From contig CANQAV010000003.1 in assembly GCA_947589425.1 (NCBI GenBank), forward strand, positions 1-38,185: a stretch of 38,185 nucleotides of DNA, written 5' to 3'. Shown in pieces: positions 1 through 38,185 of the stretch; the stretch's first letter is position 1, and the number at the start of each line of letters is the position of its first letter. Source of the DNA: Candidatus Gastranaerophilales bacterium. Lineage in GTDB: Bacteria > Cyanobacteriota > Vampirovibrionia > Gastranaerophilales > Gastranaerophilaceae. A model generated the notes under the pieces. The model saw only the letters and a list, made by a program, of their open reading frames with translations, was not told the DNA's origin and did no database searches. Made by a program: the position numbers and the translations under genes.

Positions 1-357
1 TAGATTGCGGGGCAATCTTAGCGAACGCAGGCGAGGGCACAAGAGTGCGAAGCCCGTGACGGCAGACCGTTGAGGTCTGGCGGACAGGGCGGAGACATTT
101 CTATAGCGACGTGGAAATCTCTGATTTCCTCAGGAGCAATCCCGAGCCAAGTGAGCTTAGATTGCGGGGCAATCTTAGCGAACGCAGGCGAGGGCACAAG
201 AGTGCGAAGCCCGTGACGGCAGACCGTTGAGGTCCGGCGGACAGGGCGGAGACATTTCTAAGACCCGAATGAAGCGAGCTTTAGTGCGAGGGCACTTAGC
301 GAGCAAAATGAGGGCACAACCCAAACAAAAACAAGTGCATATAGTGGAAGGCATAAA
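1..357. repeat. GC-rich hairpin-dense region with a 103-base direct repeat
   Basis: No convincing gene lies here. Bases 1-103 and 158-260 are near-identical direct repeats with one difference (T at 78, C at 235). Each copy contains three short inverted repeats: AGATTGC/GCAATCT (2-8/12-18), GCAC/GTGC (37-40/45-48) and CAGACC/GGTCTG (63-68/74-79). Between the copies is GGAAATC/GATTTCC (113-119/123-129), and after the second copy AGTGC/GCACT (283-287/292-296). The flanks of these hairpins are alike (GAGCTTAG before, TTAGCGAAC or TAGCGAGC after), suggesting one mosaic element with interchangeable stems. The region is much richer in G+C than the rest of the window. It may be an interspersed repeat, a structured RNA or the untranslated leader of rplK. 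Which one cannot be decided here. Confidence 0.8.
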
Positions 358-387
358 ATGCCGCAATTACCACGAAAGGAGAATAAA

Positions 388-831
388 ATGGCACCAAAAT
401 CAAACAAAAAAATTACCGGCAAAATCAAACTTCAAATTGAAGCCGGAAAAGCAAATCCTTCACCGCCTGTTGGTCCTGCTTTGGGTCAAAAAGGTGTTAA
501 CATCATGGATTTTTGCAAACAGTTTAACGAAAGAACAGCTTCTCAAGCAGGCTACATCATTCCTGTTGTAATTGATGTATATGAAGACAGAAGCTTTGAC
601 TTTGTTACAAAATCACCGCCCGCAGCAGTTTTAATCAAAAAAGAATTAAACCTGCCTAAAGGCTCATCTGTTCCCAACAAAACAAAGGTAGGACAGATTA
701 CGCAAGAACAGCTTGAAAAAATAGCAAAAATCAAAATGGACGACTTAAACGCTACATCACTTGAAGCTGCCGTTGAAATGATTAAAGGAACGGCAAGAGC
801 TATGGGTGTAACCGTTAAAAGCAACGATTAA
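388..831 (+). CDS. rplK: 50S ribosomal protein L11
   Basis: L11 binds the GTPase-associated region of 23S rRNA and supports factor-dependent GTP hydrolysis. The 147-residue product has the usual length and the family's conserved features: a start near [20 protein letters not shown], the proline-rich [16 protein letters not shown] segment, [16 protein letters not shown], and a C-terminal rRNA-binding half ending GTARAMGV. An upstream in-frame ATG at 358 would add ten residues, but the ATG at 388 is preceded by AAAGGAG (376-382) at normal spacing, so I use it. rplA follows after 53 bases, the usual L11 operon order. nusG and secE, often upstream, are not seen because the window begins in a repeat region. 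Confidence 0.97.
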
Positions 832-835
832 CATT

Positions 836-860
836 GTGGGAGGCAAATCTTAAATTTGCC
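836..860 (+). promoter_or_regulatory. Hairpin between rplK and rplA, possible L1 control site
   Basis: GGCAAAT (842-848) and ATTTGCC (854-860) form a perfect seven-base stem directly after GTGGGA, between the rplK stop and the rplA ribosome-binding site (AAAGGAG near 872). L1 is known to repress its own operon by binding an rRNA-like mRNA structure in several bacteria. The position fits, but I cannot show the match to the L1 target. Confidence 0.35.
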
Positions 861-884
861 GCTAATACCAAAAAGGAGAAAAAA

Positions 885-1610
885 ATGTCTAAATTAACAA
901 AAAAACAAAAGAAAATACAAGAAATGATGGAAGGTTTTACTCAACCGTCAAGCGCAATAGAAGCAATTAAAAAGCTTCAGGAAGTGGCAAGCGCTACATC
1001 AAAATTTGATGAAACATTAGAATGCCATATGCGTCTTGGTATTGATGTAAAACACGCTGACCAGCAAATCCGCTCAACTACCGTTTTACCCGCAGGCTTA
1101 GGTAAAGAAGTGAGAGTTTGCGTTATCGCAAAAGCTGACCTTGTACCTTCCGCAAAAGAAGCGGGAGCCAATGAAGCAGGTAGCGAAGAAATAATTGATA
1201 AAATTTCTGACGGCTGGTTTGAATTTGATACATTAATTGCAACACCTGATATGATGCCAAAACTTGGTAAATTAGGTAAAGTTTTAGGTCCTAAAGGTTT
1301 AATGCCAAACCCCAAAACAGGTACTGTTACCACTGATGTTGCTAAAGCCGTAAAAGATGCCAAAGCAGGTAAGGTTGAATTTCGTGCCGACAAGCAAGGT
1401 ATGATTCACGTACCTTTGGGAAAAATGAAATTTTCAACCGATGATTTGATGAAAAACTTTGTAACTTTGGCAGATGCCGTTCTTAAGGCAAAACCTTCAT
1501 CCGCTAAAGGAACATATTTAAAATCAATATATCTTTCAACTACAATGGGACCCGGTATCAAATTAGATGCAAAAAATACACCCGCAGAAGTTAAAGAATA
1601 TGTTGGCTAA
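885..1610 (+). CDS. rplA: 50S ribosomal protein L1
   Basis: L1 forms the mobile L1 stalk of the 50S subunit and is often a translational repressor of its own operon. The 241-residue product is close to the usual length. Recognisable segments are [35 protein letters not shown], the hallmark [20 protein letters not shown], and a C-terminal [20 protein letters not shown]. The reading frame is open upstream to 834, but AAAGGAG sits before the ATG at 885, so that start is preferred. In cyanobacteria and many other bacteria rplJ and rplL follow. Here the next gene is a GtrA-like membrane protein whose start overlaps the rplA stop. Confidence 0.97.
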
Positions 1611-2082
1611 AATTAAAAATATAATAGTTGAAAGCACGGTTGTAAAAAAATTTACATCCGTGCTTTCCAATATATTTCACTATATCCACAAAAAAATGTT
1701 TTGGGGTTTATTTTCAAAAATAGATGAAAAATTTTTTAAATTTCTTTTCGTCGGAGCACTAAACACTCTTTTTGCATACACAATTTATGCAATTTTTGTC
1801 GCAATCGGCTTCAGAGCCAATATTGCATTAATTTTCCAATATGTAATAGGAATTTTATGGAATTTTAAAACAACGGGCTCAATTGTATTTAAAAATAACA
1901 ACAATTGGCTTATATTTAAATTTGTAGGGGCATATATCTTTACCTTCTGTGTAAACAGCATAACCTTAAAACTTTTAACAAAAATTTTTAATCCCTATAT
2001 TGCTCAAGCGCTTCTGGTGTTCCCTATTGCGGTATTGTCGTTTTTAATATTAAAATTTCTTGTGTTTAAAGAAAAAAAATAA
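1600..2082 (+). CDS. GtrA-like membrane protein
   Basis: This 160-residue protein has a short basic N-terminal segment and then about four hydrophobic helices, beginning at [20 protein letters not shown] and ending [19 protein letters not shown]. That pattern, with the internal [11 protein letters not shown] motif, fits the GtrA/DPMS family (flippases or membrane partners for polyprenyl-linked sugars in surface glycan synthesis). The start at 1600 overlaps the last codons of rplA, suggesting translational coupling; an in-frame ATG at 1567 is possible but would overlap rplA more. Its position directly after rplA, where rplJ normally sits, is unusual. Family assignment is fairly secure; substrate is unknown. 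Confidence 0.7.
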
Positions 2083-2170
2083 TTTAAGAATAGTAAATTT
2101 TTATATGTTAAACAGATGAAAAATAAGCGTTTATATGCTTAAATAATTGGGTAGGGGTAGGTAATATTTT

Positions 2171-3217
2171 ATGAGAATTGGCAAAATAACGACAGCATCA
2201 TACATTTTCAAAGGAAATGAATCGGCAATCAAAACTCCTGCTCCCGCATCAAAGCCGGATGCTTCCGAAAACAAAAAAATAAATATAAATAAATCTGTCA
2301 TTCCGATAGCCGTATCTGTTGCAATAGGCGCTATTGTTATAGGCGGAATTTTAATTAAAAATAAAGCGCCAAAAACAGTTATAACCGAGCCAAAAATAAA
2401 TTTCTCCGAATTATATGAAAGTGCAAAAATTACAAAAAAAGAAGCCGAAGGAGCGCTTGAAAAATCTAAAGGAATTTTCAACACAGCAAAGGAAAAGCTG
2501 TCAGAAATATTTGATTTAATAGAAGAAGGAAGACAAAAAGGCTTTGAAGAAATCACCGCCCAAGGCAGAAAAGTTGAATTTGAAAAAACATCATTGATTG
2601 ATATTGAAGGCAGAAAAACCCCCTCGCTTATAAATGAATTTGATAGCAACGGCGAACTTTTAAGAAAAACCGAATTGCGCAATAGGGGAAAAATTTCCAT
2701 AAAAGAGTTTAATCCCGCCGAAGGAACATACAATCAATATTTATATACTGACAGCTTCCCCGTAAGTTTTGAAAGCGGGGTCAAAATTGGTGAAAATGGT
2801 GCACAATACACAAACGAAAGATTTGATTTTGAATACGGAAAAAATAATTTCCTTGAAGAATATTTCAAAAATTTAACGCTAAGCAAAAATGAAGATAGCG
2901 CCGAAAAATATTTCAAATATTCCAATAATCAAATCACGGAACTGTTTGAAGGATACAAAATTCCGAAAGAAGCAGATTGTGAAATGTATTCCAAAAAAAT
3001 CACATGCAACAACTTATCAAATATAAAAAGTATAGCTCTTGAAGGGGAAAACGACGGTCGGTTTAATTTTGCGCAAGAATTATTTGAATTTGACAGCTAT
3101 GAAAAATTAAAAACCGCCTACACAAATTCCGAATTTGATGATTTAACAAAAAAAAGAACATACGAAGCAAAATATATCCCCGATAAAAACGGAAACTTAA
3201 TATCAGCAGACGAATAA
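2171..3217 (+). CDS. Accessory membrane protein with N-terminal FKG motif
   Basis: I do not recognise a functional domain in this 348-residue protein. It begins MRIGKITTASYIFKGN, and this short leader ending in FKG recurs in the protein at 23737-24465. Next come an Ala/Pro/Lys-rich stretch, one clear transmembrane segment (about residues 43-62, VIPIAVSVAIGAIVIGGILI), a charged helical region (residues 75-125), and an acidic Tyr/Phe/Asn-rich C-terminal half with phrases such as NEFDSNGELLRKTELRNRG and EAKYIPDKNGNLIS. The latter recall short strand repeats of secreted or toxin-associated proteins, but that is only a resemblance. No classical cleavable signal peptide is seen. The ribosome-binding site is weak (AGGTAATATTTT). 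Confidence 0.6.
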   Translation: MRIGKITTASYIFKGNESAIKTPAPASKPDASENKKININKSVIPIAVSVAIGAIVIGGILIKNKAPKTVITEPKINFSELYESAKITKKEAEGALEKSKGIFNTAKEKLSEIFDLIEEGRQKGFEEITAQGRKVEFEKTSLIDIEGRKTPSLINEFDSNGELLRKTELRNRGKISIKEFNPAEGTYNQYLYTDSFPVSFESGVKIGENGAQYTNERFDFEYGKNNFLEEYFKNLTLSKNEDSAEKYFKYSNNQITELFEGYKIPKEADCEMYSKKITCNNLSNIKSIALEGENDGRFNFAQELFEFDSYEKLKTAYTNSEFDDLTKKRTYEAKYIPDKNGNLISADE

Positions 3218-3219
3218 TT

Positions 3220-3336
3220 TTATGCGTAAAGCATTAAGCCCCAAAAGGCAATCATTGCAATTGAACTGATAACAATCCAAAAATGAATCATAGGGTGCAA
3301 ATTATTCCATATTTCAGCAATTGTAGTTCTGAACAT
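3220..3336 (-). CDS. 38-residue single-pass membrane peptide
   Basis: This short open frame encodes 38 residues: a soluble N-terminus (MFRTTIAEIWNNLHP) followed by a strongly hydrophobic segment with IHFWIVISSIAMIAFWGLML, ending YA. The composition is typical of a small membrane protein rather than chance sequence. It is convergent with the gene ending at 3217 and lies downstream of the Clp-N protein gene. No Shine-Dalgarno sequence precedes it. Instead a TATAAT box ends six bases before the ATG, so the transcript could be leaderless. It has no assigned function. Confidence 0.5.
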   Translation of the reverse strand: MFRTTIAEIWNNLHPMIHFWIVISSIAMIAFWGLMLYA

Positions 3337-3342
3337 ACATGA

Positions 3343-3370
3343 ATTATATAATTATTTTTCTTTTGTTTAA
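3343..3370 (-). promoter_or_regulatory. Promoter for the 38-residue membrane peptide
   Basis: On the minus strand TTAAAC (3370-3365) and TATAAT (3348-3343) are separated by 16 bases. The start codon lies six bases after TATAAT, close to where transcription should begin, implying a leaderless mRNA. Confidence 0.4.
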
Positions 3371-3394
3371 TCATCCGATAAGACTATATATAAA

Positions 3395-4759
3395 CTATAA
3401 ATCCATGCCGCCCAATAATTCTTGTTTTATTCCCTGTCTGATTTCAAGGACATCCGTTCCCAAAGTGTACAAAACCTGCATTGCAAGGCAATTTGGCATT
3501 TTAGTAATTCCGTATAAAATGTTTTCGGATTTTATATTGGGGCGTTTGTGTTCTTGCGCCGTTTCATAAGCAACTTCAAGAAGTTTTTTGGCTCTCGGAC
3601 TGTAAGATAATACTGATGCATCTTTTTGAGGTTTTATCAATTTTTGAACTTCAATTCTTGCATCCTTAAAAGTAACTCCCAGGCGCCTTAAGGTATCATA
3701 AGCAATTCCCGCCCCATAGGAAAGTATCCCCAAAAGTATCATTTCAGTACCCACTGTTGAACAATCCAAATTATTTGCTTCTTCTTTTGCAAGTCTTAAA
3801 ATTGCAAGGGTTTCCGGGATTTTATCATTCAATTTTTTCATTACAACATCTTCAAAATCAGATATATTTTTTATTTTTGAAGATAAAATTTTATATGCAA
3901 TTCCTCTTTTTGCTTTTAGCATGCCCAATATAACATGTTCGGGGAAAATTCCCACACTTCCCGTTTCTTTTGCGCTATCCAGAGCATTTATAAGCGCCAA
4001 AAAAGCGTTTGGTGTAAAAATAATTTGCTTTTCGGAATTTTCAAACTCGGCATTTCGTGAAGAAAACTGTGCCAGACATTGATTAAAAGTTTCGGTATTA
4101 ATTGAATATTCGTTTAAAATATCAACGATTTTATAATCTTTGTTTTCTAAAATTGCCTGTAAAATCTGTTCGCTTCCGACTATTTCATATTCCTGAGCGG
4201 TGAGTTTTGACTGAGCATTTGATAAAATTTCAGATATTATTTTTTCTCTAAAAAATTCATTAATGTTGCTCAATTGGGTGTTTTCAATAATGTTTTCGGG
4301 ATGAAAAGGTTTTATATCCGAACTTTTATCCAAAATTCTTTTAAGGTTTGAAACGATTTTTTCTTCGTCAATATCAAATTTTTGAAGAATTTTATATGCG
4401 CCCGTATCTTTTTTGGAAAAAAGAGCAAGAGCAATGTGCTGGGGCATGATAAATTTTGAATTAAGCTCGGCTGATAATTGAACTGCATATTTTAAAATTT
4501 CCTGCGCCTGAGAGGAAAAATAAATAACCTTATTCCCTTCTTTTTTAGGCTCTATTTCACAGCTTGAAGCAACTTCGGTTGATAATTCGCCGAAATTTAT
4601 TTTATCAAAGCCCAAAATTTTTGCCTGAACACCTTTTGTCTGCGCCACAAGACCGATTAACAAATGCTGCGGCAAAACTCTTTTATGCGAATATTCCACC
4701 GCATAATTTTGAGCGGATTGAACAACATCTATAGCTTTTTGAGTAAATTTTTCAAACAT
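3395..4759 (-). CDS. Stand-alone triple Clp N-terminal domain protein, no ATPase
   Basis: This 454-residue protein is built from Clp_N (Clp R) domains, normally found at the front of ClpA/ClpB/ClpC unfoldases, with no Walker A/B motif or AAA+ module. Three domains are visible: residues about 1-140 (FTQKAIDVVQSAQNYAVEYS, LPQHLLIGL), 175-310 (more diverged, with FPEHVILGML) and 315-454 (VGTEMILLGILSYGAGIAY, DARIEVQKLI, SPRAKKLLEVAYETAQEHK). The third most resembles ClpC. Plants have N-domain-only ClpT proteins that bind the Clp protease, so an adaptor or modulator role is reasonable inference. The frame extends to a TTG at 4777, but MFEKFTQKA fits the family start. It lies 28 bases after the preceding gene and may share the pyr transcript. 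Confidence 0.75.
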   Translation of the reverse strand: MFEKFTQKAIDVVQSAQNYAVEYSHKRVLPQHLLIGLVAQTKGVQAKILGFDKINFGELSTEVASSCEIEPKKEGNKVIYFSSQAQEILKYAVQLSAELNSKFIMPQHIALALFSKKDTGAYKILQKFDIDEEKIVSNLKRILDKSSDIKPFHPENIIENTQLSNINEFFREKIISEILSNAQSKLTAQEYEIVGSEQILQAILENKDYKIVDILNEYSINTETFNQCLAQFSSRNAEFENSEKQIIFTPNAFLALINALDSAKETGSVGIFPEHVILGMLKAKRGIAYKILSSKIKNISDFEDVVMKKLNDKIPETLAILRLAKEEANNLDCSTVGTEMILLGILSYGAGIAYDTLRRLGVTFKDARIEVQKLIKPQKDASVLSYSPRAKKLLEVAYETAQEHKRPNIKSENILYGITKMPNCLAMQVLYTLGTDVLEIRQGIKQELLGGMDL

Positions 4760-4787
4760 TGTCTTTATAATATACAATAAATAACAT

Positions 4788-5669
4788 TTATTTTAAAGTG
4801 TCAACCCAGAGTTTAATTTTGATAGTTTCCGAAGTCTTAACGGGATGATAAAGCTTATAATCTTCCCTCAAAAAAATTCTATTTTCATTTAGGTTGAGGG
4901 GGGGGGTAGACTTTATGTTTTCTTCATCAATATTTGAAGCACTGAAACCGTTATTTTTCAGCTCGGTTGCAGTAAAAAGCTCACATATCGGCCAATGTTT
5001 ACTTTTATCTTTTTTTAAAATTCGGTCAAGCAAAGTTTTTTTCGGTTTTTTTGCTTTATTAAAAATTTCCCAATGTTCTTGTCTTTTTTTGTATAAAAAA
5101 TCAATTGCATCCGAACTTAAACGCACAACAGGGTAAAAACCTGCCCACAAAGGCGTATCGTCGCCATAAAGCCAATCAACATTTTTTGAAAAATACCAGC
5201 CGCTATCTTTTGATTCTTTTCTGTAATCCGAAATCAAAAGGTCATCTTTATTATTTTCATATTTATCAAAAAAAGGCTTATAAGTTTTACCGTTGCAAAA
5301 TACATCATATTCAATGCGCCAGTAATAATCGTATTGCGGAAAATATTTTTTAATTATATAGAATTGATAATCACAGTTATACCACATTATTTTGTCTATT
5401 ATATCGGCTTGTTTTTTTACCTTTGGAAAGTAGGGCAAATTCATATCTTTAAAAACTTCTTCATCCATAACGAAACACTTTAAATGTTCTTGCCATAAAT
5501 CAAGCTCGGCGGTATTTTGTTTTGAGAGATTATTTTCCGTATTTTCAATTACTTTTTTTACATTGTTTAAAAATAAAATACAATCATTCCCCGCACATTT
5601 TAATTTTGAAAACTCATCAACTATTCCTCTGTTGATTATATGAGTTGGCATTATTACGAGATTTTTCAT
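4788..5669 (-). CDS. Hypothetical protein, possibly glycosyltransferase-like
   Basis: The 293-residue protein is soluble, with no signal or membrane segment. I do not recognise it with certainty. Its organisation (MKNLVIMPTHIINRG at the start, then YDYYWRIEYDVFCNG around residue 115, then WAGFYPVVRLSSDAIDFLY) resembles GT-A-fold glycosyltransferases of surface-glycan loci, where an acidic motif of the EYDVF kind holds the nucleotide sugar metal. This is a weak structural analogy. It starts 9 bases after carB behind a good AGGAG site, so it is probably cotranscribed with the pyrimidine operon. Codons 255-257 lie on a run of nine C residues (G on the plus strand), a possible slippage site near the C-terminus. 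Confidence 0.5.
   Translation of the reverse strand: MKNLVIMPTHIINRGIVDEFSKLKCAGNDCILFLNNVKKVIENTENNLSKQNTAELDLWQEHLKCFVMDEEVFKDMNLPYFPKVKKQADIIDKIMWYNCDYQFYIIKKYFPQYDYYWRIEYDVFCNGKTYKPFFDKYENNKDDLLISDYRKESKDSGWYFSKNVDWLYGDDTPLWAGFYPVVRLSSDAIDFLYKKRQEHWEIFNKAKKPKKTLLDRILKKDKSKHWPICELFTATELKNNGFSASNIDEENIKSTPPLNLNENRIFLREDYKLYHPVKTSETIKIKLWVDTLK
4898..4906. repeat. Nine-base G/C homopolymer inside a coding region
   Basis: Nine consecutive G on the plus strand encode part of Thr-Pro-Pro-Leu in the minus-strand gene 4788-5669. Gain or loss of a base would shift the last roughly 38 residues. Confidence 0.9.
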
Positions 5670-5678
5670 TTTAAACTC

Positions 5679-8600
5679 CTATTTAAACAGTCCCAAAAAT
5701 TTTTTCTTGCGGTAATTTGTTATTGTATCATAAGTCAATTGCGTATTTTTATCAAATACTTTATGTGCGGTTAAAAATGCATTTGCGGTATCAATTGAAG
5801 TAAAGCTCGGCACACCGTACATTTGTGCTATTGTCCTTATTTGAAAACCTGCATTTTGAGAATTTTTTCCCGTTGTAGGAGTATTTATAATAAAGCTCAA
5901 ACGACCGTTTTTCATACGTTTTTGAAGTTTATCTATCATGAATTTTTCAATCATTTTAGAGGGAATTCCGTTCTTTTCAAGGAATTTATGCGTTCCCCAT
6001 GTTGCCATAATGAAAAAGCCTTGTTTGAAAAGTTTTTTAATAACGGGAAGTGCGGGTTTTTTATTGTGGTCATTTAAAGACACTAAAACCCTCTGTTTTG
6101 TATTTTTAAATTTATATCCCCCCGCTAAGAACACTTTATACAGCGCTTTTTTATATGTTCTATCCACTCCTAAAACTTCGCCCGTGGATTTCATTTCGGG
6201 AGCAAGGGCAGGATCAATTCTATTAAGCTTCTGCCAAGAGAATACAGGCATCTTAACGCTTACAAGATTGGATTTTTTATATAAACCGACTCCATATCCC
6301 GCACGTCTTATTGATTTACCCAAAATTGCGCTCACTGCAATGTTAACCATGGGAATTCCGGTGACTTTGCTCATAATAGGTACTGTTCTTGAGGCTCTGG
6401 GATTAACTTCAATAACATATACTTTATCATCTTTAATTATGAATTGAATGTTCATTAAGCCTTTGATATTAAGCTTGCGGGCAATTTTTGTCGCATATTT
6501 AACAAGAATTTTTTCATTTTTTCTTGAAATATTTCTGCTCGGATAAATGCTCATACTGTCTCCGGAGTGAACTCCCGCACGTTCAATGTGTTCGCAAATC
6601 CCCGGAATTAAAATATCTCTGCCATCTGAAATAGCATCAAGCTCAACTTCTTGTCCTTCAATATATTGGTCAATTAAAACAGGGTGTTCGCTTGAAAATT
6701 TGAAAGCTTCGGTAATATATGTTAAAAGTTCTTCGTCGTTATATACAACCTGCATGCCTCTTCCGCCGATAACGTAGCTGGGACGGACTAAAACAGGATA
6801 GTTAATTTCTTTTACGGCATTTAGAGCACCTTGCGCAGATGTTACTGCACAGCCTTTCGGTTGAGGAATTTGAAGCTCTCTTAACACCTTTTCAAATATT
6901 TTCCTGTCTTCCGTTGCATTAATGCTCTCAAGCGAAGTACCGAGTATTTTAACGCCTTCTTTGTTCAATTTCTCAGCAAGATTAATTGCCGTTTGTCCGC
7001 CAAACTGTACAAGTACTCCTTTTGGTTTTTCTTTTTTTATAATATTTGCAACATATTCAATATTCATCGGCTCAAAATACAGCCTTGTTGCAATATCAAA
7101 ATCGGTCGAGAGTGTTTCGGGGTTAGAGTTAATCATAACGGATTCATATCCGTGTTTTGAAAGCTCCTGTGCGGCATGCACCGAACAATAGTCAAATTCT
7201 ATCCCTTGACCTATTCTAATCGGGCCCGAGCCCAAAACAACAATATTTTCCTTCGGCTTTTTGTCATCCTCACGACTTTTTTCTTTATATTCTTCCACTT
7301 CGTCATCTTCCGAGTATGTTGAATAAAAATAGGGAGTGTAGGCTTCAAATTCCGCAGCACATGTGTCAACAAGCCTGTAAGAAGGTTCAACATTATAAGA
7401 TTTTAAATCTTCAATGGATGTTTGTGTTAATTTTGCAATTTCCGAATCCAAAAAACCGTATTCTTTTGCTTTTATATAAAGTTCTTTTGAAATATTTGTT
7501 TTTGACAGCTCAAGCTCTAAATCCACAATTTCTTTAATTTTATATATAAACCATTTATCGATTTTTGTAATCTCATTTAACTTGTTTATATCAATACAAT
7601 TAGCTAATGCCTGTGCAAGACGGAAAATTCTTCTGTCATCCTGCATATACAATTGTTTTAAAAGCTCTTCATCTCCAAGCTCCTTAAAACCACGCTCCAA
7701 AAGCCCGGTATATCTTTCTTCCAAAGATGTTACGGCTTTTTTGAAAGAAGAAACAAATGTCCTTCCGATTGCCATAATTTCGCCCGTAGCCTTCATTTTA
7801 GTTCCGAGCATTCTGTCGCCCGTTGAAAATTTATCAAAAGGCCATTTTGGAATTTTTGTAACAACATAGTCTAATGACGGCTCAAATGCTGCCGTTTTGC
7901 CTGTTATGGCATTTTTAATTTCATGGAGATTATATCCTACCGCTATTTTTGTTGCAATCTTTGCAATCGGGTATCCGCTTGCTTTTGAAGCTAATGCGGA
8001 TGAGCGTGAAACCCTGGGGTTTACTTCAATAACAAAATATCTGTTTGATGTTGTATCAAGCGCAAACTGAACATTACAAGCCCCTTCGATTTTAAGAGCT
8101 TTTACAATTTTAATTGCCGAACTTCTAAGCATTTGAAATTCATTGTTTGTCAATGTCTGGCTCGGCGCTACAACAAAACTGTCGCCCGTGTGTATACCTA
8201 TTGGGTCAATGTTTTCCATGTTGCATATTATGATACAGCTATCGTTTTTATCTCTTATAACTTCATATTCAATTTCTTTAAAACCTGCAATAGATTTTTC
8301 AACAAGAACTTGATTTATGGGAGATTGGCTTAAGCCCGAATGAACAATTTCCCCGTATTCAAATTCATTTTTGGCAATTCCGCCGCCTGAGCCCCCTAAA
8401 GTAAAAGCAGGTCTTATAATAATCGGGAAACCGATTTTTTTTGAAAATTCAACCGCTTCTTCATAACTTGATACAATAGCGCTTTCGGGAACGGGCTCTT
8501 GTATTTGAGTCATAAGATTTTTAAACATTTCTCTGTCTTCCGCTTGTTTAATTGACTCTATATTTGTACCAAGCAGTTTCACGTTATATTTATCCAATAT

Positions 8601-8915
8601 GCCTTTGTCATATAATTCACATGCAAGATTTAAGCCCGTTTGACCGCCCAAAGTCGCAATAAGACCTTGAGGGCGCTCTTTTTTAATGATTTCTTCAAGA
8701 CTTTCCGAAGTTAAAGGCTCAATATAAACCTTGTCCGCAATTTCTTCATCCGTCATTATTGTAGCGGGATTAGAATTAACAAGTACAATTTCAATTTTTT
8801 CTTCTCTTAAAGCACGGCATGCCTGAACACCCGCATAATCAAATTCCGCAGCCTGCCCGATAACAATAGGGCCCGAGCCTATGGTTAATACTTTTTTTAA
8901 GCTTCTATCTTTCAT
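5679..8915 (-). CDS. carB: Carbamoyl-phosphate synthase large subunit
   Basis: CarB makes carbamoyl phosphate from bicarbonate, ammonia (channelled from CarA) and two ATP. The 1078-residue product has the normal length and duplicated architecture. The first synthetase half starts GSGPIVIGQAAEFDYAGVQA and the second VLGSGPIRIGQGIEFDYCSV near residue 560. Both contain an ATP-grasp domain (RPAFTLGGSGGGIA; RPSYVIGGRGMQVVY) and the Asn-Pro-Arg metal site (VIEVNPRVSRSSA; VIEVNPRASRTVP). An MGS-like allosteric domain occupies the C-terminus (SFIINTPTTGKNSQ). An upstream ATG exists at 8927, but GAGG precedes the ATG at 8915, which overlaps the carA end by 11 bases. It is the last clear pyrimidine gene of the operon. 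Confidence 0.97.
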   Translation of the reverse strand: MKDRSLKKVLTIGSGPIVIGQAAEFDYAGVQACRALREEKIEIVLVNSNPATIMTDEEIADKVYIEPLTSESLEEIIKKERPQGLIATLGGQTGLNLACELYDKGILDKYNVKLLGTNIESIKQAEDREMFKNLMTQIQEPVPESAIVSSYEEAVEFSKKIGFPIIIRPAFTLGGSGGGIAKNEFEYGEIVHSGLSQSPINQVLVEKSIAGFKEIEYEVIRDKNDSCIIICNMENIDPIGIHTGDSFVVAPSQTLTNNEFQMLRSSAIKIVKALKIEGACNVQFALDTTSNRYFVIEVNPRVSRSSALASKASGYPIAKIATKIAVGYNLHEIKNAITGKTAAFEPSLDYVVTKIPKWPFDKFSTGDRMLGTKMKATGEIMAIGRTFVSSFKKAVTSLEERYTGLLERGFKELGDEELLKQLYMQDDRRIFRLAQALANCIDINKLNEITKIDKWFIYKIKEIVDLELELSKTNISKELYIKAKEYGFLDSEIAKLTQTSIEDLKSYNVEPSYRLVDTCAAEFEAYTPYFYSTYSEDDEVEEYKEKSREDDKKPKENIVVLGSGPIRIGQGIEFDYCSVHAAQELSKHGYESVMINSNPETLSTDFDIATRLYFEPMNIEYVANIIKKEKPKGVLVQFGGQTAINLAEKLNKEGVKILGTSLESINATEDRKIFEKVLRELQIPQPKGCAVTSAQGALNAVKEINYPVLVRPSYVIGGRGMQVVYNDEELLTYITEAFKFSSEHPVLIDQYIEGQEVELDAISDGRDILIPGICEHIERAGVHSGDSMSIYPSRNISRKNEKILVKYATKIARKLNIKGLMNIQFIIKDDKVYVIEVNPRASRTVPIMSKVTGIPMVNIAVSAILGKSIRRAGYGVGLYKKSNLVSVKMPVFSWQKLNRIDPALAPEMKSTGEVLGVDRTYKKALYKVFLAGGYKFKNTKQRVLVSLNDHNKKPALPVIKKLFKQGFFIMATWGTHKFLEKNGIPSKMIEKFMIDKLQKRMKNGRLSFIINTPTTGKNSQNAGFQIRTIAQMYGVPSFTSIDTANAFLTAHKVFDKNTQLTYDTITNYRKKKFLGLFK

Positions 8916-10011
8916 TTTGTACCTCATTAATTCTCTTAATATCTTTTTGGGCTATATTTATCCACTCATCAAAAATTATTCCGGCATCCAAAGGTCCGGG
9001 CTTTGATTCGGGGTGAAACTGAACGGCATAAATACCGAGGCCTGAAACTTCAAACCCTTCAAGAGTATCGTCGTTTAAATTTTTATATGTAGGACGCATA
9101 AGTTTTGGCATATCCTTCATATCAACGGCGTAACCGTGATTTTGGCTTGTCATCATAACTTTATTGTTTTCCAAATTAATAACGGGATGATTTCCCCCTC
9201 TGTGGCCGTATTTCAATTTATATGTTTTTGCTCCCATGGCAAGCGCCAAAAGCTGATAGCCCAAACAAATTCCAAATATCGGAATTTTACCCGTTAAATT
9301 TTTAATTTGATTAATCTGATATACATAATCGGCAGGATTTCCGGGGCCGTTTGATAAAAACAATGCATCAAAATTTCCTTCCAAAATTTCGTTTGAATCA
9401 ACTGTTGCAGGGAACACCGTAAGCCTGCATCCTCTTTTTGCCAGCGAATTTAAAATCCCCGTTTTAGCGCCGTAGTCAATAAAAGCCATATTTATTCCGC
9501 CCGAAGAAGAATAAATATATTTTTCTTTGGTTGAAACATCCTCAATAATATTGTTTTTAACTTTAAAACCTTGAATTTCTTTTAATTTTTGCTTTATTTC
9601 ATCATCATCCAAATCACGATATGAAATCCAGGCGCTCATCGTACCTATTTCTCTTATCTTTTTTACAAGACTTCTTGTATCAATGCCGTATAGGGCAGGG
9701 ATGTTATTTTCAATTAAATAATCGGAAAGATTTTTGTCAGATTGATAATGGTTATCATGTTTTGAATAATTTTTTACAACAAAACCGGCAAGCTGAGGGT
9801 TTTCTGACTCGAAATCAAAATTATTAATTCCGTAATTTCCTATTTCAGGGTACGTCATAACAATTATCTGCTGGGCATAAGAAGGATCGGTTAAAATTTC
9901 CTGATAGCCCGCCATAGAGGTATTAAAGACAATTTCGCCTTTTAGCTCCTTTTGAGCGCCGAAAGATTCTCCTCTAATTATGCTTCCGTCCTCTAAAATA
10001 AGTGTTCCCAT
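8905..10011 (-). CDS. carA: Carbamoyl-phosphate synthase small subunit
   Basis: CarA is the glutamine amidotransferase that feeds ammonia to CarB. The 368-residue product has the N-terminal CarA domain (LEDGSIIRGESFG, FNTSMAGYQEILTDPSY, GIDTRSLVKKIRE) and a class I glutaminase domain. The nucleophile cysteine is in PIFGICLGYQLLALAMGA, substrate contacts in KYGHRGGNHPV and TSQNHGYAV, and the catalytic His-Glu in VQFHPESKPGP. The gene starts two bases after pyrF and overlaps carB by 11 bases, consistent with coupled translation of the two subunits. Confidence 0.97.
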   Translation of the reverse strand: MGTLILEDGSIIRGESFGAQKELKGEIVFNTSMAGYQEILTDPSYAQQIIVMTYPEIGNYGINNFDFESENPQLAGFVVKNYSKHDNHYQSDKNLSDYLIENNIPALYGIDTRSLVKKIREIGTMSAWISYRDLDDDEIKQKLKEIQGFKVKNNIIEDVSTKEKYIYSSSGGINMAFIDYGAKTGILNSLAKRGCRLTVFPATVDSNEILEGNFDALFLSNGPGNPADYVYQINQIKNLTGKIPIFGICLGYQLLALAMGAKTYKLKYGHRGGNHPVINLENNKVMMTSQNHGYAVDMKDMPKLMRPTYKNLNDDTLEGFEVSGLGIYAVQFHPESKPGPLDAGIIFDEWINIAQKDIKRINEVQNER

Positions 10012-10013
10012 CT

Positions 10014-10748
10014 TTATATCTTCCCTTCAATTTCTTTATATATTTTCTCAATTGCTTCAATTTTATCTTGAGCTTTTGTGACCGCTCTTCCTAAAACTAT
10101 ATAATCGGCTCCGTCATCAAGCGCCTGTTTTGGAGTTGTAATTCTTTTCTGGTCGTCTTTTGATGCCCACAAAGGTCTTATTCCGGGGGTTAAAACAATA
10201 AAATCATCTCCCAATTCTTTCTTAATTGCCTTCAACTCTTTAGGTGAAGCCACTACTCCGTCAAGCCCCGCAGTTTTAGCATTTTTTGCAAATTCGATAA
10301 CCAAATCTTCCACGGTTTTTTTATTACAAAGTTCCTTTTCAAGCACCTGTTGAGAAATGCTTGTTAAAACCGTTACGGCTAAAATTAAAGGCTTTTTCCG
10401 ATTATATTTTCCGCTTGCTTCTAAAGCCCCCTCTTTTGCCGCCTTCATCATCTCAATTCCGCCCGAAGCGTGAACATTAAAGAAATTAGCTCCGTTTTTT
10501 ATAATGTTATATGAAGCGTTTTTAACCGTATTTGGAATATCGTGCAATTTAACATCAAGAAAAAAGTCGGCATTTTTATCTTTAATATAATTTATAATTT
10601 CAAGCCCAAACCCGCAGAACAACTGTAATCCGATCTTAAAAGTACCGATATAGGGATAAAGTATATCAACAAGTTCCTGCGCTTCTTCAAAAGTTTCAAC
10701 ATCAAGCGCCAGAACGAGTTTTTCTTTTATTTTTTCATTAATTTTCAT
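10014..10748 (-). CDS. pyrF: Orotidine 5'-phosphate decarboxylase
   Basis: PyrF converts OMP to UMP, the final step of the pathway. The 244-residue protein is a type 1 enzyme with the full TIM barrel. The hallmark catalytic Asp-Lys-Asp cluster is in FFLDVKLHDIPNTVKNA, with the phosphate-binding end DGADYIVLGRAVTKAQD and the TPGIRP loop. The start codon lies inside the last codons of pyrC (11-base overlap) and carA begins two bases after its stop. Confidence 0.96.
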   Translation of the reverse strand: MKINEKIKEKLVLALDVETFEEAQELVDILYPYIGTFKIGLQLFCGFGLEIINYIKDKNADFFLDVKLHDIPNTVKNASYNIIKNGANFFNVHASGGIEMMKAAKEGALEASGKYNRKKPLILAVTVLTSISQQVLEKELCNKKTVEDLVIEFAKNAKTAGLDGVVASPKELKAIKKELGDDFIVLTPGIRPLWASKDDQKRITTPKQALDDGADYIVLGRAVTKAQDKIEAIEKIYKEIEGKI

Positions 10749-11736
10749 AAATCACCAGTCCTTTTAATTTCATATTGTTATAAGGCGAAACCTTGCATTT
10801 TGATTGGAATTTTGATGACTTCACAAACCATTCTTTTTCAAGGTTTACTTTTGTTGTTTTTTGATTATTGATTTTCAATATTTTTCTCGGATTATAAGCC
10901 ATTTTATCAAGGGTTTTATCCAGCCCCAAAAGTTGATATGTAAGAGAAAACGCAGTTTCAAGCCCCGTTATCCCGTTTGGAGCTTTTGAATAAGGAAGGA
11001 GTTTTTCATCGTTTGAATGAGGGGCATGGTCAGTTGCAACAACGTCAATCGTATCATCCAAAAGCCCCTCAATTATTGCTTTTTTATCATTTTCATCACC
11101 AAGAGGGGGATTCATTTTATAAACACCCGAATTATCAACATTATCTTTCGTAAAGGTAAAATAGTGGGGCGCTGTTTCAGCGGTTATTTTATAACCTTCC
11201 TGTTTTGCTTTTCTTATTAATTCAACGCTCTCTTTTTTTGAAATATGGCAAAAATGAAGCCTAGGGTTATATCCTTCCTGTTTTACTTTTTTGAATAATT
11301 CAATCTGCCAGTCAACTTCCGTAGTTTCATCTTCGCAATGGGATAAAATAAGTTCTTCTTCTCTTAGCGCATTAATAAATACATCCTTGTTTAAAATCGG
11401 CAGACCGTCATTAGAAAAAGCAACACAGCCCTTTTGTCTCATTTCTTTAAAATTGACCGGTTCAAGGGAATCAAGATTTTTTGTAACAGCACAAACAGGG
11501 TAAATATCAAAATTATATTCTTTTGCTTTTTGAAGAATATATGAAATAATTTCAGGGTTATCGCAAACCGGTTTTGTATTAGGCATTGTGCAAACACCCT
11601 TAAACCCGCCCGCAAGAGCGGATTTAATTCCTGTTTCAATTGTTTCTTTATAACAATACCCCGGCTCCCTAAAATGCACATGCATATCAATTAAAGCAGG
11701 TATAATAGTTATTTTGTTTTCATTATTTTCTTCCAT
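10738..11736 (-). CDS. pyrC: Dihydroorotase, class I, lacking the N-terminal strand domain
   Basis: PyrC cyclises carbamoyl-aspartate to dihydroorotate in an amidohydrolase barrel. Metal ligands are visible: DMHVHFREPG (His19, His21), the Asp of AFSNDGLPI, His in ILSHCEDE and LHFCHISKK, and catalytic Asp in VVATDHAPHSNDEK. At 332 residues it is about 90 shorter than typical class I enzymes. The barrel starts almost at residue 9, so the N-terminal half of the usual beta-sandwich is missing. This is not a missed start: the upstream codon is the pyrB stop, in the same frame. Short DHOases that work in complex with aspartate transcarbamoylase are known, which the pyrB adjacency suggests here. Confidence 0.92.
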   Translation of the reverse strand: MEENNENKITIIPALIDMHVHFREPGYCYKETIETGIKSALAGGFKGVCTMPNTKPVCDNPEIISYILQKAKEYNFDIYPVCAVTKNLDSLEPVNFKEMRQKGCVAFSNDGLPILNKDVFINALREEELILSHCEDETTEVDWQIELFKKVKQEGYNPRLHFCHISKKESVELIRKAKQEGYKITAETAPHYFTFTKDNVDNSGVYKMNPPLGDENDKKAIIEGLLDDTIDVVATDHAPHSNDEKLLPYSKAPNGITGLETAFSLTYQLLGLDKTLDKMAYNPRKILKINNQKTTKVNLEKEWFVKSSKFQSKCKVSPYNNMKLKGLVIYEN

Positions 11737-12627
11737 TTATAAACCCATTGAGTTTAATACCATATCTAAAACTGCCATTCTGATAAATACGCCGTTTTTT
11801 GCCTGATTTAAAATTGTTTTTGCATTTTGAAGCTCCAATACGTCACTTCTTATTTCAATATCTTTGTTAACAGGCCCGGGGTGCATCAAAAACGCAGCAT
11901 AGGGCAGATTTTCTTTTGTTATTTGATAATTTTTTATATATTCATCAATATTTATGTGCTCTTGTATTCTTTCTTTTTGAATTCGAAGAGCCATAATAAT
12001 ATCGGTATTTTCAAAAGCGGAATTTAAATCGGTATAATATTCAACCCCTTCAACTTTATCTCCCGTTAAATATTCAGGGGCCAAGCACCTTATTTTTGCG
12101 CCGATTTTCTTTAAAAGCGCAATATTTGATGATGCCACACGAGAATGTGCAATATCACCCACGATTGTAATTGTTTTATCTTTTACATCAAGAAAATGCC
12201 TTTTTATGGTGTAATAATCCAAAAGCGCCTGCGTCGGATGCGAATATATACCCGAGCCCGCATTTACAAACGCCGCATCCTGAAAATATACTTTTTGGGA
12301 CAACTCTTTTACTAAATTATCATCATTGTGTCTTATAACAAAAACATTCATTCCGATTGCGGACAGATTATTAATTGTATCAAACATATCTTCTCCTTTG
12401 TTAAGAGAAGAAGCATCCGCACAAAAATCATATTTTTTTGCATTAATTTTATTTTCCGCCATTTCAAAAGACATCTTTGTTCTTGTCGAATTTTCAAAAA
12501 ACATATTTACAATATTGGAATTTATGTGATTTGCCTTTCTGTGCCCTTTTTCAAATTCAAGAGCTCTGTTATATATTTGATTAATTTCATCAACGCTTAA
12601 ACTTTCAATATCAATTAAATGTTTCAT
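11737..12627 (-). CDS. pyrB: Aspartate carbamoyltransferase catalytic subunit
   Basis: PyrB joins carbamoyl phosphate and aspartate, the committed step. The 296-residue protein shows the carbamoyl-phosphate loop FFENSTRTKMSFEMAENK, the HPTQALLDYYTI segment, a second-domain TIVGDIAHSRVASSN, and the aspartate-binding MHPGPVNKDIEI. No regulatory pyrI gene is present, so allosteric control of the E. coli type is unlikely. The start overlaps the pyrE stop as ATGA. Its TAA stop is followed directly, in frame, by the pyrC ATG. Confidence 0.97.
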   Translation of the reverse strand: MKHLIDIESLSVDEINQIYNRALEFEKGHRKANHINSNIVNMFFENSTRTKMSFEMAENKINAKKYDFCADASSLNKGEDMFDTINNLSAIGMNVFVIRHNDDNLVKELSQKVYFQDAAFVNAGSGIYSHPTQALLDYYTIKRHFLDVKDKTITIVGDIAHSRVASSNIALLKKIGAKIRCLAPEYLTGDKVEGVEYYTDLNSAFENTDIIMALRIQKERIQEHINIDEYIKNYQITKENLPYAAFLMHPGPVNKDIEIRSDVLELQNAKTILNQAKNGVFIRMAVLDMVLNSMGL

Positions 12628-13196
12628 TTTCCTGCCCTGCTTCCCGGTTTAATCAATTCAACTCCTTCTTTACACAAAGGACATTCTTCCGCTTTCCATG
12701 TTACGGGAGAAGATTTTAAAAGCGAATAAATTTTAAATTCGTTATCCAGTTTTCCCTGTGTTCTGTCTACAATACAAGCAACTCCCCTAACCTCGCATCC
12801 GAAATCTTTTATTGCTTCTTTTGTTTCAAAAATTGTTCTTGCCGTTGTAATTACATCTTCAACAATAACAACCCTTTCCCCTTCGCTTAAAGTGTAGCCT
12901 CGTCTTAAGCACATTATATTATCTTTTCGTTCAACAAAAAGATTTCTTTTTTTTGTTTGTCTTGCTACTTCATACCCGAATATTACCGCTCCGATTGCGG
13001 GAGCTACAATAGTATCAAATTCAACACCCATAAGCTTGTTAGCCAGTTCTTTAGCCAGTTTTTCAACAACATCGGGGTATTGATATAATTTTGCACATTG
13101 AAAGTATGTATCGGAATGAAGTCCTGAAGTAAGGCAAAAATGCCCCTTCAAGAGTCCTCCTGCCTGTATTAACAAGTCTTTTACATTCTCAGTCAT
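12624..13196 (-). CDS. pyrE: Orotate phosphoribosyltransferase
   Basis: PyrE transfers phosphoribose from PRPP to orotate, giving OMP. The 190-residue protein has the substrate segment GHFCLTSGLHSDTYFQ, the flexible loop RKDNIMCLRRGYTL, and the PRPP motif ERVVIVEDVITTARTIFE (the usual Thr-Thr-Gly is Thr-Thr-Ala here). A C-terminal ECPLCKEGVELIKPGSR tail with two cysteines is typical of one bacterial PyrE branch. It overlaps pyrD upstream by 8 bases and pyrB downstream by 4. Confidence 0.95.
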   Translation of the reverse strand: MTENVKDLLIQAGGLLKGHFCLTSGLHSDTYFQCAKLYQYPDVVEKLAKELANKLMGVEFDTIVAPAIGAVIFGYEVARQTKKRNLFVERKDNIMCLRRGYTLSEGERVVIVEDVITTARTIFETKEAIKDFGCEVRGVACIVDRTQGKLDNEFKIYSLLKSSPVTWKAEECPLCKEGVELIKPGSRAGK

Positions 13197-14127
13197 TTCT
13201 TATCCGCTCCTTTAAATCATCAAAATTTTTAAATTCGTTTTTAATAATAAATTCATTTAATTCTTTAGCCAAATCAGATGCCAAAGAAGGTTTCATAAAA
13301 TTAGCCGTGCCGATTTCAAAAGCATCTGCGCCCGCATAAATAAATTCAAATAAATCATCTAAAGTTAAAATCCCGCCCATGCCTATGACGGGGATTGAAA
13401 CAACCTGTTTAATTTGTTTTATCATATAAAGAGCCGAAGGTTTTATTAAAGAACCCGACACACCGCCTTCTACTGATTTTTTATAAAATTTATTGTTCTC
13501 ATATTGAACATTTATACCCAAGCCTCTAAGAGTATTAATTGCACTTATGCAATCAGCTCCGCCTTCTTCGCATGCCAAAGCCAAAGGCTTAATATCAGAG
13601 GTATTGGGAGATAATTTAACTATTAAAAATCCCCCGTAATTTTTTCTTATTTTTAAAGTCAATTCATGTAATATATCGGGATTAAGCCCGAATTCAAGAC
13701 ATCCGTGGGAAACATTGGGGCATGAAACATTTACTTCAAGGGCTTTAATATTATTTTCATCAGCGCAAGAAGCAAGTTTAATATAATCATCAATTGAAGA
13801 GCCCGCAATATTCAACAAAAAATCAATATTTTTTTCTTTTAACAAGGGAAGTTTATCTTTAATAAAAGCTTCAATTCCCACGTTTTCAAGCCCGATACGA
13901 TTTATCATACCGCCTTTCAGTTCAAAAATTCTCTCCCCTTCGTTTCCCAGTCTTTTTTCTAAAGTAATACCTTTTGTTGAAATTGCTCCGAGAAAATCTA
14001 AATCGATAAAATCTTCAAATTCATTGTTATACCCGTATGTTCCGCTTGCCGTAATAATCGGGGTTTTAAAAGATATGGAATTGTTTGTTTTTTTATTAAT
14101 TAAGGTTGTTTTAATTTTTAATTCCAT
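13189..14127 (-). CDS. pyrD: Dihydroorotate dehydrogenase, NAD-dependent type 1B, FMN subunit
   Basis: PyrD oxidises dihydroorotate to orotate. In type 1B enzymes it works as a heterotetramer with PyrK. The 312-residue protein has PIITASGTYGYNNEFEDF, the active-site loop ALEVNVSCPNVSHG with the catalytic cysteine that marks class 1B, and the FMN-phosphate region PVIGMGGILTLDDLFEFI followed by GADAFEIGTANF. The open frame extends 67 codons upstream into pyrK, but MELKIKTTL is the family start. It overlaps pyrK by ten bases, as expected for subunits made in equal amounts. Confidence 0.96.
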   Translation of the reverse strand: MELKIKTTLINKKTNNSISFKTPIITASGTYGYNNEFEDFIDLDFLGAISTKGITLEKRLGNEGERIFELKGGMINRIGLENVGIEAFIKDKLPLLKEKNIDFLLNIAGSSIDDYIKLASCADENNIKALEVNVSCPNVSHGCLEFGLNPDILHELTLKIRKNYGGFLIVKLSPNTSDIKPLALACEEGGADCISAINTLRGLGINVQYENNKFYKKSVEGGVSGSLIKPSALYMIKQIKQVVSIPVIGMGGILTLDDLFEFIYAGADAFEIGTANFMKPSLASDLAKELNEFIIKNEFKNFDDLKERIRND

Positions 14128-14852
14128 ATTATCTCGCTTCCTAAGAACACAGGCCCGTCCTTGCATACGGAAGCATTTTGTTCTTCGTTGTTTTTTAATA
14201 ATTTTATAACACATCCCCTGCAAACTCCCAAAGAGCATGCCATAACACGCTCCATAGCAAGATAAGACGGGATATTTTTCTTTTTTGCAATTTGAGATAA
14301 TAATTTTAAAACTATCAAAGGTCCGCATGAATATATTATTTCAATTTGTTTTTCATCAATTATTTTTTCAATATTATCTAAAACGCTCCCTCCGATAACC
14401 GTTTCGTCGCTTCCTTCAATTACTTCTTCTTTTGATTTAAAGCCCCCCATAAGATAGTTTTTGATGTTATTAGAATCAAGCTCCTTTTTCAAAAACAGCA
14501 TGGGCGCTATCCCTATTCCCGCACCCACAAGCAGAGAATTTTTGTTTAAAAGTTCAAAACCGTTTCCTAAAGGTGCGCTAAATTCAATATCATCGCCTTT
14601 TTTAAGATTTTTCAAATAGTTTGTACCATCCCCTTTTAATTTAAATAATATTGTTAAAAGGTGTTTTTTACTATCAAAATTCGATATACTGAAAGGACGG
14701 CGGAATGTTTTTTCGGGACACAAAACAGAGATAAACTGCCCCGGTTTTGCCCCTTGTAAATCGGATATAATTTCAAGTTTATATGTATCAAGCGCAATTT
14801 GTCCGCTTGAATTTATTTTACCCTTGAAATTTCCCTTTTTATACTTTTCCAT
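14118..14852 (-). CDS. pyrK: Dihydroorotate dehydrogenase electron-transfer subunit
   Basis: PyrK passes electrons from PyrD to NAD+ through FAD and a [2Fe-2S] cluster. The 244-residue protein carries the FAD motif RRPFSISNFD, a ferredoxin-reductase-like NAD-binding domain (LLVGAGIGIAPMLFL, EIIYSCGP), and the iron-sulphur ligands in MACSLGVCRGCVIK followed by SVCKDGPVF. This subunit implies a cytosolic, quinone-independent DHODH. It is the first gene of the operon and its leader holds an intrinsic terminator. The leader frame at 14839-14913 overlaps its start. Confidence 0.95.
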   Translation of the reverse strand: MEKYKKGNFKGKINSSGQIALDTYKLEIISDLQGAKPGQFISVLCPEKTFRRPFSISNFDSKKHLLTILFKLKGDGTNYLKNLKKGDDIEFSAPLGNGFELLNKNSLLVGAGIGIAPMLFLKKELDSNNIKNYLMGGFKSKEEVIEGSDETVIGGSVLDNIEKIIDEKQIEIIYSCGPLIVLKLLSQIAKKKNIPSYLAMERVMACSLGVCRGCVIKLLKNNEEQNASVCKDGPVFLGSEIIWN

Positions 14853-14913
14853 TTATCCTCTTAAACCTTTTATAAACGAAAAAAAAGAAGGCTAAAAACA
14901 CCTTCTCTTTCAT
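14839..14913 (-). CDS. Possible pyr leader peptide spanning the attenuator
   Basis: A 24-codon frame (MKEKVFLAFFFFVYKRFKRI...) begins just before the terminator stem, reads through its T-run as Phe codons and stops inside pyrK, overlapping its start by 14 bases. Its layout recalls the E. coli pyrBI leader peptide, where translation across the attenuator couples expression to UTP supply. There is no good ribosome-binding site, but a TATAAT (14930-14925) lies close upstream, so leaderless translation is possible. The T-run itself forces the Phe codons, so this is weak evidence. Confidence 0.3.
   Translation of the reverse strand: MKEKVFLAFFFFVYKRFKRINGKV
14879..14906 (-). terminator. Intrinsic terminator in the pyr operon leader (attenuator)
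   Basis: On the minus strand AGAAGG (14906-14901) and CCTTCT (14891-14886) form a stem followed by eight T (14886-14879), 27 bases before pyrK. The upstream gene at 15118 runs the other way, so the only transcript it can stop is the pyr leader itself. That makes it an attenuator. I see no PyrR-type binding loop. Confidence 0.75.
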
Positions 14914-15020
14914 ACTTTCATATATTATATTGTCTTTTTAATTTCTTATTTTTCATACATGTCCCGTCTTTTCTTCATTATAATTCAAAGAAAACTTTTC
15001 TATATATATATGTAAATAAA

Positions 15021-15070
15021 TGTAACAATAAGGTTTAAAAACCTAAAGAATAGGCTCATTATGCCGTGTA
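15021..15070 (+). promoter_or_regulatory. Sigma-28-type promoter with TGTAACA element
   Basis: TAAAGA (15044-15049) and GCCGTGTA (15063-15070) match the sigma-28 consensus TAAA-N15-GCCGATAA with exactly 15 bases between TAAA and GCCG. TGTAACA lies at 15021-15027, and a perfect inverted repeat AGGTTTAAAAACCT (15030-15043) lies between it and the -35 box. The gene begins at 15118. Confidence 0.6.
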
Positions 15071-15117
15071 TTAATATATAAGGAAATATTAAAACAATAT
15101 GTGGAGGCAATAAATTA

Positions 15118-15594
15118 ATGAGCTTAGAAATCAATACAGCAATATATAATTCAAAAGGTGTTGATTTAAGCGCTGTATCAAGCGTTGCAAGCCAAATTTT
15201 AAACAACGCAAAAGCTCAGGCACAGCCTCAAGTTCAAGTAATTGATTATTCAAAGTTTAACAGGGCAACTCTTGGAATTGACCTTTATTCTTCAAGAACA
15301 AATGCCGAACTTCAAAAACAAATATCTCTCACTCAAGCAGGTCTTTATACTCAATCGGTTGATGTAGCGAAATTAAACTCTCAGGCAGCCTTAAACCTCT
15401 ACAGTGCCGAAACGGTAGCAAAAAATGTTGCCCTTACTCAATCCGTACAGCAAACGGAGCTTACTCCCGTTAAACAAATTGAAGAGCCGAAAAACATTGT
15501 TGAACTTTTCAATATAACAGATAAAAACTCCAATTCGCATAACGGCTTTAACCCGTTTAATACAGATGAAGAAACAGCAGACAAAAAGCAATAA
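15118..15594 (+). CDS. Small Ala/Gln/Ser-rich protein under a sigma-28-like promoter
   Basis: I do not recognise a family for this 158-residue protein. It has no signal peptide or membrane segment. It begins MSLEINTAIYNSKG, faintly reminiscent of flagellin N-termini, but it lacks the flagellin length and C-terminal domain. The middle (residues 45-110) is amphipathic and semi-repetitive (LGIDLYSSRTNAELQKQISL then AALNLYSAETVAKNVALTQ), suggesting a helical hairpin. The last 40 residues are polar and Asn-rich. The start is supported by GTGGAGG about ten bases upstream. It is a single-gene unit with its own terminator at 15634-15664, and its promoter resembles those of the three EF-hand hydrolase genes. 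Confidence 0.7.
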   Translation: MSLEINTAIYNSKGVDLSAVSSVASQILNNAKAQAQPQVQVIDYSKFNRATLGIDLYSSRTNAELQKQISLTQAGLYTQSVDVAKLNSQAALNLYSAETVAKNVALTQSVQQTELTPVKQIEEPKNIVELFNITDKNSNSHNGFNPFNTDEETADKKQ

Positions 15595-15633
15595 ACAAAT
15601 TTATTCTATACTTCTTCTTTCAATGACACCAAA

Positions 15634-15664
15634 GCTCTGGAAAAACATTTTTCAGAGCGTTTTA
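15634..15664 (+). terminator. Terminator after the 158-residue protein gene
   Basis: GCTCTG (15634-15639) pairs with CAGAGC (15653-15658), extended by AAAAA/TTTTT, and is followed by GTTTTATT. It separates this gene from the convergent era gene. Confidence 0.75.
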
Positions 15665-16573
15665 TTATTCATATCCTAAATTTTTAACAAGTGTTTTATT
15701 CTTAAGCCAATTCTTCTCGACTTTTACAAAAAGTTCTAAAAATACTTTTTTTTCAACCGTTTTTTCAATTTCAGTCCTTGCCTGTGTTCCGATTTTTTTT
15801 AGCATGGAGCCTGATTTGCCTATTATTATCCCTTTTTGACTTTCCGTATTTACGATAATTACCGCTTTAATTTTATCGATTTTTTCTTCTTCAAAATAGT
15901 TTTCAATATTAACCGCAATTGAATGAGGAACTTCATCTTTAGTGTTTAAAATAATTTTTTCTCGTATTATTTCACAAGCCATTTCTCTCATATTGGTATC
16001 GCAGATAATATCATCCTCATAAAACTTTTCGCCGTATGGAAGATATTCTTTTATTTTTTTAATTAAATCGTCCGTATTTCTTCCCGTTTTTGCGCTTATT
16101 TTAATTGAGTCAATGTTTTGATTCATCATATTTTTATAAGAAAAAAGATTTAACTCTCTTTTTTCCATATCTTTTATTAAATCAACTTTATTTAAAACAA
16201 GAAGAACAGGGGTTTTAATTCCCTTTAAATAATTATCATAAATCCACTTGTCCCCGACACCCGCACAATCCGAGCCATCCACCATAAAAAGAATTAAATC
16301 CGTATTTAAAAGAGCATCTTTAGTTTGAGAGGAAAGATATTTTCCGAGCTCATTTTTCGGCTTATGAACTCCCGGAGTATCAATTATTATAATTTGAGAA
16401 TTTTCATCGGTATAAATCCCTTTAAGATTTTTTCTTGTTGTTTGTTTCAAAGGAGTTGCAATCGCCACTTTCTGCCCTAAAATTCTGTTCAGCAAAGTTG
16501 ATTTACCGACATTTGGGCGTGCAATTAAGGCAATTACTCCCGATTTAAAATTTTCATTACGTTTATTAACCAT
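15665..16573 (-). CDS. era: GTPase Era
   Basis: Era is a membrane-associated GTPase that binds 16S rRNA during 30S maturation. The 302-residue protein has the G domain with P-loop ARPNVGKSTLLN (Ala replaces the usual Gly at the first position), switch motif QTTRKNLKG, DTPGVHKPK and NKVD. The C-terminal KH domain is also present (IREKIILNTKDEVPHSIAV, IIIGKSGSMLKKIGTQAR). Length is normal. It is monocistronic as far as can be seen. Upstream is an AT-rich divergent promoter region (16574-16645) shared with the gene at 16646. Confidence 0.97.
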   Translation of the reverse strand: MVNKRNENFKSGVIALIARPNVGKSTLLNRILGQKVAIATPLKQTTRKNLKGIYTDENSQIIIIDTPGVHKPKNELGKYLSSQTKDALLNTDLILFMVDGSDCAGVGDKWIYDNYLKGIKTPVLLVLNKVDLIKDMEKRELNLFSYKNMMNQNIDSIKISAKTGRNTDDLIKKIKEYLPYGEKFYEDDIICDTNMREMACEIIREKIILNTKDEVPHSIAVNIENYFEEEKIDKIKAVIIVNTESQKGIIIGKSGSMLKKIGTQARTEIEKTVEKKVFLELFVKVEKNWLKNKTLVKNLGYE

Positions 16574-16645
16574 TTTTACCGATTTTTTTGCATGATAATA
16601 AGTTTATATTATAATATAATTATACCAAAAAAAGGATAGTAAAAA

Positions 16646-18364
16646 GTGAACAGGATTTTAAACAAAATTTCCATAGCATTATTTACTTTGCTTATTAGTA
16701 TAGGAATGAGTTTGGCTCTTGAAGAGGAATACAAAAATTCTCTTGAAAAAGTAGAGCTGATTAAAACCGGCGACAGCACATACAGCGTTAACTTATACAC
16801 TCAAAAAGAATACAAAGAACCTGTTAAAGTAATCAAAAAAAGCGATTTAAATTACTATATCCTTTTACCCGAAACAAAAAATTCCGCTTCTCAAACAGCT
16901 TCAAATTCAAACGAAATAAGAAGCCTTACGACAAATTCATATTCTTATGCGGGAGCTAACGTTAAAAACGGGTACACAAAAATAAATATCAACACCACAA
17001 AACCTATTGACTTTAGAGTAAGTGCCAAAACAAACAATCCAAAAACCGCATCACAAAACACAATTACCATGAACACAAAGCAAAGCGATACGGAAGAAGC
17101 ATCAAAATCTAATCAAAAAAAAAATTCAGATTTTCAAAAAAATAATAAAGCGCAGCAACCTAAGCTACTAACGAAACTTGCCGCAAAACAAGAAATTAAA
17201 AAAGAGGAAAATCATAAAAAAATTCCTCCCATAACATCGGCACCAAATAAAAACGAAATGCCAAAAGCCATGGCGGCAGCTAAAATTCAGCCGCAGGAAA
17301 CTCAAAATCCCATAAACCCTGATGAAATGATAGATATGATAAATCAGGAAATAGAAAAAAATAAAACAAATCAGGAAAATAGCGAAGATACAATCCTTGA
17401 AGAAGAAACATCTCAAGAATATGACGATATCTCTCTGCCGCCCGTTAATGATTTTGAAAATGAAAAAAATAACAGCATATCAGCTCTTTCAATAATAAGA
17501 AACAAATTGGCGAATTTCGGAATTAGTCTTAAAGGGTTAATTGTTATGTTCCTGGCAGCTTTTTCCTGTATTTTTGCCATTGTATACGTCATTGCAAAAA
17601 GGCGGGCAACGGCGAAATCAAAGCCCAAAGCCAATTTGATTGAAGATGATTATGAAAATTACAGACAACCTCAAAAGAAAGGGCAATATTTCGTATTTGA
17701 CAAAAATATTAAACAAACCGGTTTTTATGACCCGGTATTAAACGCAAAAAGAAAAAATTACGAACTTTCAAGTTATGATCCCGAATTAAGAATAAATTAC
17801 GCTAAAAGACATGCGCAAACAAATAAATATATCTCGGGACAAAATAAAGCAAAGAAAGTTAAACCGCAAAATGAATATGATATTATAAGAAAAGCCCTAA
17901 AAGAAGAAAATAAAATAAACACTGCTCCGTATAACTATAAACCCGTTTTGAAAACGGTAAAAATGCAAAAAGCGCCCGTTCAAACACAAATCAAAAAACA
18001 GCCCGCAATAAAAGTACAAAAACCGCAGCCCAAAAAACTTGAAACAGTCAGCCCTATTCAAAAAACAAAAGAAATTCCGGTACCTAAAAAGGATGAGCCT
18101 TTTGTACTCTCAAAAGTTGAAATTGCTCCCGAAAGAGGTTTTATGTGCATTAAATATAATGACAATGTCAGCCTTGTGGGATATATGTTTGATGATGTTT
18201 TCGCTCTTTATAATTTTAAAAGTTCAGAATTAAATGACTATAATATTAAATTCCGCCAAACAGATAAAGATGACAACGGAACATATTACATTGTTAAAAT
18301 AGCAAACACAAAAATGTTAATCAAAGTGACAAAAAGCACTATGAACAAAGAAATAAATATGTAG
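16646..18364 (+). CDS. Bitopic membrane protein with signal peptide and possible AMIN-like domain
   Basis: The 572-residue protein starts at a GTG behind AAAGGATAG. Residues 1-25 form a Sec signal (ILNKISIALFTLLISIGMSL then ALEEE). Residues 27-120 look like an AMIN-type strand domain (VELIKTGDSTYSVNLYTQ, NYYILLPETKN, GYTKININTTKPIDFRV). Such domains occur in PilQ and amidases and bind peptidoglycan; this assignment is tentative. A long Lys/Asn/Gln-rich linker follows, then one transmembrane helix (about residues 296-318, LKGLIVMFLAAFSCIFAIVYVIAK), a basic cytoplasmic linker, and a compact C-terminal domain (about 490-572). It may connect the cell wall with a cytoplasmic partner. A 49-codon gene follows after one base. 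Confidence 0.65.
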   Translation: MNRILNKISIALFTLLISIGMSLALEEEYKNSLEKVELIKTGDSTYSVNLYTQKEYKEPVKVIKKSDLNYYILLPETKNSASQTASNSNEIRSLTTNSYSYAGANVKNGYTKININTTKPIDFRVSAKTNNPKTASQNTITMNTKQSDTEEASKSNQKKNSDFQKNNKAQQPKLLTKLAAKQEIKKEENHKKIPPITSAPNKNEMPKAMAAAKIQPQETQNPINPDEMIDMINQEIEKNKTNQENSEDTILEEETSQEYDDISLPPVNDFENEKNNSISALSIIRNKLANFGISLKGLIVMFLAAFSCIFAIVYVIAKRRATAKSKPKANLIEDDYENYRQPQKKGQYFVFDKNIKQTGFYDPVLNAKRKNYELSSYDPELRINYAKRHAQTNKYISGQNKAKKVKPQNEYDIIRKALKEENKINTAPYNYKPVLKTVKMQKAPVQTQIKKQPAIKVQKPQPKKLETVSPIQKTKEIPVPKKDEPFVLSKVEIAPERGFMCIKYNDNVSLVGYMFDDVFALYNFKSSELNDYNIKFRQTDKDDNGTYYIVKIANTKMLIKVTKSTMNKEINM

Positions 18365-18365
18365 C

Positions 18366-18515
18366 ATGGACAAATTTAAAAAACCCGAAAAGACTGCCAA
18401 GAAGAAAAAACCAAAATACAAAACTCTGAATACGAAAAACTGGGGCATTGATTACAACAAAAACGAATATAAAGAAATTGTGCTTTCAAATTCAAATCAT
18501 CCGGAACTTATGTAG
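18366..18515 (+). CDS. Small basic protein, 49 residues
   Basis: The frame encodes a 49-residue protein with a lysine-rich N-terminal half (MDKFKKPEKTAKKKKPKY) and a tail NWGIDYNKNEYKEIVLSNSN. Its ATG lies one base after the stop of the upstream membrane-protein gene, typical of translational coupling, and there is no separate strong ribosome-binding site. It ends two bases before the convergent gene. The composition matches its neighbours, so it is probably real, but its function is unknown. Confidence 0.5.
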   Translation: MDKFKKPEKTAKKKKPKYKTLNTKNWGIDYNKNEYKEIVLSNSNHPELM

Positions 18516-18516
18516 T

Positions 18517-19074
18517 CTATCGGCGATTTTGGTCGTTAATCTGTTCATTCGTTTTCATTTCACGGAGTCTTTCTTGTCCGTTCATAACAACTTGATATAG
18601 TCTGTTAAGGTCTTGTTCCAAGTTTGTTAAAAGCTGCTGTGCATATTCTTGAGAATCTTCTTTCATTCTTATTGAATCATTTTTTGCACTCAATCTTAAT
18701 TCTTCAGCTTCATTAAATGCAGCCATTTTAATCTGCTGGCATTCTTCAATAACGCTCTGTCTGAATTTTTCGGCATGTTCTTCCATTGCCTTATTTAAAC
18801 TTGATTCGTTTAAAAGTTTATATCTTTCATTTTCGGCATCCTGAATAATTCTTTCAGCTCGAAGTTTAGCTTCCTGAAGGATTTCATCTTTCTTTTTAAG
18901 AATAATTCTGGCATCATTTATTTCATCGGTTATTGCATTAGGAAACGCATTGACAATTTTATAAATTTCTTTTGCGTTGACAACTATACGTCCCGGAAAA
19001 ATAGGTATTCCGTCTTCACACAACGTACTTAATTCATCAACCAAGTCGAACATTTTTTCCTCTGACCCTGCCAT
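18517..19074 (-). CDS. Coiled-coil protein, DivIVA- or ATP-synthase-b-like
   Basis: The 185-residue protein has an N-terminal conserved part (MFDLVDELSTLCEDGIPIFP, GRIVVNAKEIYKIVNAFPNA) followed by a long heptad-repeat helix from about residue 50 to 175 (EAKLRAERIIQDAENERYKL, EAEELRLSAKNDSIRMKED). This resembles cyanobacterial proteins located next to coaD that are annotated as DivIVA- or ATP-synthase-subunit-like and thought to be involved in cell morphology. I infer a cytoskeletal or scaffold role. It starts six bases after coaD and almost certainly shares its transcript. Confidence 0.7.
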   Translation of the reverse strand: MAGSEEKMFDLVDELSTLCEDGIPIFPGRIVVNAKEIYKIVNAFPNAITDEINDARIILKKKDEILQEAKLRAERIIQDAENERYKLLNESSLNKAMEEHAEKFRQSVIEECQQIKMAAFNEAEELRLSAKNDSIRMKEDSQEYAQQLLTNLEQDLNRLYQVVMNGQERLREMKTNEQINDQNRR

Positions 19075-19080
19075 ATTATT

Positions 19081-19581
19081 TTATACCTTTCTTTTGTTTT
19101 CCTTTAAATATTCTACCACATTTTTCGGAACAAATTTGGAAATATCGGTTTTATGATTTGATAATTCCTTAACAATGCTTGAAGAAATAAAGTTGTGTTC
19201 AGGCTTTGTCGAAAAAAATACGGTATCTATTTTAGGAGCTAATACCTGATTTGTCTGACATAATTGAACTTCATATTCAAAATCGGTAATTGTTCTTAAT
19301 CCTCGGATTAAAAACCCTGCTCCCGCCTTTTTTGCAAATTCTACCGTCAACCCGTCAAAAAAATCAACGGATACGTTTTCCATTTTTTGAACAGCACCTT
19401 TTATGAGAAAAAGTCTTTCATCAACACTCAAAAAAGATTTTTTATAAGGATGATTTAAAACGGCAATTATTACCTTGTCAAATACTTTGCTTGCCCTTTC
19501 AAGGACATCCAAATGTCCGTTCGTTATAGGGTCAAAGCTGCCGGGATATACTGCTATTTTTTTATCAAGCTTACTGTCCAT
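19081..19581 (-). CDS. coaD: Phosphopantetheine adenylyltransferase
   Basis: CoaD converts 4'-phosphopantetheine and ATP to dephospho-CoA, the penultimate step of coenzyme A synthesis. The 166-residue protein has the nucleotidyltransferase signature AVYPGSFDPITNGHLDVLER, the RGLRTITDFEYE segment, and the C-terminal ISSSIVKEL motif. There is no Shine-Dalgarno sequence. TATAAT (19596-19591) ends nine bases before the ATG, so the mRNA is probably leaderless or nearly so. It is followed by the coiled-coil gene. Confidence 0.97.
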   Translation of the reverse strand: MDSKLDKKIAVYPGSFDPITNGHLDVLERASKVFDKVIIAVLNHPYKKSFLSVDERLFLIKGAVQKMENVSVDFFDGLTVEFAKKAGAGFLIRGLRTITDFEYEVQLCQTNQVLAPKIDTVFFSTKPEHNFISSSIVKELSNHKTDISKFVPKNVVEYLKENKRKV

Positions 19582-19590
19582 ATATGTTAT

Positions 19591-19596
19591 ATTATA
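19591..19596 (-). promoter_or_regulatory. -10 box of coaD
   Basis: A perfect TATAAT on the minus strand, nine bases upstream of the coaD ATG. With transcription starting about seven bases downstream, the untranslated leader would be only a few bases. No clear -35 box is visible. Confidence 0.4.
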
Positions 19597-19680
19597 TTAT
19601 CAAAAAATAATTAAAACCATTTTAAAAATGTTTTTTAAAAATTGTAAATTTTATTACATTTTTTTTAATTATTTTATAAA

Positions 19681-19708
19681 TGGCTCGCAGGGATTTCCCT
19701 GCGAGCCA
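19681..19708 (-). terminator. Strong hairpin after nusA
   Basis: TGGCTCGCAGGGA (19681-19693) and TCCCTGCGAGCCA (19696-19708) form a perfect 13-base-pair stem immediately downstream of nusA. The T-tract on the minus strand is short (ATTTAT), so it may be a terminator of modest efficiency or a 3' stabilising structure. Confidence 0.7.
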
Positions 19709-19714
19709 TGGTGT

Positions 19715-20971
19715 TTATACTTCCTGTTCCTGAGGTTCTTCGGTTTGTTCTTCTTCTGTTTCTCTGTCTTCTTCATCTATACCCATTTGATTTGTTTCTT
19801 CGATTGCTTCCTGTGCAATTTCATCAATTGCATCTTCTTCATCCTGAGTATAATCTTCCTGAGAAGCTTCATCTTCATATTGAGCTTCTTCAATATTAGC
19901 GTTATTTTCCATTTCACGAGCCTGTGTTTCGCTCTTTATATCAATTTTCCAGCCTGTTAATCTGTGTGCAAGGCGGACGTTTTGTCCTTCTCTGCCGATT
20001 GCAAGTGAAAGCTGGTCATCCGGAACTATAACAAATGCTTCGTGTCTGTCTTCTTCATCCGCTAAAATATCAACCGATATTATTCGAGCGGGAGAAAGAG
20101 CATTTACGATATATTCAACAGGGTCTTCACTATATCTTACAATATCAATTTTTTCATTTTTTAGTTCACCGACAATTGTTTGAATTCTGGTACCACGGGG
20201 ACCGATACAAGCGCCGACCGAATCAACCGAAGGATCGTTTGACCAAACCGCAAGTTTTGTTCTAAAACCCGCTTCACGTGCGATTGATTTAATTTCAACA
20301 ATACCGTCTTCAATTTCGGGAACTTCAAGTTCAAACAATTCACGAACAATTTCTGCGTGTGCTTGAGATACTATAACCTGTGGAAGTTTTGACGTTTCTT
20401 TAACATCCAAAACAAATACTCTTATACGATTTCCGGGTTTATAGTATTCACCCGGGATTTGTTCTCTTGAGGGCATAATGGCATCGGTTTTACCAATGTT
20501 TACAATTACGGCTCTGTCTGTTCTTCTTTGAATTATACCCGTAATCAAAGTATTTTTCTTAGACATAAATTCATCTAAAACAAGTTTGCGCTCAGCTTCT
20601 CTTATTCTTTGGGTTATAACCTGCTTTGCGCTTTGAGCTGCAACCCTTCCAAAGTTTTCGGGAGTTACTTCAATTTTAACTTCATCATCAAGTTCAACAT
20701 CTTCATCAATTTCTTTTGCATCTTCAAGAGAAATTTCAAGATTTTCGTCTTCTACTTTATCAACTACGACTTTTGTTCTGAAAACGCCGATTTCTCCGGC
20801 TTGTTCGTCTAAAATTGCTTCAACGTTTGGAGCATCTTTATCTTTAATATGTTTTTTATATGCTGCAGCCAATGCATCGCACAAAGAGCTTACAAGGATA
20901 TCTTTTGAAATACCTTTTTCACGCTCAAATTGTTCTGCCGCTTCAAACAGCGCCGTTCCTATTTTAATCAT
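19715..20971 (-). CDS. nusA: Transcription elongation factor NusA
   Basis: NusA controls pausing, termination and antitermination by RNA polymerase. The 418-residue protein has the N-terminal polymerase-binding domain (ALFEAAEQFEREKGISKDIL), an S1 domain (ITGIIQRRTDRAVIVNIGKT), and two KH domains (REAGFRTKLAVWS, VGACIGPRGTRIQTIVGEL; AIGREGQNVRLAHRLTGWKI). A Glu/Gln/Asp-rich tail of about 70 residues replaces the acidic repeats of E. coli NusA. A GTG at 20974 is possible, but AAGGAG is best spaced to the ATG at 20971. It overlaps rimP by eight bases. ylxR and infB, common next genes, are absent. Confidence 0.96.
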   Translation of the reverse strand: MIKIGTALFEAAEQFEREKGISKDILVSSLCDALAAAYKKHIKDKDAPNVEAILDEQAGEIGVFRTKVVVDKVEDENLEISLEDAKEIDEDVELDDEVKIEVTPENFGRVAAQSAKQVITQRIREAERKLVLDEFMSKKNTLITGIIQRRTDRAVIVNIGKTDAIMPSREQIPGEYYKPGNRIRVFVLDVKETSKLPQVIVSQAHAEIVRELFELEVPEIEDGIVEIKSIAREAGFRTKLAVWSNDPSVDSVGACIGPRGTRIQTIVGELKNEKIDIVRYSEDPVEYIVNALSPARIISVDILADEEDRHEAFVIVPDDQLSLAIGREGQNVRLAHRLTGWKIDIKSETQAREMENNANIEEAQYEDEASQEDYTQDEEDAIDEIAQEAIEETNQMGIDEEDRETEEEQTEEPQEQEV

Positions 20972-21476
20972 CACATTCTCCTTTTATTTTATTAATTTCT
21001 ATTTTATCGTTTAATTTTGTATAGTGAATTTTATCCAGAGGAATAATTATTTCCTTATTTTCATATTCAACCTTTACGCCGAAACTTTGATTGTACTCCA
21101 AAAGCTTTGCGCAAAAAGTCTTTTCCTTAATTTCATCAATTGAATTTTTAAGTTTGATAATTACATCATGCCCGCTGAAAATTAAATATTCTCTCTCTGA
21201 TTTAAATTTCCTGTCCAATCCGGGAGATGAAACTTCAAGAAAATATTTAAAAGGAATTAATTCATCAAGCATATCTCCCAAACCCCTTGACATATTTTCG
21301 CAATCAAGGTGAGAAACCGCATGGTCTTTTGAATAAATAAAAATCCTTAAAAACCAGCGATTGTTTTCTTTTTCAAATAAAATTTCCAAAGGTATCAAGC
21401 CCCGCCTCATTGCGGTATTTTCAATAACGGGAGTTATGGTTTCCAGAAGCTCTCTTTTATTAAAAAAATCTTTCAT
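20964..21476 (-). CDS. rimP: Ribosome maturation factor RimP
   Basis: RimP assists 30S subunit maturation and is usually encoded directly before nusA. The 170-residue protein has the family's two domains. The N-terminal one includes LRIFIYSKDHAVSHLDCENM and the signature FLEVSSPGLDRKFKSEREY. The C-terminal SH3-like part includes IIIPLDKIHYTKLN. AGGAG lies seven bases before the ATG. Its leader contains three stem-loops, the last a terminator-like structure, suggesting expression of rimP-nusA may be attenuated. Confidence 0.93.
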   Translation of the reverse strand: MKDFFNKRELLETITPVIENTAMRRGLIPLEILFEKENNRWFLRIFIYSKDHAVSHLDCENMSRGLGDMLDELIPFKYFLEVSSPGLDRKFKSEREYLIFSGHDVIIKLKNSIDEIKEKTFCAKLLEYNQSFGVKVEYENKEIIIPLDKIHYTKLNDKIEINKIKGECDD

Positions 21477-21502
21477 ACCTTTTCTCCTAATGCGCCTTTA
21501 AT

Positions 21503-21585
21503 AAAAAAGAACGCAAGTTAACAACTGCGTTCTAGTTTTAATAAATATTAAACTAGCGTGAAATAAATTCACACCTGTTATTATA
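21503..21585 (-). promoter_or_regulatory. rimP-nusA leader: -10 box, three stem-loops and a terminator-like hairpin
   Basis: On the minus strand TATAAT (21585-21580) is followed by stems GTGAA/TTCAC (21572-21558), CTAGTTT/AAACTAG (21556-21532) and GAACGCA/TGCGTTC (21532-21509). The last is followed by six T (21508-21503). The structures adjoin, and the second and third share a base, so they may compete. The terminator could end the upstream gene (stop at 21625) or attenuate rimP-nusA. Because the -10 box lies between that gene and the hairpin, I favour attenuation or both. Confidence 0.55.
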
Positions 21586-21624
21586 CAATAAAAAATTTCA
21601 AATTTAAATCTTATGTAACAATTT

Positions 21625-23658
21625 TTATACCAACTTGGTATCTTTTGTAATATTCTTGCCTGTCAATTCATTATATATAGACAATACTCCGCCAACCCAG
21701 CCTTTATTCATGCCGTTAGGGTCATTTGCAGCTCCAATGGGACAATATTTATCGCCTATTGTTTGAATTGTTGTTCTGCCTTGTTGAATATAATTTTTTG
21801 ACAGGTTCGAAATAACCGCTTCAATACCGTCTTCAAGCGTTGCAAATTGCTTAATTGTCATATAATTAGTTGCACTGTCCATAAATCCGCCCGGATTGTT
21901 TTTATTTTTTATGGCACTTGAAGTACCCCAGCCTGTTTCCCATGCCATAATTGAAGTTACAAGATAAGGGTCTATATCATATTTTTTTGCCAATTCTTCA
22001 ATTGCTTCCCCTTTATCCGCTAAAACGCCTTTTTGCAAATTTGTATCCTTGAAAATGTCTTGGAAATCAGTTGATATACTGTTTTCTTTAATATTGTTCA
22101 TGGTTTCCAGTTCGGATATTTTGGCTTCAATTTCTCTCAATTCTCCTTGTTTTTCTTCAAGGTTGGTTTGAGCTTGTTGAATTTCGGCTTCTTGATTTTC
22201 TTTTGCGGTTTCAAGATTATTTTCAGCTTCCTGATATTGTTTCAAAAGTTCTTTTGTTTCATCCGAACATGTTTGTTCAATTTCGCTTTCTATTTCATCA
22301 CGTCTTTTTTCAAGCCCTTGTAATTTGCTTTCTTCTTGTTCAAGTGCATCTTCTGTCTCACTTTTTGTATTTTCAAGCTCTTCTTTTTTGCTTTCAGCTT
22401 CGGCTTTTTTAGCTTCTTCTTGGCTTCTCTTTTGTTCAAGAGCTCCCACTTTAGCTTCAATAACAATTCTTTGCGATTCATCACATCCCGATAAGGCGCT
22501 TAGCAATTGTTCAATTGAAGCATCATAAGATTGTATATTTTTATCACATTGGCTTATTGTACTGTCGCAATCTGCAATTTGAGAATCCAGTTCGGTAATT
22601 TTATTTCTGTAATCCTCAATTGTTGATTCGGATGCGCTTATATCATCAAGCACTTGTTTTTGTTCTTGTTTTAATTCTTCCGCTACTTTTTCATCATTTT
22701 CAAGCGCTTCAAGATAGTCTTTTTTTGCGCTCTCTGCATTATCTTGCGCATTTTTAACTTCTTCGCTGTTTTTTGCTTCTTCAACTTCACTTTTTGCATC
22801 ATTTACTTCTGATTCTTTATTTGTTTTTTCCTGCTTTAATTCATCAAGCGACATATTGTCAATATCCTGAGAGATATTTGAGCCGCTATCCGAAACATTG
22901 CTTGAGTTTGTACTGTCATAACTTCCGCCGCCCGTATAATTTCCGCTTGAGCTTGAAACCGGAGAAGCGGGTGCAGCGGATGCGCCCGAGCTTGAAACCG
23001 GAGAAGATGATACCGGAGCAGCTGAAGCGGAAGCATCCTGCTGTGCTGCTTGAGCTTGGCTATCCGCACCTAACGGAGAAGCGGCTTCATTTTCTTCTTC
23101 TTTATTTGATAAATCATCTTTAGATGAAGTTTCATCTTCTTCATCTTCTTCATCAATTTCATCTTCCGAAGAAGATTTTAATTCTTCTTCTATTGAATTT
23201 ACACCCTTTACAAGTTCGTCAAATGTTAAGTGACCGTCTTTATCCGTATCAAATTTTTCCGCTGCCTTAAGAAGTTCATCGGAACTTAAATCATTGCTTT
23301 TATCGGTATCTAAATAGTCCATAACATCCTGTTGAGATATAAATTTATTGATTTCATCAGCCATAAAGTCCGCAAAATCTTCAAGTGCAGTGTCTTCTGC
23401 GCTGTTCGGAATACTTTTTTCGTCACCGTAAACAAGTTTTCCTTCGTCGAAATCAATGTTTGCCACGTTATTAATATCAAAAGAAAATGCATCTACATCA
23501 AAACCTGTTTTATCAAAAATAAAATCTTTAAATTCATCAACTTTTGAAAAAACACTCAAATCGGAATTTTCATTAATCTTTTCGCCTTCTTCTTTATTTT
23601 GATTGTATTGGCTTATAAATTCCGCTTTTAAAAATTGAAAATCAATACGTTCTGACAT
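21625..23658 (-). CDS. EF-hand, coiled-coil protein with glucosaminidase/FlgJ-like hydrolase domain
   Basis: The 677-residue protein has five parts. A shared N-terminal domain (about 1-100, with FLKAEFISQYNQN and EFKDFIFDKTGFDVDAFSFD) is related to the proteins at 24566 and 26767. Two EF-hands follow: loop Asp117-Glu128 (DTDKSNDLSSDE) and Asp137-Glu148 (DTDKDGHLTFDE). Then come an acidic and Ser/Ala/Pro linker, a long coiled coil (about 265-535), and a C-terminal hydrolase domain (about 550-665) with IMAWETGWGTSSAI, probable catalytic Glu574, as in FlgJ-like and GH73-type glucosaminidases. No Sec signal is visible, so export must use another route or the protein acts on lysis. AAGGAG precedes the ATG. 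The promoter is of sigma-28 type. Confidence 0.8.
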   Translation of the reverse strand: MSERIDFQFLKAEFISQYNQNKEEGEKINENSDLSVFSKVDEFKDFIFDKTGFDVDAFSFDINNVANIDFDEGKLVYGDEKSIPNSAEDTALEDFADFMADEINKFISQQDVMDYLDTDKSNDLSSDELLKAAEKFDTDKDGHLTFDELVKGVNSIEEELKSSSEDEIDEEDEEDETSSKDDLSNKEEENEAASPLGADSQAQAAQQDASASAAPVSSSPVSSSGASAAPASPVSSSSGNYTGGGSYDSTNSSNVSDSGSNISQDIDNMSLDELKQEKTNKESEVNDAKSEVEEAKNSEEVKNAQDNAESAKKDYLEALENDEKVAEELKQEQKQVLDDISASESTIEDYRNKITELDSQIADCDSTISQCDKNIQSYDASIEQLLSALSGCDESQRIVIEAKVGALEQKRSQEEAKKAEAESKKEELENTKSETEDALEQEESKLQGLEKRRDEIESEIEQTCSDETKELLKQYQEAENNLETAKENQEAEIQQAQTNLEEKQGELREIEAKISELETMNNIKENSISTDFQDIFKDTNLQKGVLADKGEAIEELAKKYDIDPYLVTSIMAWETGWGTSSAIKNKNNPGGFMDSATNYMTIKQFATLEDGIEAVISNLSKNYIQQGRTTIQTIGDKYCPIGAANDPNGMNKGWVGGVLSIYNELTGKNITKDTKLV

Positions 23659-23696
23659 ACATTTCTCCTTGCCGAATCAGATTACTTTTGTTCATG

Positions 23697-23736
23697 CTAT
23701 CGGCACGAATGTGTGTTAACTTTATTTTTTGTTACA
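23697..23736 (-). promoter_or_regulatory. Sigma-28-type promoter with TGTAACA element
   Basis: On the minus strand TAAAGTTA (23724-23717) and GCCGATAG (23704-23697) are the best match in the window to TAAAGTTT-N11-GCCGATAA, with 16 bases between TAAA and GCCG. TGTAACA lies just upstream (23736-23730). It serves the gene starting at 23658. Confidence 0.65.
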
Positions 23737-24465
23737 TTATTTAATAATTATATTCTCTCCGAAAACTTCTTTTAGTTTTTCTGCGAAATCGCATTTACCG
23801 ACAAGGGGCTTCCCTTCGGGGGAAAGCGGAATATAGTTTGATAAACATACGACCGCTTTTCCGTTTTCAATATATATCGGCGGGTTGTTTTTAGCTTTTT
23901 TCAAAGCCTCTTGAAGCTTATCCGTTCTTATATAAGTTGTACCGTAAGCATCCTCATATTTATATGAAGATGCACGAATTTTTGTATTTTGTATTATTGT
24001 TTCATTTCTGACTAATAAACTGTGTATAATTTTAGGGTCAATTCCCAATATTTCTTCCAGCCGTTCTTGAGCTTTAAAGCTGTCTAAAGGCGGATTTTGT
24101 TCAATACTGTCATCATCTCCCAAAACAATTCTGTGGTTTATATTTCTTGCTATTTGAGCTGCTTTTGGAACATCAATTTTTCCCTTTTTTAGAATTTCTT
24201 TTTCATAAACAAAAGCCAGCCCTTTGCATGATTTTATTTTTTTAGCAAGAACAAATTTTATGCACACTTCATCAGCGCCCGTCTGTTGTGCTGCCTGTTG
24301 AATATTATCATATCTTTTAAGCTGTCTTTTGTAATTTATTGAATAAACGGCTTCTTGTTTTTTGCCTTTAAAACTTGTGTTTAATTCATCATGTTTTGAT
24401 AAATTTTTAATTTTTAAAGGATTAACAGGTTGAAAAACAGGCATAATATTATTTGAAATACGCAT
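23737..24465 (-). CDS. FKG-motif protein with NUMOD1-like DNA-binding segment
   Basis: The 242-residue protein starts with a short leader ending NTSFKGKKQ, like the protein at 2171-3217. Residues about 38-90 (AVYSINYKRQLKRYDNIQQA, AQQTGADEVCIKFVLAKKIK, SCKGLAFVYEKEI) match the layout of NUMOD1 modules, small DNA-binding helices usually attached to homing endonucleases. No GIY-YIG or HNH nuclease motif is present. The remaining C-terminal part (about 120-242) is charged and mostly unrecognised, with RASSYKYEDAYGTTYIRTDK. It may be a stand-alone regulator. A good site (AAAGGAAAATTT) precedes the ATG. It lies between two hydrolase genes, all on the minus strand. Confidence 0.6.
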   Translation of the reverse strand: MRISNNIMPVFQPVNPLKIKNLSKHDELNTSFKGKKQEAVYSINYKRQLKRYDNIQQAAQQTGADEVCIKFVLAKKIKSCKGLAFVYEKEILKKGKIDVPKAAQIARNINHRIVLGDDDSIEQNPPLDSFKAQERLEEILGIDPKIIHSLLVRNETIIQNTKIRASSYKYEDAYGTTYIRTDKLQEALKKAKNNPPIYIENGKAVVCLSNYIPLSPEGKPLVGKCDFAEKLKEVFGENIIIK

Positions 24466-24565
24466 AAATTTTCCTTTTGCTCAGTCATATTGTTAAAAAC
24501 CTCAAAAAGAAAATTTATACAAAATAAGATTATAATTATAATTATTTTATTTACAAAAGTTTATA

Positions 24566-26671
24566 TTAAGCAATCAGAGCCTGAAGCATTACGGCAACGC
24601 CAAGCTGCTGGTCGACATAATTTGCATCATATTTGCCGTCTGCTACATATTTACCGCATTTATAATTGCTTGTGCCTGCCCATACATAAGGAGAAGGAAC
24701 TCCTTTGTTCCTATAGCCCAGACCATTATATCTTTCTGCATAATCATACCAGGTACTAATATCATTTTTATTAACGTTGCTTAAATTACCGCCGTAGTTT
24801 TTAATTGCGTCAATCGCAGCTGTCGTCCAATCGGTAAAATATACTCCTTTTGGTACATGGGTTGTTGTTTTACCGAGCGGGTCGCCGTTGTGAAGATATG
24901 TATTGAAATTACCGCCCGATTCTCTCCAGTGGATTGCAGCGATAAGTTCTGCGGGAAGTCCTGTTTTTGATTCAACTTCTCTGTATTGGCTTTCATGTTC
25001 TGTCCAGGTTTTTTTAAATAATTCAAGTTCATTTTGCTGTCTTGAACTTAAGTTTAGGCTGAAATCAAAATCAAATTGTCCCTTATAAGCGCTGTTTTGA
25101 ATTTGAAATGCATCTCTTGAGGTTATTTCATTGCTAACATCACTCAATTGATTTTGTTTTACTTGTACATTTCTTTGTGCCAATTTCAATTCACGCTGTT
25201 GTACATTTTCAAGGTTTGTTTGTGCGGATTGATAATTTTTTAATGCGTTTTGTACCCCGGGAGAAGCCTGATTGCTTATTTTTGACTGTACACCGGACAA
25301 TTGACTGTTAAAACTGTTTAAGTCGGATTGGGTTTTGCTTATATTAGAATTTAAAGTTGAAATAGAATTATTTAAACTTTTCAATGATTTGGCAGCACTT
25401 TCCAAAGCGCTTGTTTCGTCGCCTATTTTAGCCATAATTTCTGCATATTTTTCAGGATCATCCTTATATTGTTCAAGTAATTTATTATATTCTTCAATTT
25501 TTTTCTGATGATCTTCAATTTCATCCTGCAATTTTTTCTGTTCGGATGCTTTGGAAGTCATTTCGCTGTTATATGCCGCAAGGTCATCTTGCGCATTTTT
25601 TATATCTTTTGCAAGTTTTTCCTGTTCTTCTTTTAATTCTTTCTGTACTTTTTCATCTTTTTCAAGAGCTTTCTGATAAGCGTCTTCCGCTCTGTCTACT
25701 CGGTCTTGAGCTTTTTCAATAGAAGAAGTTAATCCGTTATAAACGTCATTCAATCTGGTATTGGCTTCTTCAAGAGCTTGTTCTCTTTTGTCTTTTGCAG
25801 CCAATAATTCATCATATTCCATATTATCTACGGAATTTTCATCATTGCATTTTGAAAACGTATCTCTGTTTTCTCTTGCGTTCTTTTCTCCGTTTTCTTC
25901 GTCAAGTTCAATTTCTTCTTCAATTTCTTCTCGTCTTTGAGATAAATCCGTATCGTATGAAAATTTTCCGCTTTGGATATCATCCCAAGCACGTTTAATA
26001 TCGGCTTCCGATACTTCATCACCGTCATCGGAATAATCTTTAATATAATCCAAAAACTTTTTCTTTGATTCTTCCGTAACTTGACCGTATTCATCCACAG
26101 TCAAAACATTTTTACCATTTTCAAGTGAGAGTATTTTATCTAAAATATGGTTTTGGTTAATCTCTTCTTTTGTTTTTTCATCCAAATTGCTGTCATCTCC
26201 GTATGAAATAGCTTCATTTGCCAATTCATCGAAATCAAGATTGCCGTCATCATCCGAATCAATACTTTGAACATGGCTTATTGCTTCATCAGTGCTTATT
26301 TTACCGTCATTATTTATATCAAGAACGGAAAGCGAATTTGACTCGGAAAGAATTGAGTTCAATTCATCAAGCATGAAATTTGAAAAATCAGAAGCCAGTT
26401 TTAAATTTTCATCGTTTAAGGACGCTGAAGTTTGATTTGGGTTAACAAATTTGCCGTTCTCAAACTTCATTTTAGAAATTTCATCAATTTCAAATGAAAA
26501 AACGCTTGAATCGCATCCTGTCTCATCCTGAATATATTTTTTAAATTCTTCTTCATGGGAAAAAATGATTGAATTATCACTATCATTTGTTTCACTGCTT
26601 TTTTCAGCGTTGTTGTTGTATTTACTGATAAATTCGCTTTTTAAAAAATTAAAATTAACATTTTCCGACAT
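24566..26671 (-). CDS. EF-hand, coiled-coil protein with lysozyme-family domain (paralogue 2)
   Basis: This 701-residue protein shares the N-terminal domain (FLKSEFISKYNNNAE, EFKKYIQDETGCDSSVFSFE) with its two neighbours. EF-hand loops DINNDGKISTDE and DSDDDGNLDFDE are canonical. A third, looser acidic loop (DYSDDGDEVSEAD) lies further on. A coiled coil covers about 300-535. The C-terminal 150 residues have LIAAIHWRESGGNFNTYLHN, GDPLGKTTTHVPKG, YNGLGYRNKGVPSPYVWAGT and VDQQLGVAVMLQALIA, the pattern of a phage-type lysozyme family (COG5526-like, from memory). Glu584 is the likely catalytic acid. The frame is open to 26740, but AAGGAAAG before the ATG at 26671 and the paralogue starts favour MSENVNF. 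No signal peptide. Confidence 0.82.
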   Translation of the reverse strand: MSENVNFNFLKSEFISKYNNNAEKSSETNDSDNSIIFSHEEEFKKYIQDETGCDSSVFSFEIDEISKMKFENGKFVNPNQTSASLNDENLKLASDFSNFMLDELNSILSESNSLSVLDINNDGKISTDEAISHVQSIDSDDDGNLDFDELANEAISYGDDSNLDEKTKEEINQNHILDKILSLENGKNVLTVDEYGQVTEESKKKFLDYIKDYSDDGDEVSEADIKRAWDDIQSGKFSYDTDLSQRREEIEEEIELDEENGEKNARENRDTFSKCNDENSVDNMEYDELLAAKDKREQALEEANTRLNDVYNGLTSSIEKAQDRVDRAEDAYQKALEKDEKVQKELKEEQEKLAKDIKNAQDDLAAYNSEMTSKASEQKKLQDEIEDHQKKIEEYNKLLEQYKDDPEKYAEIMAKIGDETSALESAAKSLKSLNNSISTLNSNISKTQSDLNSFNSQLSGVQSKISNQASPGVQNALKNYQSAQTNLENVQQRELKLAQRNVQVKQNQLSDVSNEITSRDAFQIQNSAYKGQFDFDFSLNLSSRQQNELELFKKTWTEHESQYREVESKTGLPAELIAAIHWRESGGNFNTYLHNGDPLGKTTTHVPKGVYFTDWTTAAIDAIKNYGGNLSNVNKNDISTWYDYAERYNGLGYRNKGVPSPYVWAGTSNYKCGKYVADGKYDANYVDQQLGVAVMLQALIA

Positions 26672-26699
26672 AATAGCTTTCCTTGTTTTCCTAAAATGT

Positions 26700-26749
26700 T
26701 TTACGGCACAAATACCTAAACACTTTAATATTTGTAACAATTTGTTACA
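26700..26749 (-). promoter_or_regulatory. Sigma-28-type promoter with perfect TGTAACA inverted repeat
   Basis: On the minus strand TGTAACAAATTGTTACA (26749-26733) is a 17-base inverted repeat. Five bases later comes TAAAGTGT (26727-26720), then GCCGTAAA (26707-26700), with 16 bases between TAAA and GCCG. It serves the gene at 24566-26671. Confidence 0.65.
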
Positions 26750-26766
26750 TGGAAAACAAAGGTATA

Positions 26767-28611
26767 CTATGCAATCAAAGTTTTTAGCATAACGGCAACG
26801 CCCAATTGTTTATCAACCATATTGGCATCATATTTACCGTCAGTTTTAAATTTCCCGCATTCATACTTGTTTGTGCCCGCCCAAACATAAGGAGATTTTA
26901 TGGGATGTTTCAATTTCTGATATCCAAAGCCGTTATAAGATTCGGCAAAATCATACCATGTTTGAATATCATCTTTTTTTATTGATTTAGGGCTGTTGCT
27001 ATAGTCACCCGATAAAGCATCAATTGCCGCTTCGGTCCAATCTTCATAGTAAATGCCTTTGGGTACAAGGGTAGTTGTCTTACCCAAACGTTGACCGTTG
27101 TGAAGGTATGTACCAAAGTCACCGGCTGATTCTCTCCAGTGGATTGCAGCGATAAGTTCTGCGGGTACTCCCGTTGCCTGTTCAACTTTACGGTATTTAT
27201 CTTCATTCTTGTTCCAGGTTTTTTTGAATAATTCAAGGTCTGATGCTTGACCCGAACTTAAATTTACCTTGAAATCAAAGTCGAAATCATAATCATCCGA
27301 GGAATAATTTTGTGCAATTTTTTCTGCTTGTCTTGTTGATAATTCTTGATTTATTTTGTCTAATTCATCTTTATTTTCTTGTAATTTATCATTAGCTGCT
27401 TTAAATTCCTCAGATTTTACGGTTTGTAAATCTTTTTTAGCATTTTGATATTCGTTATATGCTTTTTGCAGTTTTGGTGATTTTTTTGCTTTAGAGCTTA
27501 TTTTTTCATCAACAGCATTTGTCGTTTCTTCATACGAATTAAGATTTTTCCCTATAATTTCAATTTTTAAAGAAATATCACTGATTTCGGCATTCAAGCC
27601 GTTATATTCTTTAGAAACGGTATTCAAATTATTTATTTGCTCATTTATTTTAGCTTGAACATCACTGATATTTTCTTTGATTTTATTTTGTTTTTTGGCA
27701 TCCTTACCGCATTTTTCAAGTTCTGCACTCAAATTGCTCAATACTTGGTTATACCCGTCAATTGCAGTTGTAATATCTTGAATTTTGACTTCCAATTGTT
27801 TTGCTTGCGACAATTTTTCAAGCTTTTGCAAATTATATTGCTTCATATCATCGCCGGAAATCTCTGTTTGAAGGGTATAAGTCGTCTGAGAATTTTTTAG
27901 ATTATCGTTAATCTTTTCGTTTGTTTCAATCGCTTTTTGATATTTTTTCTGAGCGTCATCAAACCTTGCCTGTGCTTCTTGAATTTTCGGATTTTCGCCG
28001 TTATAAAGACTTGTTAATTCTTCCTGCGCTTCATCATAACCCGCTTGAAGCTCTTCTTTTTTATCGGATAATTCACTGTCGGAAAAATCAATAAACTCAG
28101 AAGGCTTTTGCGCCGAATTATAAGAATTATCCGCAAGGGATTGAATACCCTTAGAAAGTTCATCAAAGGTTAATTTCTTATCATCATTATTTATTTTATC
28201 TACAAACGCTTCAATTTCATCTTGGTTTAAATATCCGCTATTGTCGCTATCCAGCAAGCGAATTGTATTTTCCTGAGCTAAAACTTCATTTAATTCTTCA
28301 ACCGTAAAATTATAAAAAGCATTGCTCATTTTTTGATTTTTTGTAATATTATCAAAAAGCCCGGCTTTTTCGGATTTTGGTACTACAAATTGACCATCCT
28401 CAACATCTAATTTTTTTAGTTTTTTAACATCAAAAGAAATACTGCTTTCTTTTACACCCGTTTCTTCTTTGACAAAATCTTTAAATTCTTCATTCTGAAA
28501 ATAAATGCTTAAAGAATCATCTTCCGCATTATTTTTTTTATCCTTGGAAGAGCCGTTATTTTCTTGTATAAACTGTTTTTTTAAAGAATTTAAATCAATG
28601 TCTTTTGCCAT
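26767..28611 (-). CDS. EF-hand, coiled-coil protein with lysozyme-family domain (paralogue 3)
   Basis: The 614-residue protein has the family N-terminus (SLKKQFIQENNGSS, EFKDFVKEETGVKESSISFD). One canonical EF-hand (DSDNSGYLNQDE) is followed by a degenerate partner (NNDDKKLTFDE). A long coiled coil spans about residues 180-430. The lysozyme-family domain is close to that of the neighbouring paralogue: LIAAIHWRESAGDFGTYLHN, GKTTTLVPKG, ESYNGFGYQKLKH, SPYVWAGTNKYECGKF and VDKQLGVAVMLKTLIA, with probable catalytic Glu494. GAGGAATAGTGT precedes the ATG. There is no signal peptide. It appears to be the result of tandem duplication with the gene at 24566-26671, including the promoter. Confidence 0.82.
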   Translation of the reverse strand: MAKDIDLNSLKKQFIQENNGSSKDKKNNAEDDSLSIYFQNEEFKDFVKEETGVKESSISFDVKKLKKLDVEDGQFVVPKSEKAGLFDNITKNQKMSNAFYNFTVEELNEVLAQENTIRLLDSDNSGYLNQDEIEAFVDKINNDDKKLTFDELSKGIQSLADNSYNSAQKPSEFIDFSDSELSDKKEELQAGYDEAQEELTSLYNGENPKIQEAQARFDDAQKKYQKAIETNEKINDNLKNSQTTYTLQTEISGDDMKQYNLQKLEKLSQAKQLEVKIQDITTAIDGYNQVLSNLSAELEKCGKDAKKQNKIKENISDVQAKINEQINNLNTVSKEYNGLNAEISDISLKIEIIGKNLNSYEETTNAVDEKISSKAKKSPKLQKAYNEYQNAKKDLQTVKSEEFKAANDKLQENKDELDKINQELSTRQAEKIAQNYSSDDYDFDFDFKVNLSSGQASDLELFKKTWNKNEDKYRKVEQATGVPAELIAAIHWRESAGDFGTYLHNGQRLGKTTTLVPKGIYYEDWTEAAIDALSGDYSNSPKSIKKDDIQTWYDFAESYNGFGYQKLKHPIKSPYVWAGTNKYECGKFKTDGKYDANMVDKQLGVAVMLKTLIA

Positions 28612-28639
28612 ACACTATTCCTCATAATAAACAAACTTA

Positions 28640-28690
28640 TTAACGGCACTTTATTTTTTTGCTTTAATTTTTTTAACAATTTTTTACATT
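28640..28690 (-). promoter_or_regulatory. Sigma-28-type promoter with degenerate inverted repeat
   Basis: On the minus strand TAAAGC (28666-28661) and GCCGTTAA (28647-28640) have 15 bases between TAAA and GCCG. Upstream, TGTAAAAAATTGTTAAA (within 28690-28671) aligns with the perfect inverted repeat before the paralogue at 24566-26671. It serves the gene starting at 28611. Confidence 0.6.
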
Positions 28691-28753
28691 TTTTGGAACA
28701 AAATATTACCCCTCTTCGTCTTTTAAAAAAGATTAAGAGTATGAGGAAAAAAG

Positions 28754-29698
28754 ATGAGCACGGAATACAAATTTGAGGATGAGATTTTTGAAAACAGCGA
28801 AAACATTAATTTAACATCCGAAGAAAAAGAGGAAGAAATAAAAACTTTCAGCATAATCGCAAATAAAGACGAAATTTTGCAGATGTATTTAAAAGATATC
28901 AGCAGAATTAAACTTCTGAAAAAGAATGATGAAATTGAAATAGGTAAAAAAATGAAAGAAGGAAGTGAAAAAGAGGCAATAATTGCAAAGAAAAAACTGA
29001 TACAGGCGAATTTAAGGCTTGTTGTATCAATCGCAAAAAAATATACGGGTCAGGGGATTTTGTTTATGGATTTGGTACAAGAAGGCTCTTTAGGGCTTAT
29101 TAAAGCAGCAAGCAGATTTGATTATAAAAAAGGGTTTAAATTTTCAACCTATGCGACATGGTGGATTAAACAGGCAATAATAAGAGCAATAGCAAACAAT
29201 TCACGCTCCATAAGAATACCCGTTCATATGGGAGATAAAATAAGAAACTTAAAAAGAGCAATAGTTAAATTAAGCGTAGATTTAGGAAGAGAGCCAAACG
29301 ACGAGGAGCTTGCAAAACATTTAAAAACCACCGTAAAAAAAATTAAACTCATAAAAGAATCAATAATAAAAGAGCCTGTAAGTTTTGATACTCCCGTAGC
29401 ACAGGATTTATCGCTTGAAGATTATATTTCCGATACCGTTGAAAACGCCCCCAATCAAAGAGTTGAAAAGATTGATTTTAAAAAAGATGTCTATTCTTCT
29501 CTTAATCTTTTAAGCGAGAGGGAAAGATTTATAATATTAAACCGTTTCGGTTTAAACAACAGAAAGGTGCGTACATTAGAAGAGCTGGGGAAAATTTTAG
29601 GTTTTTCAAAAGAAAGAATAAGACAGATAGAAATGGAAGGGTTAAAAAAATTAAGAAAATCTGAAGAAACACAGTTTTTAAGAGAATATCTGATATAA
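28754..29698 (+). CDS. RNA polymerase sigma factor, RpoD (sigma-70) family
   Basis: The 314-residue protein is a sigma-70 family factor lacking region 1.1. It has region 1.2 ([20 protein letters not shown]), region 2 ([56 protein letters not shown]), region 3 ([19 protein letters not shown]) and region 4 with the -35-binding helix-turn-helix ([20 protein letters not shown]). The size suits a group 2 factor such as cyanobacterial SigB/SigC, though a compact primary sigma cannot be excluded. It is not of the FliA/sigma-28 type, so the sigma-28-like promoters nearby need another factor. GAGG lies upstream of the ATG. It is divergent from the hydrolase gene starting at 28611. Confidence 0.92.
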
Positions 29699-29699
29699 T
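29691..29699 (+). promoter_or_regulatory. Extended -10 promoter inside the end of the sigma gene
   Basis: TGATATAAT is a perfect extended -10 (TGnTATAAT) overlapping the sigma factor's stop codon. The ABC ATPase ATG lies six bases later with no Shine-Dalgarno sequence, suggesting a leaderless transcript. Confidence 0.45.
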
Positions 29700-29705
29700 A
29701 TATAA

Positions 29706-30491
29706 ATGACGGATACATTGATTGAAATTAAAAACTTAAAGAAAACCTACGGGCAAGAGCACTCTTTTTTATCTCCCAAAAGGGAAAATCATCTTGTTTT
29801 AAACAATATAAATTTAAAAATCAAAAAAGGAAAAATTGTATCCTTAGTAGGCGAATCAGGATGCGGGAAAACAACTCTTGCAAATTGCATTCTGCGTGCA
29901 ACAGCGCCGGATTCGGGTGAAATTTTGTTTGAAGGGAAAGATATTCTTAAATTTAATAAAAAAGAAACTTTTGAATACAGAAAAAAAATCCAGATGATAT
30001 TTCAAAACCCCTATTCAAGCCTAAATCCGAAAATGAAGATAAAAGATACTCTGAAAGAGCCTCTTATAATACATAAAATAAATAATCCGGATGAAAAAAT
30101 ATCGGAAATTATTGAAATGGTTGGGATTAATCAATCAGACCTTAAAAAATATCCCCACGAATTTTCGGGAGGTCAAAGACAACGTATTGCAATTGCAAGA
30201 GCCCTTATTTTAAAGCCCGAATTTATTGTTGCGGATGAGCCCGTTAGTGCACTTGATGTAAGTATATGTGCAAATATCATAAATCTTCTGATTGATTTAA
30301 AAGAAAAATTAAATTTAACAATACTTTTTATATCCCACGACTTAAACCTTGTAAGATATTTAAGCGATGAAATTGCCGTTATGAACTCGGGAAAAATTGC
30401 AGAATTTAACAGCTGTGATGAGATATTTAACAACCCGAAAGACGATTATACAAAATATCTTCTATCATCAATAAGAACAATAAAAATATAA
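29706..30491 (+). CDS. ABC transporter ATP-binding protein, oligopeptide/dipeptide type
   Basis: The 261-residue ATPase has Walker A VGESGCGKTTLANCIL, Q-loop IQMIFQNPYSSLNPKM, signature FSGGQRQRIAIARAL, Walker B FIVADEPVSALD and the H-loop histidine in FISHDLNLVRYLSD. The NPYSSLNP phrase is characteristic of the DppF/OppF branch. It lacks the C-terminal oligopeptide-transporter extension of most OppF proteins. No permease, second ATPase or binding-protein gene is adjacent; the neighbours are a sigma factor (7 bases upstream) and convergent pckA. It may serve permeases encoded elsewhere. Confidence 0.9.
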   Translation: MTDTLIEIKNLKKTYGQEHSFLSPKRENHLVLNNINLKIKKGKIVSLVGESGCGKTTLANCILRATAPDSGEILFEGKDILKFNKKETFEYRKKIQMIFQNPYSSLNPKMKIKDTLKEPLIIHKINNPDEKISEIIEMVGINQSDLKKYPHEFSGGQRQRIAIARALILKPEFIVADEPVSALDVSICANIINLLIDLKEKLNLTILFISHDLNLVRYLSDEIAVMNSGKIAEFNSCDEIFNNPKDDYTKYLLSSIRTIKI

Positions 30492-30492
30492 A

Positions 30493-30518
30493 AAAACCGC
30501 TCCCCGGGGAGCGGTTTT
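30493..30518. terminator. Bidirectional terminator between ABC ATPase and pckA genes
   Basis: AAAACCGCTCCCC (30493-30505) and GGGGAGCGGTTTT (30506-30518) make a perfect palindrome, with a seven-T run on the minus strand and TTTTAAATTT on the plus strand. It serves both convergent genes. Confidence 0.9.
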
Positions 30519-30534
30519 AAATTTATATAAATAA

Positions 30535-32193
30535 TTAAACGTTAGCCATTTGAGTTTGTCTGATAACATTTTCCAATGCTTCAAGAGCGTCAGAAGGAAG
30601 TTTATCAATTCCTGCTTTTTCCGTTTCTCTTGATTTAACGAAATTAACTCTATCTTGCATACGTTTAAGGAATTGTTCCGCATATTCTTTATTTGAGAAT
30701 GATGCATTAAATCCTTCAATATCCATAATTTGAATATCCGAGAAGTTTTCCCATTGATGGAAATTAGCAGTTCCCGAAACGATTGCTTCGATAATACCCA
30801 GAGTATGAGCCGGTTTAACTTTTGTACCCATAAATTCGCCTGTATTTAAGATATAGCAGTCAACTCCGTCTGAAATTAACTGTTTAAATCTTTCATAGTC
30901 AACGCTTAAAGGATAAACTCTGAAAGGATTAGCGTAAGGTTCAACTACAAGAGCGTTAGGATCAACGCCTTTAGCTAGTCTTTCAGCGCTGGAGCGTTTT
31001 GTAGCTAAAGTTGCACCCATGGCAGAACCTAGCGAAGCACCCGATAATTTAAGTACGGGCGGAATTGTAGGATCTTTCATCAACCAGAAAATTGCGTTAA
31101 TCGGCTGGTCAATTCTATCTACTCTGTTTGGTGACCAAAGTTTTGATTTAACTGCACGTCCGTTGCCGTTTCTGATATCTTCGGTGACGGAAACTACTTT
31201 ACCGTCAGCAAGTGCAATAGCACCTGCATTTTGCTGAGTTAAAATATATTTATTGTCATCACATCCGATTGGGTAATCTGCAGTTTTGTCAAAATAAGCG
31301 GGCTCCAGTGCGATTGTATATTTTTCGCCGACATTAATAATAAATGCATCATCATGAAGCACTGTAATATCATATTTTCCGCCGTGTTTAGCATGGGTTA
31401 TTGTAGATTTTCCCGAGCCTGATAAACCAAATACTGCAACTTGGAATGAACGGCCGTTATCAAGGTTATAGCGTTTCATACCGCCGTGGCAGGAAGCATA
31501 ACCGTTTCTTGCGGCACAGCCCCAAGCAAGAGTCAGTGTTCCTTTTTTGTGTTCGCCAAAATATCTCATACCCAAAATGCAAGCGCAATTGTGTTCGGGG
31601 TCAAAGAATGTTAAACCGTACGGAAAATCAGGATGCGACCAATCAGGATCAGAGAATACATAAATATCTCCTTCGTTGATTAATCTTGATTCGGAGTACA
31701 TTTTTGCATATTCTTCGTTAATGTATTGGAAGTTAAGCATCCATGAATACATTATATTTTCAAAGCCTGCGGGGATTAATAAATGAGCTTTTATCATATA
31801 ATCTTTATCAAGACCTACAACAGCTTCGGTTCTATACATTAATTTATCACGTGTACCATAAATTGCTTCACGGATAATAGGCAATAAATAAGCTAAATCA
31901 CAATTTGGCTCGCCGACAATTTTTCTTGCGGCAGCGCATCTTCCGACAACAGTACCGTCATTGAATAATAATTGATTAGCTCCCTTGGGCAGACCGATTT
32001 TTTCGGGCTCATAAACGGGCATTCCGGTTAATTCTATTGTACCTGAAGAATCTTTAGCTAATTTATAAGCTTCGGATACGGATTTTACTTCTTCAACATT
32101 GTTGCCGAAGAAAGGCGCCGTAATAGTAGCACGGGCAGCCGACATCATTTGTTTTAATTCGTCAGAATTTGTAAAATATTCTACCGTTGACAT
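30535..32193 (-). CDS. pckA: Phosphoenolpyruvate carboxykinase (ATP)
   Basis: This enzyme interconverts oxaloacetate and phosphoenolpyruvate with ATP/ADP. The 552-residue product is slightly longer than typical ATP-type PEPCKs (about 530-540). It has the kinase P-loop VFGLSGSGKSTITHAKHG, the metal site HDDAF, the upstream GMRYFGEHKKGTLTLAWGCA, and the nucleotide/Arg region around RNGNGRAVKSKLWSPNRVDR. AAGGAG precedes the ATG. It is divergent from ahcY across a 131-base region and ends at the shared terminator. In a fermentative anaerobe it would commonly work in the CO2-fixing, ATP-forming direction; that is inference. Confidence 0.93.
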   Translation of the reverse strand: MSTVEYFTNSDELKQMMSAARATITAPFFGNNVEEVKSVSEAYKLAKDSSGTIELTGMPVYEPEKIGLPKGANQLLFNDGTVVGRCAAARKIVGEPNCDLAYLLPIIREAIYGTRDKLMYRTEAVVGLDKDYMIKAHLLIPAGFENIMYSWMLNFQYINEEYAKMYSESRLINEGDIYVFSDPDWSHPDFPYGLTFFDPEHNCACILGMRYFGEHKKGTLTLAWGCAARNGYASCHGGMKRYNLDNGRSFQVAVFGLSGSGKSTITHAKHGGKYDITVLHDDAFIINVGEKYTIALEPAYFDKTADYPIGCDDNKYILTQQNAGAIALADGKVVSVTEDIRNGNGRAVKSKLWSPNRVDRIDQPINAIFWLMKDPTIPPVLKLSGASLGSAMGATLATKRSSAERLAKGVDPNALVVEPYANPFRVYPLSVDYERFKQLISDGVDCYILNTGEFMGTKVKPAHTLGIIEAIVSGTANFHQWENFSDIQIMDIEGFNASFSNKEYAEQFLKRMQDRVNFVKSRETEKAGIDKLPSDALEALENVIRQTQMANV

Positions 32194-32259
32194 AATCTAC
32201 TCCTTTTTTAAGTCATACGTAATCACGTTAATTTTATATCAAAAATTTAACTCTTACAA

Positions 32260-32295
32260 GTGTTATTAACACATTTATTATTTTTGTGGTATAAT
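32260..32295 (+). promoter_or_regulatory. ahcY promoter overlapping a palindrome
   Basis: TTAACA (32266-32271) and TATAAT (32290-32295) are separated by 18 bases. The palindrome GTGTTA-T-TAACAC (32260-32272) covers the -35 box, a good place for a repressor in the divergent pckA/ahcY region. Confidence 0.6.
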
Positions 32296-32306
32296 TTTCA
32301 TACTAA

Positions 32307-33593
<1,287 letters not shown>

Positions 33594-33601
33594 AAAATAA
33601 A

Positions 33602-33619
33602 AGGGGCTTTTTAGCCCCT
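33602..33619 (-). terminator. Terminator between ahcY and the glycine-rich gene
   Basis: AGGGGCT (33602-33608) and AGCCCCT (33613-33619) form a stem. The minus strand continues TTTATTTTTTAT, a good U-tract, so it chiefly ends the minus-strand gene at 33629-34510. On the plus strand the tract after the stem is weaker. Confidence 0.75.
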
Positions 33620-33628
33620 ATTTGATGT

Positions 33629-34510
33629 TTATGCTACATTTAATAAATTCTTTTCACCCTGCCCCAAAATCTTTCTTGTTGTACTTGAGGCAGAATCGGC
33701 TACAATTGTTTGAGCGGTTGTTTTTACGGTTTCTTTACCTGCGTTACCCATTGCATTTGCAATACCATACATACCGGCACCCACTCCCGCACCGACCGTT
33801 CCCGATACAAATGCCGAAAGCGCAGTTTCTTTAGCTAAATCACCAAAGTCAAAATCTCTGTCGCCAAAAGCAACATCGGCTAAATTTGTTCCCGCTCCGG
33901 AAGCTGCTCCGCACAATAAACCACACTTGGCACCATTTCTGACTGCGAGCCCAAAATCACCCGCTTTAATTCCTGCGCCAACTCCCGAAGATACTGCACT
34001 TGTTGCGCCTGTAAGTGCACCTGTAACCATATCTTTTGCAATAGTTTTACCATCTAACACATCACCTTTCACATTATTTGTAGCTCTGTCAAGAGCTTTT
34101 AATCCCGTTTTAACTCCTGCGCCCAAAGGAGCGCCTACAATAATTGCGCCTCCGCCCGTTACAACGGTTGCAGCTATTGTTGCAACACCCGTTGTTATAT
34201 TGCTTAAAAGATTTACACCGCTTGTCTGTTTTTTATCATAATTTTCAATATATTGAAGCGCCTCATCAAAAGAAATTTTACCCGTTTTATATTTATCAAG
34301 CACTTTTTCGCAATCCGAATAGCTTTGACCCAGCTCGGTTATTTCTTTTGCGCCGTTAAAAATTTTACCTATGAAGCCTTGTTTATCGCTCACGGATTTT
34401 AGTTTATCTTCAAGAAATATACTTTCCTTCTCAAACTCATGGGGGTTTTGAACTCGCCCCAAAGGATGAGCAAGTGAAGCAAAGTCGTTTCCCGTAATTT
34501 TTTCGACCAT
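33629..34510 (-). CDS. Glycine-zipper-rich protein with an EF-hand-like loop
   Basis: The 293-residue protein has a polar N-terminal third and a C-terminal two-thirds rich in Gly/Ala small-residue repeats (ATVVTGGGAIIVGAPLGAGV, VTGALTGATSAVSSGVGAGI, SAFVSGTVGAGVGAGMYGIA). This glycine-zipper pattern is typical of membrane-inserting or pretoxin regions of secreted proteins. Around residues 70-85 DKYKTGKISFDEALQYIE resembles a degenerate EF-hand loop, echoing the hydrolase family. There is no signal peptide, and no toxin domain is recognised at the C-terminus. The ribosome-binding site is weak (AAGG about 12 bases upstream). It shares the 161-base intergenic region with the divergent DUF1015 gene. 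Confidence 0.6.
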   Translation of the reverse strand: MVEKITGNDFASLAHPLGRVQNPHEFEKESIFLEDKLKSVSDKQGFIGKIFNGAKEITELGQSYSDCEKVLDKYKTGKISFDEALQYIENYDKKQTSGVNLLSNITTGVATIAATVVTGGGAIIVGAPLGAGVKTGLKALDRATNNVKGDVLDGKTIAKDMVTGALTGATSAVSSGVGAGIKAGDFGLAVRNGAKCGLLCGAASGAGTNLADVAFGDRDFDFGDLAKETALSAFVSGTVGAGVGAGMYGIANAMGNAGKETVKTTAQTIVADSASSTTRKILGQGEKNLLNVA

Positions 34511-34585
34511 AGAAAAACTAACCTTATAAACTACACACTAATATAAAGTATTTTTTTATATTTAAATTGCGCCCCTTAACAAAAA

Positions 34586-34592
34586 TGTAACA
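34586..34592. promoter_or_regulatory. TGTAACA site in the divergent intergenic region
   Basis: TGTAACAAATGTTA lies between the genes starting at 34510 (minus) and 34672 (plus). The motif matches that upstream of the sigma-28-type promoters, but no TAAA-N15-GCCG follows it on either strand. Confidence 0.35.
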
Positions 34593-34671
34593 AATGTTAA
34601 AAACTGTTTTAAATTTTGCAATAAGGATAATTTTAACTAAAATATATTTGTAGATACTGTTAGGAAAAATT

Positions 34672-35916
34672 ATGGAAATACAACCGATTGAAGCAATTAC
34701 ATATAATCAGGATAAAGTCAAAATGAATGAAGTCATAGCTCCCCCCTATGATGTTATTGACGATAAATACAGAGAAGAATTATATAAAAGGAATGAATAC
34801 AATATCATCCGTCTTATCCTTACCAAAGGAGAAAATAAATACGAAGATGCCAAAAAATATTTTCAGGATTGGCTTAAAAAAGAAGTTCTTATAGAAACAA
34901 AAAAGCCTTCAATATTTTATATAATTCAAAAATATACCAATGAAAAAGGGAAAAAAATTGAAAGAAAAGGTTTTATTGCAAGAAATAAAATTGAAGATTT
35001 CTCCAAAAAAACAATCCTTCCCCACGAATATACCATGGGAGGTCCGAAACAGGACAGATTAAATCTTGTCAGCACAACGAAAGCTTTCTTCAGTCAAATT
35101 TTTATGGTTTATAACGATAACACCCAAAGAATTGAACAAAAAGTAAAAGAAAAATATCTTTCAAAAGAGCCTTTTATTGATGTTGTTGATGATTTGGGGG
35201 TTGAAAACATTGTTTATATAATAGATGACACAGAAGACATCAAGTTAATTCAGGAAGTTTTAAAAGATAAAACTCTTTTAATTGCAGACGGTCATCACAG
35301 ATACGAAACCTCAATGAATTACGCAAAAATGCACCCCGAAAATGAATATGCTCAATATGTTATGAGCTATTTTACAAATGCCGACGATGAAAACCTGATT
35401 ATCTATCCTACTCATCGTGTAATTGAAAAAGAAATTGAGCCTGACGAATTATTAAAAAAAGTTTCAAAATACTATGATGTCGTTGAATTACAAGATAAAG
35501 ACGAATTTTTGGATAAAATTGAAGAAGAAAATAAAAAACAAATAACAACGGGGCTTATTTTAAAAGGCAAAAAAACTTATTATGTCCTGAAATTAAAAGA
35601 AGGGGTAAAAGAAACGGTTGATGCTCCCAAAGCCCTTCAAAATCTTGATTTAACAATACTGCATGAGATAATTCTTAAAAAAGAACTGGGATATAGCCAA
35701 GAGGAGCTTATGGCTCAAGACGGAATAAAATATATTAAACAGGAAAATACCGCATTCAATGCCCCAAATAAAGGCGCAAGCGCAGTATTTATTATGGCAT
35801 ATCCCAAAATGAAAGATATTCTTGAAGTGTCATCACAAGGGTTAAGGATGCCTCAAAAATCAACATATTTTTATCCGAAATTATTATCGGGGCTTGTAAT
35901 TAATCCTCTTAAATAA
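34672..35916 (+). CDS. DUF1015 family protein
   Basis: The 414-residue protein matches the conserved DUF1015 family, found in many anaerobes, whose function I do not know. Family features are visible: APPYDVIDDKYREELYKRNE near the start, ILPHEYTMGGPKQDRLNLV in the first third, and LLIADGHHRYETSMNYAKM in the middle. The His-His pair of the last looks like an active-site or metal site. It is soluble. AGGAAAAATT precedes the ATG. The debranching-enzyme gene follows after eight bases, so the two are cotranscribed; a link to carbohydrate metabolism is only suggestive. Confidence 0.9.
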   Translation: MEIQPIEAITYNQDKVKMNEVIAPPYDVIDDKYREELYKRNEYNIIRLILTKGENKYEDAKKYFQDWLKKEVLIETKKPSIFYIIQKYTNEKGKKIERKGFIARNKIEDFSKKTILPHEYTMGGPKQDRLNLVSTTKAFFSQIFMVYNDNTQRIEQKVKEKYLSKEPFIDVVDDLGVENIVYIIDDTEDIKLIQEVLKDKTLLIADGHHRYETSMNYAKMHPENEYAQYVMSYFTNADDENLIIYPTHRVIEKEIEPDELLKKVSKYYDVVELQDKDEFLDKIEEENKKQITTGLILKGKKTYYVLKLKEGVKETVDAPKALQNLDLTILHEIILKKELGYSQEELMAQDGIKYIKQENTAFNAPNKGASAVFIMAYPKMKDILEVSSQGLRMPQKSTYFYPKLLSGLVINPLK

Positions 35917-35924
35917 GGAAAATT

Positions 35925-38054
35925 ATGAAAACATTCACAACGGTTGATACCACACCTTATGGTGCAAAATACAATAAAGAAACTAAATGTGTTGAATTTA
36001 AATTATATTCAAAACACGCACATCATATAAAATTATGTATTTTTGATGAGCCGATAGGTAAAGAGCCGGTTTTAGTTTTGGATATGACAAAATGCGACAA
36101 TAATATCTGGTCAACATCTGTTAAAGATTATGTTCTTAATTGCCAGAAAAAACCGGTATTTTACGGATACAGGGTATTCGGAGCCAACTGGGAATATAAA
36201 GAAGATTATGAAGCGGGAAGCGAAATCGGCTTCATATCAAAGTTTGATGAAGAAGGCAACAGATTTTGCCCTAATAAAATTGCCTATGACCCATACGCAA
36301 AAGAATTATCCCATACACCTTCCGAAGTTAACCCCGGCAATACAATGTTTCGCTCGGGCGGAAATTTATATCTGACGGACAATGCCAAATGGGCTGTAAA
36401 ATCAGTTTTTTCACCAAAATGCAATAAAGAAATCGCATCAATTGACCCCCGTCCGTTTAATTGCGAAATAATAGGGGAAGTTCATATCAAAGACCTTACT
36501 CAAAATCTGAATATGGTTGAAAAAGGGACATACAAAGGGGCGGCCAAATTTGCAAAAAGCATAAAAGAGCTGGGAATTACCATGATTGAATTTCTTCCTC
36601 TGAACGAATTTGATTCAAGGCAAAACGGGGTTAATCACTGGGGATATATGCCCTTAGGATATTTCAGCCTTGCTCGCAAATACGCATTTGATAAAACTCA
36701 GGGAAATTTGCTTGATGAATTTCGTTTAATGACGGACGAATTTCACAAAAACGGCATAAAAGTCTGTCTTGATATGGTTTATAATCACACGGGGGAAGGC
36801 GGGCTTATTAATCATAATGCAGATGATGCGAATTTGTTATCTTATGCTTTAATTGACAATGCCGAATATTATAAAGTATATAAAAACGGATATTATCGCT
36901 CTAACTCCGGATGCGGAAATGATTTCAGCGCAAACAGCGAAGCGGTTTTGAATTTAATAATTGATTCTTTAATTTTTTGGATAAATCAAGGGGTGGATGC
37001 ATTTCGCTTTGACCTTGCGGCAGCACTTTTGGAAAACAGCTGTGACTGCGAAGAAATATATGACAGTATTGACTCTGCCGCTGCAAAATTAAAAGAAAAA
37101 TTAAAAGAAAAAGGAATTGATGTGGCGGATGATTTTGAACAAGCCCAAGAAGGAGTAATTTTAATAGCCGAGCCATGGACTTGCGGAGGAAAGGAATGCT
37201 ATCAATTGGGTAATTTCCCCGATTTTTGGGCGGAATGGAACGATATTGCAAGAGATACCATAAGAAAAATCACTTTAAGACCGAACGAATTAACACCAAA
37301 TATGTTGAGAGATGTTTTTGAAGGAACTCCTTCACGCTTTAAGGGAATAAATAAATCAATTAATTATATTGCTTCTCATGACGGCTTCACTCTATTTGAC
37401 CTTAACACCTTTAAACAAAAAAGTGCTTCAACCCAAGGAGGTTCAAATTGGGAAATATCGGGAGATTATAACAACAATCCGTATTTGAGGGAAAATGCCA
37501 TAAGAAAACAATTGATGTTTCTTTTCTTGTCAAGAGGAATTCCGATGATACAAATCGGCGATATTATAATGCATTCAAAAAACGGAAACAATAACAGCTA
37601 CAACAAAGATGATATAACAAATTATCTTAATTGGGACAGGGCAGCAAATAAAGAAGGGTTTGAAAACAGAATAACGGAATTTACAAGAAACCTTATAAAA
37701 TTCAGAAAATCCATTGATATCATTAAAACAAAAGACTTTAAAAAATCTCTTACATATCACTATGATAACGGACAAGTTGCCGAATTTAACAATTCGGGGT
37801 ACTGGAATAATCCGTGTGATTTATTTTTCGGGATAATGATTAATTCAAACAACAGAATTTATATCGCTTCAAACAAAGGCGACAGTGAATTGAATATATT
37901 TCTGCCCGAAAACAAACCAAAATCATCCTGGCATGTTATAAATGACAGCTCTATTTTTAAGTTTATTGATTTTGAAGAAAAAGACTGGATTGAAAAAAAT
38001 TATATTTTAAATCCTCATGCTATGGCAATATTTACGGAAAGTGAGTATGAATAA
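35925..38054 (+). CDS. Glycogen-debranching enzyme (isoamylase/pullulanase type, GH13)
   Basis: The 709-residue enzyme cleaves alpha-1,6 branches of glycogen or related glucans. An N-terminal CBM48-like domain (FKLYSKHAHHIKLCIFDEPI) is followed by a GH13 barrel with its conserved regions. These are VCLDMVYNHTGEGG (region I), AFRFDLAAALLEN with the Asp nucleophile (region II), VILIAEPWTCGG with the acid/base Glu (region III), and NYIASHDGFTLFDL (region IV). The layout, with GEVHIKDLTQN and NHWGYMPLGYFS, is of the GlgX/TreX kind. No signal peptide is present, so it acts on intracellular glycogen. The 3' end overlaps the next gene by eight bases. Confidence 0.9.
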   Translation: MKTFTTVDTTPYGAKYNKETKCVEFKLYSKHAHHIKLCIFDEPIGKEPVLVLDMTKCDNNIWSTSVKDYVLNCQKKPVFYGYRVFGANWEYKEDYEAGSEIGFISKFDEEGNRFCPNKIAYDPYAKELSHTPSEVNPGNTMFRSGGNLYLTDNAKWAVKSVFSPKCNKEIASIDPRPFNCEIIGEVHIKDLTQNLNMVEKGTYKGAAKFAKSIKELGITMIEFLPLNEFDSRQNGVNHWGYMPLGYFSLARKYAFDKTQGNLLDEFRLMTDEFHKNGIKVCLDMVYNHTGEGGLINHNADDANLLSYALIDNAEYYKVYKNGYYRSNSGCGNDFSANSEAVLNLIIDSLIFWINQGVDAFRFDLAAALLENSCDCEEIYDSIDSAAAKLKEKLKEKGIDVADDFEQAQEGVILIAEPWTCGGKECYQLGNFPDFWAEWNDIARDTIRKITLRPNELTPNMLRDVFEGTPSRFKGINKSINYIASHDGFTLFDLNTFKQKSASTQGGSNWEISGDYNNNPYLRENAIRKQLMFLFLSRGIPMIQIGDIIMHSKNGNNNSYNKDDITNYLNWDRAANKEGFENRITEFTRNLIKFRKSIDIIKTKDFKKSLTYHYDNGQVAEFNNSGYWNNPCDLFFGIMINSNNRIYIASNKGDSELNIFLPENKPKSSWHVINDSSIFKFIDFEEKDWIEKNYILNPHAMAIFTESEYE

Positions 38055-38185
38055 TAAATTCAGACAAAGTTATCTTAATATATATTTTTTAACTGTTTTA
38101 AATTTTGTTAGAGAAGATGATGTTATAAAAAATTATATAAATTTTCTTAAACACTTTTTGAACGACAGTGATATTGAATCGGATA
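38047..38185 (+). CDS. Start of an unidentified gene, cut by the window end
   Basis: An open frame beginning MNNKFRQSYLNIYFLTVLNF overlaps the debranching-enzyme stop and runs off the end after 46 complete codons (VREDDVIKNYINFLKHFLND is visible). The helical, Leu/Phe-rich segment does not identify a family. The overlap suggests operon membership. The product could be a glycan-metabolism accessory protein, but that is a guess. Confidence 0.5.
   Translation, partial: MNNKFRQSYLNIYFLTVLNFVREDDVIKNYINFLKHFLNDSDIESD

What the first reader, a model, noticed from the sequence alone, without database searches (positions are those of the whole stretch)
21625..28611. Family of three EF-hand, coiled-coil peptidoglycan hydrolases without signal peptides
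Genes at 21625-23658, 24566-26671 and 26767-28611 share an N-terminal domain, paired EF-hands, a coiled-coil stalk and a C-terminal muramidase-like domain. I know of no described system with this architecture: calcium-binding loops plus a long stalk plus wall hydrolase, yet no Sec signal. The conserved N-terminal ~90 residues may be a targeting signal for a flagellar-type or other secretion machine. Visible: domains and paralogy. Inference: export and calcium control.
Basis: partly seen in the sequence, partly recalled or inferred. Interest (0 to 1): 0.8.

Follow-up and report, generated by a model that had tools for sequence, protein, structure and literature searches.

The report
Swappable wall enzymes under flagellar control
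Three neighbouring genes of a gut bacterium belong to a newly recognised family of signal-less cell-wall-cutting proteins with interchangeable enzyme ends; their promoters look flagellar and the genome keeps a flagellum-type export machine even where filaments are lost, so this machine probably secretes them.

Summary
Genes at 21625-23658 (A), 24566-26671 (B) and 26767-28611 (C) share an ~80-residue N-terminal domain, EF-hand loops, a coiled coil and a wall-hydrolase end, without a Sec signal. Correction: A ends in a GH73 glucosaminidase; B and C end in an unrelated lysozyme-fold domain. The N-domain is a real family, confined to one Gastranaerophilales family: 26 of 28 species of the window's genus, up to 12 copies per genome, 4 in this one. 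Its C-termini are modular: lysozyme-like, GH73, SLT, CHAP, C39-like, L,D-transpeptidase, esterase or none, and tandem copies can share the N-domain yet differ in enzyme.

New evidence points to export. The genes carry sigma-28 (FliA) promoters (28 of 68 members versus 12 of 966 other genes; all 4 in this genome), and the genome encodes a FliA-family sigma factor. Nearly every family genome (382/383) carries FlhA. A second, very conserved flagellum-type export apparatus persists where flagellins are gone, and its operon encodes another signal-less wall hydrolase. Most likely these are sigma-28-controlled type III substrates. Secretion, calcium control and target are not shown. Precedents: Campylobacter Fed/Cia proteins, FlgJ.

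The parts
21625..23658 (-). Gene A, 677 aa: N-domain, two EF-hands, Ser/Gly/Ala linker, coiled coil, GH73 glucosaminidase
23395..23646 (-). Conserved N-domain of A
   Evidence: profile A3 match, E 2.4e-20
23275..23310 (-). EF-hand loop 1 of A, DTDKSNDLSSDE
23215..23250 (-). EF-hand loop 2 of A, DTDKDGHLTFDE
21784..22008 (-). GH73 glucosaminidase domain of A (residues 551-625)
   Evidence: PF01832 E 8.8e-10; PDB 8yxk phage cell wall hydrolase E 2.5e-17
23697..23724 (-). Sigma-28-like promoter of A, TAAAGTTAACACACATTCGTGCCGATAG (14 of 14 consensus positions)
24566..26671 (-). Gene B, 701 aa: N-domain, two EF-hands, coiled coil, lysozyme-fold domain
26405..26659 (-). Conserved N-domain of B
   Evidence: profile A3 match, E 8.8e-25
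26225..26320 (-). EF-hand loops of B (DINNDGKISTDE, DSDDDGNLDFDE)
24569..25063 (-). Lysozyme-fold (muramidase-like) domain of B, HWRES motif
   Evidence: AlphaFold2 pLDDT 96.5, VIA Z 8.7 to MltF
26704..26727 (-). Sigma-28-like promoter of B, TAAAGTGTTTAGGTATTTGTGCCG
26767..28611 (-). Gene C, 614 aa: N-domain, one intact EF-hand, coiled coil, lysozyme-fold domain
28351..28599 (-). Conserved N-domain of C
   Evidence: profile A3 match, E 4.6e-19
28216..28251 (-). EF-hand loop of C, DSDNSGYLNQDE (second loop at 28159-28191 degenerate)
26770..27264 (-). Lysozyme-fold (muramidase-like) domain of C
   Evidence: 67% identical to that of B
28644..28666 (-). Sigma-28-like promoter of C, TAAAGCAAAAAAATAAAGTGCCG
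15118..15594 (+). 158-aa protein of unknown function with the same promoter type at 15044-15066: candidate co-regulated substrate

Best explanation
A, B and C are local paralogues of a Gastranaerophilaceae-specific family of cell-wall-active enzymes made under the flagellar sigma factor FliA (sigma-28) and exported, without a Sec signal, through a flagellum-type type III apparatus that this lineage keeps even where filaments are lost. The N-domain acts as, or contains, the export or targeting module; the EF-hand and coiled-coil region is kept flexible in the calcium-poor cytosol, is threaded through the gate, and stiffens outside on binding calcium into a stalk that presents the enzyme; the interchangeable C-terminal domain cuts or modifies peptidoglycan. 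Shown here: family, modularity, enzyme folds, lack of signal, promoter enrichment, FliA-family sigma factor, conserved export apparatus. Inferred: export by that apparatus, calcium folding, and the target wall (own or neighbours').
For: N-domain family confined to one bacterial family. No Sec-like N-terminus in 68 members. Sigma-28-type promoter: de novo top 6-mers upstream include TGCCGA, GCCGAT and TAAAGT; score >=11/14 in 28/68 members versus 12/966 other genes, shuffled mean 0.6; in the 54% of the own genome that was read, 4/4 family genes versus 8/931 others. FliA/WhiG sigma factor over its cut-off. FlhA in 382/383 family genomes; two full-length FlhA and two FliP in the three flagellated genomes checked, one of each in six genomes without the flagellar FlhA. 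Second FlhA 75-94% identical over nine genomes, 38% to the flagellar one: purifying selection, not decay. Its loci hold rod proteins, FliE, FliF, FliH, FliI, FliO-FliP-FliQ-FliR and an SLT transglycosylase without a hydrophobic signal. Wall-active modules swap on one N-domain.
Against: No secretion experiment exists. The family genes are not linked to the export genes in other genomes. The apparatus is nearly universal in the family, the N-domain is not, so co-occurrence alone says little. Forty of 68 members lack a strong promoter match; a second motif (AGTCAAT, CTTTATAT) is enriched as well. Type III signals are not recognisable by sequence, so the N-domain's role is a guess. The model of the N-domain was poor.
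Confidence: 0.58

Rival explanations
1. Own-wall helpers: the enzymes are exported by the same apparatus but only open or remodel the cell's own peptidoglycan so that the basal body can pass, as FlgJ or SltF do.
For: FlgJ carries a GH73 domain and belongs to the flagellar rod; A carries GH73 too. An L,D-transpeptidase member suits self-remodelling. No immunity genes lie nearby, as expected if the own wall is the substrate.
Against: The second apparatus already has a dedicated SLT in its operon. Most genomes with the apparatus have no family member (87 of 383 have one), so it is not needed for assembly; up to 12 copies and swapped enzymes exceed what assembly needs.
Confidence: 0.2
2. Lysis enzymes: the proteins stay in the cytoplasm and act only when cells lyse, like phage endolysins without a signal.
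For: The catalytic domains are close to phage endolysins and tail lysozymes.
Against: Genes sit singly among housekeeping genes, not in prophages; the N-domain is absent from the viral contigs with the muramidase domain; sigma-28 control, EF-hands and long stalks are not endolysin features.
Confidence: 0.12
3. Export by another machine: type I (calcium-folding, RTX-like), type IV or a contractile injection system.
For: Calcium-binding acidic proteins without a Sec signal recall type I substrates.
Against: No sheath gene in the own genome, in the 11-copy genome G039, or in 27 of 28 genomes of the genus. Gut Melainabacteria were reported to lack a type I system (PMC3787301). Type I signals are C-terminal, whereas here the N-terminus is conserved and the C-terminus is swapped.
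Confidence: 0.07
4. Coincidental fusions of unrelated modules, with no common function.
For: Linkers and coiled coils are compositionally biased.
Against: The N-domain keeps a pattern of conserved positions over 32 diverse members, the order N-domain/EF/coil/enzyme recurs, and nearly all modules act on walls.
Confidence: 0.03

Closest known systems
Campylobacter jejuni Fed and Cia proteins (non-flagellar proteins exported by the flagellar type III system)
   Same: Non-flagellar proteins; sigma-28 promoters and not needed for motility (Feds); N-terminal export sequence (PMC9856085, PMC2764114)
   Different: No sequence relation was looked for; those are not modular wall enzymes. Export of the present family is inferred only.
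FlgJ (rod-cap protein with GH73 domain) and SltF
   Same: GH73 end in A; wall enzyme tied to a flagellar-type apparatus (PMC7277832)
   Different: No FlgJ rod-binding domain; EF-hands, long coiled coil, several paralogues and many other enzyme ends. SltF uses Sec.
Partial flagellar gene sets of gut Melainabacteria (MEL.A1, Gastranaerophilus)
   Same: Same lineage; genes retained without a filament were already noticed (PMC3787301, PMC4040986)
   Different: There read as genome reduction or as a set that would not encode a flagellum. Here the retained set is a second, distinct, highly conserved apparatus.
Polymorphic toxins and effectors with a constant N-terminus and exchangeable C-terminal toxin
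   Same: Constant N-domain, swapped enzymatic C-terminus
   Different: No adjacent immunity gene found; enzymes could serve the own wall.
Phage endolysins and tail lysozymes; Myxococcota lysozyme-fold proteins
   Same: Homologous catalytic domain, mostly 37-53% identity to that of B
   Different: Other N-termini; no N-domain in those examined.

Membership tests
GH73 glucosaminidases (gene A) | Profile match over the curated cut-off | tested here: met
   PF01832 39.8 bits, cut-off 30.2
GH73 glucosaminidases (gene A) | Catalytic Glu in the E-[ST]-G-x-G-x-S motif | tested here: met
   WETGWGTSS aligned with HETGNGSSS of 8yxk
GH73 glucosaminidases (gene A) | Enzymatic activity | not testable with these tools
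   needs a zymogram
Lysozyme superfamily (genes B, C) | Fold | tested here: met
   model pLDDT 96.5; the Foldseek and VIA rows shown are essentially all lysozyme-superfamily enzymes, best Z 8.7 to MltF, 7.8 to goose lysozyme, 6.3 to FlgJ. Z is modest; no Foldseek E below 0.001
Lysozyme superfamily (genes B, C) | Catalytic Glu at the end of the second helix | tested here: met
   Glu48 of HWRES invariant in 37 sequences, at the end of helix 38-49; residue-level superposition not seen
Lysozyme superfamily (genes B, C) | Match to a curated Pfam transglycosylase family | tested here: inconclusive
   SLT_2 E 0.002 in C, under its cut-off; none in B
EF-hand proteins | Canonical 12-residue calcium loop | tested here: met
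   two in A, two in B, one in C; 61 of 68 members have at least one
EF-hand proteins | Calcium binding | not testable with these tools
   needs titration
Flagellar type III substrates (sigma-28 class) | No Sec signal | tested here: met
Flagellar type III substrates (sigma-28 class) | Sigma-28 promoter and sigma factor | tested here: met
   4/4 genes in the own genome, 28/68 over the family; FliA/WhiG factor; promoter use itself untested
Flagellar type III substrates (sigma-28 class) | Export apparatus in the same genome | tested here: met
   FlhA, FlhB, FliP, FliQ, FliR, FliO, FliE, FliF, FliH
Flagellar type III substrates (sigma-28 class) | Secretion that depends on the apparatus | not testable with these tools
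   needs experiment
FlgJ | N-terminal rod-binding domain | tested here: not met
   no such Pfam match in A, B or C
Polymorphic toxin systems | Exchange of C-terminal modules on one N-domain | tested here: met
   tandem pair in G303: 70% identity over the first 50 aa, about 10% near the ends, SLT versus another enzyme; 17 changes of end type on the N-domain tree, many forks unresolved
Polymorphic toxin systems | Adjacent immunity gene | tested here: not met
   no conserved neighbour around the family genes in 41 loci

The most novel reading that the evidence does not exclude
Gut Melainabacteria have turned a filament-free flagellar basal body into a dedicated secretion machine that, under the flagellar sigma factor, delivers a polymorphic set of calcium-folding wall enzymes against neighbouring bacteria.
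Probability: 0.2. Interest if true: 0.92.

Novelty: new variant of a known kind. Interest (0 to 1): 0.74.

Why it matters
It gives a testable job to the flagellar genes that non-motile gut Melainabacteria keep and that were read as decay. If true, a near-universal second type III apparatus in a common but hardly cultured gut lineage serves secretion, with sigma-28-controlled, exchangeable wall enzymes among its cargo. It would add a non-photosynthetic cyanobacterial lineage to those with type III secretion beyond motility and offer a route to these organisms' interactions with other gut bacteria.

Tried and rejected
Contractile injection systems as exporter: sheath absent from the own genome and nearly all relatives of the genus. 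Conserved gene neighbours or immunity genes: none. Linkage to export genes: only in this genome (about 11 kb apart), not elsewhere, so not used as evidence. Structure of the N-domain from three window sequences: pLDDT 47, useless. First genome-contig scan with the full protein C: nothing, near relatives withheld. A search for family-like domains at low threshold among other proteins found none. PHROGs gave no name for the muramidase domain.
Full report
What is there. The three ORFs are on the minus strand at the coordinates given. A (677 aa), B (701 aa from the ATG at 26671, preceded by an AAGGAA-type ribosome site) and C (614 aa) share an N-terminal ~80 residues with the pattern LK..F..YL - SIF....EFK.FL - DGKLV. 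EF loops follow: two canonical in A and in B, one in C with a degenerate second. Then comes a coiled coil that HMMs liken to SMC proteins, then an enzyme. B and C end in a different domain, 67% identical between them.

The B/C domain. It is below Pfam cut-offs, but a model from 37 homologues has pLDDT 96.5. The Foldseek and VIA rows shown are essentially all lysozyme-superfamily enzymes, best Z 8.7 to MltF. A His-Trp-Arg-Glu-Ser motif with invariant His, Arg and Glu lies at the end of the second helix. Relatives occur behind several other signal-less N-termini in Gastranaerophilales, in Myxococcota, and in viral contigs, both as lysin-sized proteins and inside long proteins that look like tail hub proteins.

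The family. The N-domain profile finds 87 of 383 genomes of the bacterial family, 26 of 28 species of the window's genus, 1-12 copies each, and nothing outside that family among 386 genomes of the phylum. Contig names place the relatives in Candidatus Gastranaerophilales, mostly from animal guts. The own genome has a fourth member, L112:7634-9070, with a CHAP/NlpC-like end. Among 69 members with a complete end there are at least eight kinds of C-terminus: CHAP or related cysteine domains, lysozyme-fold, esterase-like alpha/beta hydrolase, C39-like, SLT, L,D-transpeptidase, GH73, and coiled coil only. Ends change at least 17 times on the N-domain tree, which has many unresolved forks. Neighbouring copies in one genome (G303) are 70% identical over the first 50 residues and about 10% near the ends, one an SLT and the other a cysteine-type domain. 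In the window, the N-domains of A, B and C form one supported group although A has another enzyme.

How might they leave the cell? None of 68 members has a Sec-like N-terminus. The upstream regions were compared with those of 966 other genes of the same lineage without assuming a motif: the top 6-mers included TGCCGA, GCCGAT and TAAAGT, the two halves of the sigma-28 promoter (E. coli FliA consensus TAAAGTTT-N11-GCCGATAA, from general knowledge). A has all 14 scored positions. With spacers of 11-13, 28 of 68 members and 12 of 966 other genes score at least 11 of 14 (p about 6e-27; shuffled upstreams give 0.6 on average; intergenic-like AT-rich controls 10 of 709). The genes are related, so the p-values overstate independence. 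In the 1.01 Mb of the own genome that could be read, 12 of 935 genes have TAAA-N13-15-TGCCG close before the start, and all four family genes are among them. Others include the 158-aa protein at 15118-15594 in the window and a 487-aa protein beside the export operon (L109:9815-11278). A FliA/WhiG-family sigma factor is encoded (L265:16476-17300, over its cut-off).

The machine. FlhA-type gate proteins occur in 382 of 383 genomes of the family. They fall in two classes, 38% identical: class 1, over the NCBIfam flagellar cut-off, in genomes rich in flagellins; class 2, below both the flagellar and the injectisome cut-offs, 75-94% identical over nine genomes. The three flagellated genomes checked have both classes and two FliP; the six others, including the window's, have class 2 and one FliP. 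Of those six, G010, G028, G033 and G039 have no flagellin found; G114 was not in that search and is inferred from its class; the window's genome keeps one flagellin gene of 308 aa, so it is not strictly flagellin-free. Class-2 loci hold rod proteins, an SLT enzyme without a hydrophobic signal, FliE, FliF, a FliG-like protein not confirmed by profiles, FliH, FlhA and FliI in one stretch, and FliM/N-like, FliO, FliP, FliQ, FliR in another. FlhB is separate in the own genome. Earlier papers saw partial flagellar sets in gut Melainabacteria and read them as reduction (PMC3787301) or non-functional for motility (PMC4040986); the strong conservation of class 2 argues instead for a kept function.

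Mechanism and limits. Putting these together, I think A-C are sigma-28-controlled cargo of the class-2 apparatus. Precedents: Campylobacter exports sigma-28-dependent non-flagellar proteins by its flagellar system (PMC9856085, PMC2764114), and FlgJ is a glucosaminidase of the flagellar rod (PMC7277832). A low-calcium unfolded state in the cytosol with folding outside is an attractive reason for the EF-hands, by analogy with RTX proteins, but is only inference. Whether the enzymes act on the own wall, on neighbours or as released enzymes is open. Swapping and copy number suggest varying targets; the lack of immunity genes and the L,D-transpeptidase member suggest own-wall work.

Against: no experiment; the apparatus is near-universal while the family is not; 40 of 68 members lack a strong promoter match; no linkage in other genomes; about half of the own genome was not read.

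Noticed in passing
L109:1402-7994 (G000:C3, 1.2-8 kb beyond the window's end); L225:15962-19621; L130:10544-11734: A second, highly conserved flagellum-type export apparatus (FlhA class 2 and partners) present in nearly all genomes of the family, also without flagellin; its FlhA scores below both flagellar and injectisome cut-offs.
   Followed up: partly
L111:10082-11530 and L191-L198: A stand-alone protein made only of the cytoplasmic half of FlhA, in all nine genomes checked: possibly an extra docking platform for export chaperones.
   Followed up: no
window 15118-15594; L228:8604-9155: Small proteins of unknown function sharing a 'SKFNR' stretch, each with a sigma-28-like promoter: candidate export substrates.
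   Followed up: partly
window 2171-3217, 23737-24465; L151, L161, L172: Several signal-less proteins of this lineage carry an N-terminal F-x-G type motif (NTSFKGK, YIFKGN, VRFYGN, KISFGNN), some fused to the muramidase domain: perhaps another targeting tag.
   Followed up: no
L140, L141, L143, L144, L146, L149: A second compact architecture in relatives: 'MSENYKIGNYEI'-like N-terminus, one EF-hand, short coiled coil and the same muramidase domain, again without a signal.
   Followed up: no
upstream of part of the 68 family genes: A second enriched upstream motif (AGTCAAT, CTTTATAT), possibly another promoter type.
   Followed up: no
L248, L249 (viral contigs): The muramidase domain sits inside long phage proteins that look like baseplate hub proteins.
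   Followed up: no
L264:1256-2182: The window's genome keeps one intact flagellin gene (308 aa) though it has only the class-2 FlhA.
   Followed up: partly
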